Assembly: GCF_003293695.1 (NCBI RefSeq)
Contig: NZ_CP029556.1
Coordinates: 10,001-74,000 of the forward strand
From: Lysobacter oculi
GTDB taxonomy: Bacteria > Pseudomonadota > Gammaproteobacteria > Xanthomonadales > Xanthomonadaceae
DNA length: 64,000 nt
Direction of reading: 5' to 3'
In this document: piece after piece, positions 1 to 64,000 of the stretch
Position numbering within the stretch: position 1 is the stretch's first letter
Layout: the number at the start of each line of letters is the position of its first letter
The notes under the pieces: generated by a model
Databases searched by the model: none
The model's input: the letters and a program-made list of their open reading frames with translations, nothing else
What the model was told of the DNA's origin: nothing
Position numbers and translations under genes: made by a program

Positions 1-2060
<2,060 letters not shown>

Positions 2061-2188
2061 ATAACCTCAAGTGGCCTTGAGCCGAGACGCACGTCAAAAC
2101 GTGTTCTTCGCCAAGCACTCGCTACGTTCCGTCCCTATGAAAGCTGGCGCGACATGGCTTTGTCCATGCCCGCGACACTTCCCCGCTT

Positions 2189-2302
2189 TCTGGCGACATT
2201 AGCGCTGTGGAACCACCCGATCCCATCCCGAACTCGGAAGTGAAACGCAGCTGCGCCGATGGTAGTGTGCACTTAGCATGCGAGAGTAGGTCATCGCCAG
2301 AT
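2189..2302 (+). rRNA. rrf: 5S ribosomal RNA
   Basis: About 114 nt that begin TCTGGCGAC and end GTCATCGCCAGA, so the two ends form the terminal helix. The conserved inner segment CCCGATCCCATCCCGAACTC and the TGGTAGTGTG region are present. It sits 128 nt after 23S and is followed immediately by a strong terminator. Ends are accurate to a few bases. Confidence 0.95.
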
Positions 2303-2310
2303 TTTTTCCC

Positions 2311-2347
2311 AAACACCCCGCATCAGACGATGCGGGGTGTTTTCTTT
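2311..2347 (+). terminator. rRNA operon terminator
   Basis: A 12-bp perfect stem (2312-2323 with 2330-2341, CACCCCGCAT/ATGCGGGGTG core) with a 6-nt loop, followed by a T-rich tail. It lies 10 nt after 5S rRNA and closes the rrn operon before the convergent polymerase gene. Confidence 0.9.
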
Positions 2348-2390
2348 GTGTTGACGGAAAGCATCATCGATACCACTGCTCGACCCTGAT

Positions 2391-3897
2391 TCAAAACAGG
2401 GACAGCGTTTCCCCAGGTTTTGGAGTGGCTTCTGCCGCGTGGGATGTCCGATTCCAGCCGCCGGTTCCGGCTGACCGATAGGCGGAACCCGATGCTTTCG
2501 CCTCCTGCTTGCGTCGGTGGTGGCTTTCGGCCAGGACCTTGAACTGGTTTTCCCGCTGCAGGTAGAGCGGGTCGACGGATTCTTCGCTGCTACGCGGACC
2601 TGTTACCGGCTTGGTACGGCTGCGCTGCTCCCAACGATCCCCTTCCAGCCGGGTATCCGGCACATGCTGGAACGGGATCCGCATCGGGGCCGCATCTTTT
2701 TCCACCGCGACATGCATGCCGCCGAAATACAGCGCGTAATTGCCGTGTTTGCCGTTGATTTCGTCCAGCAGCCGGCTCAGGCGGCGATGTTTGGCCCGGG
2801 CGGGCATGAGTTCGCCCGAGCGGTGGTCGCCATGGCTCAAGCCGGTCAGGGTGACCGCGACCGAAAGAGGCGGGTGGCGTCCTTCCTGCCATCGGCCGGA
2901 CGTGCGGGCCTTGGCCAAGGGGGCGAGCATCCCGGAAAGCATGCCAAGCAGGCTGGGGGTGTCATCCAGCGGGGCGAAACCGAGGTCGCGTTCGAAGCGA
3001 CGCTCCATGCCGACGAAGCGGATCCGCAGGCTCAGCCCGGCAGCCAGCAGATCGCCATGCCGGAGCCGCATCGCCGCCTTGGCCAGCAGCTTGAACAGCA
3101 CGGTCCGCATCCCTTCGAAATTCCTCAATTGCGGGCCGAGCACATGCGAATGCCCGACCGAAGCCGGGTATTCACGGACGCGCTCAGGCAGTTCAAGGCC
3201 GCGCAGCTGCATCCAGAAACGTTCGCCCTCCACGCTGCCCCAGGCCGTGCGCAGATGCTCGCGGCTGGTGGCGCACAGGCGTTCCATGCTGTCGATGCCG
3301 GCGGCCAGCAGCCGTTGCTCCATCGAGGCGCCGATTCCGCACAGGTCGCGCAATTCCAGACCGTGCAGGGCATGCGGCAGATCGGCTTGTTCGATGACGG
3401 TCAGGCCGTCCGGCTTGTTCATGTCGGAGGCGGTCTTGGCCAGGAATTTGTTCGGCGCGATGCCGATCGAGCAGGTCATCTCCGGGCCGATGCCGACCTC
3501 GCACAGGCGCTGCTTGATCCGGCGGGCGATGGCGATGGCGTTTTCGCGCTGGCGCTCGCGGCCGATCAGGCTGCACGGAACCTCATCAACCGAAGCCGCT
3601 TTCCCGGTAGGGATGCAGTCGCCGATCGCGGCCATGAAGGCGTGGTGCATTTACGTAACGCGCCGGCCGTGCCAGCACCAGGGCGATATCCGGGCAGCGT
3701 TCGCGCGCCTCGCGCACCCCGGTGCCGGTCTTGATGCCGAGCCGTTTCGCCTCCTGGCTGGCGGCCAGGCAACAGGTGGTGTCGCTCGGCACCGCCACCA
3801 CCGCGACCGGGCGGCCGCGCAGGTGTGGATCATCGTGCTGCTCCACCGAAGCGAAGAAGGAGTCGAAATCGACGAACAGGCAACGCAGCGTCATCAT
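2391..3897 (-). pseudogene. Y-family DNA polymerase (DinB/UmuC-like), frameshifted
   Basis: Translesion polymerase of the DinB/UmuC/ImpB type. The 5' part (3897 down to about 3652) encodes the palm motif FVDFDSFFASVEQ with catalytic Asp10. The 3' part (from about 3650 down) continues in another frame with the second catalytic motif SVDEVPC (Asp104-Glu105 of the joined protein), helix-hairpin-helix thumb and little-finger regions. The frames join if one A is removed from GTAAATG at 3650-3656 on the minus strand, giving RYVMHHAFMA and a protein of about 501 residues, longer than DinB (about 350). Both catalytic motifs survive. As given the first frame ends after 103 codons; the second has its own ATG at 3650. 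It may be a recent pseudogene or a one-base assembly error. Confidence 0.85.
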
Positions 3898-3924
3898 CGT
3901 GTCCCGTATGGGGAGCCAGTATCG

Positions 3925-3948
3925 GCCCGGCGCATCTCAGCGCCGGGC
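3925..3948. other. perfect hairpin between rpiA and the polymerase gene
   Basis: GCCCGGCGC and its exact complement GCGCCGGGC flank a 6-nt loop. There is no T-run on either side, so it is not a classical terminator. It could still act as an RNA stabiliser or weak attenuator downstream of rpiA on the minus strand. Confidence 0.5.
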
Positions 3949-4017
3949 GCGAATTTCACGATTGACTGGATACCAAGGTGTGATCGCAGGGGCTGCGATG
4001 ACGCAGCGGGCCGCGCT

Positions 4018-4680
4018 TCACAACACGACCGGCGGCTCGCCCCCGACGATCACCACGTCCGCCGCACGTCGGGCGAACAGGCCCACGCTGACCACGCCGG
4101 GAATCTGGTTGATTGCCTGCTCCATCGCCACCGGATCGGTGATCGACAGCTGGTGGATGTCGAGGATCACGTTGCCGTTGTCGGTGATCACCGCGCGTTC
4201 TTCGGCATCCATGCGGAACACCGGTTGGCCGCCGGTCAACGCGGCGATTTCGCGCGCCACCAGGCTCCGCGCCATCGGGATGACCTCGACCGGCAGCGGA
4301 AACCGGCCGAGCACGTCCACCTGCTTGGAGGGGTCGACGATGCAGACGAATTTATGGCTCGCCTCGGCGATGATCTTCTCGCGGGTCAGTGCCGCGCCGC
4401 CGCCCTTGATCAGCCGCTTGTGCGGATCGCACTCGTCGGCGCCATCCACGTAGAGCGCGAGCTGGCCGGCGGGGTTGAGGTCGAACACCTCGATGCCGTG
4501 CGATTTCAGCCGCGCGGTGCTCTGTTCGGAGCTCGACACCGCGCCCTTGATCCGGTGCGGATCGCGGCCGAGCGCGTCGATGAAATAGGCGACCGTCGAA
4601 CCGGTGCCGACGCCGACCAGCATCCCGTCTTCGACATAGTCCATGGCTTTTTCCGCCGCGAGGCGCTTGGCTTCCGACAT
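4018..4680 (-). CDS. rpiA: ribose-5-phosphate isomerase A
   Basis: Interconverts ribose 5-phosphate and ribulose 5-phosphate in the cytosolic pentose phosphate pathway. The 220-residue product has the family signatures: [11 protein letters not shown] near residue 28 (phosphate loop), [15 protein letters not shown] with catalytic acids, and [12 protein letters not shown] with the catalytic lysine. The start at 4680 (MSEAKRL) fits the normal RpiA length; the open frame continues upstream but only as shadow of the EVE gene. It follows the EVE-domain gene by 23 nt on the same strand, probably the last gene of the zapA-fau group. Its pathway partner transketolase lies elsewhere in the window (47995). 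Confidence 0.96.
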
Positions 4681-4703
4681 CCTGCAGGTTCCTTGTATCC
4701 GGG

Positions 4704-5171
4704 TTATTCGAGCGAGAGCAGCAGCTTCCACTGCGCGGCGGTGACCGGCATCACCGACAGGCGCGAGCCGGTGCGGATCAGCGCGAATTCCTCGCCCAGC
4801 GCGTCGCGGTGTTCGCGGATTTCGGTCAGCGACAGCGGGCGCTTGAGCGTGCGCACGTAGCCGACATCGACCAGTTCCCAGCGCGGTTGCTCCGGCGTGG
4901 CTTTCTCGTCGTGGTACTTCGACTTGCGGTCGAACTGGGTCTTGTCGGGATAGGGCAGGCTGGCGACTTCGCCGATGCCGTAGATGCCCGGCACGTCGCA
5001 GTTGGAGTGGTAGAAGAAGACGCCGTCGCCGGGCTTCATCTGGCGCATGAAATTGCGCGCCTGGTAGTTGCGCACGCCGGTCCACGGCTCCACTTTCACC
5101 CGCGCCAGGTCGTCGATGGAGAAGTCGCCGGGTTCGGACTTCATCAGCCAGTATTTCTTGCGGGTGCTCAT
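4704..5171 (-). CDS. EVE domain-containing protein
   Basis: A 155-residue single-domain protein of the EVE/PUA-like family (thymocyte nuclear protein 1 type). Visible family features are the N-terminal [16 protein letters not shown], the [14 protein letters not shown] segment, [11 protein letters not shown] and the C-terminal [17 protein letters not shown]. The EVE fold resembles PUA and YTH domains, which bind modified bases; the substrate of this bacterial housekeeping version is not known. Its ATG overlaps the stop of fau by 4 nt (ATGA), so the two are translationally coupled; this neighbourhood is usual in gammaproteobacteria. Confidence 0.92.
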
Positions 5172-5755
5172 TCTCGGGCTCGGATCAGGGTGCGGGTTTC
5201 GGTGACGATGGCGTCGCAGGGCACGTCCCAGGCTTGCGGCGCGACCTCGGCCACTTCCTGCACATCGAAACCGATGCCGATGGCGAGCGGCGGCGCCGGT
5301 TGATGCTGTCGGAAGGCGAGCGTGCGGTCATACCAGCCGCCGCCCATGCCGATGCGGTGGCAGCGGGCGTCGAAGCCGGTCAGCGGCAGCGCGATCACCG
5401 CCATGTCGGCGGCGTCGAGCAGCGAGTCGGGCGCGAGGTCGGGTTCGGGGATGCCGAAGCGGTTGTTGACCAGCGCATCGCCCGATCGCCACGGCGCGAA
5501 TTTCAGCGACATCGTGCCTTCGACCAGCACCGGCAGGCAGTAGCTGCAGCCGACCGGCAGCTGGACCTGCCATGCGTGCAACGGCAGTTCGCCATCCATC
5601 GCCCAGTAGCCGGCCATGTAGCCGCCTTCTAAGCCTGCCGTCAGCGCCAGCAGTTGCGAGGCGACCGCTTCGGCGGCCTGCATCCGCGCCTGCGGGGTGA
5701 TGGCGCGCCGTCGTTCACGCAGGTCAAGGCGGCTGGGTGTCGTGGGCACGGACAT
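5168..5755 (-). CDS. fau: 5-formyltetrahydrofolate cyclo-ligase
   Basis: Converts 5-formyl-THF to 5,10-methenyl-THF with ATP (folate salvage). The protein carries [16 protein letters not shown] at the N terminus and the family's ATP/Mg motif [11 protein letters not shown] near residue 138. ATG at 5755 ([10 protein letters not shown]) gives 195 residues, the usual size; an in-frame ATG at 5821 would add 22 residues lying in the 6S RNA terminator and is less likely. It is downstream of 6S RNA, the conserved ssrS-fau arrangement, and overlaps the EVE gene by 4 nt. Confidence 0.93.
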
Positions 5756-5820
5756 GCGCGGATTGTAGGCGAGTGCGGCGACGGGCCAAAGCCGCGACGC
5801 GACCGTCATCGCGCCCCGCA

Positions 5821-5852
5821 AAAGAAGAAACCCGCGCCGGAGCGCGGGTTTC
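5821..5852 (-). terminator. hairpin terminator after 6S RNA
   Basis: A perfect 10-bp stem (5829-5838 with 5843-5852, AAACCCGCGC/GCGCGGGTTT) with a 4-nt loop. On the minus strand it is followed by the T-rich CTTCTTTT. It lies just after the 3' end of 6S RNA and before fau, so it probably makes the 6S 3' end and may partly separate 6S from fau. Confidence 0.8.
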
Positions 5853-5857
5853 GAATG

Positions 5858-6041
5858 GCATCCTCCGCCGTGGCGATGCGGCGAAACGACCTTGAACCTG
5901 CGGGTTCAAGTGGGATTGCTCGCTGGCCGTCGGGCTTTCCGCTCGTGGCGGACATGCACGCCGGGCCGGGTTGCAGCCCCGGTGTCGTTCTTAAGGGACA
6001 AGGCGAATGTTTTGCACGCTGTCGCTCAAGGCAGAGGACAC
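5858..6041 (-). ncRNA. ssrS: 6S RNA
   Basis: Regulatory RNA that mimics an open promoter and sequesters sigma-70 RNA polymerase in stationary phase. Evidence in the sequence: position between zapA and fau, the standard gammaproteobacterial locus; the conserved inner hairpin CTTGAACCCGCAGGTTCAAGG at 5892-5912 (E. coli 6S has the equivalent CCTTGAACC/GGTTCAAGG); and a closing helix in which TCCTCTGCC (6038-6030) pairs with GGCGGAGGA (5869-5861). A -10 element lies just upstream and a terminator just downstream. Length is about 184 nt, matching the family. Ends are approximate. Confidence 0.9.
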
Positions 6042-6047
6042 GCGCGC

Positions 6048-6053
6048 AGTATA
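6048..6053 (-). promoter_or_regulatory. -10 element of the 6S RNA promoter
   Basis: TATACT on the minus strand, 7 nt before the predicted 5' end of 6S RNA. No convincing -35 hexamer is visible. Confidence 0.6.
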
Positions 6054-6093
6054 GCCGCGCACTCCGCGAACGGGATGAATGGCGGCGTTGCGT

Positions 6094-6399
6094 TCAGTCC
6101 TGCGGAAGGCGCGAAAGGCGCTGTTCCAGTGCATCGATCGCGTTGGCCAGTGCGCGGTCGCGGCGGGCGTTTTCCTCGCGCAGCATTTCCAGTTCGTGCG
6201 CCAGGTTGAGCGCCGCCAGCACGGCGATGCGTTCGGTCGCGACCATGCGGTTGTTGCCGCGGATGTCGCGCATCCGCGTGTCCAGGGCCTTGGCGGCGGC
6301 GAGCAGGCTGGCCTGCTCTTCGGCGACGACGCCGACGGTGTAATCGCGGTCGAGGATGCGGACGTTGACCGGCTCGGCCTTGCCGGCGGGCGTGCTCAC
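6094..6399 (-). CDS. zapA: cell division protein ZapA
   Basis: A 101-residue ZapA: an N-terminal beta-rich FtsZ-contact domain (VNVRILDRDYTVGV) followed by a long helix (ALNLAHELEMLREENARRDRALANA) that forms the dimer coiled coil. ZapA cross-links FtsZ protofilaments at the Z ring. Its start overlaps the stop of the upstream zapB-like gene by 4 nt, so the two are coupled. Downstream is 6S RNA. Confidence 0.94.
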   Translation of the reverse strand: MSTPAGKAEPVNVRILDRDYTVGVVAEEQASLLAAAKALDTRMRDIRGNNRMVATERIAVLAALNLAHELEMLREENARRDRALANAIDALEQRLSRLPQD

Positions 6400-6617
6400 G
6401 TGTGCTGCTCCAGCGCCTTGAGCCGCTGGATCATCGCTTCCACGCGGGTGCGCGCTTCCTCGTTGCGGCTGACCAGCTGCGCGCGGTCGTGGATGAGCTG
6501 CTCCTGCTGCTGGCGCAGGCTGCGGTTTTCCTCGCCCAGTCGCTGCTGGCGTTCGGCCATGGTCTCGATGCGCTCGATGAGCTGCATCAGGCGGTCAAAG
6601 GGGTCGAGTGCGTCCAT
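6396..6617 (-). CDS. ZapB-like coiled-coil protein (TIGR02449 type)
   Basis: A 73-residue, almost entirely coiled-coil protein (LMQLIERIETMAERQQRLGEENRSL and onward, leucine/isoleucine heptads). Small coiled coils in this position upstream of zapA are a known conserved family and are presumed to act with ZapA at the division ring; direct proof for this family is not something I can cite. The gene starts only 12 nt after the stop of the large sensor gene, so it may be co-transcribed with it. Confidence 0.85.
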   Translation of the reverse strand: MDALDPFDRLMQLIERIETMAERQQRLGEENRSLRQQQEQLIHDRAQLVSRNEEARTRVEAMIQRLKALEQHT

Positions 6618-6629
6618 CCGCGCACGATG

Positions 6630-9600
6630 TCAGGGGGCGGGCGGGTGGTCAAGGCGCCGCGATGCGTGCCGCTGCAGGAAAGCGCGGCAATCGGCGGCTT
6701 CCATCGGCCTAGCCAGCAGGAAACCCTGGGCCTCGTCGCAGCCGTGGCGGCGAAGCTGGGCGAGCTGGGCCTCGGTCTCCACGCCTTCGGCAACCACCTT
6801 CATGCCCATCGAGTGGGCCATGGTGATGATGGCGATGATGATCGCCTCGTCGCGCGGGTCGTGGGCCAGGTCGGAGACGAAGGCGCGGTCGATCTTGAGC
6901 GTGTTGACCGGCAGGCCGCGCAGGTAGGCCAGCGAGGAATAGCCGGTGCCGAAGTCGTCGATGGCGATCTGGATGCCGATCGCGCGCAGCCGCTGCAGCA
7001 GTTCGCCGGCCAGCTGCGGGCGCTCCATCAGCACGCTTTCGGTGATCTCCAGCTCGATCCGGTCCGGCGCGATGCCACGCACGTCGGCGCAGCGGGTGAT
7101 GAAGCCCGGGAAGTCCTCGCGCATCAGCTGCGCGGCGGACACGTTGATGCCCATCTTCACCGAGGGCAGGCCGGCGGCGTCCCATTCGGCCAGGTCGCGG
7201 CAGGCCTCGTTGGCCACCCAGGTGCCGAGGGCATTGATCAGCCCGGTGTCCTCCGCCAGCGGGATGAAGACGTCCGGCGCGACATCGCCCAGTTCCGGGT
7301 GCCGCCAGCGCAGCAACGCCTCGACACCGGTGATCACCCCGGTGCGCAGGCACCAGCGCGGCTGGTAGACCAGCCAGGTTTCGCCGCGCTCGGTGGCGCC
7401 GCGCAGCAGGGTGCTCATGCGCAGACGCTGGATGGCCTGGGCATCCATGTCCGGGTGGTAGCGGCGGTACATCTGCCGGCCGTCGGCCTTGGCCTGGTAC
7501 ATCGCGGTATCGGCCTGGCGCACCAGCGTGTCGGCGTCGATGCCGTCATCCGGGAACACGCTGATCCCGATCGACGGCGAGATGGCGAATTCCAGCCCGT
7601 TCTCCAACGTGAGCGGGCGGGCGAAACCGGCGAGGATCTCGCGCGCGACGCGGTAGGTGTCCTGCGGGGATTCCATCCGCGGCACGATCACCGTGAACTC
7701 GTCGCCGCCCAGCCGCGCGACCAGCTGCTCGCTGGCGGTGATGCCGCGCAGGCGCTCGGCGGTGGCGCGCAGCACCTGGTCGCCGATGGCGTGGCCGAGC
7801 GAATCGTTGATGTCCTTGAAGCGGTCAAGGTCGAGGAACATCACCGCGAACTGGCGGCCATTGCGATGGCTGGCGATGGCTTCGGCCAGACGCCGGTTGA
7901 ACAGCGAACGGTTGGGCAGCTCGGTCAGCGGATCGTAGTTGGCGAGCTGGCGCAGCTCCTGTTCCGCGCGGCGCTGTTCGGTGACATCGCCCAGCACCAG
8001 TACGTAATGGATGTCGTTGCCTTCGACGGCCAGGGTGCTCTGGGTGACCAGCGTGGCCTGCACCTTGCACAGGAAATCGTGGCCATTGCGATGGCGGTGC
8101 CAGAGTTCGCCGGTCCACTGGCCTTCGGCGATCAGGCGCTGCTGCATGATGTCGGCGGCGGTGCGCGCCTGCTCGCTGCCGAACAGCAGGTCGATGTGCT
8201 CGCCGGCCAGCGCATCGCCCGGATAGCCGGTGATGGTCGAGAACGCATCGTTGGTGGAGACGATGCGGAAGCCTTCGTCGAGCACGGTCACCGCCTCGGC
8301 CATGTTCTGGAACACTTCGATGGCGATGCGTTGCGCATGCTCGGCGGCGAGGCGCGCGGTCACGTCGCGCGCGGTACCGGAGATGGATTGCACGCCGCCC
8401 TGCGCATCCCACCTCACCGCACGACCGCGGGTGCTGACCCAGTGCCAGTCGCGGTCGGCGTAGCGGACGCGATGCTGCGAAGTCAGCGTGCCGCTCGCCC
8501 CTTCGTTGAGGTAACGGCGCAGCCGCGCCAACACCAGCGGTTCGTCTTCCGGATGGATGTGCACGGCATGGATGACGTTCTCGGTGCTTTCCTCGTAGGG
8601 GTTGTAGCTGACGGTCAGGCGGTTGGATTCGATGTCGTAGTCCCAGAACGACTCGCTCGCGCCCCACAGCGCCAAGCTGAGTCGGGTCTCGCGCTCGCGG
8701 GTCGCCTGGTTCTGGCGCTTCTCCAGCGCGCGGCGGCGCGTCCAGGTGAGCAACACCGCCAGCGCGATGAGGCTGGCCAGCACCGCATACAGCGCAATCA
8801 TCGAGCGGGTGCGCCACCACGCGGTGGCGACATGGACCGGAATGGTCAGGATGTCGCCCCCCCAGTCGCCGCGACGGTCGGTGGCCTGAATCTGCAGCTG
8901 GTAGTCGCCGGCGGGCAACCGGCCGTAGGCGAATTCGTCCAGGGTGCCGTTGTCGGTCCAGCGGCTGTCGTGCGGAACCAGGCGATAGCGGTAACGCGTC
9001 CGCGAGAAGCCGCCGAAGTCCATGCGCTGGGCGCGGATGCGCAGGGTCTGGTCGGGATCGGCCAGGGCGAGGTGGCGCAGGCCGCCGGCGGCATCCAGCG
9101 GCCATTCGTTCCACGCCTCGTTGCCGACGCGGCTGGCGATGACCTGCAGCGGCGCGAGTGCAGGCTTGGGCTGTTGACTGCGCGGATCGAACAGGTTGAT
9201 GCCGCGCACGCCGCCCATCATCAGCCGCCCGTCGCGCAGGCGGAGCGCGGACTGGGTGTTGAATTCCTGCGCCTGCAGGCCCTGTTCGGTTGAATAGCGC
9301 TCGACCTGCGCACGATCCGCGTCGTAGCGCAGCAGCCCGGAATCGGTACCCAGCCAGAGATAGCCGGCCGGGCCTTCGAGGATCGAGAACACCGTCGGCG
9401 GCGTTTCCAGCCCGGCCAGTCCGGTGAGCACCGAGGTGAACGCCAGCCCGTCGCCGGCCTTGGGCAGCACCCGGTTCAGGCCGGCCATCGTGCCCAGCCA
9501 GATCGTGCCGTGGCGATCCTGGATCAGGCTGAGGATGCTGTTGCTGGCCAGCGAGTCATCGCGCCCCGCCGACATGTACCAGCGCTGCATCCGCCCGGAG

Positions 9601-11216
9601 CGCGGATCAAGCCGCATCAAGCCGCCGTTGCTGCCCACCCAGACCAGACCCTGGCGGTCGATCAGGATCGCGTTGATGATTTTTTCCACCGATGTGCGGT
9701 CACCCGGCAGGGCGAACGCGACCAGGCTGCCGTCGACCGGGTCGTAGCGGTACAGGCCGCGACGATGGACGCCGAGATAGAGGCGGCCCCGTGCATCGCG
9801 CGCGATGTCGGTGACCATGTGGTTGTCGAGCGGCAGGTCCACTTCCTCGAAGTGGCCATCGCGGGTGTCCATCGAGGCCAGGCCGTGGCTGGTCGCCACC
9901 CAGAACGCGGTGTCCGACTTGGGAATGAACTGGAAGATGCGCGCCGGCGCATTCGAGCGGCGGGCCTTTTCCGGAAACGTGCGCCGCAGGGCATCGGTGA
10001 ATTCGGTGAATACCGGCGGCAGGCTGGGCGACATCCTCACCAGCCTCGAATCATCGGTGGCGATCCAGGCGTTGCCGGCCGTGTCCTGCGCCATGCCGCG
10101 GATGCTGATGACCCGCAGGTCGCGCTCGCGGTCTCCACCCAGACTGTAGATGTAGGGGAATCGGTCGCCGTTGGTATGCGTGTGCATCGGGCCGAGGTAA
10201 CTGCCGCCGATCCACAAGGTGCCGCCGCCATCCACCAGCAGCGAGGTGAAGCTGTTTTCCTGCAGCGTGCCCGGCACGCCCGTCTGCCGGACGATGCGGT
10301 TGGCGCTGCCGTCGGCCGGCAGGTACCGTACCAGGCCCTGTTCGGCGGTCGCCAGCCACAGGGCGCCATCCGGGGCCTCGACCAGCGCGGTCAGGTTGGG
10401 CGCGTCCGGCAATGCCGGATGCGACGCCAGCGGCCAGGCTTTCTCCAGCGCGTCGAGGCGGCCCAGCCGGTACAGGCCGTTTTCGCCGGCGACCCAGAGG
10501 GCGCCATCGTGGTCACGCAGCAGCCGGAAGATGGGCGCATCGGCGGTCGCGATCATCTTGGCCTTGCCGCGCTCGATATGCAGCAGCTCGCGGCCGCGGG
10601 CCAGCAGCAGCCGGCCGCCGGCATCGAAGGACAGGCTCTGTGCGCCGGCATCGTTGGCCGGGTCGTGCGGCAACACTTCGGTGATGGCGCCGGTGGCGGT
10701 GTCGAGGACGTCCACGCCACCTTCCACCGCGATCCAGAGTTTGTGGTCCTGCGCCAGCAGCGCGCGTATCGGCGTCAGCGGCGTACGCCGGGCGACGCCG
10801 GGATGCAGGTAGCGCTGGACGCGGCCATCGCGCACATCCATGCGGGCGATGTACTGCGAGCGGAAGCCCATCCACAGCGTGGTGCCGTCGATCGCCAGCG
10901 TGGTGACCTGGTTCTCGGGAATCGAGTCCTGGTTGTCGCCATGGCGGAACACGCGGTACTGGTTGCCGTCGAAGCGGTTCAGGCCGCCGCCGGTGGCGAT
11001 CCAGATGAAGCCCAGCGGGTCCTGCACGATCGCGTTCGGCGTGTTCTGCGACAGCCCGTATTCGGTGCCGACCGGGTGGAAGCTGTACTGGCGGATCTGT
11101 GCGTGGGCGCTGGCGATGATCAGCCCGAAGACGACCAGCAGCATCACGCGCAGCGGCCACAGGCTGGACCGCCGGTGCACGGGAGGGATCGGCAGTGGGC
11201 GGTCGAAGCGGCGCAT
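6630..11216 (-). CDS. membrane sensor with ligand-binding propeller, PAS, GGDEF and EAL domains
   Basis: A very large (about 1528 residues) c-di-GMP signalling protein. Order: an N-terminal signal/anchor segment ([16 protein letters not shown]); many two-component-regulator propeller repeats ([37 protein letters not shown]) up to about residue 700; a Y_Y_Y domain; one membrane helix ([16 protein letters not shown]) near 795; two PAS regions; GGDEF at 1170-1174; and an EAL domain with Glu1299 and motifs [31 protein letters not shown] and QGFLLARP intact. The inhibitory RxxD site before GGDEF is missing (ASEQ instead). It is probably an outside-sensing cyclase/phosphodiesterase. I prefer the ATG at 11216; one at 11270 is also possible. 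Neither has a good ribosome binding site. Confidence 0.9.
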
Positions 11217-11323
11217 GTAAGGGATGACGATACCCCCGGCGCCGGTAAAAGTGTGCGCTGCGACACTCATTCAATGGTCGGAGGCCCGCGATACACTGGC
11301 CGCCCCGTCCCCGGAGTGCCGCC

Positions 11324-11872
11324 TTGCAGGCCCATGCCCCCTTGCCCGACTGGCAGCAGATGCAAGCCGTGCTGTCGCCTCTGCAGCTTTCCGTCAGCCC
11401 GGCCGAACTTCATGGCGCGCTGGCCGGCTGGATCGCCGGGGGTGGCGATGCGAATGGCGGCTGGCTGGCAAAAGTGTTGGCCGATGACGGCCTGGCCCAG
11501 CCCGAGGACGACACCTTCAAGGCGCTCCGCGATGCCACCTTGGCCTCGATGGAAGACCGCGAACTGAATTTCCACTTGCTGCTGCCGGACGATGATGCCG
11601 CGGTCGACGTGCGCGGCAACGCGCTGTTCGACTGGTGCCGCGCGTTCCTCGGCGGCTTCGGCTTGGCGGCCGGGCCCAACCCGCCGCTGTCGGAGGAAGG
11701 CAGCGAAGCGCTCGAAGACCTGGCGCGGCTGGCGATGGCCGAAGCCGAATCCGATGGCGACGAGGAAGACGAAGCCGCCTTCGCCGAAATCGAGGAATTC
11801 GTCCGCGTCGCCGCGCTGCTGCTGCATGGCGACTGCGCGCTCGGCCCGCGCCACCGCAAGCGCCTGCACTGA
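11324..11872 (+). CDS. UPF0149 / YgfB-YecA family protein
   Basis: A 182-residue acidic protein of the UPF0149 family: SVSPAELHGALAGWIAGGG near the N terminus, DDTFKALRDATLASMEDRELNFHLLLPDD, and DWCRAFLGGFGLA with an acidic C-terminal stretch (AEAESDGDEEDEAAFAEIEEF). The biochemical role of this protein is not established. The start is TTG at 11324 with GGAG 8 nt upstream; an ATG at 11360 would remove 12 residues. It is immediately upstream of pepP, the arrangement found in E. coli and Xanthomonas, and is divergent from the GGDEF/EAL sensor. Confidence 0.88.
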   Translation: MQAHAPLPDWQQMQAVLSPLQLSVSPAELHGALAGWIAGGGDANGGWLAKVLADDGLAQPEDDTFKALRDATLASMEDRELNFHLLLPDDDAAVDVRGNALFDWCRAFLGGFGLAAGPNPPLSEEGSEALEDLARLAMAEAESDGDEEDEAAFAEIEEFVRVAALLLHGDCALGPRHRKRLH

Positions 11873-11883
11873 CCGGTCCGCGC

Positions 11884-13209
11884 ATGCCCGCCCTCGACAA
11901 GGCCTTGTCGCCGAAAGCCTGCGCCAAGCGCCGCAAGCAGTTGATGCGGATGGTCGGCGAAGACGCCATCCTCATCCTGCCCGCCGCACCCGAGCGCGTG
12001 CGCAGCCGCGACACCCATTACCCCTACCGGCAGGATTCCGACTTCTGGTACCTGACCGGCTTCGATGAACCGCAGGCGGTGCTGGTGCTGGCGCCGGGCC
12101 GCGCGCATGGCGAGGCGCTGCTGTTCTGCCGCGAGCGCGATCTTGAGCGCGAAGGCTGGGACGGCCCGCGCATCGGGCCCGAAGGCGCGGTGGATGCGTT
12201 GGCGATGGACGATGCCTGGGCCATCGACGACATCGACGAGATCCTGCCCGGCCTGCTCGAAGGCCGCACGCGGGTCTACTACCACTTCGGCCACGACACC
12301 GACTTCGACCTCAAGCTGATCGGCTGGCTCAACCGCGTGCGCGCGCAGATGCGGATGGGCGCGCAGCCGCCGCACGAATTCCTTGAACTCGGCCACCTGC
12401 TCGACGAGATGCGGCTGTTCAAGACCGCCGACGAACTCGCGCTGATGCAACGCGCCGCCGACATTTCCGTCATCGCGCACGAGGCGGCGATGCGCGCCGC
12501 CCGCGCCGGCATCCACGAATACGAACTGCAGGCGGAAGTCGAGCGCGTGTTCCGCGCGCATGACGCGGTGCCGGCCTACAACTCCATCGTCGGCGCCGGG
12601 GCCAACGCCTGCGTGCTGCACTACCGCGCCAACAGCGCCAAGTCGCGCGCGGGCGAGCTGGTGCTGATCGATGCCGGCGCCGAATACCGCGGCTATGCCG
12701 CCGACATCACCCGCACCTTTCCGGTCGATGGCCGCTTCAGCGCCCCGCAGCGCGCGCTGCATGATCTGGTCGGCCAAGCGCAGGCGGCGGCACTCGCGCA
12801 GGCGGTGCCCGGCAAGCCGTGGTCGGCGATCCACGATGCCGCGGTGGAAACCCTCGCCGACGGTCTGCTCTCGCTCGGCCTGCTCAAGGGCACGCTGAAG
12901 AAGGCGATCGCGACCGGCGCGTACCAGCGCTTCTATCGCCACAAGACCGGCCACTGGCTGGGGCTGGATGTGCACGATGTCGGCGACTATCGCGTTGACG
13001 ACGAACCGCGCCTGCTCGAACCCGGCATGGTGTTCACCATCGAGCCCGGGCTCTATGTCTCCGCCGATGACAGCACGGTCGATGCGAAGTGGCGCGGCAT
13101 CGGCATCCGCACCGAGGACGATGTCGCGCTGGGGAAGACCGGACACCGCGTGCTGACCGGCAAGCTGGCCCGCAGCGCCGACGAGATCGAAGCCTTCATG
13201 GCCGGTTGA
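11884..13209 (+). CDS. pepP: Xaa-Pro aminopeptidase
   Basis: Removes an N-terminal residue that precedes proline; a cytosolic dinuclear Mn enzyme of the M24B family. The 441-residue product has an N-terminal creatinase-like domain (RDTHYPYRQDSDFWYLTGF) and a C-terminal pita-bread domain with all five metal ligands: the aspartates in LVLIDAGAEYRGYAADITR, His in GHWLGLDVHDVG, Glu in MVFTIEPGLY and Glu in GIRTEDDVAL. ATG at 11884 lies 12 nt after the UPF0149 stop, so the two form an operon. It converges on crcB. Confidence 0.96.
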   Translation: MPALDKALSPKACAKRRKQLMRMVGEDAILILPAAPERVRSRDTHYPYRQDSDFWYLTGFDEPQAVLVLAPGRAHGEALLFCRERDLEREGWDGPRIGPEGAVDALAMDDAWAIDDIDEILPGLLEGRTRVYYHFGHDTDFDLKLIGWLNRVRAQMRMGAQPPHEFLELGHLLDEMRLFKTADELALMQRAADISVIAHEAAMRAARAGIHEYELQAEVERVFRAHDAVPAYNSIVGAGANACVLHYRANSAKSRAGELVLIDAGAEYRGYAADITRTFPVDGRFSAPQRALHDLVGQAQAAALAQAVPGKPWSAIHDAAVETLADGLLSLGLLKGTLKKAIATGAYQRFYRHKTGHWLGLDVHDVGDYRVDDEPRLLEPGMVFTIEPGLYVSADDSTVDAKWRGIGIRTEDDVALGKTGHRVLTGKLARSADEIEAFMAG

Positions 13210-13224
13210 GCCGGCCGCGATGGA

Positions 13225-13614
13225 TCAGCGCAGCATCGACCCCACGCGCGCGCCGGCCCAGACCAGCGCCAGTCCCGCGACCAGGGTGATGCCGAGATAG
13301 GCGAGCGCCGTGCCACCGCGCCCGCCACGCGCGAACAGCAGCATCTCCAGCACCAGCGAGGAATAGGTGGTCAGCGCGCCGAGCACGCCGACGATCAGGA
13401 ACGCGCGCCAGTACAGCGCGACGGTGCCGCGCTCCTGCAGCCATTCGGCCAGGAAACCGATCGCGAACGCGCCGATCAGGTTGGCCGCCAGCGTGCCCCA
13501 GGGTAGCCGGTCACCGAACTGGCGCAGCATCGCGCCGCCCAGCCAGAACCGGCCCGCCGCGCCGAGCGCGCCGCCGGCCATCACAAGCGCCAGTTGCGCG
13601 CCCCAGCTGTTCAT
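13225..13614 (-). CDS. crcB: fluoride channel CrcB/Fluc
   Basis: A 129-residue inner-membrane protein with four hydrophobic helices. Family hallmarks are GGALGAAGRFWLGG at the N terminus, WGTLAANLIGAFAIGFLAEW with the conserved pore asparagine, and the GVLGALTTYSSLVLEM segment. Fluc channels export fluoride as dual-topology dimers. No fluoride riboswitch is visible upstream; the gene follows the lipoprotein gene by 7 nt and is probably expressed as the end of the hemW-pepQ operon. Confidence 0.93.
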   Translation of the reverse strand: MNSWGAQLALVMAGGALGAAGRFWLGGAMLRQFGDRLPWGTLAANLIGAFAIGFLAEWLQERGTVALYWRAFLIVGVLGALTTYSSLVLEMLLFARGGRGGTALAYLGITLVAGLALVWAGARVGSMLR

Positions 13615-13621
13615 GCGGCGA

Positions 13622-14071
13622 TTACTGCGCCGGCTTCAGCGTGCGCAGCACCATGCCGACCGGCGCGGCCACGCCGTCGCCCGACATCGGTACCAGCCCG
13701 CCATGCGCGGTCACGCGCTGGCCGGCCAGCGAGAACGCGTCGGCGAAATCGCTCTGCGGCACCAGCTCGATCACCTTGATGCTGTCGACCGCCGGGTATT
13801 CCGCCGCGCGCGCGGCATGGGTGGCGATGCAGATCGGCGCGTCGAGCGTCAGCAGCATCGCGTTGCGGCTGGCCTTGCCCGGCGCGGACATCATCCGCGT
13901 GGTCGCCATGCCGCTCAGGGTGACCATGCCGGGCGCGTACTGCAGGCAGTGGCTGGATGTCGAAGCGGCGGCATCCTGTGCGGGGGTGGCGGCGGGCGCG
14001 GGCGACTTGCCGCAGGCCGTCAGCGCGACGAGGGTGGCGGCGGCAAGCGCGAGGGGGCTTCGTGCGTTCAT
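13622..14071 (-). CDS. small lipoprotein, DUF4431-like
   Basis: A 149-residue protein with a lipoprotein signal peptide (lipobox LTAC, Cys20) and a low-complexity Ala/Pro linker. The C-terminal part (LQYAPGMVTLSGMATTRM, LTLDAPICI, IELVPQS, GQRVTAHGGLVP) resembles the DUF4431 pattern, a small OB-like domain of unknown function; that family assignment is tentative. Its ATG overlaps the pepQ stop by 4 nt, so it is translated with pepQ, and crcB follows 7 nt later. Likely location: periplasmic face of a membrane. Confidence 0.75.
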   Translation of the reverse strand: MNARSPLALAAATLVALTACGKSPAPAATPAQDAAASTSSHCLQYAPGMVTLSGMATTRMMSAPGKASRNAMLLTLDAPICIATHAARAAEYPAVDSIKVIELVPQSDFADAFSLAGQRVTAHGGLVPMSGDGVAAPVGMVLRTLKPAQ

Positions 14072-15393
14072 GCGGTTTCACTCCAGGTTTCGCGGGTGAG
14101 GTTGAGCGGCGCGTCTTCGGTGCAGACCACGTCGTCCTCGATGCGGATGCCGCCGTAAGGCTTGAAGGCATCCACCTTCGCCCAGTCCACGCTGTCGGCG
14201 AGGCCCTTGGCCTTGAGTTCGTCCAGCAGCATGTCGATGAAGTAGATCCCGGGCTCGATCGTCACCGCCATGCCCGGTGCCAGCGTGCGGGTCAGGCGCA
14301 GGTAGGGATGGCCGGCCGGCTTGTCGATGACGCCGCCCGCGTCGCTGGCGGCGAAGCCGGCGACGTCGTGCACCTGCAGGCCGATGCCGTGGCCGATGCC
14401 GTGCGGGAAGAACGCGCTGGACACGCCGGTCTCCACCGCGGTCTGCGCATCCACCGTGATCACGCCGAAATCCTTGAGGATGCTGGCCAGCGCGAGGTGC
14501 GCGTCGAGATGGATCCGGCGGTAGTCGGTGCCGGCGCGGACCTGGTCGCACATCGCCTGCTGGGCGGTGTCGACGGCATCGATCATCGCCTGGAAGTCAT
14601 CGTCGGCCGCCGAATAGGTGCGGGTGATGTCGCAGGCGTAGCCGGCGTGGCTGGCGCCGGCATCGATCACCAGGCTGCGCGCGGGACGCGTCGGCTTGCG
14701 GTCGCGGTCCATGTAATGCAGCACCGCGCCGTGTTCGTTGAGCGCGATGATGTTGCCGTAGGGCAGCTCCAGCGCATCCTGTCCGGCCGCCTGGCAGTAG
14801 GCGAGGTGGATGCCGAATTCGCTCGCGCCCATGCGGAAGGCGCGCTCGGCAGCGAGGTGCGCACGCACGCCGCGACGGGTGGCTTCACGCATCATCGCCA
14901 CTTCATACGGCGTCTTGTACGCGCGCTGGTAGTCCAGGTAGGCCAGCACCGCATCCGGGTTGTTCGGCACCACGTGGCCGAGCGTGCTCTGCGCCTCGCC
15001 GACGACGGCCGTGCGCGTGGCCAGGCCGGGCAGATGCTGCAGCGCTTCCTCGGCGGTGCGGACGATGCTGATGTCGAAGTGTTCGACCCAGTAGCCGGAC
15101 GGATCGGCCGGCACCACGTGCCAGTAATCGCGCGGCTGCAGGTAGATGAGCTTCGGGCGCTCGCCCGGCGCATGCACCAGCCAGCTGCCGGGCGCGTTGG
15201 TCAGCGGCAGCCAGTGCTTGAAGTTGGGATTGACCGCGTAGGGATAGTCGCGGTCGTCGAAGGCCTGGTAATGCTGGGTGCCGCTCGGGATCACCAGCCG
15301 GTCGAAGCCGCCGCGCTCAAGGGCCGTGTCCGCGCGCTGTGTGAGCGTGCGCAGGTGGTCGGCGTAAAGGGCGTGGATGGGGTCTTCGGCCAT
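14068..15393 (-). CDS. pepQ: Xaa-Pro dipeptidase
   Basis: Hydrolyses dipeptides with C-terminal proline (prolidase, M24B family). The 441-residue product has the prolidase N-terminal domain (PYAVNPNFKHWLPLTNAPGSW) and a metallopeptidase domain with ligands in SLVIDAGASHAGYACDITRTY, PHGIGHGIGLQVHDVAG, MAVTIEPGIYF and YGGIRIEDDVVCT. This is the second M24B enzyme in the window, distinct from pepP. It lies 66 nt downstream of the PilZ gene on the same strand and overlaps the lipoprotein start by 4 nt. Confidence 0.95.
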   Translation of the reverse strand: MAEDPIHALYADHLRTLTQRADTALERGGFDRLVIPSGTQHYQAFDDRDYPYAVNPNFKHWLPLTNAPGSWLVHAPGERPKLIYLQPRDYWHVVPADPSGYWVEHFDISIVRTAEEALQHLPGLATRTAVVGEAQSTLGHVVPNNPDAVLAYLDYQRAYKTPYEVAMMREATRRGVRAHLAAERAFRMGASEFGIHLAYCQAAGQDALELPYGNIIALNEHGAVLHYMDRDRKPTRPARSLVIDAGASHAGYACDITRTYSAADDDFQAMIDAVDTAQQAMCDQVRAGTDYRRIHLDAHLALASILKDFGVITVDAQTAVETGVSSAFFPHGIGHGIGLQVHDVAGFAASDAGGVIDKPAGHPYLRLTRTLAPGMAVTIEPGIYFIDMLLDELKAKGLADSVDWAKVDAFKPYGGIRIEDDVVCTEDAPLNLTRETWSETA

Positions 15394-15459
15394 GGCGGGC
15401 TCCGGTGGGAAAATCCTGATTTTGAACCAATCGCCGTGGCGGCGGTGTGCGCGTGGGGC

Positions 15460-15798
15460 TCAGCTGCCCTCGCACCAGTCGCGGATGCGGTCGCGCGCTT
15501 CGGTGGAAATCTGGATGAAACGGCCGCCGGCGCTGTATTCGCCGGGGTTCTCGGAGTCCACCCAGAGCACGTGCACGCCGCACTCGATCTCTTCCGTGGC
15601 CTGCCCGGCGCCGGCCGGCAGCGGGAAGCGCCATTGGTAGAGCGCGTCCTGCACCAGCGGCAGCAGGCTGTTGACCTGCAGGCCGCTGGCCGACAGGTCC
15701 AACAGCTGGCCGATGCGCTGCCCGGTCATGGTGTCGACGACATCGAAGCTGCCGTGGATGTCGCGGCGGGTCGCGTTGCGGTATTCGGCGTTGTTCAT
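15460..15798 (-). CDS. PilZ domain protein
   Basis: A 112-residue single PilZ domain. The c-di-GMP-binding signature is present in modified form: RRDIHGSFDVVD at the N terminus (the RxxxR region reads RNATRRDIHG) and DLSASGLQVNS (the D/NxSxxG motif) around residue 38. The last third ends HVLWVDSENPGEYSAGGRFIQIS. It probably binds c-di-GMP, but the ligand arginines should be confirmed by alignment. The start at 15798 overlaps the stop of the DUF1631 gene by 4 nt, implying coupled translation and possibly a functional pair. Confidence 0.88.
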   Translation of the reverse strand: MNNAEYRNATRRDIHGSFDVVDTMTGQRIGQLLDLSASGLQVNSLLPLVQDALYQWRFPLPAGAGQATEEIECGVHVLWVDSENPGEYSAGGRFIQISTEARDRIRDWCEGS

Positions 15799-18266
15799 GT
15801 GGCCTGCGGCGCGGAGTCGTCTTCGGAGCGGCCGCCACGCAGGGTGCTGCGCAGCAGTTCCATGGTGGAGCGGAAGGCACGGTCGAACAGGCGCAGCTGG
15901 GTGCGTTCCACCACCTTCAGCTGGCCCTGCGCCATCAGGCGCGCCAGGGTGTCCATCTGCATCTCGGCGGCACGCTGGCCGCGGCGGTTCACGAACAGCG
16001 CCTTGTCGGTGATGGTGCTGTACCAGGACAGGCGCAGCCGTTCGGCATTGCCCTGCTGGTTCTGCACGAAGTCCACCCAGCAGCCGAACGGCAGGGTGCG
16101 CAGGTGCTGATAGCACTCTTCTTCCTGCGCGTTGCGCGAGGGCTTGGCGCGTTCGGCCTTGGCTTCGGCGCGCTCGGCCTCGTCATCGCGGCCGAAGCGG
16201 GCATGCGCCTTGATCCGCGCGGTGACCTCGGTGGCGGTGAGCTCTTCCTCGGGGCGCGGCGCGCTGTGGCTGCGGCTGAGGTGGGCGGCGATCGCGCCGG
16301 ATTCGGTCTCGTGGTAGCCGACGCGGCGCATCGCCGTATCGATCTCGGTCGCCAGTTCAGGTGCCTGCACTTCGCCGGGCGCGTTGACCGTTTCCAGGAT
16401 CTTGCGGGTGGTGCCGAGCATGTCGCGCCAGGCGGCGGATTCCTCGCCGTTGCGCAGCGCGACCAGGGTCATCGCGTCCAGCCAGGCGCGGCGCAGCAGG
16501 GCTTCGATGGCGCGGACCGGCTTGTATTCGGTGATCAGGTCCTGCAGCGCGGCGCCGGCGGAGTTCTTCGCCACCGCCATCCGCTCGCGGCCGTGGGCGG
16601 CTTCGACCAGGCGCTTCTCGCTGGCCTGCGAGCGCTTGATCTGCTGGCGGAACTGCGACTGCAGTTCTTCGTTGACTTCGCGCAGGACCTCGCGCTCGCC
16701 GTGGTAGTCGTCCTCGATGCGCTCCACCGCGCGATGCATGGCGGCTTCGAAGTACGGGTCCACGCCATGGTCGCCGTAGGCGGTGGCATCGGATTCGGCG
16801 ATGGTGTTGAGGATCTGCCGGCCGGGGTGGGTGGCTTCGTCGAAGAACCCGCGGTCACGCAGCGCCAGCCGCAGGATCGGCAGCTGCAGGCGTTCCAGCA
16901 GCCCGTGTACCGAGGAGCCGGCGCGGACTTCACGCGCGACTTCGGCATACAGGATTGACAGCACCTCGAAGGTGTCGGCGTCCTCGCGCGGCAGTTCGGC
17001 CTGCGGGCCGTGCTCGGCGCGGGCGCGCTGCAGCAGGTCTTCGCGCAGGCCGTGCAGGGAGCGCGTGCTGCTGGCGTCGCTGGGCGGGTCGGCCTGGAAT
17101 TCGTCCAGGAAGCGGTCCACCTCGGTGCGTTCCAGCGGCACGCCGGGCGGCATCGCGGGCCGCGCGGGCATGCGTCCGGCGATCCGCTGCGCGGTCAGCA
17201 GCTGCTGCAGGTAGCGGAAATCGGGCGGCGGCGCCTGGGTCAGCGGGCGCTGGATCTCGGGCTGCTCGAACCAGTCGCCACTTTCGTCGTTGGCGGGCGT
17301 GCCGCCGTGCATCGGCCCATGTGAGCCGCGATGGGCAGCGGCGGGCGCGTGCGATGTCGCGGCGGGCGACACAACCGCTGCGTTGGCCGCCGGGGTGTCG
17401 GCGGGAACCGGCGGCGTGTCCGCTGCCGGCGGGGCTCCGGGCGGCTCGGTGGCCGCCGGCGCGTCGGTCTTCGCTTCGGGCGCCCGCGTGCGCGAGGCGC
17501 GGGTCGGGCGCACCGGCACATAGGACAGGCCGGGCAGCACGCCGGCTTCGTCCAGCACATGGTTCACGTGTTCGACAAAGTGCGGGTAATCGCCCAGCGC
17601 CTGTTGGGCGAAATGCGACTGCAGCATCAGGGCCGGCACGTGGTTGCCGAACAGCGCCACCGACACCTTGCCCGCCAGTTCGACCAGCGTGCGCGGGCCG
17701 AGGACGATCTGCTCGGCGGCAAAGGCGGGCGCGCCGGCCAGCACGCCGAAGCGCTGGCCCAGCAGGTAGAGCGGCAGGCTGGAGGCGGCTTCGAGCGGCA
17801 TCGCCAGGTCCTGCAGCTGTGCGGCGTTCAGATCCTCCTCGGGGATCGATTCCGACAGGCGCCATTCGGACGAGGGCGACAGCAGCTTGCCGCCGGTGTT
17901 GACCGGCTTGCGCGGCGGCGGGCGGCGCAGCGTGGCCAGGCGCGATTCCAGCGCCGCGAAGTACGCGGGCGGAAACGCATCCCGATGCAGCTTGATGGTC
18001 TGCACCGAGCGCAGCAGCACGGATTGGTCGGCCGGTGAACGCGCCTTGTCGGCCTGCGCGAACAGCTGGTTTTCCAGCTGGACCAGCATCAGGCGGATGC
18101 GGTCGCCGAGTTCCGCCTCGGCTACGAGCAGCAGGCGCGCGGCTATGTCGCGCACCCGCGAGGGCAGGCCGCTTTCGGCCAGGCTGAGCTTGACGATGTC
18201 GCGTGAGGTCCCCTGCATCGGCGAATCATACTGCCGTGGCGTGAACTTGATCACGCTTTCAGCCAT
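15795..18266 (-). CDS. DUF1631 family protein
   Basis: An 823-residue cytoplasmic protein of the DUF1631 family, common in Xanthomonadaceae and sometimes mislabelled thymidine phosphorylase. It has no signal peptide or membrane helix. N-terminal and C-terminal helical regions flank a Pro/Ala-rich linker at about residues 265-330. Conserved-looking segments include VLSILYAEVAREVRAGSSVHG and the C-terminal LPFGCWVDFVQNQQGNAERLRLSWYS, a stretch that resembles PilZ-type beta sheets. Function is unknown. It overlaps hemW by 8 nt and the PilZ gene by 4 nt, so a role in c-di-GMP signalling is an inference from context. An alternative start is ATG 18218. Confidence 0.85.
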   Translation of the reverse strand: MAESVIKFTPRQYDSPMQGTSRDIVKLSLAESGLPSRVRDIAARLLLVAEAELGDRIRLMLVQLENQLFAQADKARSPADQSVLLRSVQTIKLHRDAFPPAYFAALESRLATLRRPPPRKPVNTGGKLLSPSSEWRLSESIPEEDLNAAQLQDLAMPLEAASSLPLYLLGQRFGVLAGAPAFAAEQIVLGPRTLVELAGKVSVALFGNHVPALMLQSHFAQQALGDYPHFVEHVNHVLDEAGVLPGLSYVPVRPTRASRTRAPEAKTDAPAATEPPGAPPAADTPPVPADTPAANAAVVSPAATSHAPAAAHRGSHGPMHGGTPANDESGDWFEQPEIQRPLTQAPPPDFRYLQQLLTAQRIAGRMPARPAMPPGVPLERTEVDRFLDEFQADPPSDASSTRSLHGLREDLLQRARAEHGPQAELPREDADTFEVLSILYAEVAREVRAGSSVHGLLERLQLPILRLALRDRGFFDEATHPGRQILNTIAESDATAYGDHGVDPYFEAAMHRAVERIEDDYHGEREVLREVNEELQSQFRQQIKRSQASEKRLVEAAHGRERMAVAKNSAGAALQDLITEYKPVRAIEALLRRAWLDAMTLVALRNGEESAAWRDMLGTTRKILETVNAPGEVQAPELATEIDTAMRRVGYHETESGAIAAHLSRSHSAPRPEEELTATEVTARIKAHARFGRDDEAERAEAKAERAKPSRNAQEEECYQHLRTLPFGCWVDFVQNQQGNAERLRLSWYSTITDKALFVNRRGQRAAEMQMDTLARLMAQGQLKVVERTQLRLFDRAFRSTMELLRSTLRGGRSEDDSAPQAT

Positions 18267-19416
18267 GCAGGAACAGGCCGATCACGTCATTGGTGAACCG
18301 CCGACCCAGCTCGGTCGGGCGGACATGGCCTTCGGGGCTGACCTCCAGCCAGCCACGGGCCTGGGCGGTGGCCAGTTCCTCGGCAATCGCCGCAGGCGGC
18401 AGGCCGGTGCGTTTCTCGAACAGGTCCAGCCCGAAGCCCGCGTTCAAGCGCAGCGCATTGAGCATGAAGTCGAAGGGGCGGCGGTCGGGGCCGATGTCCT
18501 CGTCGCCCCCGATGCCGGCCGGCGTACCGGCATCGCGCAGCCAGGCGGCCGGATGCTTCACCTTCCAGCGCCGCAGGATGCGCTGCTCGCCGCCGATGGT
18601 CAGCTTGCCGTGCGCCCCGGCGCCGATGCCGAGGTAGTCGCCGAACGTCCAGTAGTTGAGGTTGTGCTGGCATTGCCGGCCCGGCTGCGCATAGGCGCTC
18701 ACTTCGTATTGGCCGAAGCCGGCCTCGGCCATCCGCGCCTGGCAACGTTCCTGCATGTCCCAGCCCAGGTCGTCGTCGGGGATGCCCGGCGGCGGCTTGG
18801 CGGCGAACAGGGTGTTGGGTTCCAGCGTGAGCTGGTAGTGGCTGAGATGCTGCGGCTGCAGCGCGATGGCGCGGTCGATGTCGGCTTCGGCCATCGCCAG
18901 GGTCTGGCCGGGCAGGGCGTACATCAAATCGAGATTGAGGCTGTCGAAGCCGGCGTCCTGTGCCGCCTTCACCGCACGCTCTGCATCGCCGCTGGAATGG
19001 ATGCGGCCGAGGCGTTCAAGGCAACCGTCATCGAAACTCTGCACGCCGAACGACAGCCGGTTGACGCCCGCCGCGCGGTAGCCGGCAAAAGGCCCGTGCT
19101 CGACGGTGCCCGGGTTGGTTTCCAGGGTGACTTCCAGCCCCGGCGCGAAGCGCAGCCGTGCGCTGGCATGTTGCAGGAAGCGGTCGATATGTTCGGGCGC
19201 GAACAGGCTGGGCGTGCCGCCACCGAAGAACACGGAATGCACGGTGCGGCCCCAGACCAGCGGCAGGTCGTATTCGAGGTCGCGGATCAGGGCGTCGATG
19301 TAGTCGTCGAACGGCAGCGCACCTTTCTGCGCGTGGGAGTTGAAGTCGCAGTACGGGCATTTGCGCACGCACCAGGGCAGGTGGACGTAGAGCGACAGGG
19401 GCGGCGGGGTGAGCAT
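18259..19416 (-). CDS. hemW: radical SAM heme chaperone HemW
   Basis: A HemW protein of 385 residues that binds heme and is thought to insert it into respiratory proteins. It has the radical-SAM cluster motif CVRKCPYCDF (CxxxCxxC) right after LYVHLPW, then FFGGGTPS (SAM binding), LETNPGT and NRLSFGVQSFDD. The C-terminal HemN-like domain (GIGAGAHGKL) follows. Length and lack of the HemN N-terminal extension identify HemW rather than coproporphyrinogen dehydrogenase. ATG 19416 was chosen; the frame is open upstream but not family-like. It heads the minus-strand operon hemW-DUF1631-PilZ-pepQ. Confidence 0.93.
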   Translation of the reverse strand: MLTPPPLSLYVHLPWCVRKCPYCDFNSHAQKGALPFDDYIDALIRDLEYDLPLVWGRTVHSVFFGGGTPSLFAPEHIDRFLQHASARLRFAPGLEVTLETNPGTVEHGPFAGYRAAGVNRLSFGVQSFDDGCLERLGRIHSSGDAERAVKAAQDAGFDSLNLDLMYALPGQTLAMAEADIDRAIALQPQHLSHYQLTLEPNTLFAAKPPPGIPDDDLGWDMQERCQARMAEAGFGQYEVSAYAQPGRQCQHNLNYWTFGDYLGIGAGAHGKLTIGGEQRILRRWKVKHPAAWLRDAGTPAGIGGDEDIGPDRRPFDFMLNALRLNAGFGLDLFEKRTGLPPAAIAEELATAQARGWLEVSPEGHVRPTELGRRFTNDVIGLFLHG

Positions 19417-19654
19417 GGGGTGTGAATTCGTCAGTCGCGTGGTTGTGTGGTTTGGCTCGAAAGTCGGCGGGCGTAAAGCGAAGCCGGTGAACGAATCTGG
19501 AGGGAAGCAGCCCGTGTGCGGCGGGCCTGCGTAAAAGCGCGCCAAGGACGGTGCGCGGCGGCGCATCGAACAGGATGTTCGCATGCGCCGGGAAGCAGGC
19601 TTGCCGGATGCGGGCTGCGGTCTGTCCGGAAGCCCGTCTATTTATATGTGGATA

Positions 19655-19815
19655 CGGCTTCGGTTCCGTCTGGCGAAGTGATTAGAGGCGGCTTCGGTTC
19701 CGGCCCGGCGACGCCCCTGCGCGGTTGCCGCGCGGGTTGCGCTTCCTGCTCCGACGCGCGGGCGCAGGACGTCCTGTCGTGCTCAACCGCGCAGGGGCAT
19801 CCCCGAGCCTGTTGT
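19655..19815. repeat. large imperfect palindrome with nested hairpins in the hemW-rdgB gap
   Basis: The 493-bp gap 19417-19909 has no convincing gene. Its centre holds a 14-bp direct repeat CGGCTTCGGTTCCG (19655-19668 and 19689-19702). A perfect 15-bp inverted repeat follows (19713-19727, GCCCCTGCGCGGTTG, with 19784-19798). Nested inside are GCGCGG/CCGCGC and a perfect palindrome CAGGACGTCCTG at 19765-19776. It could be a REP-like intergenic repeat, a folded RNA or a recombination remnant. No T-run makes it a simple terminator. The rest of the gap shows nothing I recognise. Confidence 0.55.
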
Positions 19816-19909
19816 TTCGGGTGTGTCACTAAAGCGCCTTGGCACTTTCGCCAGGCCGATACTTGTGCGGAGGATTTCGGGCGCCTGCAGTTTCAGGGCG
19901 GCGTGTGGC

Positions 19910-20518
19910 TCAAACCCGCGCCGCCAATTTCCCGCGCAGTGCCCGCATCGCCAGGCCACGATGACTGGCGGCGTTCTTCGCGTCCGCCGGCAGCTCTGCG
20001 GCGGTCATGCCATGCGCCGGGGAGAAAAACACCGGGTCGTAGCCGAAGCCGCCTCCGCCTTCGCGGGCGTGGAGGATGCGGCCTTCCCAGACACCCTCGG
20101 CGATCAGCGGCAGCGGATCGTCGGCGTGTTGCACCAGCGCCAGCACGCAGACGAAGCGCGCGGTCCGCTGGGCGTCATCGACATCGCGCAATTCGTGCAG
20201 CAGTTTGTCGATGTTGGCGGCGTGGTTGCCATGCGTGCCGGCGTAACGCGCCGAGTACAGGCCGGGCGCGCCATCGAGTGCATCCACGCACAGTCCGGAG
20301 TCATCTGCCAGCGCGGGCAGGCCGGTCGCGCGCGAGGCATGGCGGGCCTTGAGGATCGCGTTCTCGATGAAGCTCAGGCCGGTTTCATCGGCATCCTCCA
20401 CCCCGAATTCCGACTGCGGATACACGTCGAAACCGACATCGACCAGCAGTTCGCGGAACTCCGCCAGCTTGCCGGGGTTGCCGCTGGCCAGCACCAGCTT
20501 GCGCGGTGTGGCGGGCAT
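19910..20518 (-). CDS. rdgB: XTP/dITP diphosphatase
   Basis: House-cleaning enzyme that hydrolyses ITP, dITP and XTP to monophosphates so that they are not incorporated into nucleic acids. The 202-residue protein has the Ham1-family signatures [12 protein letters not shown] at the N terminus (nucleotide site), the acidic [24 protein letters not shown] and the C-terminal [10 protein letters not shown]. Start 20518 shares one base with the rph stop (TGATG), the usual rph-rdgB coupling. A much longer open frame upstream is not homologous and was ignored. Confidence 0.95.
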
Positions 20519-21240
20519 CAGCGCGCGGCAAGCGCCGCCTGCTGCGCGGCGAATAGCTGCGTGCAGCCGGCTTCGCCGAGCGCGAGCATCGCGTCCAGTT
20601 CGTCGCGGCGGAAGGCGTGGCCCTCGGCGGTGCCCTGCAATTCGATGAAACCGCCGCCGTCGTTCATCACCAGATTCATGTCGGTGTCGCAGTCGCTGTC
20701 TTCGGCGTAATCCAGATCCAGCACCGGCACGCCGCGATAGATGCCCACCGACACCGCCGCCACCGCGCCGTGCAGCGGGTTCTTCTTGAGTTCGCGCGCG
20801 TCGAGCAGCTTCTGCACCGCGTCGGCCAGCGCGACATAGGCGCCGGTGATCGCGGCGGTGCGGGTGCCGCCGTCGGCCTGCAGCACATCGCAGTCCAGGG
20901 TGATGGTGCGTTCGCCGAGTGCCGCGCGGTCCACGCAGGCGCGCAGGCTGCGGCCGATCAGGCGCTGGATTTCCAGCGTGCGCCCGCCCTGCTTGCCGCG
21001 CGAGGCTTCGCGGTCTGAACGGGTGTGGGTGGCGCGCGGCAGCATGCCGTATTCGGCGGTGAGCCAGCCCTCGCCCTTGCCTCGCAGGAAGCCGGGCACC
21101 TTGTTCTCGATGCTCGCCGTGCACAGCACGCGGGTGTCGCCGAAGGACACCAGCACCGACCCTTCGGCGTGCCGGGTGAAACCGCGCACGAAGCTCACTT
21201 CGCGCATGTCGCCGGGGCTGCGGCCGCTGGGTCGCTGCAT
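20518..21240 (-). CDS. rph: ribonuclease PH
   Basis: Phosphorolytic 3'-5' exoribonuclease that trims tRNA 3' ends. The 240-residue product has the RNase PH fold signature: [15 protein letters not shown] at the N terminus, [20 protein letters not shown] with substrate arginines, [24 protein letters not shown], and the [16 protein letters not shown] segment. Full length, intact, unlike the frameshifted E. coli K-12 copy. Divergent from yicC with 65 bp between the starts. Confidence 0.95.
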
Positions 21241-21305
21241 CGCGCATTCCTTGAAAAACGGCGGGCGAGTTTACCATCGGGGTTTCGATCACCTTTGGAA
21301 ACCGC

Positions 21306-22169
21306 ATGTCCATCCGCAGCATGACCGCCTTCGCCAGCGCCGAACGCCCGACCGAAGCCGGCCGCCTTTCCTGCGAACTGCGTGCGGTCAACCACCGCTT
21401 CCTCGAAATTGGTTTCCGGCTGCCGGAGGAGCTGCGTGCGCTGGAACCGCAGCTGCGCGAACGCATCGCCGCGCGCATCGCCCGCGGCAAGGTGGATGTA
21501 GTGATGCGGCTGTCCGGCGGGCAGGGTGGCGACGCGCTGCAGCTCAACACCGCCTACGTCGAGCGGCTGTCGGCGATCGCGCAGGACCTGGATGCCGCGC
21601 TGCCGTCGCTGCGGGTGGACCTGGCGACGCTGCTGCAGATGCCCGGCGTGCTGCAGGCGCGCGACATCGATGCCGATGCCTTCCAGAAAGAAGCGTTGGC
21701 GGTGATGGAGGCAGCGCTGGACGATTTCGTCGCCGCCCGCGAACGCGAGGGTGGCAAGCTGGCCGAAGCGATCGGCGAGCGTGTCGAGGGCATCGCGAAG
21801 ATCGCCGATGAAGTCCGCACGCTGGTGCCGCTGATCCGCGCCGGCCAGCGCGCCAAGCTGGAAGCGCGGATGCAGGAAGTCGCCGGCCAGCTCGACGCCG
21901 GGCGGCTGGAGCAGGAACTGGTGATCTGGCTGCAGAAGCTCGATGTCGACGAGGAGCTCGACCGCCTGGCCAGCCACGTCGCCGAGGCGCGCCGGGTGTT
22001 GAAGCAACGCGAGCCGGTCGGCCGCCGCCTCGACTTCCTGCTGCAGGAGTTCAACCGCGAGGCCAACACGCTCGGCTCGAAGTCGGTGGACGCGCGCACC
22101 AGCAACGCGGCGGTGGAGCTGAAGGTGCTGATCGACCAGATCCGCGAGCAGGTCCAGAACATCGAATGA
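21306..22169 (+). CDS. yicC: YicC family endoribonuclease
   Basis: A 287-residue YicC protein. The N-terminal domain has the family opening [12 protein letters not shown] and [22 protein letters not shown]; the C-terminal domain ends with [30 protein letters not shown], the conserved YicC signature. Members act on RNA (E. coli YicC promotes decay of the small RNA RyhB). It is immediately upstream of gmk, as in most proteobacteria. Confidence 0.93.
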
Positions 22170-22222
22170 AGGCCGGCGGCACGGATTCGGCTAGCATTCC
22201 GTCTTTGGCACGCGGACAGCCC

Positions 22223-22864
22223 ATGCGCGGCACCCTCTACATCGTTTCGGCGCCTTCGGGCGCGGGCAAGTCCAGCATCGTCAACCGGGTGCTGGCGCGT
22301 GACCCGCAGATCAGCCTGTCGATCTCGTTCACCTCGCGCGCGCCGCGTCCGGGCGAGCGCCATGCCGAGCATTACCACTTCGTCGATGAGGCGGAGTTCA
22401 GGAGAATGATCGACGCCGGCGACTTCTTCGAGCACGCGCTGGTCCACGGCGACTGGAAGGGCACCGCGCGGCAGTCGGTGGAGCCGCAGCTGGCTTCCGG
22501 CCGCGACGTGCTGCTGGAGATCGACTGGCAGGGCGCGCGCCAGGTCCGCGCCAAGGTGCCGGACGCGATCAGCATCTTCATCCTGCCGCCCTCGCGCGGC
22601 GCGCTCGACGAGCGCATGCACAAGCGCGCGCAGGACAGCGAGGAGACCATCGCCCGCCGGCTGGCGGCCGCCCGCGATGAAATGAGTCATTTCGGCGAAT
22701 ACGACTACCTGATCGTCAACGATGATTTCGACGAGGCGGTGGAGGAAGTCTGCGCCGTGTTCGCCGCCAGCCGGCTGCGCCGCGACCGCCAGATCGCCCG
22801 CTATTCGCGCCTGTTGACCGCGCTGCTCACCGACGACTGCCCGCCGGGCGGCGCAAGTCCCTGA
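22223..22864 (+). CDS. gmk: guanylate kinase
   Basis: Phosphorylates GMP to GDP with ATP. The 213-residue product has the P-loop APSGAGKSS at residues 10-18, the GMP-binding SFTSRAPRPGE and HYHFVDEAEF, and DVLLEIDWQGARQV. The start at 22223 (MRGTLYIV) gives the normal length. An in-frame ATG at 22166 overlapping the yicC stop would add 19 residues without homology. It is likely co-transcribed with yicC; rpoZ follows with its own promoter. Confidence 0.95.
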   Translation: MRGTLYIVSAPSGAGKSSIVNRVLARDPQISLSISFTSRAPRPGERHAEHYHFVDEAEFRRMIDAGDFFEHALVHGDWKGTARQSVEPQLASGRDVLLEIDWQGARQVRAKVPDAISIFILPPSRGALDERMHKRAQDSEETIARRLAAARDEMSHFGEYDYLIVNDDFDEAVEEVCAVFAASRLRRDRQIARYSRLLTALLTDDCPPGGASP

Positions 22865-22891
22865 CCACAAAGGAAATTGGCGGGATGTGGC

Positions 22892-22920
22892 TTGCCTCGG
22901 GCGACGTGGCTGCGTATCAT
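22892..22920 (+). promoter_or_regulatory. sigma-70 type promoter for rpoZ
   Basis: TTGCCT (22892-22897) and TATCAT (22915-22920) are separated by 17 bp. The predicted transcript begins about 40 nt before the rpoZ start. Confidence 0.55.
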
Positions 22921-22969
22921 GGCCGGTTCCGAATTCACCACCCGGCCCCTGGCCGTGGAGACAGAACAG

Positions 22970-23269
22970 ATGGCCCGCATCACCGTTGAAGATTGCCTGG
23001 AAGTCGTCGACAACCGCTTCGAGCTGGTCATGATGGCCGCCAAGCGCGCCCGTCAGCTGGCCAAGGGCGTCGAAGCCAAGCTCGACAACAGCGAGCACGA
23101 CGACAAGCCGACCGTGCTGGCGCTGCGCGAGATCGCCGCCCGCGTCATCGACGAGCCGTTCATCGATGCCGTAGAGAAGGCCGAGAAGGAGCGCAAGGAG
23201 CGCGAGGCGCTGGAATGGGCCGCCGCCGAGATGGTCGCCGCCGACGACGACATGAAGGGCGACGACTGA
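22970..23269 (+). CDS. rpoZ: RNA polymerase omega subunit
   Basis: A 99-residue omega subunit, which helps assemble RNA polymerase and contributes to the ppGpp site. It begins [19 protein letters not shown] and contains [15 protein letters not shown] and [15 protein letters not shown], all typical. ATG 22970 gives the family length; an upstream in-frame ATG at 22877 lies in the promoter. The gene precedes spoT, the ppGpp enzyme, as in E. coli. A terminator follows. Confidence 0.96.
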
Positions 23270-23290
23270 TCCACGCCGGTCAGCTCCCCC

Positions 23291-23323
23291 GCGCAAACCC
23301 CGCTTCGGCGGGGTTTCGCGTTT
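23291..23323 (+). terminator. terminator after rpoZ
   Basis: A 9-bp perfect stem AAACCCCGC/GCGGGGTTT (23295-23303 with 23308-23316) and a TTCG tetraloop, extended by CGC/GCG outside. The tail is only weakly T-rich, so some read-through to spoT is likely. Confidence 0.65.
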
Positions 23324-23380
23324 GTGGGGAATGCCGCGCGCCCCTTCACAGCCCGGCTTCCAGCGCTTAGGCTCGGATTC

Positions 23381-25564
23381 ATGCCCACCCACGCATCCGC
23401 CATCGCCCCGCACGGCCTCGGCGCGCCCGGCGCGTTGCCCGATTACGTGGCCTCGCTGCTGGCCGCCGCGCACTACCTGACGCCCGAGGAGCGCGCCCAG
23501 CTGGTGCACGCCTGGCAGGTCGGTGCCGCCGCGCACGCCGGGCAGATGCGCAAGTCCGGCGAGCCCTACATCACCCACCCGGTGGCGGTGGCGCAGGTGC
23601 TGGCCGAGCAGGGCATGGACCTGAAGACGCTGATCGCGGCGATCCTGCATGACACGGTGGAAGACACGCCGCTGACCGCGGCGGACATCGCCGGCGACTT
23701 CGGGCAGACCGTGGCCGATCTGGTCGAAGGCGTCACCAAGCTCGACAAGCTCAAGTTCCGCGACCGCGAGGAAGCCGCCGCGGAGTCCTTCCGCAAGATG
23801 CTGCTGGCGATGTCGCGCGACCTGCGGGTCATCCTGATCAAGCTGGCCGACCGCCTCCACAACATGCGCACGCTGGGCGCGCAGGGGGCCGAGTCACGCC
23901 GCCGCATCGCCCGCGAGACGCTGGAGATCTACGCGCCCATCGCCCAGCGGCTGGGCATGAACATCGTCAAGGCCGAGCTGCAGGATCTGAGCTTTGCCGC
24001 GCTGCACCCGTGGCGCCATGCCGCGCTGGCCAAGCGCATCCGCGAACAGCCGCTGGTGCGGCGCGAGGCGATGATCCAGATCGAGGCGCGGCTGGCCCAG
24101 CAGCTGGCGAAGGAAGGCCTGGCGCACCAGCTGGTCGGGCGGGTCAAGTCGCCGTGGAGCATCTACCGCAAGATGCGCGACGAGCGGAAGTCGCTGAGCC
24201 AGGTGCTTGACGTGTTCGGCTTCCGGGTGATCGTCGATTCGGTCGCCGACTGCTACCACGCGCTGGGCGTGGTGCATGCCACGTTCAAGCCGCTGGACGG
24301 GCGCTTCCGCGACTTCATCGCCATCCCCAAGGCCAACGGCTACCAGTCGCTGCACACGGTCCTGTTCGGGCCCTACGGCGCACCCATCGAAGTGCAGATC
24401 CGTACCGCCGAGATGGACCTGGTGGCCGAGCGCGGCATCGCGGCGCACTGGACCTACAAGCAGGGCGGCGAGAGCAACAGCCCGCTCGCCCGCGCCAGCC
24501 ACTGGCTGAGCGAGCTGATGGACAGCCAGCAGGGCACCGGCTCGTCGCTGGAGTTCCTGGAGAACGTCAAGGTCGATCTGTACCCGGACGAGGTCTACCT
24601 GTTCACCCCGAAGGGCCGCATCCTCTCGCTGCCGCGCAACGCGACCGCGCTCGATTTCGCCTACGCGGTGCATACCGATGTCGGCAACCACGCGGTGACG
24701 GCGCGCGTGGACGGCAAGCTGGTGCCGCTGCGCAGCAAGCTGGCGAGCGGGCAGACGGTGGAGATCGTCATCGCCAAGACGTCCAGCCCGAAGCCGCAGT
24801 GGCTGGAATTCGTGGTCTCCGGCAAGGCGCGCACGGCGATCCGCCAGCAGCTCAAGCAGATCGGTCACGAGGACGCGGTGCAGCTGGGCCTGCGGATGCT
24901 GGAATCGGCGCTGGAGTCGCACGAATGCAGCATCGAGAAGCTGCCCAAGGGGCGCATGGACCGCTATCTCACCGACCAACGCCTGCCGCGTCTGGAAGCG
25001 CTGCTGGTCGATATCGCGCTCGGCAACCGCATGCCGCACCTGGTGGCGCAGCAGCTGGTGGGCGCGGATGGCGAGGCCGGCGCGGTCCGCGGCCAGCCGC
25101 ACGAGGCGCTGGCGGTGCTCGGCCACGACCGCATCCTGATCACCGGCGCCGAACGCGGCGTGATCAGCTTCGCGCAGTGCTGCCAGCCGATCCCGGGCGA
25201 CGACATCATGGGTTTCCACACCACCGGCAAGGGCGTGGTGGTGCATCGCATGAGCTGCCCCAACCTGGCCGACTACCGCCGCGTGCCGGAGCGCTGGGTC
25301 GACATCGGCTGGGATGCCGAGGTGTCCGGCGACTACGCATCGAGCCTGAAGGTGGAAGTCGACAACCGGCCCGGCGTGCTGGCGCAGGTGGCGGCGGCGA
25401 TCGCGCAGGCGGAATCCAACATCGACAGCGTCGATTACCTGGAACGCGACGGGAAGGTCTCGGTGATCCGCTTCGGCATCGAAGTGCATGACACCGGCCA
25501 CATGGACGAAGTGATCCGCCGCGTGCGCCGGCTGGCGGTGGTGCACGGCGTCGAGCGGCTCTGA
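23381..25564 (+). CDS. spoT: bifunctional (p)ppGpp synthetase/hydrolase SpoT
   Basis: Makes and degrades the stringent-response alarmone. The 727-residue protein has an HD hydrolase domain with HDTVED (His90-Asp91) intact, a synthetase domain with FGFRVIVDSVADCYHALG and FIAIPKANGYQSLHT, a TGS domain (VYLFTPKGRILSLP), a region with SFAQCCQPIPGDDIMGF and a C-terminal ACT domain. The intact HD motif marks SpoT rather than RelA. ATG 23381 was chosen over 23324, which lies close to the terminator. It stands in the conserved rpoZ-spoT-ridA-recG order. Confidence 0.96.
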   Translation: MPTHASAIAPHGLGAPGALPDYVASLLAAAHYLTPEERAQLVHAWQVGAAAHAGQMRKSGEPYITHPVAVAQVLAEQGMDLKTLIAAILHDTVEDTPLTAADIAGDFGQTVADLVEGVTKLDKLKFRDREEAAAESFRKMLLAMSRDLRVILIKLADRLHNMRTLGAQGAESRRRIARETLEIYAPIAQRLGMNIVKAELQDLSFAALHPWRHAALAKRIREQPLVRREAMIQIEARLAQQLAKEGLAHQLVGRVKSPWSIYRKMRDERKSLSQVLDVFGFRVIVDSVADCYHALGVVHATFKPLDGRFRDFIAIPKANGYQSLHTVLFGPYGAPIEVQIRTAEMDLVAERGIAAHWTYKQGGESNSPLARASHWLSELMDSQQGTGSSLEFLENVKVDLYPDEVYLFTPKGRILSLPRNATALDFAYAVHTDVGNHAVTARVDGKLVPLRSKLASGQTVEIVIAKTSSPKPQWLEFVVSGKARTAIRQQLKQIGHEDAVQLGLRMLESALESHECSIEKLPKGRMDRYLTDQRLPRLEALLVDIALGNRMPHLVAQQLVGADGEAGAVRGQPHEALAVLGHDRILITGAERGVISFAQCCQPIPGDDIMGFHTTGKGVVVHRMSCPNLADYRRVPERWVDIGWDAEVSGDYASSLKVEVDNRPGVLAQVAAAIAQAESNIDSVDYLERDGKVSVIRFGIEVHDTGHMDEVIRRVRRLAVVHGVERL

Positions 25565-25605
25565 CGCGCGCCGTAGAATGGGGCATCCCCACAGGAGTCG
25601 CCCCG

Positions 25606-25989
25606 ATGCCGCGCCAGCCCATCCACACCGACCACGCCCCCGCCGCCATCGGCCCGTATTCGCAGGCGGTGAAGTCCGGCCAGACGGTCTTCCTGTCCGG
25701 CCAGATCCCGCTGGACCCGGCGACCGGCGAAGTGGTGGCCGGTGACATCGAAGCCCAGGCGCGCCGCGCCTTCGACAACCTCAAGGCGGTGTGCGCCGCT
25801 GCGGGTGGTGACCTCGGTGACATCCAGCGCCTCGGCCTGTACCTCACAGACCTGTCGCAGTTCGGCGCGGTCAACGCGGTGATGGGTGAATATTTCGATG
25901 CGCCCTATCCGGCGCGCTCGACCATCGAAGTGTCCGGCCTGCCGAAGGGCGTGATGTTCGAAGTCGACGCCATCCTGGTCCTGCCGTAA
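25606..25989 (+). CDS. ridA: RidA family enamine/imine deaminase
   Basis: Hydrolyses reactive 2-aminoacrylate and related imines formed by PLP enzymes. The 127-residue protein carries the YjgF/RidA signature IGPYSQAVKSGQTVFLSGQIPLD cut here to its core IGPYSQAV and FLSGQIPLD, plus PARSTIEVSGLPKG near the C terminus with the catalytic arginine. It is preceded by a clear AGGAG ribosome binding site, follows spoT by 41 nt and precedes recG by 7 nt. Confidence 0.95.
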   Translation: MPRQPIHTDHAPAAIGPYSQAVKSGQTVFLSGQIPLDPATGEVVAGDIEAQARRAFDNLKAVCAAAGGDLGDIQRLGLYLTDLSQFGAVNAVMGEYFDAPYPARSTIEVSGLPKGVMFEVDAILVLP

Positions 25990-25996
25990 GCCCGGA

Positions 25997-28114
25997 GTGG
26001 CGCGCAAGGCCAAGCCCGCACCCGCGATCGAGGGCGGCGACACGCCGCTGTCCGCGCTGCCCGGCATCGGCCCGCAGGGCGCCGCCAAGCTGGCCGCGCG
26101 CGGGCTGGAACGGCTGCGCGACCTCTGGCTCTGGCTGCCGCGCGACTACGAGGACCGCACCCGGCTGACGCCGATCGGCGCGTTGCAACCGGGCGTCGCC
26201 GCGCAGGTGGAGGGCCGCATCCTCGCCACCGAAACCGCCTTCCGCTTCCGGCCGATGCTGAAGGTGGCCATCGCCGACGATTCGCGCGGCACGCTGGTGC
26301 TGCGTTTCTTCCACTTCCGCGGCCAGCAGGCCAACGCCTTCCGCCGCGACGCGCGTATCCGCGCCTACGGCACGCCGCGTCCGGGGCAGGTCGGGCTGGA
26401 GATGGTGCATCCCAGTTACCGCGTGCTGGGCGAGGCCGATGACGCGCTGGACGATGCGTTGGCGCCAGTCTATCCGGCGGTCGAAGGCATCGGTCCGCAG
26501 ACCCTGCGCAAACTGGTGGAACGCGCGCTGGCCGCGTTGCCGGACGAAGCCGCGCTGGAACTGCTGCCGCAGGACTGGTTGAAGGAACTGCAATTGCCCG
26601 GCCTGCGCGAGGCGGTGCTGACCCTGCACCGGCCGCCGGTCGACGTGGATCTGGCGCTGCTGCAGGCTGGTCGCCACCCCGCGCAACGGCGGCTGGCGCT
26701 GGAGGAGATGCTGGCCCACCACCTGTCGCTGCGCCGCCAGCGCATCAGCCTGCAGTCGCTGCCGGCCACGCCGCTGAAGGCACGCGGCGGCCAGGTCGCC
26801 AAGCTGCTGGCCGGCCTGCCGTTCAAGCTCACCGGGGCGCAGGCCAAGGTGTTCGACGAAGTCCAGCGCGACCTCGCCCGCGACGTGCCGATGCTGCGGC
26901 TGGTGCAGGGCGATGTCGGTGCCGGCAAGACCGTGGTCGCCGCGCTCGCCGCGCTCCGCGCCATCGATGCCGGCCACCAGGCGGCGTTGATGGCGCCCAC
27001 CGAACTGCTCGCCGAGCAGCACGCCAACACCCTGCGCGCATGGCTGGAACCGCTCGGCGTCCGCATCGCCTGGCTGGCCGGCAAGGTCACCGGCAAGGCC
27101 CGTGACGCGGTGCTGGCGGAGGTCGCCGATGGCCGTGCCCAGCTCGTCGTCGGCACCCATGCCTTGATGCAGGAAGGCGTCGCCTTCCACGATCTCGCGT
27201 TGGCGATCATCGACGAGCAGCACCGCTTCGGCGTGCAGCAGCGCCTCGCCCTGAAGGAGAAGGGCGCCGGTCGTGGCCGGGTGCCGCACCAGCTGGTGAT
27301 GACCGCGACGCCGATCCCGCGCACGCTGGCGATGGCCGCCTACGCGGACCTGGATGTTTCCGTCATCGACGAACTCCCGCCCGGGCGCACGCCGGTGCGC
27401 ACCGTCGCGTTGTCGGCGGAGCGCCGCCCGGAGCTGATCGAACGCATCCGCGCCGCCATCGCCGAAGGCCGGCAGGCGTACTGGGTCTGCACGCTGATCG
27501 AGGAGCAGGAAGACGGCGCCCAGCGGATCGAGGCGCAGGCCGCGCAGACCACCTTCGAATCGCTGGTCGCCGCGCTGCCGGGCCTGCGCATCGGCCTGGT
27601 CCACGGGCGGATGAAGCCGAAGGAAAAGCAGGCGGCGATGGCCGCGTTCAAGGCCGGCGACATCGACCTGCTGGTGGCGACCACGGTGATCGAAGTCGGC
27701 GTGGACGTGCCGAACGCCTCGCTGATGATCATCGAGAACGCCGAGCGCCTCGGCCTGGCCCAGCTGCACCAGCTGCGCGGGCGGGTGGGGCGCGGCAGCG
27801 CGGAATCCAGCTGCGTGCTGCTCTACCAGGGGCCGCTCGGCAACATCGCGCGCGAGCGGCTGGACACGCTGCGGCAGACCAACGACGGCTTCGTCATCGC
27901 GGAAAAAGACCTGGCCCTGCGCGGCCCGGGCGAACTGCTCGGCACCCGCCAGACCGGGCTGGCCGAATTCCGCATCGCCGATCTCGCCCGCGATGCCGAC
28001 CTGCTGCCGCGCGTGCAGCAGATGGCCGATGCGCTGCTGGCCGACTCCCCGGCGCTGGCCGACCGCATCATCGAGCGCTGGGTCGGCACGGCGGCGCGTT
28101 ACGCCTCGGCCTGA
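25997..28114 (+). CDS. recG: ATP-dependent DNA helicase RecG
   Basis: Helicase that reverses stalled forks and branch-migrates Holliday junctions. The 705-residue protein has the wedge/OB domain at the N terminus (QVEGRILATETAF), then helicase motifs: P-loop GDVGAGKT near residue 305, DEQHRFG (motif II), MTATPIPRTLAM (III), and in the second lobe VHGRMKPKEKQAAM, TTVIEVGVDVPNAS and QLRGRVGRG. The start is GTG at 25997, 7 nt after ridA. Length is normal. Confidence 0.96.
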   Translation: MARKAKPAPAIEGGDTPLSALPGIGPQGAAKLAARGLERLRDLWLWLPRDYEDRTRLTPIGALQPGVAAQVEGRILATETAFRFRPMLKVAIADDSRGTLVLRFFHFRGQQANAFRRDARIRAYGTPRPGQVGLEMVHPSYRVLGEADDALDDALAPVYPAVEGIGPQTLRKLVERALAALPDEAALELLPQDWLKELQLPGLREAVLTLHRPPVDVDLALLQAGRHPAQRRLALEEMLAHHLSLRRQRISLQSLPATPLKARGGQVAKLLAGLPFKLTGAQAKVFDEVQRDLARDVPMLRLVQGDVGAGKTVVAALAALRAIDAGHQAALMAPTELLAEQHANTLRAWLEPLGVRIAWLAGKVTGKARDAVLAEVADGRAQLVVGTHALMQEGVAFHDLALAIIDEQHRFGVQQRLALKEKGAGRGRVPHQLVMTATPIPRTLAMAAYADLDVSVIDELPPGRTPVRTVALSAERRPELIERIRAAIAEGRQAYWVCTLIEEQEDGAQRIEAQAAQTTFESLVAALPGLRIGLVHGRMKPKEKQAAMAAFKAGDIDLLVATTVIEVGVDVPNASLMIIENAERLGLAQLHQLRGRVGRGSAESSCVLLYQGPLGNIARERLDTLRQTNDGFVIAEKDLALRGPGELLGTRQTGLAEFRIADLARDADLLPRVQQMADALLADSPALADRIIERWVGTAARYASA

Positions 28115-28192
28115 GCGCCGCCGCTATCATCGGCTGTCATTCCACCGCCCGCGCCACGCCGCGCGCACCCGCCGGAAGGACACCGATCCCGC

Positions 28193-29125
28193 ATGACTGA
28201 CCGCATCCCGCTGCTGATCGACACCGACCCGGGCGTCGATGACGCCCTCGCCATCCTGATGGCGCTCGACGATCCGGGTCACGACATCGTCGGCCTGACC
28301 ATCGCCGCCGGCAACGTCGGCCTGAAGCACACCGTCGCCAACGCGCTCAAGCTGTGCGAAGTGGCGGGACGAAGCGACATCCCCGTATTCGCCGGCTGCG
28401 CGGAACCGATGCTGCATCCCGCGCCCGACGCCGCCGACGTCCACGGCGCCGACGGCTTCGGCGACACCGGCTACGCACCCGCCGCCCACGCCGCGCTGTC
28501 CGAACATGCCGCGCAGGCGATCCTGCGGCTCTCGCACGAACACGCCGGCCGGCTGCTGCTGGTCGCGCTCGGCCCGCTGACCAACCTGGCGCTGGCGCTC
28601 AAGCTGGACCCGTCGCTGACCGCGCGCGTGGCCCGGCTGGTGGTGATGGGCGGCGCGGTCAACGGCCGAGGCAACATCACCCCGTTCGCCGAATTCAACA
28701 CCCATTTCGACCCGGAGGCCGCGCACATCGTGTTCGAGGCGTTCCCCGCGTTCGACCTGGCCGACTGGGAAGCGACCGTGGCGCACGGCTTTCTGCATGC
28801 GGATGTCGATGTGTGGTGTGGCGTGGATTCGCCGCGTGCGCGCTTCTACGACGGCATTTCGAAGAAGACCCGCGCCTGGTCCGGCGAACGTCGCGGCGAC
28901 CGCTGGCACAGCGCCGATTCGCTGGCGATGGCCTTCGCGTTAGCCCCCGAAGCCGCCGAAACGGCCCGCCACGCCCTGCGCGTCGCGCTCGATGGCCCGG
29001 GCCGCGGCATGACCCTGGTCGACTGGCAGGACCACCGCCCGGGCCCCGCCAACGCCCGCATCCTGATCCGCTACGATCAGGCCGCTTTCGAGGCCCGGGT
29101 GGCGCGCGCGCTGGCCGCCGGCTGA
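28193..29125 (+). CDS. nucleoside hydrolase
   Basis: Cleaves the N-glycosidic bond of nucleosides to base plus ribose. The 310-residue protein has the Ca-binding N-terminal motif DTDPGVDDALAI, the AAGNVGLKHTVANAL segment, LGPLTNLALALK, VMGGAVNGRGNITPFAEFN and NTHFDPEAAHIVF. The usual catalytic histidine region reads WHSADSLAMAFAL, so the metal-binding aspartate is present, and the specificity (pyrimidine or broad) cannot be told by eye. Preceded by GGAAGGA ribosome binding site; 78 nt after recG. Confidence 0.92.
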   Translation: MTDRIPLLIDTDPGVDDALAILMALDDPGHDIVGLTIAAGNVGLKHTVANALKLCEVAGRSDIPVFAGCAEPMLHPAPDAADVHGADGFGDTGYAPAAHAALSEHAAQAILRLSHEHAGRLLLVALGPLTNLALALKLDPSLTARVARLVVMGGAVNGRGNITPFAEFNTHFDPEAAHIVFEAFPAFDLADWEATVAHGFLHADVDVWCGVDSPRARFYDGISKKTRAWSGERRGDRWHSADSLAMAFALAPEAAETARHALRVALDGPGRGMTLVDWQDHRPGPANARILIRYDQAAFEARVARALAAG

Positions 29126-29142
29126 GGCGTTGCAGACAGGGC

Positions 29143-29172
29143 TTGCGTTCGGCCAGGCAGTCCCGCTAGAAT
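29143..29172 (+). promoter_or_regulatory. sigma-70 type promoter for rpmE2
   Basis: TTGCGT (29143-29148) and TAGAAT (29167-29172) are 18 bp apart. The predicted start lies about 25 nt before the L31 gene. Confidence 0.5.
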
Positions 29173-29202
29173 GGCCGGCTCAATCCTTTCTTCGGTGCCG
29201 CC

Positions 29203-29445
29203 ATGAAGGCCGACATCCATCCCCAGTACCGCGAAGTCGTGTTCCACGACGTCACCTCGGACTTCAAGTTCCTCACCCGCTCGACCCTTGCCAGCAAGGA
29301 CACCGTGAAGTGGGAAGACGGCAATGAATACCCGCTGGTGAAGGTGGAAATCTCTTCCGCCTCGCACCCGTTCTACACCGGCCAGAATCGCGTCGTCGAC
29401 ACCGCCGGTCGCATCGACAAGTTCAAGAAGCGCTACGCCAAGTAA
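29203..29445 (+). CDS. rpmE2: ribosomal protein L31, type B
   Basis: An 80-residue L31 paralogue ([16 protein letters not shown] at the N terminus, [10 protein letters not shown] in the middle, DKFKKRYAK at the end). The zinc-binding cysteines of type A L31 are absent, so this is the zinc-independent form that in other bacteria replaces type A under zinc limitation. No Zur box could be identified with confidence. It has its own promoter and terminator. Confidence 0.95.
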
Positions 29446-29483
29446 GCGCGCGGCGGCCCTGATGGGCTTCCGGTTCCACGATC

Positions 29484-29508
29484 ACGGCTGCCTGCGGGCG
29501 GCCGTTTT
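29484..29508 (+). terminator. terminator after rpmE2
   Basis: ACGGCTGCC (29484-29492) pairs with GGCGGCCGT (29497-29505), 9 bp with one G-U pair, a TGCG loop and a following TTT. Confidence 0.75.
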
Positions 29509-29639
29509 CGTTTCCGGCGCCGCGCCATCGGACTTTGGTCGGCTGTCGACCGTCCGGATGGGTATGCGATAATGCTGCGTTGCGTCAACCGAATGCCAGC
29601 GCGCACGGGCGCGATGGCCGTCCATCGAGGAGAGTTCAC

Positions 29640-30929
<1,290 letters not shown>

Positions 30930-30955
30930 CCGAAGCGGCATCGACACGTGCAAGG

Positions 30956-30983
30956 AAAAGCCCCGCGGATGCGGGGCTTTTTC
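30956..30983 (+). terminator. terminator after gltA
   Basis: AAAGCCCCGC (30957-30966) and GCGGGGCTTT (30971-30980) form a perfect 10-bp stem with a 4-nt loop, followed by TTTTT. Confidence 0.88.
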
Positions 30984-31006
30984 GTTGGGCGATGCCGGAT
31001 GCCAGT

Positions 31007-31654
31007 TCAGCCGCCTTCGTAGGCGCGCATCTCGTTTTCGGCCAGCAGCATCCGCAACTGGCTGGCGGAGGCACGGGCCATCGGCTTCTCGGTGACGGTC
31101 GACAGCGGCGCCTGGCGCAACGCGGAGGCGGGCAGCACGGCGAGGTCGAAGGTGTGGCCTTCCGCCGAGAACAGCCAGACATCGACATCGGCCACGCGGT
31201 CGCGGTCCAGCCGCAGCCGGCGCATCCGCGATTCCGCCGGAATGCCCTGTTCGAGCAGGAAGGCGGCGACCTGGTGCGGATCGTCGTGATGCAGGTGCAG
31301 GGACACCGGCGTGTGTTCGTCGGCTAGGCCGTCGAGCACCGCACCGACCAGCCGGGGCTGGAAGGGCGCGAAGAAATCGAGCGCGTGCAGCGCGGCCTGG
31401 CGCTGGTGGTGGAGGCGGTCGGCCTGCGCGGCGCCGTCACCGAACAGGCGCCGGTATTCGCGCAGGGCCTCCTCGATCTCGCGGTTGCGCGGCAGCGAGG
31501 CGTCTTCGAGGATGCCGAGCCGTTCGGCGGCCTTGAGCTTGGCCTGGTGGAAGTCGCGGATGCCGCTTTCGGCCATCAGCCGGGCGGCCTCGTGGGCGAG
31601 GCGGTGGCGTCGTTCGCGCAGGCGCGTCTCGGCATGCTGGTGGGCGCGGTGCAT
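31007..31654 (-). CDS. conserved hypothetical protein
   Basis: A 215-residue soluble protein I do not recognise. The N-terminal 75 residues are helical and highly charged (RLRERRHRLAHEAARLMAES). The C-terminal half (LHLHHDDPHQVAAFLLEQGI, VADVDVWLFSAEGHTFDLAVLP) has the alternating pattern of an alpha/beta domain somewhat like a degenerate nucleotidyltransferase; that is only an impression. It lies 92 nt downstream of mrcA on the same strand and has neither signal peptide nor membrane helix. Codon usage looks like its neighbours. Confidence 0.65.
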   Translation of the reverse strand: MHRAHQHAETRLRERRHRLAHEAARLMAESGIRDFHQAKLKAAERLGILEDASLPRNREIEEALREYRRLFGDGAAQADRLHHQRQAALHALDFFAPFQPRLVGAVLDGLADEHTPVSLHLHHDDPHQVAAFLLEQGIPAESRMRRLRLDRDRVADVDVWLFSAEGHTFDLAVLPASALRQAPLSTVTEKPMARASASQLRMLLAENEMRAYEGG

Positions 31655-31746
31655 GGCAATCGTCCCCCTGAGTCCGGTGGACTCTATCGCATCGCGATGT
31701 GAGGAATGTGTCGGGACGCGGGTCAGGCCGTGCCCCGGCACAGGGG

Positions 31747-34245
31747 TCAGAAGATGTCGTAGGACTCTTCGGCCGGCGCGGCTTCCTGATGCTCCTGCGG
31801 GCCGTAGTCGATGTAGGTCTCCATCTTGTCCAGGTCTTCGGCCTTCACCCATTCGGTGATGCCGCCGCCGCCCGGGATCAGCTGGCCGCCGGCGCTGACG
31901 CCGACCTTGACCATGCCCTGCGGCGGTTCCAGCGCGACCTGCGGCTGGTCCTTGAGCGCGGCGCGCATGTAGCTGATCCAGATCGGCAGCGCGGCCTTGC
32001 CGCCGTATTCGCGGTAGCCGAGCGACTTGAAGTCGTCGCGGCCGACCCAGACCACGGTGACGTAGGGGCCGCCGTAGCCGGCGAACCATGCATCGCGGTG
32101 GTCGTTGGTGGAACCGGTCTTGCCGCCGATGTCCTCGCGGCCGAGCGCCTTGGCGTCGGTGGCGGTGCCGCGCTTCACCACGTCGGCCATCATCGACATG
32201 ACCTGGTAGGCGACGCGTTCATCGATCGCGCGTGGGGCGACAGACGCGCCTTCGCGGGGTGCCTTGGCGGTCTGGGTCTTGCTGGTTTCGGTGGCCAGCG
32301 GCTTGGCGGGCTTGGGCTTCGCGGCCTGGGCGCCGCCCAGGTTGAAGCCGTCGACGATCTCCGGCTTGGCCGACGCGGCATTGGCCGGCGTCGCGCCCGG
32401 CGTCATGCCGCCGCAGCCCCGGCAGGCGGTCGGCGGGTTTTCCTTGAAGATGACGTTGCCGCCGGCGTCGCGCACTTCATCGATGAACCATACGTTGACC
32501 CGCGAGCCGCCATTGGCGAACACCGAATAGCCGCGCGCCACCGAGAGCGGGGTCAGCGAGGCGGTACCGAGCGACATCGACAGGTTCGGCGGCATCTCCT
32601 TCTCGTCGAAGCCGAAATGGCTGATGTAGCGGCGGGCGTAGTCGACGCCGATGGCATCGAGCAGGCGCACCGAGACCAGGTTGCGCGACTGCACCAGCGC
32701 CTCGCGCAGGCGGATCGGGCCGGCAAAACGGCCGCCGTCGTTCTGCGGGCGCCAGACCTTGCCGTTGCCCTGGCGGAACACCACCGGCGCATCCAGCACG
32801 ATCGACGCCGGGTTGAAGCCGCGCTCCATCGCCGCCGCATAGACGAAGGGCTTGAAGCTGGAACCCGGCTGGCGGCGCGCCTGGGTGGCGCGGTTGAACT
32901 TGTTGCCGGCAAAGCTGTAGCCGCCGATCAGCGCGACCAGCGCGCCGGTGTCCGGCGAGACCGACACCAGCGTCGCCTGCGCGCGCGGAATCTGGTCCAG
33001 CTTCCATTCGCCGGCCTTGTCGCCGGCGCGGATGCGCGCCACGTCGCCGCGCTTGAACAGACTGGCCGGGCTGCGGCCGGGCCAGGGCTGGCCGGCGGAG
33101 GCGGGCAGGGTCAGTCGCTGGCCATCCCCCTTCACCACCGTGGCGCTGCCGTCCTTGCCGGTCTCCAGCACCACCACCGGCATCAGGCCGGCCTGCGTGG
33201 GCATGTCGGAAAGACGCGCCGCGGCCTGGGCGTCGGTTTCGCCGCCGGCGAGGTCGAAGTGCTTCTCGACCTTGTTCCAGCCATGGCGGTGGTCATACAC
33301 CCTCAGCCCGCTGCGCACGGCCGAATCGGCGGCGGCCTGCAGCGCGGGATCGATGGTGGTGGTGACGTGGAAGCCGCTGGTCAGCGCCTTGTCGCCGTAG
33401 CGGGTGACCATTTCCTGGCGGACCATCTCGGCCACGTAGGGCGCGTAGACCTCGACCGCGCGCTCGTGCGGCGCGGCGTGCATCGGCTCGGCCTTGGCCT
33501 CGGCGGCCTGCGCCGGGCTGATCATCCCCAGCTCAACCATGCGCGGCAGGATGTAGTCGTTGCGGCGTTCCAGGTTGCGTTCGGGGTTGCTGATCGGGTT
33601 GGCGCTGGACGGGAACTTCGGCGTGCCGACCAGCGTGGTCAACTCGCCCAGGGTCAGCTGGCCCAGCTTCTTGCCGTAATAGAACTCGGCCGCCGCGGCG
33701 ATACCGTACGCGCGGTGCCCGAAGAAACTCTTGTTGAGGTAGAGCTCGAGGATCTCGTCCTTCGACATCTCCTTCTCGATCTTCCGGGCCAGCATGATCT
33801 GGGCGATCTTGGCGCTGTAATCGCGCTTCTGGCCTTCCTGGTAGAACAGCTTGGCCACCTGCATGCTGATGGTGGAGCCGCCCGGCACCCGGCGCCCGTC
33901 GGTGGTCAGGGTCAGCCAGACCGCGCGCGCGATGCCTTTAACGTCCACGCCGCCGTGGTTGTAGAAGTCGGCGTCCTCGGCCGCGACGAACGCGTCCTTG
34001 ACCTGCTTCGGCACGTCCTTGATGTCGATGGGGTAGCGCCGGCCCTCGCCGAACATCGCCATCAACTTGCCGTCCTTCGCATAGACGTAGAGCGGTTCCT
34101 GCAACGCAGTGTCCCGCAGCGTCTGCGTATCCGGCAGCTTGGCCGCGATCGAGGCATACAGGATGCCGCCCGCGATGGCGCCCAGCAGGCCGATGGCGAG
34201 GATGGCAAGGGCGCCCCAGCGGAGCACGCGACGGAATCGGGACAT
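31747..34245 (-). CDS. mrcA: penicillin-binding protein 1A
   Basis: Bifunctional peptidoglycan glycosyltransferase/transpeptidase anchored in the inner membrane. The 832-residue protein has one N-terminal membrane helix (LAILAIGLLGAIAGGILY), the GT51 domain with catalytic Glu90 in AAEDADFYNHGG and GGSTISMQVAK, an OB-like insert, and the transpeptidase with nucleophile Ser462 (GSSFKP), SRN and KTG (709-711). A Pro/Ala/Lys-rich insert with CRGCGG lies before the KTG region. ATG 34245 places the helix correctly; the upstream open frame is not coding. Divergent from pilM, as in Pseudomonas and Xanthomonas. Confidence 0.95.
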   Translation of the reverse strand: MSRFRRVLRWGALAILAIGLLGAIAGGILYASIAAKLPDTQTLRDTALQEPLYVYAKDGKLMAMFGEGRRYPIDIKDVPKQVKDAFVAAEDADFYNHGGVDVKGIARAVWLTLTTDGRRVPGGSTISMQVAKLFYQEGQKRDYSAKIAQIMLARKIEKEMSKDEILELYLNKSFFGHRAYGIAAAAEFYYGKKLGQLTLGELTTLVGTPKFPSSANPISNPERNLERRNDYILPRMVELGMISPAQAAEAKAEPMHAAPHERAVEVYAPYVAEMVRQEMVTRYGDKALTSGFHVTTTIDPALQAAADSAVRSGLRVYDHRHGWNKVEKHFDLAGGETDAQAAARLSDMPTQAGLMPVVVLETGKDGSATVVKGDGQRLTLPASAGQPWPGRSPASLFKRGDVARIRAGDKAGEWKLDQIPRAQATLVSVSPDTGALVALIGGYSFAGNKFNRATQARRQPGSSFKPFVYAAAMERGFNPASIVLDAPVVFRQGNGKVWRPQNDGGRFAGPIRLREALVQSRNLVSVRLLDAIGVDYARRYISHFGFDEKEMPPNLSMSLGTASLTPLSVARGYSVFANGGSRVNVWFIDEVRDAGGNVIFKENPPTACRGCGGMTPGATPANAASAKPEIVDGFNLGGAQAAKPKPAKPLATETSKTQTAKAPREGASVAPRAIDERVAYQVMSMMADVVKRGTATDAKALGREDIGGKTGSTNDHRDAWFAGYGGPYVTVVWVGRDDFKSLGYREYGGKAALPIWISYMRAALKDQPQVALEPPQGMVKVGVSAGGQLIPGGGGITEWVKAEDLDKMETYIDYGPQEHQEAAPAEESYDIF

Positions 34246-34280
34246 GGAAACGGTTCCACCCAACCAGATGACAGTCGGCC

Positions 34281-34286
34281 AGTATA
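34281..34286 (-). promoter_or_regulatory. probable -10 element for mrcA
   Basis: TATACT on the minus strand, 35 nt before the mrcA start. No good -35 hexamer is visible. The pil promoter in the same 200-bp divergent region could not be identified. Confidence 0.4.
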
Positions 34287-34447
34287 GGGGCGGTGTCCGG
34301 AAATCCGCTGCCGTACACACTTTCGATACTTGGTAAGAATGCCGTGGAACCAATTGATTTGGCTTGGGGTATTGTGTGCCCGTGAAAACTCCGTTATGAA
34401 TGGCGCGGGAATTCGGACCCGCCGCGCGGGTCCAATGGGGAGGAAGT

Positions 34448-35506
34448 GTGAGATTCGTCAGGAATAGCCCGACGGCGCTGATCGGCGTCGACATCAGTTC
34501 GACTGCGGTCAAGCTGCTGCAGCTGTCGCGGACCGGTGACCGGTACCGCGTCGAGCACTATGCGGTCGAACCGCTCCCGCCCAATGCGGTGGTCGAGAAG
34601 AACGTGGTCGAGATCGACCAGGTCGCCGACGCCATCCGCCGCGCCGTGGATCGTTCGGGCGCCAAGACCCGGACCGCCGCCGCCGCGGTGGCCGGTTCCT
34701 CGGTCATCACCAAGCTCATCCCGATGCCGTCCGACCTCAGCGAGGACGAACTGGAAGCGCAGGTCGAGCTGGAAGCCGCCAACTACATCCCGTACCCGAT
34801 CGACGAAGTGAACATCGACTTCAACTCGGTCGGCCCGATGCCCGGCGCGCCGGAGATGCAGCAGATCCTGCTGGTCGCCGCGCGTTCGGAAGACGTAGGC
34901 GCGCGCCAGTCCGCGCTCGAGATCGCCGGCCTGAAGGCGCAGGTGATGGATGTCGAAGCCTTCGCCATCGAAAACGCCTTCGCGCTGATGCGGCCTTCGC
35001 TCAACATCGCGCCGGGTGGCCTGGTGGCCTTGGTGGATGTCGGTGCGTCGATGACGACGCTCAACATCCTCCGCGACGGCCGCAGCCTGTACGCCCGCGA
35101 GCAGGTCTTCGGTGGTCGCCAGCTGACCGAGGAAATCATGCGCCGCTACGGCCTGACCTGGGAGGAAGCCGGTCGCGCCAAGCGTCTGGGCGGCCTGCCG
35201 GAGAGCTACGAGAACGAAGTCCTCGAGCCGTTCCGCGAAACGCTGGCCCAGCAGGTCAGCCGCCTGCTGCAGTTCTACTACGCCAGCAGCGAATACAACC
35301 GCGTCGACCAGATCGTGTTGTCGGGTGGCTGCGCGTCGATCCCGGGCATCGCCCAGCAGGTCGAGGAGCAGCTCGGCGTCTCCACCGTCGTCGCCAACCC
35401 GCTTTCGCAGATGACGCTCGGCCCGCGCGTGCAGGCGCAGGCGCTGGCGCAGGACGCCCCGGCCCTGATGATCGCGTGCGGCCTGGCACTGAGGAGCTTC
35501 GACTGA
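34448..35506 (+). CDS. pilM: type IV pilus assembly protein PilM
   Basis: Actin-like cytoplasmic ATPase-fold protein of the pilus alignment complex; it binds the N terminus of PilN. The 352-residue protein opens with the actin-type phosphate loop ALIGVDISSTAVKLLQLS and has VALVDVGASMTTLNILRDG and VLSGGCASIPGIAQQ. The GTG at 34448 follows GGGGAGGAA at good spacing and gives the normal length; an ATG at 34400 has no ribosome binding site. First gene of pilMNOPQ; its stop overlaps the pilN start (TGATG). Confidence 0.96.
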   Translation: MRFVRNSPTALIGVDISSTAVKLLQLSRTGDRYRVEHYAVEPLPPNAVVEKNVVEIDQVADAIRRAVDRSGAKTRTAAAAVAGSSVITKLIPMPSDLSEDELEAQVELEAANYIPYPIDEVNIDFNSVGPMPGAPEMQQILLVAARSEDVGARQSALEIAGLKAQVMDVEAFAIENAFALMRPSLNIAPGGLVALVDVGASMTTLNILRDGRSLYAREQVFGGRQLTEEIMRRYGLTWEEAGRAKRLGGLPESYENEVLEPFRETLAQQVSRLLQFYYASSEYNRVDQIVLSGGCASIPGIAQQVEEQLGVSTVVANPLSQMTLGPRVQAQALAQDAPALMIACGLALRSFD

Positions 35507-36297
35507 TGGTCCGGATCAACCTACTCCCGTGGCGCGAGGCGCGCCGCAAGCAGCGCCAGCAGGAGTTCTACCTGATGATGGGCGCGGCGGTGGGCGCTGG
35601 CCTGCTGGTCTCGCTGCTCATCTGGAGCTACCTCAACGGCCAGATCTCCGGCCAGCAGGATCGCAATGCGTACCTGGAAGGCGAGATCAAGAAGGTCGAG
35701 GCGCAGATCTCCGACATCAAGCAGCTCAAGGACAAGCACCAGGCGCTGCTCGCGCGCAAGGAAGTCATCGAGAAGCTGCAGGGTGACCGCTACAAGATGG
35801 TCCACCTGTTCGACTCGCTGATGCGCACCGTGCCGGATGGCCTGGTGCTGACCGGCCTCAAGCAGGACGGTGAGCAGATGACCCTGATGGGCCGGGCGCA
35901 GTCCAACGCCCGCGTTGCCAGCTACATGCGCAACCTCGAGAGCGCCGGCTGGATGAAGAGCCCGCAGGTCACGGTCATCGAAGCGACCCAGCCGCAGGGT
36001 GCCGCGGCTTCGCCGGCACCGGCGGGTGCGGGCGCGTTGCCGGCCGGCAGTGCCGCATCGCTGCTGCCCTACATGTTCACGATGACGGTGACCCTGGCCA
36101 ACCCCAACGAACCGCGTGACCCCAACGCGCCGCCGACGCCGGACCCGATCCCGGTGCAGGCACCGGCGCCCGCGGCGCAGCCGGCCATTGCGCCGGTGAC
36201 GCCGGCCCCGGCCGCGCAGTCTGCTGCAGGTGCCACGCCCGCTTCGCAACCTGCCGAGACCCAGCAGGCACCGGTTGAAACGAAGGAGGGCAAGTAA
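35506..36297 (+). CDS. pilN: type IV pilus assembly protein PilN
   Basis: Inner-membrane protein that pairs with PilO and carries the PilM-binding motif RINLLPWREARRK at its N terminus. One membrane helix (MGAAVGAGLLVSLLIWSYL) is followed by a coiled coil and a periplasmic ferredoxin-like domain. The 263 residues are more than usual (about 200) because of a long C-terminal Pro/Ala/Gln-rich tail from about residue 215 (PTPDPIPVQAPAPAAQPAIA region), presumably disordered in the periplasm. Start 35506 shares a base with the pilM stop. Confidence 0.94.
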   Translation: MVRINLLPWREARRKQRQQEFYLMMGAAVGAGLLVSLLIWSYLNGQISGQQDRNAYLEGEIKKVEAQISDIKQLKDKHQALLARKEVIEKLQGDRYKMVHLFDSLMRTVPDGLVLTGLKQDGEQMTLMGRAQSNARVASYMRNLESAGWMKSPQVTVIEATQPQGAAASPAPAGAGALPAGSAASLLPYMFTMTVTLANPNEPRDPNAPPTPDPIPVQAPAPAAQPAIAPVTPAPAAQSAAGATPASQPAETQQAPVETKEGK

Positions 36298-36950
36298 TGG
36301 CCGCCCGCAAGAAACTTGACATCAACAACATCGGCAGCTGGCCGCGCAACATGCAGCTGGTCGCCGCCGGTGTGGTCGCGGTGTTCATCCTCCTGCTCGC
36401 CTACCTGCTGATGTTCCGTGGCAAGAAGGAAGAGCTGACCGGCCTTGAGGCACAGGAAGCCACCCTCCGCCAGACCTTCGAGGACAAGCAGGGTCAGGCC
36501 GCCAACCTCGAGCCGCTGCGCAAGCAGCTGGCGCAGATGGAGCAGGAGCTGCAGCAGATGCTCCGCCAGCTGCCCAGCAAGACCGAAATGCCCGACCTCA
36601 TCGTCGACATCTCGCAGACTGCGCTGGCTTCGGGCATCCGCAACGAACTGTTCCAGCCGCAGCCCGAGACCACCCAGGAGTTCTACGCCGAACAGCCGAT
36701 CCAGATCCGCATGGTCGGCAACTACCACCAGTTCGGTGCCTTCATGAGTGGCGTGGCTTCGCTGCCGCGCGTCGTCATCATGACCATGCACAACATCGAG
36801 CTGACGCCGAAAGACAAGTCCGGCAGCCTGGTGATGCAGGGCACCATCAAGACCTACCGCTACCTCGACGAGAACGATCCGGCCGACAAGGCGGCACTCG
36901 ACAAGGTGGCGGCCGATGAGAAGGCCAAGCAGGCGGAGGCGAAGAAGTGA
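36297..36950 (+). CDS. pilO: type IV pilus assembly protein PilO
   Basis: A 217-residue inner-membrane partner of PilN. One membrane helix (VAAGVVAVFILLLAYLLMF), a coiled coil (KQLAQMEQELQQMLRQLPSK) and a periplasmic ferredoxin-like domain (IRMVGNYHQFGAFMSGVASLPRVV). The start shares a base with the pilN stop (TAATG) and its end overlaps pilP by 4 nt. Confidence 0.95.
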   Translation: MAARKKLDINNIGSWPRNMQLVAAGVVAVFILLLAYLLMFRGKKEELTGLEAQEATLRQTFEDKQGQAANLEPLRKQLAQMEQELQQMLRQLPSKTEMPDLIVDISQTALASGIRNELFQPQPETTQEFYAEQPIQIRMVGNYHQFGAFMSGVASLPRVVIMTMHNIELTPKDKSGSLVMQGTIKTYRYLDENDPADKAALDKVAADEKAKQAEAKK

Positions 36951-37483
36951 TCAAGTCCCCTGTCATCAGCCGTGTGGGCCTGGCCGTCGCGCTGGCGCTG
37001 TCCGCCGTGGCCTGCACCCGCACCATCACCGACACGCCCGGCGACGCGCCGAACCTCGAGGAATGGGTGGCGCAGGTTCGCGCCCGCCCGGCCCCGCCGC
37101 TCGACCCGATCCCGGTGCTCAAGCCGTTCGAGTCCTTCCAGTTCGACGGACGCGGGTTCCGTGACCCGTTCGACGTGCAGGCGGTCGAGAACAACAGTGG
37201 CGGCATGCGTCCGGATTCGAACCGCCGCCGCCAGCCGCTGGAAGCTTTCCCGCTCGACGCGCTCGACATGGTCGGCACGCTCGGCAAGGGTGGCGGAATG
37301 GTGGGTTTGGTGATGGCGCCGGACAAGGTGACCTACCGCGTGCGACCCGGCACTTACCTCGGGCAGAGCGACGGCCGCGTTGTCGCCGTCCACGAAGACC
37401 ATATCGAACTGATCGAGCTGGTGCCCGATGGCGCCGGTGGCTGGCTGGAACGTCCGGCCACGATCACGCTGGAGAATCAATGA
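36947..37483 (+). CDS. pilP: type IV pilus lipoprotein PilP
   Basis: A 178-residue inner-membrane lipoprotein linking PilN/PilO to the secretin PilQ. It has a lipobox LSAVAC with Cys24, the disordered segment with the conserved FRDPF motif (GFRDPFDVQA) and a beta domain (DMVGTLGKGGGMVGLVMAPDK, VHEDHIELIELV). The start codon is GTG in a GTGA overlap with the pilO stop. Confidence 0.95.
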   Translation: MIKSPVISRVGLAVALALSAVACTRTITDTPGDAPNLEEWVAQVRARPAPPLDPIPVLKPFESFQFDGRGFRDPFDVQAVENNSGGMRPDSNRRRQPLEAFPLDALDMVGTLGKGGGMVGLVMAPDKVTYRVRPGTYLGQSDGRVVAVHEDHIELIELVPDGAGGWLERPATITLENQ

Positions 37484-39348
37484 TGAGGGGTATCAGCATG
37501 CAGTCGTCCACGATCCGCCGCACGGGCCCGGTGCTGCTCGCAGGCCTGATTTTCGGGATGTGCGCGGTGAACGTGCACGCCGCGCCCCAGCAGGCCACGG
37601 CAGGCATCCAGCCGGTGGCGACCACGCAGCCTGCGTCGGCCGTCACCAACATCGACTTCAAGCGCAGCGAGGGCGGCGGTGGCAAGTTGACCGTCACCTT
37701 CAGCGGCGAGGGCGCAGCGCCCGACCTGCGCAACCAGGGCGGCAACGTCGTGGTTGACCTGGGTCGCGCGGCCATACCGTCGGCGCTGGCGCGCAGCCTC
37801 AACGTCACCGATTTCGCAACGCCGGTGCAGAACATCGACTCGCGTGGCAACCAGATCACGCTGGCGACCAACGGCGCATTCGAATCGATGGCCTACCAGC
37901 GCGGTCGCGAGTACATCGTCGAAATCACGCCGCGCGCCAAGCAGGTCGCGCAGGGCGGCCTGGCCTCCACCATCGCCGGTTCGGCGCAGGCGGCTGCCAC
38001 GAACGCCGACCGTCGCGTGTATCGCGGCCGTCCGGTCAACTTCAACTTCCAGGACGTGCCGGTGCGCACCGTGCTGCAGCTGATCGCCGAGGAGTCGGGC
38101 CTCAACATCGTGGCCTCCGACACCGTGGCCGGCAACGTCACGCTGCGTCTGGTCAACGTGCCGTGGGATCAGGCGCTCGACATCATTCTGCAGTCGAAGG
38201 GCCTGGACAAGCGCCGCAGCGGCAGCGTGATATGGGTGGCTCCGCAGTCCGAGATCGCCAAGTTCGAACAGGACAAGGAAGACGCCCGCATCGCCCTGGA
38301 AAACCGCCAGGAGATGGAAACCGAGTACTTCCGCATCAACTATCACAGCGCTGCAGCGATCTTCAAGGCGCTGACCGAGGCGAAGGGCATCGGTGGCGCG
38401 AACGGCAGCCAGGGTGGTGGCCAGAACCAGCAGGGCGCAACGGAGAACGGCTTCCTGTCGCCGCGCGGCCGCATCGTCGCCGACGAACGCACCAACACCT
38501 TGATGATCAGCGACATCCCGAAGAAGGTCGAGGCGATGCGTCAGCTGATCAACGAAATCGACCGCCCGGTCGACCAGGTGGTCATCGAGTCGCGCATCGT
38601 CATCGCCACCGAGACCTTCGCACGTGACCTGGGCGCCCGCTTCGGCGTGAGTGGCAAGACCGATCGCACGAATGGTCGCCACATCGTCAGCGGTGACCTG
38701 AGCGGCAATACGGGTGCGGGTACCCCTCGCAACCTCGTGTTCAATCTGCCGGCGGCCCCGGTATCCGGCATCAGCGCCGCAGGTCTCGCGTATACGCTGC
38801 TCGGTGCCAACTTCAATCTGGACATGGAACTGTCGGCCATGCAGGAGCAGCAGCGCGGCGAAGTGCTGTCCAATCCGCGCATCCTGACCACCAACCAGCG
38901 TGAATCGGTGATCCAGCAGGGCAAGGAAGTGGGCTATGTGACGGTCACGGCTTCCGCCAACGGCATGGTGACCCCGACCGTCGCGTTCAAGGACGTGCTG
39001 CTTGAGCTGCGCGTCACCCCGACCATCACCAATGACGACCGTGTGTTCCTCAACATGAAGGTCAGCAAGAACGAACTCGACAGCTGGCTCAACACCTCGA
39101 TCGGCCAGGTGCCGATCATCGCCAAGCGCCAGATCGACACGGCCGCGCTGATCGACAACGGACAGACCGTGGTGATCGGTGGCGTCTACGAGTTCAAGGA
39201 TCAGGACGCGGTTCGCAAGGTGCCGTTCCTGGGCGACCTGCCGATCGTCGGCAACTTCTTCCGCAACAAGAGCCGCAACAAGGAAAAGCTCGAATTGCTG
39301 ATCTTCATGACGCCGCGCATCCTGCGGGTGCAGCAGCGGATGCACTGA
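37480..39348 (+). CDS. pilQ: type IV pilus secretin PilQ
   Basis: Outer-membrane channel through which the pilus exits. The 622-residue precursor has a signal peptide ending VNVHAAP, a single AMIN domain (IDFKRSEGGGGKLTVTFSGE), an STN/N0 domain (FNFQDVPVRTVLQLIAEESG), an N1 domain, a Gln/Gly/Asn-rich loop (GSQGGGQNQQGATENGF) and the secretin core with VNVxQ-type segments and VVIGGVYEFKDQDAVRKVPFLG cut to its core VVIGGVYE. Many PilQ proteins have two AMIN domains; here I see one. The ATG overlaps the pilP stop by 4 nt. A terminator follows. Confidence 0.95.
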   Translation: MMRGISMQSSTIRRTGPVLLAGLIFGMCAVNVHAAPQQATAGIQPVATTQPASAVTNIDFKRSEGGGGKLTVTFSGEGAAPDLRNQGGNVVVDLGRAAIPSALARSLNVTDFATPVQNIDSRGNQITLATNGAFESMAYQRGREYIVEITPRAKQVAQGGLASTIAGSAQAAATNADRRVYRGRPVNFNFQDVPVRTVLQLIAEESGLNIVASDTVAGNVTLRLVNVPWDQALDIILQSKGLDKRRSGSVIWVAPQSEIAKFEQDKEDARIALENRQEMETEYFRINYHSAAAIFKALTEAKGIGGANGSQGGGQNQQGATENGFLSPRGRIVADERTNTLMISDIPKKVEAMRQLINEIDRPVDQVVIESRIVIATETFARDLGARFGVSGKTDRTNGRHIVSGDLSGNTGAGTPRNLVFNLPAAPVSGISAAGLAYTLLGANFNLDMELSAMQEQQRGEVLSNPRILTTNQRESVIQQGKEVGYVTVTASANGMVTPTVAFKDVLLELRVTPTITNDDRVFLNMKVSKNELDSWLNTSIGQVPIIAKRQIDTAALIDNGQTVVIGGVYEFKDQDAVRKVPFLGDLPIVGNFFRNKSRNKEKLELLIFMTPRILRVQQRMH

Positions 39349-39365
39349 TCGAAAAGAGTGACGAA

Positions 39366-39391
39366 GACGGGGCCGCAAGGTCCCGTTTTCA
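39366..39391 (+). terminator. terminator after pilQ
   Basis: ACGGGGCC (39367-39374) and GGTCCCGT (39379-39386) pair over 8 bp with one G-U, GCAA loop, then TTTC. Confidence 0.65.
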
Positions 39392-39489
39392 TTTGGGTGA
39401 AGACATTCCGCTGAACGGGTGTCGGCGGCGAGATTGAACCCCGCGCACTGAAAGTGGTCAGATGGCCGTTCCCCCACCAAGGCCATGCC

Positions 39490-40515
39490 ATGGAACCGCT
39501 GTCACCGCCCCCTTTGCCCGAACGGATTGACGCGCCTGCCACCGGCCCGCTGCACGGGGCGTTCAAGGCACTGCAGGCCGCGCTCTCCACTGAAATCGTC
39601 GGTCAGGCGCTGCTGATCGAGCGGCTGCTGATCGCGCTGCTGGCCGATGGGCACCTGCTGGTGGAAGGGGCGCCCGGGCTGGCCAAGACCACCGCCATCC
39701 GCGCGCTGGCCGCCCGGGTCGAGGCCGAATTCGCCCGCGTCCAGTTCACCCCCGACCTGCTGCCGGCGGATCTGACCGGCACCGAGATCTGGCGGGCGCA
39801 GGAGTCGCGCTTCGAGTTCCAGCCGGGTCCGATCTTCCACTCCCTGCTGCTGGCCGACGAAATCAACCGTGCACCGGCCAAGGTGCAGTCGGCGCTGTTG
39901 GAGGCGATGGCCGAGCGCCAGGTCACCGTCGGTCGCCACACCTATGCATTGCCGCGCCTGTTCCTGGTGATGGCGACGCAGAACCCGATCGAGCAGGAAG
40001 GCACCTTCCCGCTGCCCGAAGCGCAACTCGACCGCTTCCTCATGCACGTGCGCATCGGTTATCCCGATGCCGCCAGCGAGACCGAAATCCTCCGCCTCAA
40101 CCGAGAGCAGGCCTTGGCGAGCAACGCCGACCGCGCGCCCATCGAGCACATCCGCATTCCACAGGCCGATGTGCTGGCCGCCCGACGCGCCGTGCTCGAC
40201 CTGCACATGGCGCCAGCGCTGGAGCGTTACCTGGTGGAGATCGTGCTGGCCACGCGCGACGCCAGCCGCTATGACCCGCAACTGGCGCGACGCATCGCCT
40301 GGGGCGCGAGCCCGCGCGGGTCGATCGCACTGGAGCGTTGCGCCCGTGCGCGCGCATGGCTGGCTGGCCGCGATTTCGTCACCCCCGACGACATCCGTGC
40401 GGTCGCGCCGGATGTGCTGCGTCACCGCGTGCTGCCGAGTTTCGAGGCCAGTGCGGAAGGCTGGGATGGCGAACGCCTGGTGCAGGACGTGCTGGCGAAG
40501 GTGCCGCACCCGTAA
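39490..40515 (+). CDS. MoxR-family AAA+ ATPase
   Basis: A 341-residue MoxR ATPase, presumed chaperone for the VWA proteins encoded downstream. Walker A is GAPGLAKT, Walker B LLLADEINRAP, sensor 1 ATQNPIEQEGTFPLPEAQLDRF, shortened here to ATQNPIEQEGTFPLPEAQ, and the lid domain ends DDIRAVAPDVLRHRVL. ATG 39490 (MEPLSPP) gives the family length. It heads the operon moxR-DUF58-DUF4381-batA-batB-batD, in which every following gene overlaps or nearly touches. Confidence 0.94.
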   Translation: MEPLSPPPLPERIDAPATGPLHGAFKALQAALSTEIVGQALLIERLLIALLADGHLLVEGAPGLAKTTAIRALAARVEAEFARVQFTPDLLPADLTGTEIWRAQESRFEFQPGPIFHSLLLADEINRAPAKVQSALLEAMAERQVTVGRHTYALPRLFLVMATQNPIEQEGTFPLPEAQLDRFLMHVRIGYPDAASETEILRLNREQALASNADRAPIEHIRIPQADVLAARRAVLDLHMAPALERYLVEIVLATRDASRYDPQLARRIAWGASPRGSIALERCARARAWLAGRDFVTPDDIRAVAPDVLRHRVLPSFEASAEGWDGERLVQDVLAKVPHP

Positions 40516-40518
40516 GCC

Positions 40519-41427
40519 ATGGTGCGCGAGGCCGCTCCCGAAGACGCCATCGCACCGACGCTCGCGGCGCTGGTCGCGCTGCGCCAAGCGGTGCAGGGGC
40601 GCATGCCGGCGCGGCGCGGACGTCTTGGCGCAAGCGGCATCGCGCTGTCACCGCTGCGTGGTCGCGGTATGGAATACGCGGAATCGCGCGAATACGTGGC
40701 CGGTGATGATGCCCGCCACATCGACTGGCGGCTCACCGCGCGCAGTGGCCGTGCGCACACCAAGCTGTTCCAGGCCGAGCGCGACCGACTCACCCTGATC
40801 GTCGCCGACACATCGCCGGCGCTGTATTTCGGCACCCGCGTGCGCTTCAAATCGGTGCAGGCCGCGCGTGCCGGTGCGGTGGCAGCGTGGGCAGCGTTGC
40901 GCGATGGCGACCGCATCGCGGCGCTGCGCGGCTCGCTGCGTGAGCCGCCGATCGCACCCGCTGGCGGGATGAAGGCAGCGATGCGCGTGCTTGAAACCCT
41001 GCGCCGCTGGTACACCGCGCCGCCCGATGACGACGCCGGGCTGCCGGTCGCCATCGACCATGCATTGCGTGTTTCGCGGCCGGGCACGCGGATCGTGCTG
41101 TTGGCGGAACCGGCGAGCATCCTCGCGGTCGAGCCCGCGCGCTGGGCCGCGCTGTCGCGCCACAACGAAGTAATCGCGCTGCTGCTCACCGACACGTTCG
41201 AGCAGCAACCACCTTCGGCACGCCTGCCGTTCGCCACGGCGGGGTCGCGCATCGAACTCGACCTGGCCGGCAAGGCGCAGCGCGCGCAGTGGTCGAAGGA
41301 TTTTTCGATGCCGCTTGATGAGGCGACGGCGTTGCTCAAGGCGCGCGGCATCCGTGCCATCGAACTGCCGGCGGACGCCGACAGTGCATCCTGGTTGCCG
41401 GCGCCGCGTCGGCGCGAGGTGGCCTGA
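40519..41427 (+). CDS. DUF58 domain protein
   Basis: A 302-residue protein of the DUF58 family that always accompanies MoxR and Bat proteins. It has the signature SPLRGRGMEYAESREYVAGDD with core RGMEYAESREY and the run ARHIDWRLTARSGRAHTKLF, followed by a VWA-like region starting LTLIVADTSPAL. No membrane helix is seen, unlike the longer two-helix DUF58 proteins. It starts 3 nt after moxR and shares a base with the next gene (TGATG). Role in the complex unknown. Confidence 0.92.
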   Translation: MVREAAPEDAIAPTLAALVALRQAVQGRMPARRGRLGASGIALSPLRGRGMEYAESREYVAGDDARHIDWRLTARSGRAHTKLFQAERDRLTLIVADTSPALYFGTRVRFKSVQAARAGAVAAWAALRDGDRIAALRGSLREPPIAPAGGMKAAMRVLETLRRWYTAPPDDDAGLPVAIDHALRVSRPGTRIVLLAEPASILAVEPARWAALSRHNEVIALLLTDTFEQQPPSARLPFATAGSRIELDLAGKAQRAQWSKDFSMPLDEATALLKARGIRAIELPADADSASWLPAPRRREVA

Positions 41428-41888
41428 TGCAGCCCGCACCCGACATCGTCCTCCGCGACATCCATCGCGTGCCGCCGCCGTCGTGGTGGCCGCCGGCGCC
41501 GGGCTGGTGGATCGTGTTCGCGCTCGTCGTCATCGCAGGTATTGCGATGGCCTGGTGGATGCGACGCCGGCGTCGTCATCGCCAAGCCATCGAAGCGCTG
41601 TTCGATGAGGCGATGGGTGAAGCCGGCGATGGGCCCGCTCAGGTCGCGGCGATGTCATCGCTGCTGCGTCGCGCCGCGCGTCGTCATCGCGATGATGCCG
41701 ATGTGCTGGATGACGCCGCGTGGCTCGCCGCGCTGGACGAAGGGGCCAAGACGCCCTTGTTCCAGTCCAACATCGGCAGGCTGATGCTCGAAGGCGGCTA
41801 TCGCCGCGACATCGACCCGCATGATCTGGACGTGTTGCGCACTGCCGCGCGCACGCGCTTCCTGCAGTGGATGGGCGCGGCGAAGTGA
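41427..41888 (+). CDS. DUF4381 membrane protein
   Basis: A 153-residue protein with a short N terminus (IVLRDIHRVPPPSWWPPAPGWW), one membrane helix (IVFALVVIAGIAMAWWM, residues about 29-45) and a cytosolic Arg-rich helical domain. This is the DUF4381 pattern, a standard member of MoxR-VWA operons with no defined activity. Start 41427 shares a base with the DUF58 stop, and its stop overlaps the batA GTG. Confidence 0.88.
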   Translation: MQPAPDIVLRDIHRVPPPSWWPPAPGWWIVFALVVIAGIAMAWWMRRRRRHRQAIEALFDEAMGEAGDGPAQVAAMSSLLRRAARRHRDDADVLDDAAWLAALDEGAKTPLFQSNIGRLMLEGGYRRDIDPHDLDVLRTAARTRFLQWMGAAK

Positions 41889-42897
41889 GCGCGTTGTGGT
41901 CGTCCCTGCTCGAATATTTCGCCTGGCCGTGGATGCTGGCCGCGTTGCCGCTGCCGCTGCTCGCATGGTGGTGGTTGCCGGCGCGTCGCGACAGTGGAGC
42001 ACCCGCGTTGAAGCTGCCGCAGGCGGAGTCACGCCTGCATGCGGTGCCCGGTGTTGCCGGCAGCGGGCGGATGCGTGGCCTCAACGTGCTCGCGCTGCTG
42101 GCATGGGCGCTGCTGTGCATCGCCGCCGCGCGACCGCAGACGCTGGGTCCCGCGCAGGCGCCGCCGCAGAGCGGGCGCGACCTGATGCTCGCCGTCGATC
42201 TCTCCGGCAGCATGGAAGAGCCGGACATGGAACTGGGCGGGCAGGCCGTCGACCGCCTCACCGCGGCGAAAGCCGTGCTGGCGGACTTCCTTGATCGCCG
42301 CGCCAGTGATCGCATCGGCCTGATCGTGTTCGGCCAGCGCGCCTATGCGGTGTCGCCACTGACGCTCGACCGCGAGAGCGTGCGCCGGCAGTTGCGCGAT
42401 GCGATGGTCGGCATGGCCGGACGCGAGACCGCCATCGGTGACTCCATCGGTCTGGCGGTGAAGCGCCTGCGTGCGCAGCCGGCCGAGCATCGCGTGTTGA
42501 TCCTGCTCACCGATGGTGAGAACACCGCCGGTACGCTGACGCCACAGAAAGCCGCCGAATTGGCGCAGGCCGAACACGTGCGCATCCACGCCATCGCGTT
42601 CGGCGGCGAGGGCGCGAGCATGTCGATGTTCGGCATGCGGATCCCGGTGCCGGGCATGCAGGACGGCATCGACGAAGACACGCTGCGCGAAGTGGCGGCG
42701 ACCACGGGCGGCCGGTTCTTCCGCGCCCGCGACACGCGCTCGTTGGCCGACATCTATACCGAGATCGACAAGCTCGAGCCGGTGAAGCGCGAAGGCCGCG
42801 TGGTGCGCCCGCGCATCGAACACTACTGGCGCTGGCTGCTCGCTGCGATGGCGGTGGCGATGCTCGCCGCTGCATGGTCACGGTTGCGGAGGCGCAC

Positions 42898-42901
<4 letters not shown>
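41885..42901 (+). CDS. batA: BatA-like VWA domain protein
   Basis: A 338-residue inner-membrane protein: two N-terminal hydrophobic segments (WPWMLAALPLPLLAWWWLPA and LNVLALLAWALLCIAAA), a periplasmic VWA domain and a C-terminal helix (WRWLLAAMAVAMLAAAW). The metal-ion site is complete: DLSGS at residues 105-109, plus the T and D positions in GMAGRETAIGDSIG and ILLTDGENTAG. The start is GTG 41885 in a GTGA overlap with DUF4381. Bat proteins were named for Bacteroides aerotolerance; the molecular role is unclear. Confidence 0.92.
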
Positions 42902-44786
<1,885 letters not shown>

Positions 44787-44790
<4 letters not shown>

Positions 44791-46535
44791 GCCTCGCGCG
44801 GCGTTGCTGCATGCTGCTGCTCGGCCTGGTGCTGGCGTGGCCGGCGCTGGCCGATACCCGCGTCACCCTCTCGCGTGATGCCGTCGCGCTGGGTGATGCG
44901 GTGACGCTGAGCATCGAGACCGACCAGCCCATCGCATCGCCCGACCTTGCGCCGCTGCGCAATGATTTCGAAGTCGGCGGCATCGACAGCGCGCGCCAGC
45001 TCAGCATCGAGAACGGCGGCCTGCGCACCTCGCAGACATTGCGCGTGCAACTGCGCCCGCGCCGCGCCGGCATGCTGCGTATTCCCGCGCTCGCCATCGG
45101 CAACCAGCGCACCGCGCCGCTGCTGCTGGAGGTGACGCAGGGTGCATCGCCGAGCGCACCCGCGCGGGCCAGCACCGCGTCCACGCAGGCGGGCGGCCCT
45201 GTCTTCATCGACACCGTGTTCGACGACGACACGCCCTACGTGCAGCAGGCGGTCGGCGTCACCGTGCGCCTGCATTACGCCATCGATCTCTACAACGGCG
45301 AGTTCCGCCAGCCCGAACCGGCCAGCGGCGGCAGTCTGCAACCGGTCGGCAGCGATGCGCGCAGCGTGCAGGTGGTCGGTGGCCGCCAGTACCAGGTGCT
45401 CGAACGCCACTACCTGCTGGTGCCGGAGCGCAGTGGCCTGCTGCGCTTGCCGCGCGCGAGTTTCAACGGCGAGGCCTCGGGCGATTTCATCGACGGGCTG
45501 TTCGGCGATGCGCGGGAATCGGTTTCCGCGCAGGCGCCGGCGCGCACGCTGAAGGTACGGCCGATCCCTGCCAACGCCGCACAGCCGTGGCTGCCCGCGC
45601 GCAGCGTGACGATGCGGGTGCCTTCGCCGCCCAGGCAGGCCCGCGCCGGCGAGGCCTTCGATGTCGTGGTCGAGCTGCGTGCCGATGGCGCGACCGCCGC
45701 ACAGTTGCCCGAGCTCACGCTGACCGGTGACGGTGCGCAGATATTTCCCGAGCCCGCGCAGCCGGCGGAGAACTTCGCCAGCGGGCGGCCGCAGGTGTTG
45801 CTGACGCGGCGTTTCTCGATCGTGCCGCAGCACGCGGGCACGTTGCGGTTGCAGATCGCGCCGGTGGATTGGTGGGATGTCGCGGCGGATGCACTGCGGC
45901 GCGCCCAGGTGCCGGAGATGACGGTGCGGGTCGCGCCCGGGCTGGGCCGTTACGCCGCGCCGGCCCCCCCATCGACGCAGGCCGATTCAACCAAGTCATC
46001 CGCAACCGATGCGCCCAGTCGATGGTCGTTCGGCAATCGCATGATGTGGCCGGCCTTCGCCGCGCTCACGCTGTTGATGGCCGCGGCGCTGGTCTGGATG
46101 CTGCGGCGTCGTGCGCATGGCGGAAGGGATGATGAAGCGACATCCCCCGCACCCGCGGACACGCACACCGCACGCGATGCACCCGCCTCGTCATCCCCCA
46201 TCCACAAGCCCGACCAGGGCCGCATCGCCGCCGAAGCCGCGCGGCATGCGAAGGATTTCCGCCGCGCCATCGAGACCGGCGACCTGGCCGCCGTCGCCCG
46301 CACGTTGCCGCAGCTGGCGACCCCCGCCGTCGCCACGCTGGCCGAGGCGCGCGCACGGCTGGCCGATCCGGCGCAGGCCGAAGCCACATCGCAACTGGAG
46401 CGCGCGCTCTGGGGCGATGGCGATGCGGAAGCCGTGCGCCGGCAATTGAAGCGCGCATTCACACGTGGCCCGTCGTGGCGAACGCCGGGCAAGGCGCCGA
46501 AGCCCTTGCTGCCGCCGCTGTATCCGGAGCGCTGA
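44787..46535 (+). CDS. batD: BatD-like protein
   Basis: A 582-residue protein with a signal peptide (LLLGLVLAWPALA), several periplasmic beta-sandwich segments (TLSIETDQPIASPDL, VRLHYAIDLYNGEF, FDVVVELRADGAT), one membrane helix (MMWPAFAALTLLMAAALVWML, about residue 420) and a cytosolic helical tail. This is the BatD/Oxygen-tolerance layout. The start is GTG 44787, overlapping batB by 4 nt (GTGA). Last gene of the moxR-bat operon. Confidence 0.9.
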
Positions 46536-46584
46536 GGCGCGGAAACCCGATTTGCTAAGCTCCCGGCCTCACTCCGGGGGCCGC

Positions 46585-47904
46585 ATGAACAACGACGCCA
46601 CGCAGAAAAAACGCCTGCCCTTGCACTGGAAGATGGCGATCGGTTTCGCCGCCGGCCTGGTGCTGGGCCTGATCGCGCATGCGCTCGGCGGTGCCGACCT
46701 GCCGTGGGTGAAGGCGCTGACCGACTACGTCACCCAGCCCGTCGGCACGCTGTTCCTGCGGCTCATCTTCATGCTGGTGATCCCGCTGCTGTTCTCGGCG
46801 CTGGTGATGGGCGTGGCCGAGATGGGCGATGTGCGCGCGCTCGGGCGCGTGGGCTGGAAGACGCTGGGCTACACCATCATCGCGAGCGGCATCGCGGTGC
46901 TGCTGGGCCTGGTGCTGGTCAATGTATTGAAGCCGGGCGCGGGCGTGGACCCGGTGGCCGCGCAGCAGATGCTGGCGCAGGGCTCCGAACGCGCCAGCGC
47001 GATCGTCGGCAGCAGCAGCGAGCAGCCGAAGGGCCTCGACATGCTGGTGTCGATCGTGCCGGACAACGTGGTCAAGGCCGCCGCCGAGAACACCATCCTC
47101 GCCGTCATGTTCTTCGCGCTGATGCTCGGCATCGGCCTGGTGCTGACGCGCAGCAAGGCCACGCAGACGCTGCTGTCCGGCATCCAGGGCCTGTTCGAGG
47201 TGTCGATGACGCTGATCGGCCTGGTCATCCGCCTCGCGCCGTACGCGGTGTTCTGCTTCATGTTCAACCTGGCCGCGCTGTTCGGCTGGGACCTGCTGCG
47301 CTCGCTCGGCGCCTATGTCGGCGTGGTCGTGCTGGCGTTGGCGATCCACATGTTCGTGGTCTATTCGCTGATGCTGAAGTTCCTCGGCGGCTGGTCGCCG
47401 GCACGGTTCTTCAAGGGCTCGCAGGAAGCGATGGTGATGGCGTTCTCCACCGCCTCCAGCAACGCGACGTTGCCGGTCTCGCTGCGCGTGGCGGAAGACA
47501 AGCTCAAGCTGCCGCGCAAGATCTCGCGCTTCGTGCTCACGGTCGGTGCCACCGCCAACCAGAATGGCACGGCGCTGTTCGAAGGCGTGACGGTGCTGTT
47601 CCTCGCCCAGTTCTTCGGCGTGGACCTGACGCTGATGCAGCAGGTGACGGTGATGTTCGTCTGCATCCTCGGTGGCATCGGCACCGCCGGCGTGCCGGCC
47701 GGCTCGCTGCCGGTGGTGGCGTTGATCTGCGGGATGGTGGGCGTGCCGCCGGAAGGCATCGGCCTGATCCTCGGCGTGGACCGCTTCCTCGACATGTGCC
47801 GCACCACGCTCAACGTGACCGGCGACCTGATGCTGGCCGCGGTGGTGTCGAAGGGCGAGAACGACGACGCGGTGCCGGAATCGGCGCTGGAGGACCTGGG
47901 CTGA
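46585..47904 (+). CDS. dicarboxylate/amino acid:cation symporter
   Basis: A 439-residue inner-membrane transporter of the DAACS (GltP/DctA) family with about eight hydrophobic segments and re-entrant loops. Family motifs: FLRLIFMLVIPLLFSALVMG, AFSTASSNATLPVSLRVAED with the serine-rich hairpin, VGATANQNGTALFEGV (the NMDGT-equivalent), GGIGTAGVPAG and GVDRFLDMCRTTLNVTGD. The NMDGT motif reads NQNGT, so substrate preference could differ from classical C4-dicarboxylate or glutamate carriers. ATG 46585 was chosen over the upstream in-frame start, which lies inside batD. Confidence 0.93.
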   Translation: MNNDATQKKRLPLHWKMAIGFAAGLVLGLIAHALGGADLPWVKALTDYVTQPVGTLFLRLIFMLVIPLLFSALVMGVAEMGDVRALGRVGWKTLGYTIIASGIAVLLGLVLVNVLKPGAGVDPVAAQQMLAQGSERASAIVGSSSEQPKGLDMLVSIVPDNVVKAAAENTILAVMFFALMLGIGLVLTRSKATQTLLSGIQGLFEVSMTLIGLVIRLAPYAVFCFMFNLAALFGWDLLRSLGAYVGVVVLALAIHMFVVYSLMLKFLGGWSPARFFKGSQEAMVMAFSTASSNATLPVSLRVAEDKLKLPRKISRFVLTVGATANQNGTALFEGVTVLFLAQFFGVDLTLMQQVTVMFVCILGGIGTAGVPAGSLPVVALICGMVGVPPEGIGLILGVDRFLDMCRTTLNVTGDLMLAAVVSKGENDDAVPESALEDLG

Positions 47905-47994
47905 CGCAAACCCGCGCGTGCCGGGGTCGGCCCGGCGGATCGGGTGTGGGACAATGGGCCGCCCCGGTCCGCGGGCGTCTTCCCCACGAAAATC

Positions 47995-49980
47995 ATGACG
48001 CAGCCCAGCCGCCGCGATCTCGCCAACGCGCTCCGCTTCCTCGCCATCGATGCCGTGCAAGCAGCCAATTCCGGGCATCCGGGCATGCCGATGGGCATGG
48101 CCGACATCGCCGAAGTGCTGTGGCGCGACCATCACCGCCACAACCCGGCCAACCCGAAGTGGCTCAACCGCGACCGCTTCATCCTCAGCAACGGCCATGG
48201 CTCGATGCTGCAGTACGGCCTGCTGCACCTGGCCGGCTATGACCTCTCCATCGACGACCTGAAGGCCTTCCGCCAGTTCGAATCGAAGACGCCGGGCCAC
48301 CCCGAGAACTTCATGACGCCGGGCGTGGAAACCACCACCGGCCCACTGGGGCAGGGTCTCGCCAATGCGGTCGGCATGGCGCTGGCCGAGAAGCTGCTGG
48401 CGCGTCGCTTCAACCGCGAAGGTTTCGATGTCGTCGACCACCGCACCTGGGTGTTCATGGGCGACGGCTGCCTGATGGAAGGCGTCTCGCACGAGGTCGC
48501 CTCGCTCGCCGGCACGTGGAAGTTGAACAAGCTGGTCGCGTTCTGGGACGACAACAGCATCAGCATCGACGGCAACGTGCAGGGCTGGTTCACCGACGAC
48601 ACGCCGGCGCGCTTCGAGGCCTACGGCTGGACCGTGGTGCGCAACGTCAACGGCCACGATCCGAAGGAGATCGAGACCGCCATCCAGACCGCGCTCAAGT
48701 CCGAGAAGCCGGTGCTGATCTGCTGCCGCACGACCATCGGTTTCGGGTCACCCAACAAGGCCGGCAAGGAATCCAGCCACGGCGCGCCGCTAAGGACGAG
48801 ATCGCGCTGACCCGCGAAGGGCTGGAATGGAAGTACGCGCCGTTCGAGATCCCCGCGGAGATCGCGTCCGCGTGGAACGCGCGCGAAGCCGGCGCGAAGC
48901 ACGAGGCCGACTGGCAGGCGCTGTTCGACGCCTACGCGCAGGCGCACCCGGAACTGGCCGCGGAATACAGCCGCCGCATGGCCGGCGAACTGCCGCAGGG
49001 TTTCGCCGGCGAGGCCGATGCCTATATCGCCAAATTGCAGGAGGAACGGCCCGGTCGTCGCCAGCCGCAAGGCCTCGCAGATGGCGATCGAAGCCTTCGC
49101 GCCGCACCTGCCGGAACTGGTCGGCGGCTCGGCGGACCTGGCGCATTCCAACCTGACGCTGTGGAGCGGCAGCAAGGATGCGAACGGTGACGACGCCAAC
49201 GCCAACTACATCTATTTCGGCGTGCGCGAGTTCGGCATGACCGCGATCAGCAACGGCATGACGCTGCACGGCGGCTTCATCCCCTACGACGCCACCTTCC
49301 TGGTCTTCAGCGACTACGCGCGCAACGCCGTGCGCATGAGCGCGCTGATGGGCGCGCATGCCGTGCACGTGTACACCCACGACTCCATCGGCCTGGGCGA
49401 GGACGGCCCGACCCACCAGCCCATCGAACACCTCGCATCCCTGCGCTATATCCCGAACAACGATGTCTGGCGCCCGTGCGACGCGGTGGAATCGGCGGTG
49501 AGCTGGCGCGCCGCCATCGAGCGCAAGGACGGCCCGAGCTGCCTGGTCTTCAGCCGCCAGAACCTGGCCCACCAGCCGCGCGACGGCGAGCAGCTGCGCA
49601 ACATCGCGCGCGGCGGCTACGTGCTGAAGGACAGCGTGGGCGCGCCGCAGATCATCCTCATCGCCACCGGTTCCGAAGTGGATCTGGCGATGCAGGCCGC
49701 CGCCCAGCTGGGCGAGGGCGTGCGCGTGGTGTCGATGCCGTCCACCGACGTCTTCGACCGCCAGGACGCCGGCTACCGCGAAGCCGTGCTGCCCAACGCC
49801 TGCCGCAAGCGCGTCGCCATCGAAGCCGGCACCGCCGACTTCTGGCGCAAGTACGTGGGGCTGGATGGCGCGGTCGTCGGCATGCATGGCTATGGCGCAT
49901 CCGCGCCGGCCGACGCGCTGTTCAAGCACTTCGGTTTCAGCGTGGACGCGGTGGTGCAGGCGGCGCGCGCGCTGGGCTGA
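47995..49980 (+). pseudogene. tkt: transketolase, interrupted by two compensating frameshifts
   Basis: Thiamine-diphosphate enzyme of the pentose phosphate pathway. Frame 1 runs from MTQPSRRDL through the cofactor motif [15 protein letters not shown] to SSHGAPL (about 48792). The homology then continues in a second frame, [15 protein letters not shown] to AYIAKLQEE (about 49047). It returns to the first register with [17 protein letters not shown] and runs through [15 protein letters not shown] and [16 protein letters not shown] to the stop. The loss of one (or four) bases near 48792 and gain of one near 49048 cancel, leaving 1986 nt, the expected gene length. As written the first frame stops at 48810. 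Such pairs are more typical of sequence error than of decay. A terminator follows. Confidence 0.88.
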
Positions 49981-50003
49981 GCCGGCTTCGCATCGCCACT
50001 TCG

Positions 50004-50030
50004 AAACGGCACCTGCGGGTGCCGTTTTCC
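50004..50030 (+). terminator. terminator after tkt
   Basis: AACGGCACC (50005-50013) and GGTGCCGTT (50018-50026) form a perfect 9-bp stem with TGCG loop, followed by TT and a T-rich tail. Confidence 0.85.
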
Positions 50031-50047
50031 TTTTCGACGCCGGACGC

Positions 50048-50097
50048 TTGACATCGAAAATTTACAGCTGTAATTTCAATTCAAATTACGGATGTAA
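50048..50097 (+). promoter_or_regulatory. blaI-type promoter with two operators
   Basis: TTGACA (50048-50053) and TAATTT (50071-50076) at 17-bp spacing form a good promoter. Two dyads sit on it: TTACAGCTGTAA (50062-50073, perfect palindrome containing TACANNTGTA, the BlaI/MecI operator core) and TTACGGATGTAA (50086-50097, near-palindrome) 24 bp downstream. The first overlaps the -10, the second lies between the start site and the gene, so self-repression is expected. Confidence 0.75.
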
Positions 50098-50100
50098 ACA

Positions 50101-50472
50101 ATGCAGATCAGCGAAGCCGAATCGGTGGTGATGGAAATCCTCTGGGCGCGCCACCCGCGCACGTCCGAGGAGGTGGTGGCCGCCCTGGCCGATGCCCAGG
50201 ACTGGCAGGAAGCCACCATCAAGACCCTGCTCAACCGCCTGCTCAACAAGGGCGCGATCAATGCCGAGCGCGATGGCCGCCGCTACCTGTACGCGCCGGT
50301 GCTGCGGCGCGAGGACTGGGTGCTGGAAGAAAGCGGCAGCCTGCTCGACCGCCTGTTCGATGGCCGGGTCGCGCCGCTGGTCGCGCATTTCTCGCAACAC
50401 AAGAAACTGTCGAAGGCCGATGTCGCCGAACTGCGGCGGCTGATCGAGGAGCTGGGCGATGGACGCGACTGA
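50101..50472 (+). CDS. BlaI/MecI/CopY family transcriptional repressor
   Basis: A 123-residue winged-helix repressor: ISEAESVVMEILWARHPRTS, WQEATIKTLLNRLLNKGAI (recognition helix) and a C-terminal dimer helix. It has the BlaI architecture in which a partner M56 protease relieves repression. The leader is short (about 18 nt) and there is no clear Shine-Dalgarno sequence before ATG 50101. The gene overlaps the M56 gene by 14 nt. A beta-lactamase is not present nearby, so the target is probably another envelope or the operon itself. Confidence 0.92.
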   Translation: MQISEAESVVMEILWARHPRTSEEVVAALADAQDWQEATIKTLLNRLLNKGAINAERDGRRYLYAPVLRREDWVLEESGSLLDRLFDGRVAPLVAHFSQHKKLSKADVAELRRLIEELGDGRD

Positions 50473-52480
50473 CCTGCTGTCGAAACTCTGGCTGGCCACC
50501 TGGACCAGCAGCGCGGCGATGCTCGCCGTCTGCCTGCTGCGCGCGCCGGTGCGCCGCCATTTCGGGGCCGGCGCCGCCTACGGGCTGTGGTGGCTGGTGC
50601 CGGCGGCACTCTTGGCCAACCTGTTGCCGGGCCGCACCCGCGTCATCGACCTGCCGACCGTGCTGCAGGCCCCGTCCAGGATCGAGGCCGCGCCCTTCGC
50701 CGCCGTCGATCTGCCGACGGGCTGGGATGTCGAACCGTGGCTGCTCGCCGCGTGGGCGCTGGGTGCGTGCGCATTGGCGGCCTGGTTCCATTGGCAACAG
50801 ACGCGCTTCGAGCGCGGGCTGGGCCGGCTGGAATGCGTCGATGCCGATGCACGGCTGTGGCGTGCCGAACATGCGGCCGGGCTGCCGGCGCTGGTGGGGC
50901 TGTGGCGGCCGGTGATCGTGCTGCCGGCCGACATCGGCGAACGCTTCGATGCCCGCCAGCGCGAGCTGATGGTCCTGCACGAGCGCATCCACCTGCGTCG
51001 TGGCGACGCCTGGATCAATGCCTTCGCCGCGCTGCTCCGCGCCCTGTTCTGGTTCAACCCGCTGGCCCACCTGTGCGCCAGCCGCCTGCGCCACGACCAG
51101 GAGCTGGCCTGCGACGCCCGCATCCTGGCCGCCCAACCCGGCAGCGCGCGGCCCTACGCCGAAGCGATGCTGAAGGCGCAGGCCATCGCCCATCCCTTGC
51201 CCCTCGGTTGTCACTGGGGCGCGACCCATCCCCTGAAGGAACGCATCATGCAGATGACGCAGAAAATGCCCGCCCGCGGCTGGCAACGTGCCGGCGTGGC
51301 GCTGGTCGTGGCCGGTATCGCGGCCACCGGTTTCGCGGCCTGGTCGGCGCAGCCCGAACGCTTCGTGATGGCGCCGGCCAAACAGTCGCAGGCGCAGCCC
51401 CCGGCGGTCGCGGTGATGCCGCGCACGCGCTCGGTGCAGGTCTCGCAGTCATCCGACAGGCCGGCCGACATCGAACTGGCCATACAGCTGCAGGTCGATG
51501 GCGGCAAGCCGAGCGAACTGGTGATCGCCACCGCCGCCAATCAATCCTTCACCGCGACCACCGGCAGCGCCTCGGGCCAACTCACCCTGCAGGGCCGCGT
51601 GGAACCGGTGACTCACCAGGGCCAGCCGGCCTACCGCACTTCGCTGCAGCTGTTCCGCAATGGCACCGCGCAGCCGCTGGCGAACCCGGTGTTGATCGTG
51701 AGTCCGGGCAAGGAGGCGCGCGTGCAGGTGGGTGAGGAAGTACGAGGCGGCGGCTTCAAGGGCATCGACCTGCACCTGCGCGTCGGGCCGTTGAGCGCCG
51801 AAACGCGCGGGGTGATCGATGAAGCCGAAAAGGCCGCGGCCGAAGCCGGACGCGCCGCCGACGAAGCCGCCCGTGACGCCGAGGCCGCCGCCCGCGATGC
51901 CGCCGCCGCCGCGGAGGAAGCCAGCCGCCACGCCGAGCTCGCCGCCGGGCAGGCCGAGCGCGACGCACGGCACGCCGCCGACGAGGCCATGAGCGATGCC
52001 GAACAGGCCGCCCGCGAAGCCGAAGCGCAGGCCCGCGAGGCCGAGCGCGCGGCACGTGATGCGGCCCGCCGTGCCCAGGCCGGCACATCGCTCCACTTCA
52101 ATGTCGTGCCGGCGCCGCCGGTGCCGCCGTCACCGCCGGCCGTGCCGCGCATGCCGGCCCCTGTGCCCGCCGTCGCGCCGCCCGCGTCCCCGTCGCCCCC
52201 GCGTGTCCCCACCATGGCGCGCATGCCCGCGCCCCCCGCGTTGCCCGCGCCGCCGGCCCCGCCGCATGCGGCCGCTTCGGTGGACAGCTACCCGTCCGCG
52301 ATCAAGGCCGGTGGCCGCGCGGCCAGCAGTGCGGAGATCAGCCGCTACAAGCTGGCGAACGGCTACCGCTGGGTGCGTGTCGACGGCATCGCGCGGCCGG
52401 GCCTGCACATCGAAAGCACTGTCTTCGTGATGCCGGACGGCCACGCCAAGGGCCCGATGTTCGCCGGCTTCGATCGCTGA
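50459..52480 (+). CDS. M56 family membrane metallopeptidase (BlaR1-like) with unusual C-terminal part
   Basis: A 673-residue protein. The N-terminal half has membrane helices around the zinc motif HERIH (His174-Glu175, His178) and the downstream SRLRHDQELACDARIL, typical of BlaR1/MecR1. A helix near 280 (GVALVVAGIAATGFAAW) ends the core. The BlaR1 penicillin-binding sensor is absent. Instead there is a beta-rich domain (about 325-445), a long Ala/Glu/Arg helical repeat (about 460-545: AAARDAAAAAEEASRHAE type), a Pro-rich stretch (about 550-605) and a short end domain. It overlaps blaI, and the pair should act as sensor and repressor; the signal is unknown. Confidence 0.88.
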   Translation: MDATDLLSKLWLATWTSSAAMLAVCLLRAPVRRHFGAGAAYGLWWLVPAALLANLLPGRTRVIDLPTVLQAPSRIEAAPFAAVDLPTGWDVEPWLLAAWALGACALAAWFHWQQTRFERGLGRLECVDADARLWRAEHAAGLPALVGLWRPVIVLPADIGERFDARQRELMVLHERIHLRRGDAWINAFAALLRALFWFNPLAHLCASRLRHDQELACDARILAAQPGSARPYAEAMLKAQAIAHPLPLGCHWGATHPLKERIMQMTQKMPARGWQRAGVALVVAGIAATGFAAWSAQPERFVMAPAKQSQAQPPAVAVMPRTRSVQVSQSSDRPADIELAIQLQVDGGKPSELVIATAANQSFTATTGSASGQLTLQGRVEPVTHQGQPAYRTSLQLFRNGTAQPLANPVLIVSPGKEARVQVGEEVRGGGFKGIDLHLRVGPLSAETRGVIDEAEKAAAEAGRAADEAARDAEAAARDAAAAAEEASRHAELAAGQAERDARHAADEAMSDAEQAAREAEAQAREAERAARDAARRAQAGTSLHFNVVPAPPVPPSPPAVPRMPAPVPAVAPPASPSPPRVPTMARMPAPPALPAPPAPPHAAASVDSYPSAIKAGGRAASSAEISRYKLANGYRWVRVDGIARPGLHIESTVFVMPDGHAKGPMFAGFDR

Positions 52481-52498
52481 TCCCGCACGCGACGGCGC

Positions 52499-54457
52499 TC
52501 AGCGAGCGTCGCGCGTGCCCGCCTGCAAGGCCTTCGCCAGCAACCGCGCATACAGGCGCTGCTTGAGGCCGCGCGGCGCATCCAGCCCCATCCGCTTCAT
52601 CGCTTCCTCATCGCGCGTGCCGCCGGCGGTGAACAGCGCGGAAGCCACGGCGCGCAGCTTGCCCACGGGCGTGGCGGTGGCGGACTTCAGCCGCGACAGC
52701 GCCTTGACCAGCCGCTGCTCGACCTCGGTGAAATCGCTGCCGAGCGGATAGTCGGGCAGGGTGCCGTCGGCGCGGAACGGGGCCAGCGCTTCGCGCACCT
52801 GCGCCGCCGTGTTGCGTGACCACGCGTCAGGCGCGCTGAAGCCTTCGTCCAGCTTCAATCCGCGCTTGGCCGCCTCGACCAGTGCCGCCTGGTCGAGGGT
52901 GTCGGCGATGCCGCACATCGCCATCACCACATCCTCGTCCACCTTGCCGCGCACGTCGGCGATGCCGTATTCGGTGATGTAGACGTCGCGCAGGTGGCGC
53001 GCGATGGTGGTGTGGCCGTAGTCCCAGACGATGTTGCCGTTGACCTTGCCAGCGGATTCGCGGGTGGCGCGCAGCATCAGCACGGAGCGGCCGTCGTCGA
53101 GTTCGTGCGCCATCGACACGAAGTTGTACTGACCGCCCACGCCCGAGACGACGCGTCCATCCTCCAGCGCGTCGGAGGTGGCGGCACCGAGCGCGCTGGC
53201 CATCATGCAGGTGTTGAAGAAGCGGCCGTCGCGCCGTTGCAGCCGTTCCAGCGCTTCGTTGTCGCGGCTCAGCGCGTTGATCTCGCCGACCGCGCGCATG
53301 TCGATGCCGCTGGCCGTCGCTTCATCCAGCCCGCGCAGCCAGTCGTAGAACGCCGGCGAACCCAGGTAGAACGCGCCACGCAGGTAGTCGCCGTGTTCCG
53401 CCAGCCGCGCGTGGTCGCCGGCTGACGCGCTGCCCTCGGCGATGCGCTGCATCAGCGGCAGGTCGTCCAGCACCCGGCGCTTCAGCACGCCGCGCTCGGC
53501 CAGCACGCGGAAGCCCTCGTTGATCATCTCGCTGCAGCCGTACAGCCCGTGCTCGAACGGATCGAGCCCGCCCCAGCGCTGCACCAGCGGATGCGTGTCG
53601 ATGCCGGGATCCAGCGCACGCAGCACCGCACGGTATCTGGCGTTGTCGGTGTGGCGCAGCACCAGCGCGTGCGAGAGCGCGTCGGCCAGCGCGCCGATGC
53701 CGATCTGCAGCGTGCCGCCATCGCGCACCAGCGTGCTGGCGTACAGGCCGATGGCGTGGTCGATGTCGCCCACCGGCTGCCGCGGCAGCGCGAACAGCTT
53801 CGGCGGCGATGCCGGTGCTTCCACCACGAGGTCGAAGAAGCCGGCATCGACCAACGCGTGCTGGCCGATCCACGGCAGCATCGGGTCGATCTCCGCCACC
53901 ATCAGCGGCCGAGGCAAGCCGGCGCGCGCCAGCGCCGCGAGCGTGTCGGTGGTGAGGTCGGTGTTGGACGACAGCGACAGCCGCGCATCGCCTTCGCGCG
54001 CGGCCACCCGCTGCACGATGCAGTTGATGCCGCGGTCGGCCAGCGCATCGGCCACCTGGGTGTAGTTGAGGCTGGCGTAGCGGCGTTGTGCCTGCCGCGA
54101 ATGCAGCATGGCGCCGGACTGGAAGTAGAACTCCTCGACCTCGATGTTGGCCGGGAGCGCGTCGCGCCGCATCGCCGACACGTACTTCAGGCGTGGATAG
54201 TCCTGGCCGTAGAGGCGCTCGACGAACGGCGCCAGGAAGCGCTTCTCCAGATCGCTGCCGCCGCCGGGCGGGTCCAGCGACAGCGCGGTGTAGAGATGCA
54301 GGGCGCGCTCGGCATGGGCGGTGCAGTGGTCGTACAACGCGTTGACCAGCCGGTTGGGCTTGCCGAGACCGAGCGGCGTGGCGATGCGGAGCGGGCCTTC
54401 AATGCGCGCCAGCAGCGCGGTGACGGCCTGTTCGAGGGAGAGGAGCGAAGCGTGCAT
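52499..54457 (-). CDS. acetyl-CoA hydrolase/transferase family protein
   Basis: A 652-residue protein of the family that includes acetyl-CoA hydrolase, succinyl-CoA:acetate CoA-transferase and 4-hydroxybutyrate CoA-transferase. Recognisable segments are IATPLGLGKPNRLVNALY, VQRVAAREGDARLSLSSNTD, GTLQIGIGALADALSHAL, VSGVGGQYNFVSMAHELDDG (CoA/glycine loop) and YITEYGIADVRGKVDEDVV. It is longer than typical 500-residue members because of an extra N-terminal part. It starts 25 nt after the ETHE1-like gene on the same strand, so it may be read with the sulfur genes. The exact CoA substrate cannot be told. Confidence 0.88.
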   Translation of the reverse strand: MHASLLSLEQAVTALLARIEGPLRIATPLGLGKPNRLVNALYDHCTAHAERALHLYTALSLDPPGGGSDLEKRFLAPFVERLYGQDYPRLKYVSAMRRDALPANIEVEEFYFQSGAMLHSRQAQRRYASLNYTQVADALADRGINCIVQRVAAREGDARLSLSSNTDLTTDTLAALARAGLPRPLMVAEIDPMLPWIGQHALVDAGFFDLVVEAPASPPKLFALPRQPVGDIDHAIGLYASTLVRDGGTLQIGIGALADALSHALVLRHTDNARYRAVLRALDPGIDTHPLVQRWGGLDPFEHGLYGCSEMINEGFRVLAERGVLKRRVLDDLPLMQRIAEGSASAGDHARLAEHGDYLRGAFYLGSPAFYDWLRGLDEATASGIDMRAVGEINALSRDNEALERLQRRDGRFFNTCMMASALGAATSDALEDGRVVSGVGGQYNFVSMAHELDDGRSVLMLRATRESAGKVNGNIVWDYGHTTIARHLRDVYITEYGIADVRGKVDEDVVMAMCGIADTLDQAALVEAAKRGLKLDEGFSAPDAWSRNTAAQVREALAPFRADGTLPDYPLGSDFTEVEQRLVKALSRLKSATATPVGKLRAVASALFTAGGTRDEEAMKRMGLDAPRGLKQRLYARLLAKALQAGTRDAR

Positions 54458-54482
54458 CCGGCGAGGATACGCGTGCGCACGG

Positions 54483-55355
54483 TCAGAGGGTGTCGAGCGG
54501 GATCCTGAGGAAGCGGGTGCCGTTGGATTCCGGCGCCGGCAACGCGCCGGCGCGGATATTCACCTGCACCGCGGGCAGGATCAGCTTCGGCATGTCGAGC
54601 GTGGCATCGCGGGCTTCGCGCAGGGCGACGAAGTCGGCTTCCGGCGTATCCGCGCGGACGTGGATGTTGGCGCGCTTCTGCTCGCCGATGCGGGTCTCGC
54701 AGGCATGCGCGCGTCCGCCGGGCGCGTAGTCGTGGCAGACGAAGACGCGGGTCGCGTCCGGCAGCGCATAGAGGCGCTGGATCGAGCGGTACAGCGTGGC
54801 CGCATCGCCACCCGGGAAATCGCAGCGCGCGGTGCCGCCGTCGGGCATGAACAGCGAGTCGCCGGTGAACAGTGCATCGCCGATCAGGAAGGCGTTGCTG
54901 TCGCTGGTGTGGCCCGGCACGGCGATGACGCGCGCTTCCAGCCCGCCGATGGCGAAGCGCTCGCCGTCATCGAACAGGTGGTCGAACTGCGAGCCATCCA
55001 CCGCGAAATCGGCGCCCAGGTGGTAGATCGCGCGGAAGGTGTCCTGGACACGGGTGATGCCGCGACCGATGGCGATGCGAGCAGCGGGGAAATGGGCGTG
55101 CTTCAACCAGTGCGCGGCAGAGAGATGGTCGGCGTGGGCGTGGGTTTCCAGCAGCCAGTCCACGCTCAGTGCGTGGGCGGCCACGTAGTCCACGAGCGCC
55201 TGCGCGCTGGCGGTTGAGGTGCGTGCGGCGGCCGCGTCGTAGTCGAGTACCGGGTCGATGATCGCGGCAGCGCAGGTCGCCGGATCGTGCACCACGTAGC
55301 TCCAGGTGCTGCTGTCGGCGTGGAGGAAAGGCTGGACGTGCGGCTGCTGATCCAT
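54483..55355 (-). CDS. metallo-beta-lactamase fold protein, ETHE1/Blh-like persulfide dioxygenase
   Basis: Likely oxidises glutathione persulfide to sulfite. The 290-residue protein has the metal site ETHAHADHLSAA (HxHxDH), VPGHTSDSN, and TGDSLFMPDGGTARCDFPGGD, whose arginine/cysteine region matches the ETHE1/Blh glutathione-persulfide pattern, plus VCHDYAPGG. In Xylella the homologue Blh is fused to other domains and lies beside BigR; here it is a single domain next to a BigR-like gene (25 nt downstream of it). Periplasmic signals are absent. Confidence 0.9.
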   Translation of the reverse strand: MDQQPHVQPFLHADSSTWSYVVHDPATCAAAIIDPVLDYDAAAARTSTASAQALVDYVAAHALSVDWLLETHAHADHLSAAHWLKHAHFPAARIAIGRGITRVQDTFRAIYHLGADFAVDGSQFDHLFDDGERFAIGGLEARVIAVPGHTSDSNAFLIGDALFTGDSLFMPDGGTARCDFPGGDAATLYRSIQRLYALPDATRVFVCHDYAPGGRAHACETRIGEQKRANIHVRADTPEADFVALREARDATLDMPKLILPAVQVNIRAGALPAPESNGTRFLRIPLDTL

Positions 55356-55380
55356 CGATCGATGCCTCGTGCAGGCCTGC

Positions 55381-55707
55381 TCAGCAGGCGGGCGCTGGGC
55401 CGCAGTAGATCCCGTGCAGGGTCGCCAGGATCTGCTGCGCCGGACCTTCGGCCAGTGCGTAGTAGATGGTCTGCGCCTCGCGGCGGGTGGTGACCAGGCC
55501 TTCGTCGCGCAGCACGGCCAGGTGCTGGGAAAGCGCCGATTGGCTCAGGTCGACCCGGGCGTTGAGTTCGCCCACCGAGCATTCGCCTTCCACCAGCTGG
55601 CACAGCAGCAGCAGGCGCTTCTCGTTGGCCAGCGCCTTCAGCACGCGGCTGGCATCGGCGGCGTGCAGGCGCATCGCTTCGCCATCCATCGGCAGGGCCA
55701 CGCTCAT
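55381..55707 (-). CDS. bigR: BigR-type ArsR repressor, sulfide/persulfide sensor
   Basis: A 108-residue winged-helix repressor. Aligning by eye with BigR (C42/C108 in Xylella), Cys36 in RLLLLCQLVEGE and Cys102 in HGIYCGPAPAC match the redox pair, with the same 66-residue spacing; two more cysteines (43 and 108) are present. In BigR/SqrR such cysteines form a tetrasulfide or disulfide bridge that releases DNA. The recognition helix is DLSQSALSQHLAVLRDEGL. Its ATG overlaps the rhodanese stop by 4 nt. Its probable operator is at 56139-56164. Confidence 0.9.
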   Translation of the reverse strand: MSVALPMDGEAMRLHAADASRVLKALANEKRLLLLCQLVEGECSVGELNARVDLSQSALSQHLAVLRDEGLVTTRREAQTIYYALAEGPAQQILATLHGIYCGPAPAC

Positions 55708-56099
55708 CGCGTGACCACCGGGAGCCCGGCTTCGCGCCAGGCCTCGATGCCACCGGCGATCGAGCGGACATCGGCGAAGCCCAGCTTCTGCAGGTTGTCG
55801 GCGGCGAGTGCCGCGCGGCCACCGGTGCGGCAATACAGCACCAGCGGACGTTCGCGATGTGCCAGCGCCGGGTCGGTCGCGTTGGCCACGGCCGGGTGCG
55901 CATCGACCTGGAATTCCAGCACGCCACGCGGGATGTTGATCGCGCCGGGCAGGTGGCCGGTGTCGAACTCGGCGGGCTCGCGCACATCGATCAGCACGGC
56001 ATCGCCGGCATTGGCGTGGAAGGCCGCCGGGGCGACTTCTCGGATGCGCTGGCGGGCATCGGCCACCAGATCGAAAGCGGTCAGGGCAGGCATCGGCAT
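55704..56099 (-). CDS. rhodanese domain protein
   Basis: A 131-residue single rhodanese domain with active-site loop YCRTGGRAA (Cys90 carries the persulfide) and DVREPAEFDTGHLPGAINIP. It transfers sulfane sulfur between thiols. Two start codons are possible, ATG 56099 and ATG 56093; the GAGAGGA ribosome binding site is better spaced for 56093. First gene of the minus-strand arm; overlaps bigR by 4 nt. Confidence 0.92.
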   Translation of the reverse strand: MPMPALTAFDLVADARQRIREVAPAAFHANAGDAVLIDVREPAEFDTGHLPGAINIPRGVLEFQVDAHPAVANATDPALAHRERPLVLYCRTGGRAALAADNLQKLGFADVRSIAGGIEAWREAGLPVVTR

Positions 56100-56120
56100 G
56101 TCCTCTCGGTACGGAAGGCC

Positions 56121-56164
56121 AGAATATCACTTGACACTAATATAAGAAATAGCTAATTTATATT
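56121..56164. promoter_or_regulatory. divergent promoter region with AT-rich palindrome (probable BigR operator)
   Basis: On the plus strand TTGACA (56131-56136) and TAATTT (56154-56159) are 17 bp apart and face the sulfide:quinone oxidoreductase gene. A 26-bp imperfect palindrome AATATAA-N12-TTATATT (56139-56164) covers the spacer and -10. On the minus strand TATTCT (56126-56121) may be a -10 for the rhodanese-bigR arm. The palindrome is far more AT-rich than its surroundings, as known BigR boxes are. Confidence 0.7.
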
Positions 56165-56188
56165 CACTTCAAGTTTGGCGAGGGTGCC

Positions 56189-57478
56189 ATGGCCAGGATC
56201 GTGGTGATGGGGGCGGGACTCGGTGGCATGAGCGCGGCCTACGAGGCCCGCGACGTGCTCGGCAAGGACCATGAGGTGGTGCTGGTCGGCAAGGGGCCGA
56301 CGTTCGGCTTCACCCCGTCGAATCCGTGGCTGGCGGTGGGCTGGCGACAACCTTCCGAGGTCACCTTGCCGGTCGCGGAACACGTCGGCCGGCATGGCAT
56401 CCGCTTCGTGCCCGAGGGCGTGGACACGATCGACGCAGCCAACGATGCCATCGTCACCGGCGCGGGCGAACGCATCGCCTACGACTACCTGGTCATCGCC
56501 ACCGGCCCGCGGTTGGCTTTCGAGGAGGTGCCGGGCACCGGTCCGGAAGGCGGCCACACGCAGTCGGTCTGCACCACCGCGCATGCCGCGCACGCCTGGG
56601 ACGCGTACCAGAAGTTCCTCGAGAATCCGGGCCCGGTCGTGATCGGCGCGGTGCAGGGCGCGAGCTGCTTCGGCCCGGCCTACGAGTTCGCGATGATCGT
56701 CGATGCCGACCTGCGCCGGCGAAAGCTGCGCGACCGGGTGCCGATGACCTTCGTCACCAGCGAGCCCTACATCGGCCACATGGGCCTGGGCGGCGTCGGC
56801 GACTCGAAGGGCCTGATGGAGTCGGAACTGCGACAGCGCCACATCCGCTGGATCGACAACAGCAAGGTGACCGAAGTCCGCGAAGGCGAGATGGACGTGC
56901 TGCCGCACGACGCCAAGGGCCAGCCGCTGGAGGCGCAGGACGTGCCGTTCAAGTTCGCGATGCTGCTGCCGGCGTTCAAGGGCGTGGATGCGGTGGCCGC
57001 GGTGGACGGGCTGAACAACCCGCGTGGCTTCGTGATCGTGGACCGGCACCAGCGCAGCCCGAGGTACCCGAAGATCTTCGCCGCCGGCGTGTGCGTGGCG
57101 ATCCCGCCGGTGGAGGCGACACCGATCCCGACCGGCGCGCCCAAGACCGGCTTCATGATCGAATCGATGGTGACCACGATCGTGCGCAACATCGCCGCCG
57201 AACTGAAGGGCGAGACCCCCGACTACGAAGGCACCTGGAACGCAGTCTGCCTGGCCGACATGGGCGACACCGGCGCCGCCTTCGTCGCGCTGCCGCAGAT
57301 CCCGCCGCGCAACGTCACCTGGACCAAGATCGGGCGCTGGGTGCACCTGGCCAAGATCGGCTTCGAGAAGTACTTCCTCTACAAGATGCGCCACGGCACG
57401 TCGGAACCGATCTACGAGAAATACATCCTCGGCCTGCTCGGCATCGAGCGGCTGAAGGACGTCAAGCGTTCGTCCTGA
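56189..57478 (+). CDS. sqr: sulfide:quinone oxidoreductase
   Basis: FAD enzyme that oxidises sulfide to polysulfide or persulfide and passes electrons to quinone. The 429-residue protein has the FAD loop VVMGAGLGGMSAAYE and three cysteines at 128 (SVCTTAHA), 160 (GASCFGPAYE) and 354 (NAVCLADMGD), the same pattern as Acidithiobacillus SQR (128, 160, 356). PTGAPKTGFMIESM near the C terminus is the quinone/FAD segment, and the C-terminal amphipathic helices (WVHLAKIGFEKYF) suit monotopic membrane attachment. GAGGGTG ribosome binding site lies before ATG 56189. Regulated from the divergent BigR-type region. Confidence 0.93.
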   Translation: MARIVVMGAGLGGMSAAYEARDVLGKDHEVVLVGKGPTFGFTPSNPWLAVGWRQPSEVTLPVAEHVGRHGIRFVPEGVDTIDAANDAIVTGAGERIAYDYLVIATGPRLAFEEVPGTGPEGGHTQSVCTTAHAAHAWDAYQKFLENPGPVVIGAVQGASCFGPAYEFAMIVDADLRRRKLRDRVPMTFVTSEPYIGHMGLGGVGDSKGLMESELRQRHIRWIDNSKVTEVREGEMDVLPHDAKGQPLEAQDVPFKFAMLLPAFKGVDAVAAVDGLNNPRGFVIVDRHQRSPRYPKIFAAGVCVAIPPVEATPIPTGAPKTGFMIESMVTTIVRNIAAELKGETPDYEGTWNAVCLADMGDTGAAFVALPQIPPRNVTWTKIGRWVHLAKIGFEKYFLYKMRHGTSEPIYEKYILGLLGIERLKDVKRSS

Positions 57479-57509
57479 ATCCCTTCAACCACTTCAACGG
57501 AGAACTTCC

Positions 57510-57722
57510 ATGACCCTCGACCGTGCCGTGCAGGCCTTTGCCGGCGTGATGGTGCTTGTCAGCCTCGCGCTCACGAAATTCGTCCACCCCGGCTTCTTCT
57601 GGTTGACCGCCTTCGTCGGCTTCAACCTGTTCCAGTCCGCGTTCACCGGCTTCTGCCCGGCGGCGATGGTGATGCGCAAGCTCGGCATCGGCCGGGGCGA
57701 TGCCGCGTCCTGCAGCCGCTGA
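57510..57722 (+). CDS. DUF2892 small membrane protein
   Basis: A 70-residue protein with two membrane helices (AFAGVMVLVSLALTKFV and FFWLTAFVGFNLFQSAF), the FCPAAMVMRKLG segment typical of DUF2892, and C-terminal SCSR. Such proteins accompany rhodaneses and SQR and form the membrane part of YgaP-type rhodaneses. It follows sqr by 31 nt with a GGAG ribosome binding site. Role unknown; possibly it helps move sulfur species at the membrane. Confidence 0.85.
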   Translation: MTLDRAVQAFAGVMVLVSLALTKFVHPGFFWLTAFVGFNLFQSAFTGFCPAAMVMRKLGIGRGDAASCSR

Positions 57723-57732
57723 CGGACGGACC

Positions 57733-58830
57733 ATGCACCTCGCAAAGATGCTGCTGGCGGGCGCGATGACCGCGCTGCTGCTCACCGCCTGCGCCGACGC
57801 CCCGGCACCCGATGCCACGCCGGCGCTGCCGAAGGATTTCGCCACCTTCACCGTCGAAGCCGGCGGCGCGATACCGGGTCGTGGTTGGGAGGGCGTGGTC
57901 GAATCGGTGCGCCGCGCCGACCTGGCCGCGCAGACCGCCGGCCGCGTCACCGCGGTGAACGTGGATGTCGATGACCGCGTGGCCGCCGGGCAGGTGCTGC
58001 TGCGGATCAGCGCGGTGGAACAGCAGGCCGGCGCGAATACCGCGCGGGCGCAGCTGCGTGCCGCCGAGGCCGCCGCCGCCGAGGCCGAACAGACCTGGCG
58101 CCGCTACGCCGCGCTGGGCGGCGGGCAATACGTGTCGAGGCAGCAGGTCGACCAGGCCCGCGCCGCCCGCGATGCCGCCGCCGCCGCCCGCGACGCGGCC
58201 CGCGCGCAGGTGGCGCAGGCCGCGCAGCAGGCGGATTACACCGTGGTGCGCGCGCCTTTCGCGGGCGTGGTGGCGCGGCGCGACGTGGAACCCGGCGAGA
58301 CCATCGCGCCCGGCATGCCGCTGCTGAGCGTGTACGCGCCCGGCGAGCTGCGCATCGAGGTCGCCGTGCCGCAGACGCGCGCCGAGGCGATCCGTCGCGA
58401 TCCGCGCGCCCGCGTGCGCCTGGGCGACGGGCGCGAGGTGGTGCCGGCCGGCGTGGTGGTGTTTCCCGCCGCCGACCCGCTCAGCCACAGCGTCAACGTG
58501 CGCGTCACCTTGCCGGACCTGGCCCCCGTGCCGGCGCCCGGCACCACCGCCAAGGTGGTGTTCGATGCCGATGCGGTGCAGGACGACAACGACCAGCCGC
58601 CGCGTGCCGTGCGCATCCCGGTAGATGCCCTCGTGCAGCGCGGCGAGCTGAGCGGCGTCTACGTGGTGCGGGACGGTCGCCTGCTGCTGCGGCAGCTGCG
58701 GCTGGGGGCGGCGCGCGCCGGACATGTCGAAGTGATCGCGGGCCTGGACGCGGGGGATGTGGTCGCGCGCGATCCGGTCGCGGCCACACGCGCCATCGCC
58801 GCGCAGCGGCAGGCGGCGGCATCGAAATGA
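57733..58830 (+). CDS. RND efflux periplasmic adaptor (membrane fusion) lipoprotein
   Basis: A 365-residue adaptor of an RND pump. It has a lipoprotein signal (lipobox LLTAC), a lipoyl half-motif (LAAQTAGRVTAVNVDVDDRV), an Ala-rich coiled coil (AAAAEAEQTWRRYAAL), the second lipoyl half (APFAGVVARRDVEPGETI) and a beta-barrel domain. ATG 57733 follows the DUF2892 stop by 10 nt; its end overlaps the permease by 4 nt. No outer-membrane channel gene is nearby, so it would use a TolC-type channel encoded elsewhere. Confidence 0.93.
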   Translation: MHLAKMLLAGAMTALLLTACADAPAPDATPALPKDFATFTVEAGGAIPGRGWEGVVESVRRADLAAQTAGRVTAVNVDVDDRVAAGQVLLRISAVEQQAGANTARAQLRAAEAAAAEAEQTWRRYAALGGGQYVSRQQVDQARAARDAAAAARDAARAQVAQAAQQADYTVVRAPFAGVVARRDVEPGETIAPGMPLLSVYAPGELRIEVAVPQTRAEAIRRDPRARVRLGDGREVVPAGVVVFPAADPLSHSVNVRVTLPDLAPVPAPGTTAKVVFDADAVQDDNDQPPRAVRIPVDALVQRGELSGVYVVRDGRLLLRQLRLGAARAGHVEVIAGLDAGDVVARDPVAATRAIAAQRQAAASK

Positions 58831-61800
58831 GTGCGGCGCGCTTCGGCATTTCAGGGCGACTGGCGGCCGCGTTCCAGTCCAATCCGCTGACGCCCATCCT
58901 CGCGATCGTCGGCCTGCTGCTCGGGCTGGCCGCGGTGATGGTCACCCCGCGTGAGGAAGAGCCGCAGATCGACGTGACCATGGCCAACGTCATCGTGCCG
59001 TTCCAGGGCGCGGGTGCGCGCGACGTCGAGCAGTGGGTCGCCACGCCGCTGGAGCAGAAGCTCGCCGAGATCGAAGGCGTCAAGCACGTGTACTCGGTGA
59101 GTCGCCCCGGCGTGGCGGTGATGACGGTGGAGTTCGAGGTCGGGATCGCGCGGCAGCCGGCGCTGGTGCGGCTCTACAACCAGGTGTTCTCCAACCAGGA
59201 CTGGATGCCGGCCAACGTCGGCGTCGGCCCGGCCATCGTCAAGCCCAAGGGTATCGATGACGTACCGGTGATGGCGCTGACCTTGTGGAGCGACGATGCC
59301 GATGTCGATGCCACGGCGCTCGCGGAAGTCGCGCACACGCTGGAGGCCGAGCTCAAGCGCATCCCGGGCACCCGCGACATCTACACCCTCGGCGCGCCCG
59401 AGCGCGTGGTGTCGGTGACGCTGGATGCCGCCGCGCTGTCCGCCTATGGCCTGGCTGCCGGCGAGTTGGCGCAGGCGCTGCAGGCGGCCAACGTGGTGCG
59501 GCAGCCGGGCGAGCGCATCGATGCGGCCGCCGGCGCGGTGCCGGTGACGGCCGGCGCTTTCCTGGCCAGTGCCGATGACGTGGCAGGTCTGGTCATCGGC
59601 AGCCGCGACGGCAAGCCGCTGCTGCTGTCGGATGTCGCGAAGATCGAATCGCGCGGCGACATCGCCCGCCAGTACGCCTGGCATGGCGCACCGCCCGGTC
59701 GCGCGGGCCCGAAGGCCGGCATCGCGCCGGCGGTGACGCTGGCCATCGCCAAGAAGCCCGGCAGCAACGCCGACGACATCACCCGCGCGGTAAGCGCGCG
59801 CATCCAACAGTTGCGCGGCGAGCTGATCCCCGACGCCGTGCAGGTGACGGTCACCCGCGACTACGGCGCCACCGCCAGCGACAAGGCGCAGAAGCTGATC
59901 CAGAAGCTGGTGTTCGCCACCGCCAGCGTGGTGCTGCTGGTGCTGTTTGCGCTGGGCTGGCGAGAGGCGATCGTGGTCGGCAGCGCGGTGGTGCTGACGC
60001 TCGCGGTGACGCTGTTCGCTTCGCGCGTCATGGGCTTCACCCTCAACCGCGTGTCGCTGTTCGCGCTGATCTTCTCGATCGGCATCCTGGTTGATGACGC
60101 CATCGTGGTGGTGGAGAACATCCATCGCCACATGGCGCGCGGAGGCAAGTCGCTGCGCGAGGCGATCCCGCCGGCGGTCGATGAGGTCGGCGGGCCGACC
60201 ATCCTCGCCACCTTCACCGTGATCGCCGCGCTGATGCCGATGGCCTTCGTGTCCGGGCTGATGGGCCCGTACATGCGCCCGATCCCGATCAACGCGTCGG
60301 TCGGCATGCTGCTGTCGCTGGCCATCGCGCTGATCGTCACGCCCTGGCTGTCGCTGAAGCTGCTCGCGCGCCACGGTCACGCGGACAGTGGTGCACCCGG
60401 CCATGACACCGAAGCGCGGCAGGCCGGGTGGCTGCACCGGCTGTTCGAACGGGTGATGTCGCTCTTCCTGGTCGGTGCGCGCGCGGGCCGCAGGCGCACG
60501 CTGCTGTTTGCTTCGATGGCGCTGCTGGTGCTGCTGGCGGCATCGCTCGCGTTGTTCAAGTGGGTCGTGCTGAAGATGCTGCCGTTCGACAACAAGTCGG
60601 AAGTGCAGGTGGTGGTCGACATGCCCGAAGGCAGCACGCTGGAGCGGACCAACGCCCTGCTGGCCGAACTCGCGGCCCAGGTCGATGGCGTACCGGAAGT
60701 CCTCGACTACCAGGGCTATGCGGGCACCGCCGCGCCGATCAATTTCAACGGGCTGGTGCGACAGTACTTCCTGCGCAGCGGCAACAACGTCGGCGACCTG
60801 CAGGTGAACCTGGTCGACAAGCACGTGCGCACGCGCCAGAGCCACGAGATCGCGCGCGCCATGCGCCCGATGCTGGCGGCAACGGGCGCCAGGTACGGCG
60901 CATCGGTCAAGGTGGTGGAAGTGCCGCCTGGCCCGCCCGTGCTCTCGCCGCTGGTGGCCGAAGTGTACGGACCGGACTACGCCGGACAGCGTCGCATCGC
61001 GCGTGCACTGGCGAAGACGCGTTTCGCGACCACCGACGGCATCGTCGATCTCGATACCAGCGTCGAAACGGACGCGCCGCGTGAACGGATCGTGGTGGAT
61101 CGCGAACGCGCCGCGCGTCTCGGCGTGGCGCAGGCGGCCATCGCCGATGCGTTGGCGATGGGCGTGTCGGGGCTGGATGCGGGCTTCGTCCACGATGGCG
61201 CATCGAAATATCCGCGGCCGATCCGCCTGCGGCTGCCGGCGCAGGACCAGGCGGCCATCGCTTCGCTGCTCGCGCTCAAGGTGCGTGGCGCGCAGGGCCA
61301 GCTGGTGCCGTTGTCGGAACTGGTGCGGGTGGACAAGACGCGCTGGGACGGCGCCATCCACCACAAGGACGGCCTGCCGGTCGTCTACGTCACCGCCGAC
61401 GAGGCCGGTCGGCTCGACAGCCCGCTGTACGGCATGTTCGACATCGTCGGCCAACTGCGCGACCACGCGGTCGATGGCCAGACGCTGGGTCAGACCTTCA
61501 TCGCCCAGCCCGCCGACACACGCGGCTACGCGGTGAAGTGGGATGGCGAGTGGCAGATCACCTACGAGACCTTCCGCGACATGGGCATCGCCTACGCCGT
61601 GGGCATGGTGCTGATCTACTTGCTGGTGGTGGCGCAGTTCCGCGACTACGTGGTGCCGCTGGTGATCATGGCGCCGATCCCGCTGACCGTGATCGGCGTG
61701 ATGCCGGGCCATGCGCTGCTCGGCGCTCAGTTCACCGCGACCAGCATGATCGGGATGATCGCGCTGGCCGGCATCATCGTGCGCAATTCCATTTTGCTGG

Positions 61801-62090
61801 TGGATTTCATCCGCGAGGAGATCGCGCGCGGCGTGCCGGTGGTCGAGGCGGTGATCGATGCCTGCGCGGTGCGCGCCAAGCCGATCGTGTTGACCGGGGT
61901 AGCCGCGATGATGGGCGCGTTTTTCATCCTCGACGACCCGATCTTCAACGGGCTGGCGATTTCGCTGATCTTCGGCATCCTGGTCAGCACGCTGCTGACG
62001 CTGGTGGTCATCCCGCTGCTGTACTTTGTGCTGCTTTCACGGCGTGCCGCCCAAGCTCGTGGGGTTGCCGCCACTGGAGCATCCACATGA
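58827..62090 (+). CDS. RND family efflux permease
   Basis: A 1087-residue inner-membrane proton antiporter of the AcrB/HAE type. Twelve hydrophobic helices are suggested, with the proton-relay pair in GILVDDAIVVVENIH and large periplasmic loops (PREEEPQIDVTMANVIVPF after helix 1). The C-terminal half has TATSMIGMIALAGIIVRNS with RNSILLVDF. It overlaps the adaptor by 4 nt and the thioredoxin gene by 4 nt. Substrates cannot be read from sequence; placement in a sulfur operon is the only clue. Confidence 0.94.
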   Translation: MSAARFGISGRLAAAFQSNPLTPILAIVGLLLGLAAVMVTPREEEPQIDVTMANVIVPFQGAGARDVEQWVATPLEQKLAEIEGVKHVYSVSRPGVAVMTVEFEVGIARQPALVRLYNQVFSNQDWMPANVGVGPAIVKPKGIDDVPVMALTLWSDDADVDATALAEVAHTLEAELKRIPGTRDIYTLGAPERVVSVTLDAAALSAYGLAAGELAQALQAANVVRQPGERIDAAAGAVPVTAGAFLASADDVAGLVIGSRDGKPLLLSDVAKIESRGDIARQYAWHGAPPGRAGPKAGIAPAVTLAIAKKPGSNADDITRAVSARIQQLRGELIPDAVQVTVTRDYGATASDKAQKLIQKLVFATASVVLLVLFALGWREAIVVGSAVVLTLAVTLFASRVMGFTLNRVSLFALIFSIGILVDDAIVVVENIHRHMARGGKSLREAIPPAVDEVGGPTILATFTVIAALMPMAFVSGLMGPYMRPIPINASVGMLLSLAIALIVTPWLSLKLLARHGHADSGAPGHDTEARQAGWLHRLFERVMSLFLVGARAGRRRTLLFASMALLVLLAASLALFKWVVLKMLPFDNKSEVQVVVDMPEGSTLERTNALLAELAAQVDGVPEVLDYQGYAGTAAPINFNGLVRQYFLRSGNNVGDLQVNLVDKHVRTRQSHEIARAMRPMLAATGARYGASVKVVEVPPGPPVLSPLVAEVYGPDYAGQRRIARALAKTRFATTDGIVDLDTSVETDAPRERIVVDRERAARLGVAQAAIADALAMGVSGLDAGFVHDGASKYPRPIRLRLPAQDQAAIASLLALKVRGAQGQLVPLSELVRVDKTRWDGAIHHKDGLPVVYVTADEAGRLDSPLYGMFDIVGQLRDHAVDGQTLGQTFIAQPADTRGYAVKWDGEWQITYETFRDMGIAYAVGMVLIYLLVVAQFRDYVVPLVIMAPIPLTVIGVMPGHALLGAQFTATSMIGMIALAGIIVRNSILLVDFIREEIARGVPVVEAVIDACAVRAKPIVLTGVAAMMGAFFILDDPIFNGLAISLIFGILVSTLLTLVVIPLLYFVLLSRRAAQARGVAATGAST

Positions 62091-62521
62091 GCGAATCGAT
62101 GATCGTTGCCTGTCCGTCCTGCCACGGCCTCAACCGCGTGCCGCAGGCCCGCCTGGGCGATGCGCCGACCTGCGGCAAATGTGGCCGGGCGTTGTTCGAT
62201 GCGCACCCGCTGGGGCTGGACGAGGCCGGCTTCCATGCGCACGTCGAGCGCGCCACGCTGCCCGTGCTGGTGGATTTCTGGGCGCCATGGTGCGGGCCGT
62301 GCCGGATGATGGCGCCGCAGTTCGAGGCCGCCGCCGCGCAGCTGGAGCCACGCATGCGCCTGGCGAAGGTGGATACCGAGGCGCAGCCGGCGCTCGGCGC
62401 GCGTTTCGGCATCCGCAGCATTCCCACGCTGGTGCTGTTCTCGGCGGGCCGCGAGGTGGCCCGTCAGGCCGGCGCGATGTCCGCGCCCGACATCGTGCGC
62501 TGGGCGCGCCGGCACGCCTGA
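62087..62521 (+). CDS. trxC: thioredoxin 2 (TrxC-like, zinc-ribbon)
   Basis: A 144-residue thioredoxin with an N-terminal zinc ribbon (CPSC at 9-12 and CGKC at 29-32) and the active site WCGPC (Cys69, Cys72), followed by cis-Pro loop RSIPTLVLF. TrxC proteins are cytosolic, zinc-sensing and induced by oxidative stress. ATG 62087 overlaps the RND permease stop by 4 nt (ATGA). Here it ends the sqr arm, suggesting a role in reducing persulfides or polysulfides formed by SQR (inference). Confidence 0.94.
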   Translation: MSESMIVACPSCHGLNRVPQARLGDAPTCGKCGRALFDAHPLGLDEAGFHAHVERATLPVLVDFWAPWCGPCRMMAPQFEAAAAQLEPRMRLAKVDTEAQPALGARFGIRSIPTLVLFSAGREVARQAGAMSAPDIVRWARRHA

Positions 62522-62525
62522 CCGG

Positions 62526-63344
62526 TCAGCGCGCCAGCGCGGCGTTGAGCAGCTCGGCCAGGTGCGCGCCCCCGCGGCGCAGCTGCGCTTCCGCGATCGG
62601 CGTCCACTGGACGAAGTAGTCCCGGTCGAGCTTCGGCGTTGATGGGTAGAAGCCCGGCTGCAGCACGATGGCGCAGGCATCCTCGGCCCATTCGCCGGCG
62701 GCGGGCGGCAGGGGCGTGCGCTGCATCGGCACCACCAGCGGCATACTTTGCAGGCGCTCGAGGTAGCGGTCGTCGGAGAGGCGCTGGGCAAACAGCATCC
62801 GGCCATCCCATACCGCGTGCAGGTTGGTGCCGAAGCCGGCATCGTTGACCTGGGTATCGTTGCCGCCGCGGTCGCGGGCGTAGCCGCCATGCAGCGGCTG
62901 GTGCACGTCGCCGGTGAAATGCACGACGAACTTCAGCGCGTCGCGTCGCGCGGCCAGTGATTGGCGGCGGTCGGCGAGGATCGCAGTCTGGCGGCGGATC
63001 GCTTCGACCACGCAGTCGTCGCCGCGGCAGTCACGCGCCGCCTGGTAGCGGCAGCCGTGTTCGCCGATGTTGACGAAGTGCCAGCGCGCGGTGCGCTTGA
63101 ACAACGGCGGATCGGTGTCGCGCAGGTCGTCGGCCCAGTTGGCGATGCCGGCCAGCGTGGGATCGGGTTCGCCGGCCAGCAGCTTCGCCACTTCGGCACG
63201 GGCGGCGGGGGTGAGTTCGGCATCGGCCAGTCGCGCGACCAGCCGGTGGCCCTGCGCACCCCAGCCGAACGCGGGCAGCGCGACCAGCGCGAGCAGCAGC
63301 ACGAAGCCACATCGCGCACGGAACAGGAATGAAGAAAGGGCCAT
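62526..63344 (-). CDS. S1/P1 family nuclease
   Basis: A zinc-dependent single-strand nuclease/phosphatase. The 272-residue precursor has a signal peptide (FVLLLALVALPAFG) followed by mature N-terminal Trp (WGAQGHR), whose backbone binds zinc in this family. Other ligand motifs: NWADDLRD, WHFVNIG, HFTGDVHQPLH, RGGND and NLHAVWD. It converges on trxC with 4 bp between the stop codons. Secreted or periplasmic. Specificity cannot be predicted. Confidence 0.93.
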   Translation of the reverse strand: MALSSFLFRARCGFVLLLALVALPAFGWGAQGHRLVARLADAELTPAARAEVAKLLAGEPDPTLAGIANWADDLRDTDPPLFKRTARWHFVNIGEHGCRYQAARDCRGDDCVVEAIRRQTAILADRRQSLAARRDALKFVVHFTGDVHQPLHGGYARDRGGNDTQVNDAGFGTNLHAVWDGRMLFAQRLSDDRYLERLQSMPLVVPMQRTPLPPAAGEWAEDACAIVLQPGFYPSTPKLDRDYFVQWTPIAEAQLRRGGAHLAELLNAALAR

Positions 63345-63391
63345 GCGGCAAGGATAGCCGGCATGGCCCTTCGGGCGTTGCGTCGCGTGGA

Positions 63392-64000
63392 TCAGAACTT
63401 CATCACGTAGGCCGCGCCGTAGACCATCGGGTCGATGTTCACGGTGCCGAGCTTGGCGCCGTTGAGGGTGGCGTCGGTGTCGATGTCGATCTTGCGGGCG
63501 TCGATGCGGATCGCGCCGTTGCCGACCTTGAAGTCGATGCCGGCATGCAGGGCCGCGCCCCAGCTGTTGTCCAGCGACAGCTTGGTGCCGGCCAGCGGGC
63601 CGGTGGTGTCCTCGCCGAAGAACCAGGTGTAGTTCACGCCGGCGCCGACGAAGGGCTTGATCTTGGCGTCGGGCGCGCCGAAGTGGTACTGCAGGCTGAG
63701 CGTCGGCGGCAGGTGCTTGGTGGAACCGCCGTTGACCTTGCCCGCCGGGCCGGCGATGGCGATGTCGTGCTGGAAGGGCAGGGCCGCGATGAGTTCGATG
63801 CCGAGGTTGTCGGCGATGAAGTATTCGCCGGTGACGGTCGGGCGCACGCTGTCGCCCACTTCGATGCGGGCGCCGCCGCCGAGGTCGGCGTTGTGGGACT
63901 TGGGCGCGACGTTGTGGACGCCGAAGCCGACGGTGAAGTCGCCCTTCGACTGCGCCATGGCCGGGGTGGCCGCGAACAGGGCAACGGCGGCGGCGATGGG
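63392..64000 (-). CDS. OmpW family outer membrane protein, 5' end outside window
   Basis: An eight-stranded barrel of the OmpW type; 203 codons are present and the start lies past the window end. The visible N terminus is the end of a signal peptide (AVALFAATPAMAQS) and the mature part opens GDFTVGFGVHNVAPKSHNADL, core FTVGFGVHNVAP. Internal signatures are LGIELIAALPFQHDIAI, LPPTLSLQYHF and KPFVGAGVNYTWFF. The last residues MVYGAAYVMKF end in Phe, as outer-membrane proteins do. Small hydrophobic-molecule channel by family. An ATG at 63958 is internal (end of the signal). Confidence 0.9.
   Translation of the reverse strand, partial: PIAAAVALFAATPAMAQSKGDFTVGFGVHNVAPKSHNADLGGGARIEVGDSVRPTVTGEYFIADNLGIELIAALPFQHDIAIAGPAGKVNGGSTKHLPPTLSLQYHFGAPDAKIKPFVGAGVNYTWFFGEDTTGPLAGTKLSLDNSWGAALHAGIDFKVGNGAIRIDARKIDIDTDATLNGAKLGTVNIDPMVYGAAYVMKF

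Follow-up and report, generated by a model that had tools for sequence, protein, structure and literature searches.

A divergent BigR-type locus that places an RND pump and TrxC beside sulfide-handling genes

Introduction

Among the described systems, the bigR operon of Xylella and Agrobacterium shares with the locus studied here a BigR repressor, a rhodanese-type sulfurtransferase, an ETHE1-type dioxygenase and repression at the -10 region. In the cited sections, XfBigR binds the -10 region, GSSH or H2S releases the DNA, and polysulfide switches on the operon (PMC5823870). In that operon Blh joins DUF442 and ETHE1 in one fused protein and a TauE-like protein serves as exporter (PMC5823870), whereas our locus has a separate rhodanese and persulfide dioxygenase (PDO), and in addition a sulfide:quinone oxidoreductase (SQR), a DUF2892 protein, an RND pump and the thioredoxin TrxC. 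In E. coli ygaVP a BigR homologue also stands with a rhodanese protein, and the cited text mentions no pump gene alongside (PMC9774250). The DUF2892 protein of our locus matches the family of the YgaP transmembrane (TM) domain (PF11127), but in our locus one arm encodes the rhodanese and the other the TM protein, each as a gene of its own.

The SqrR regulon of Rhodobacter capsulatus resembles our locus in its dithiol ArsR repressor and in the sulfide response of sqr, rhodanese and trxC, while trxC lies apart from sqr on the chromosome and no pump is named in the cited portions (PMC10044876, PMC9995734). An SQR together with an RND permease and an RND adaptor is found in the operon Dsui_3440-3443 of Azospira suillum PS, a likeness of gene content that does not imply orthology; no BigR, DUF2892 or TrxC is reported within it in the sections cited (PMC5358917). 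As far as these sections go, the operon is highly expressed in sulfide-oxidising conditions and was flagged by transposon fitness data, and a DUF2892 gene located elsewhere rises about 10-fold in the same conditions (PMC5358917). Deletion of the whole operon left the sulfide oxidation rate unchanged (PMC5358917), so the Azospira pump is dispensable for oxidation as such. Besides, a survey lists RND efflux pumps among the genes near dithiol ArsR (SqrR/BigR/sHdrR-type) regulators, in a section that, unlike our analysis, is silent on operators, gene order, TrxC and counts (PMC12423496).

We analysed such a locus in a window of 64 kb (the whole stretch of DNA under study). A first-pass annotation had called its arrangement one not known to it, but the Azospira SQR-RND operon (2017) and RND genes near SqrR/BigR-type regulators (2025) have been described, and the arrangement is thus partly published. 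We read the locus, with a probability of about 65%, as a reactive-sulfur response module with one local switch of the BigR/SqrR type, a pump that removes a toxic by-product, and TrxC as the reset.

Gene content and arrangement

Open frames and matches to Pfam and NCBIfam bore out the nine genes in two divergent arms that had been annotated, all at their coordinates (Table 1), and gene content and order are established from the sequence. The overlaps or short gaps noted earlier within the arms proved correct, all of them being 4-nt overlaps or gaps of 10-31 nt. By coordinates, the minus arm has a 4-nt overlap between rhodanese and BigR and two gaps of 25 nt (BigR-PDO and PDO-hydrolase); the plus arm has gaps of 31 nt (SQR-DUF2892) and 10 nt (DUF2892-adaptor) followed by 4-nt overlaps at adaptor/permease and permease/TrxC. 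The two arms are separated by 89 nt.

Table 1. Features of the locus, with positions in the 64-kb window.
Feature	Position	Strand	Evidence
Acetyl-CoA hydrolase/transferase-like, 652 aa	52499-54457	-	PF13336, 102.7 bits; last in minus arm
Persulfide dioxygenase (PDO, ETHE1/SDO family)	54483-55355	-	NF040641 positions 139-423; solved relatives; HAHADH
BigR/SqrR/HlyU-type ArsR repressor, 108 aa	55381-55707	-	NF033788; NF040642; solved relatives
Single-domain rhodanese	55704-56099	-	PF00581, 78.4 bits; active loop CRTGGR
Promoter-like pair TTGACA-N17-TAATTT	56131-56159	+	perfect -35; -10 with 3/6 matches
Predicted BigR operator TAATATAAG-N6-CTAATTTAT	56138-56161	.	operator model, 25.0 bits
SQR (sulfide:quinone oxidoreductase)	56189-57478	+	3sz0 match, E 1.5e-162
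DUF2892/YgaP-like TM protein	57510-57722	+	PF11127, 51.5 bits; GFCP motif
RND periplasmic adaptor	57733-58830	+	TIGR01730, 181.2 bits, above cut-off
RND permease, HAE-like	58827-62090	+	PF00873, 494 bits
TrxC (thioredoxin-2), N-terminal zinc ribbon	62087-62521	+	NF008229, 143 bits (cut-off 125); PF21352

The PDO aligns with only part of the Blh model and misses its cut-off (381.6 bits; cut-off 625); it corresponds to the C-terminal part of Blh and is not a full-length fusion, the rhodanese being a separate gene. It contains the PF00753 MBL domain with the HxHxDH motif, and a PDB search found 9g8t, 4ysk and ETHE1 (4chl) as solved relatives. No PDO stands beside the repressor in the near relatives L009, L010 and L012, so the minus arm varies; the acetyl-CoA hydrolase-like gene adjoins PDO in L016 and L029 and lies about 3 kb away in L022. 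The SQR aligns with 3sz0 over residues 2-424, and C128, C160 and C354, which have a redox role, all stand opposite cysteines; we take the source of 3sz0 to be Acidithiobacillus ferrooxidans and the SQR to be of that type. The motif G[FY]CP is present in 76 of the 82 DUF2892 copies near the pump.

It had also been suggested that the RND pump replaces the TauE-type exporter of bigR operons. This replacement we reject, because the genome has its only TauE match elsewhere (G000:C1:1901281), none being among the nine genes of the module, and because in locus L018 a TauE gene stands beside PDO, about 6-7 kb from a BigR-linked pump.

The repressor and its candidate operator

The regulator passes the cut-off of NF033788 (93.7 bits; cut-off 55) and belongs to the winged-helix ArsR family. 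Against the BigR model NF040642 it scores 102.8 bits, below the cut-off of 155, and we therefore place it in the BigR subfamily but not in BigR proper. Its best solved relatives in the PDB are HlyU, chains 6o8k-o (presumably SqrR), XfBigR (3pqj) and YgaV (3cuo), in agreement with the BigR-type regulator annotated before. C36 and C102 align with the HlyU cysteines, the alpha2/alpha5 pair is present, and these two are the presumed sensing cysteines. In the alignment, both sensing-type cysteines are kept in 44 of the 53 pump-linked regulators, while the cysteine of the C102 column is absent from 8 of the 15 distant regulators retrieved, which counts against the module explanation.

An operator model was built from 19 other loci, with the locus of the window outside the training set. 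In the 64-kb window it found one clear site, upstream of SQR, which covers the -10 region of the promoter-like pair (Table 1). A weaker second dyad (56122-56145; 11.4 bits) overlaps this site, and the best non-overlapping score elsewhere in the window is 3.0 bits. An exact inverted repeat, AATATAA-N12-TTATATT, was also considered as the operator and given up for the conserved dyad. The model matched all 15 held-out regions, at most 1 of 300 shuffles equalling each, and the first gene behind the operator was SQR in 7 of them, DUF2892 in 5 and the adaptor in 3. Since the operator of the relatives stands ahead of whichever gene comes first, the pump is, to judge from these sites, very probably controlled by BigR.

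A possible separate promoter before 57733, raised in the first-pass annotation, left no sign: the gap there is 10 nt, with no sigma-70-like site and no second operator-like site. The scan of 52400-62700 for sigma-70-like promoters gave no site at all, and the weak pair at 56131 also falls below its threshold; a promoter for the pump genes may lie within SQR or DUF2892. Two terminator-like sites were found in the region versus 3.2 expected by chance, and one of them (62002-62018), which falls close to the 3' end of the permease gene, ahead of trxC, counts against the module explanation.

Conservation in other genomes

For the family of the window, we searched 119 genomes, in which there are 47 pump places. 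It turned out that a BigR-type repressor was present within 8 kb upstream at 43 of the 47 places, divergent every time; SQR accompanies the pump at 31 places. SQR and pump occur together in 31 of the genomes, SQR only in 1, the pump only in 15 and neither in 72 (Fisher p 4e-16, with kinship ignored). The linkage is far above chance, and its conservation, the lack of which would have spoken against the first-pass reading, is borne out for the pump and for TrxC.

In a distant set of 36 places (35 from another class and one from the same class), where the pump is 43-47% identical, a regulator was found within 8 kb of the pump at 24 places, and 12 places were without a regulator at E <= 1e-12. A pump clade of 35 rows, which includes the window and two rows chosen for linkage, has 30 BigR-linked rows, and 4 of the 5 unlinked rows are on contigs ending inside the module. 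Altogether 46 of the 99 compared pumps lack a BigR-type gene in their vicinity, in some cases on a contig that stops early, and the pump family thus occurs outside the module too. Among the 53 BigR-linked pumps, 22 are without SQR nearby and 49 have DUF2892 nearby, compared with 7 of the 46 others. In several relatives cyd genes lie near the pump; cytochrome bd was rejected as a part of the module, as no cydA was found in the genome.

Gaps, order and neighbours of the pump loci vary between relatives, as might be expected of a neighbourhood without function, in which the pump and TrxC are co-transcribed through history only. But the same partners recur in differing orders in two classes and the same operator precedes different first genes, both of which argue for selection for the module, and we consider history alone highly improbable.

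As to TrxC, its profile scans started at 62093. Copies near the pump carry WCGPC in 38 of 39 cases and a double CxxC in all 39; of 30 family loci, 20 have TrxC on the same strand as the pump and no more than 1.5 kb downstream of it, and of 15 distant loci, 6 have it behind SQR at a distance of 3-21 bp. In the cited part of the R. capsulatus work, trxC is under SqrR control, sulfide induces it 22-fold, and its product reduces polysulfidated SqrR (PMC10044876). The RND pump and the coupling to TrxC had together been taken to suggest export or reduction of persulfide products; the linkage holds, but given the R. capsulatus results the role of TrxC is better read as a reset of the switch, and by this analogy TrxC is probably the reset of the persulfide-sensing repressor.

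Class and possible cargo of the pump

The adaptor has a lipoprotein-type signal (LTAC, judged by eye) and an alternative start at 57700. The permease reaches no NCBIfam cut-off, its best model being the multidrug NF033617 (454.9 bits versus 1250), and by its sequence it is a divergent HAE-type member and not a named pump. Its residues DD 423-424 and R986 are invariant in all 99 aligned pumps, and D423-D424 align with the DD of 8zxs. The alignment gave three weak positions particular to BigR-linked pumps (52, 383, 761), none indicating a substrate. A cysteine-based mechanism was rejected: the permease has one cysteine (1013), and no column has cysteine in more than 25 of the 99 pumps.

Export of metals or of metal-sulfide complexes arising under sulfide stress was proposed by the Azospira authors for their own pump, in the section cited (PMC5358917). 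The second-best NCBIfam model of our adaptor is indeed CzcB/NccB metal efflux, at 116 bits and below the cut-off of 319. The permease, however, scores 241.4 bits against the CusA/CzcA HME model TIGR00914 (cut-off 701), well under its multidrug score, and its relay motif reads VDDA in 99 of 99 pumps, which differs from the HME form, so that metal export looks improbable.

A general drug or solvent pump, for which reactive sulfur is the induction signal, would suit the multidrug models, though these are below cut-off. It would also suit a 2026 review, in the cited portion of which sulfane sulfur de-represses antibiotic efflux pumps and work on MexR (Xuan 2020) is listed (PMC12918742). A broad pump need not stay beside DUF2892 and sulfur enzymes, as the DUF2892 counts above suggest that it does, and we consider this explanation possible but less likely than not.

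The pump could instead move sulfane sulfur itself directly out of the cell, either as a low-molecular-weight persulfide or in the form that SQR would release into the membrane, elemental sulfur or long polysulfide. HAE-like permeases take amphiphilic or hydrophobic cargo, and the linkage of the pump with SQR, BigR and DUF2892 is conserved. For Azospira, the cited section has sulfur from SQR leaving as S8 or polysulfide, with globules seen inside and outside the cells (PMC5358917). On the other hand, the literature searched yielded no RND pump known to take sulfur in these forms, the 22 linked pumps without SQR do not fit easily, and in several named sulfur-oxidising gammaproteobacteria the pump has no BigR linkage; we regard it as somewhat unlikely.

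Proposed working of the module

For the preferred module with removal of a by-product, we infer the following working by analogy with the described systems. At rest the reduced repressor would sit on 56138-56161 and close the plus arm, and probably the minus arm too. Sulfide would raise persulfides, which would form a sulfur bridge between C36 and C102, and the repressor would leave the DNA. SQR would then oxidise sulfide, rhodanese and PDO would carry sulfane sulfur to sulfite, and DUF2892 would stand for the membrane part of a YgaP divided over two genes. The pump, with a TolC-type channel presumably encoded elsewhere, would clear from the membrane or periplasm what we guess to be a toxic by-product that arises when sulfide or sulfane sulfur stresses the cell. 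Finally TrxC, whose start overlaps the stop of the pump gene, would reduce the bridged repressor and turn the module off. With a homologue of the known reset protein encoded by its last gene, the operon is predicted to have a built-in off-switch whose timing can be followed.

It is rather unlikely, in our estimate, that adaptor and permease serve specifically to export sulfane sulfur (S8, polysulfide or thiol persulfide) and complete a self-contained circuit kept in two classes of the phylum. If so, RND pumps would gain sulfane sulfur as a novel class of substrate, and the circuit would unite in one locus the persulfide sensor, the enzymes producing and consuming persulfides, the pump removing them and the thioredoxin by which the sensor is reset. 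Sulfide detoxification is well mapped as far as sulfite, and we know of no established exit route of excess sulfane sulfur from the Gram-negative cell. A pump that two classes of the phylum keep next to SQR, DUF2892 and a sensor of the persulfide type is a strong and directly testable candidate for this route.

Gene content and layout of the module

The nine-gene module at 52499-62521 is a variant of the BigR/SqrR reactive-sulfur response. The genome is a single contig of 2.59 Mb, of which the window covers bases 10001-74000. Open frames and family scans confirmed all nine genes that the first-pass annotation had listed, and also its description of arms joined by overlaps or short gaps: three junctions are 4-nt overlaps and the remainder are gaps of 10-31 nt, while the spacer between the divergent arms is 89 nt.

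Features of the module and its surroundings (positions within the window)
Feature	Position	Strand	Remark
BlaI-like regulator, then M56/BlaR1-like membrane peptidase	50101-52480		beside the module; peptidase with long Ala-rich stretch; by eye
Acetyl-CoA hydrolase-like protein		-	fourth from the middle
Persulfide dioxygenase		-	third from the middle
BigR-like repressor	55381-55707	-	second from the middle
Rhodanese		-	first from the middle
TTGACA	56131		
Predicted operator	56138-56161		
Sulfide:quinone oxidoreductase (SQR)	56189-57478	+	first of plus arm
DUF2892 protein		+	second
RND adaptor	57733-58830	+	third
RND permease	58827-62090	+	fourth
TrxC	62087-62521	+	fifth
S1/P1-nuclease-like gene	62526-63344		convergent, end 4 nt past trxC; by eye

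SQR aligns across residues 2-424 to a solved enzyme, which we take to be that of A. ferrooxidans, with C128, C160 and C354 opposite cysteines. The dioxygenase is similar to solved ETHE1-type enzymes and to the C-terminal part of Blh, and the rhodanese is encoded apart from it, as its own gene. By its best solved relatives, presumably including SqrR structures, the repressor belongs to the HlyU/SqrR/BigR/YgaV group; it scores below the NCBIfam BigR cut-off and has the cysteine pair C36 and C102. Of HAE-like type and with an invariant DD pair, the permease scores below the cut-off of every NCBIfam model; it carries R986, invariant in all 99 pumps aligned, at what we assume to be the position of the usual relay lysine in RND permeases. 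No outer-membrane channel gene was found within the module, and such genes are present elsewhere in the genome.

Linkage of the pump to BigR-type regulators

The closest relatives of the pump include those of Thermomonas and other Lysobacteraceae. Among 119 genomes of the family, taken as Lysobacteraceae, 46 contain the pump at E <= 1e-200, in 47 places once split hits are joined. The proposed linkage is conserved: 43 of the 47 places carry a BigR-type gene no more than 8 kb upstream, divergent in every case, and 31 have SQR within that distance. As for the other four, one genome lacks the regulator yet has SQR upstream, two have it on a different contig and one has it distant on the same contig. 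Conversely, the pump is present in 31 of the 32 family genomes carrying this SQR.

Other genes were seen near the pump in relatives. In L012, L022, L030, L045 and other loci, OsmC-like genes (PF02566, Pfam-checked on L030) and carboxymuconolactone-decarboxylase-like genes (PF02627, Pfam-checked on L016), both absent from the module studied here, lie downstream of the pump, in some cases separating it from trxC. Cytochrome bd genes occur near the module in L009, L013 (cydA checked by Pfam), L019, L045 and L064; cydA had no match in the window's genome. In close relatives (L010:14018-15394, also L012, L013 and L014), the pump or trxC is followed by a second, distant FAD-dependent oxidoreductase with about 25% identity to SQR.

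A scan of the genome collection gave at least 593 pump matches, and 34 of the best 80 loci have a BigR-type gene within 8 kb. In total 53 of the 99 pumps compared are linked, a count that includes 18 chosen for linkage and the window itself. In the tree, the window falls within a clade of 35 pumps, 30 of them linked; four of the other five are on contigs ending inside the module, and Tistlia (L026) is a real exception. Gammaproteobacterial pumps outside this clade, which include several from named sulfur oxidisers, mostly lack such a link. Seven gammaproteobacterial loci (L049, L051, L062, L069, L079, L083, L084) have no BigR module at the related pump, which is followed, by eye, by a LysR-type regulator, a small protein and an AI-2E-type membrane protein. 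The pumps of L037 and L039 (Castellaniella, Alcaligenaceae) are BigR-linked; recurrent bigR mutations associated with antibiotic resistance are reported in clinical Achromobacter isolates (PMC8269239).

In the phylum sample, the pump occurs at E <= 1e-200 in 156 of 398 genomes. We listed 36 distant places (pump identity 43-47%; genome completeness 100, contamination 0), one from the window's own class and 35 from another, presumably the alphaproteobacteria. At E <= 1e-12, 24 of them have a BigR-type gene no further than 8 kb away; one has a weaker ArsR match, and 11 have none, of which one (G405) was searched to 1e-15 only. The same partners stand in different orders in 15 linked distant loci, chosen for linkage, a pattern that favours a set kept together by function over a frozen operon. 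Eight of these 15 regulators (L148, L150, L152, L155, L156, L157, L160, L162) have no cysteine at the C102 column; in seven of the eight a cysteine stands four residues earlier (LCDIY-type) and may reflect another sensing geometry.

A predicted operator shared by the modules

Nineteen divergent spacers served to train a palindromic model; the window's nearest relatives were left out, although two of the 19 (L027 and L029) still carry Lysobacteraceae names. The model gave CTAAnTTAG-N6-CTAAnTTAG. In each of 15 held-out spacers, which are related to one another and include the window's, the score was equalled by 0 or 1 of 300 single-base shuffles. The predicted operator scores highest in the 64-kb window (25.0 bits), followed by matches that overlap it; elsewhere the top score is 3.0 bits. 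A related string, derived from the window itself, has one mismatch-free copy genome-wide, and its reversed control has two matches at up to three mismatches. The predicted operator overlies a weak -10 region downstream of TTGACA; a promoter scan of the region listed no promoter at this site. For Xylella BigR, PMC5823870 reports recognition of the -10 region in its own operon, and the half-site CTAAATTAG is also present in a HlyU operator probe (PMC10509353). The first gene after the predicted operator in the 15 held-out loci is SQR in 7, DUF2892 in 5 and the adaptor in 3. That it remains with the pump where SQR is absent is the main argument for BigR control of the pump.

TrxC and the role of the pump

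Of 30 family loci, the window included (the other 29 span only about 1.5 kb of flank), 20 have trxC in the pump's orientation and no more than 1.5 kb downstream; trxC follows sqr by 3-21 bp in 6 of the 15 distant linked loci. In R. capsulatus, according to PMC10044876, sulfide raises trxC 22-fold and the absence of SqrR raises it 21.6-fold; SqrR's polysulfide bridge is reduced by TrxC, and sqr stays on longer in a trxC mutant. There trxC is apart from sqr on the chromosome, whereas here and in many relatives it is in or near the module. By analogy with these data, resetting the repressor would fit TrxC better than the reduction of exported products.

The first-pass annotation knew of no such arrangement, but a sulfide-responsive operon of SQR, RND permease, adaptor and an unknown gene is already published from Azospira. 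According to PMC5358917, transposon fitness data drew attention to it, its expression was high under sulfide-oxidising conditions, and its deletion left the oxidation rate unchanged, so the Azospira pump appears dispensable for oxidation itself. A literature search, mainly of openly available main texts with few subscription papers, found no paper on the whole module or on the pump's substrate.

DUF2892 is found near 49 of the 53 BigR-linked pumps versus 7 of the 46 others, and SQR near 31 of the 53. Repressor, DUF2892 and pump thus form the core, to which SQR is an optional addition, and this gene content points to general protection from reactive sulfur. For this variant of the BigR/SqrR response, what is new is its wide conservation, its shared predicted operator and its putative built-in reset.
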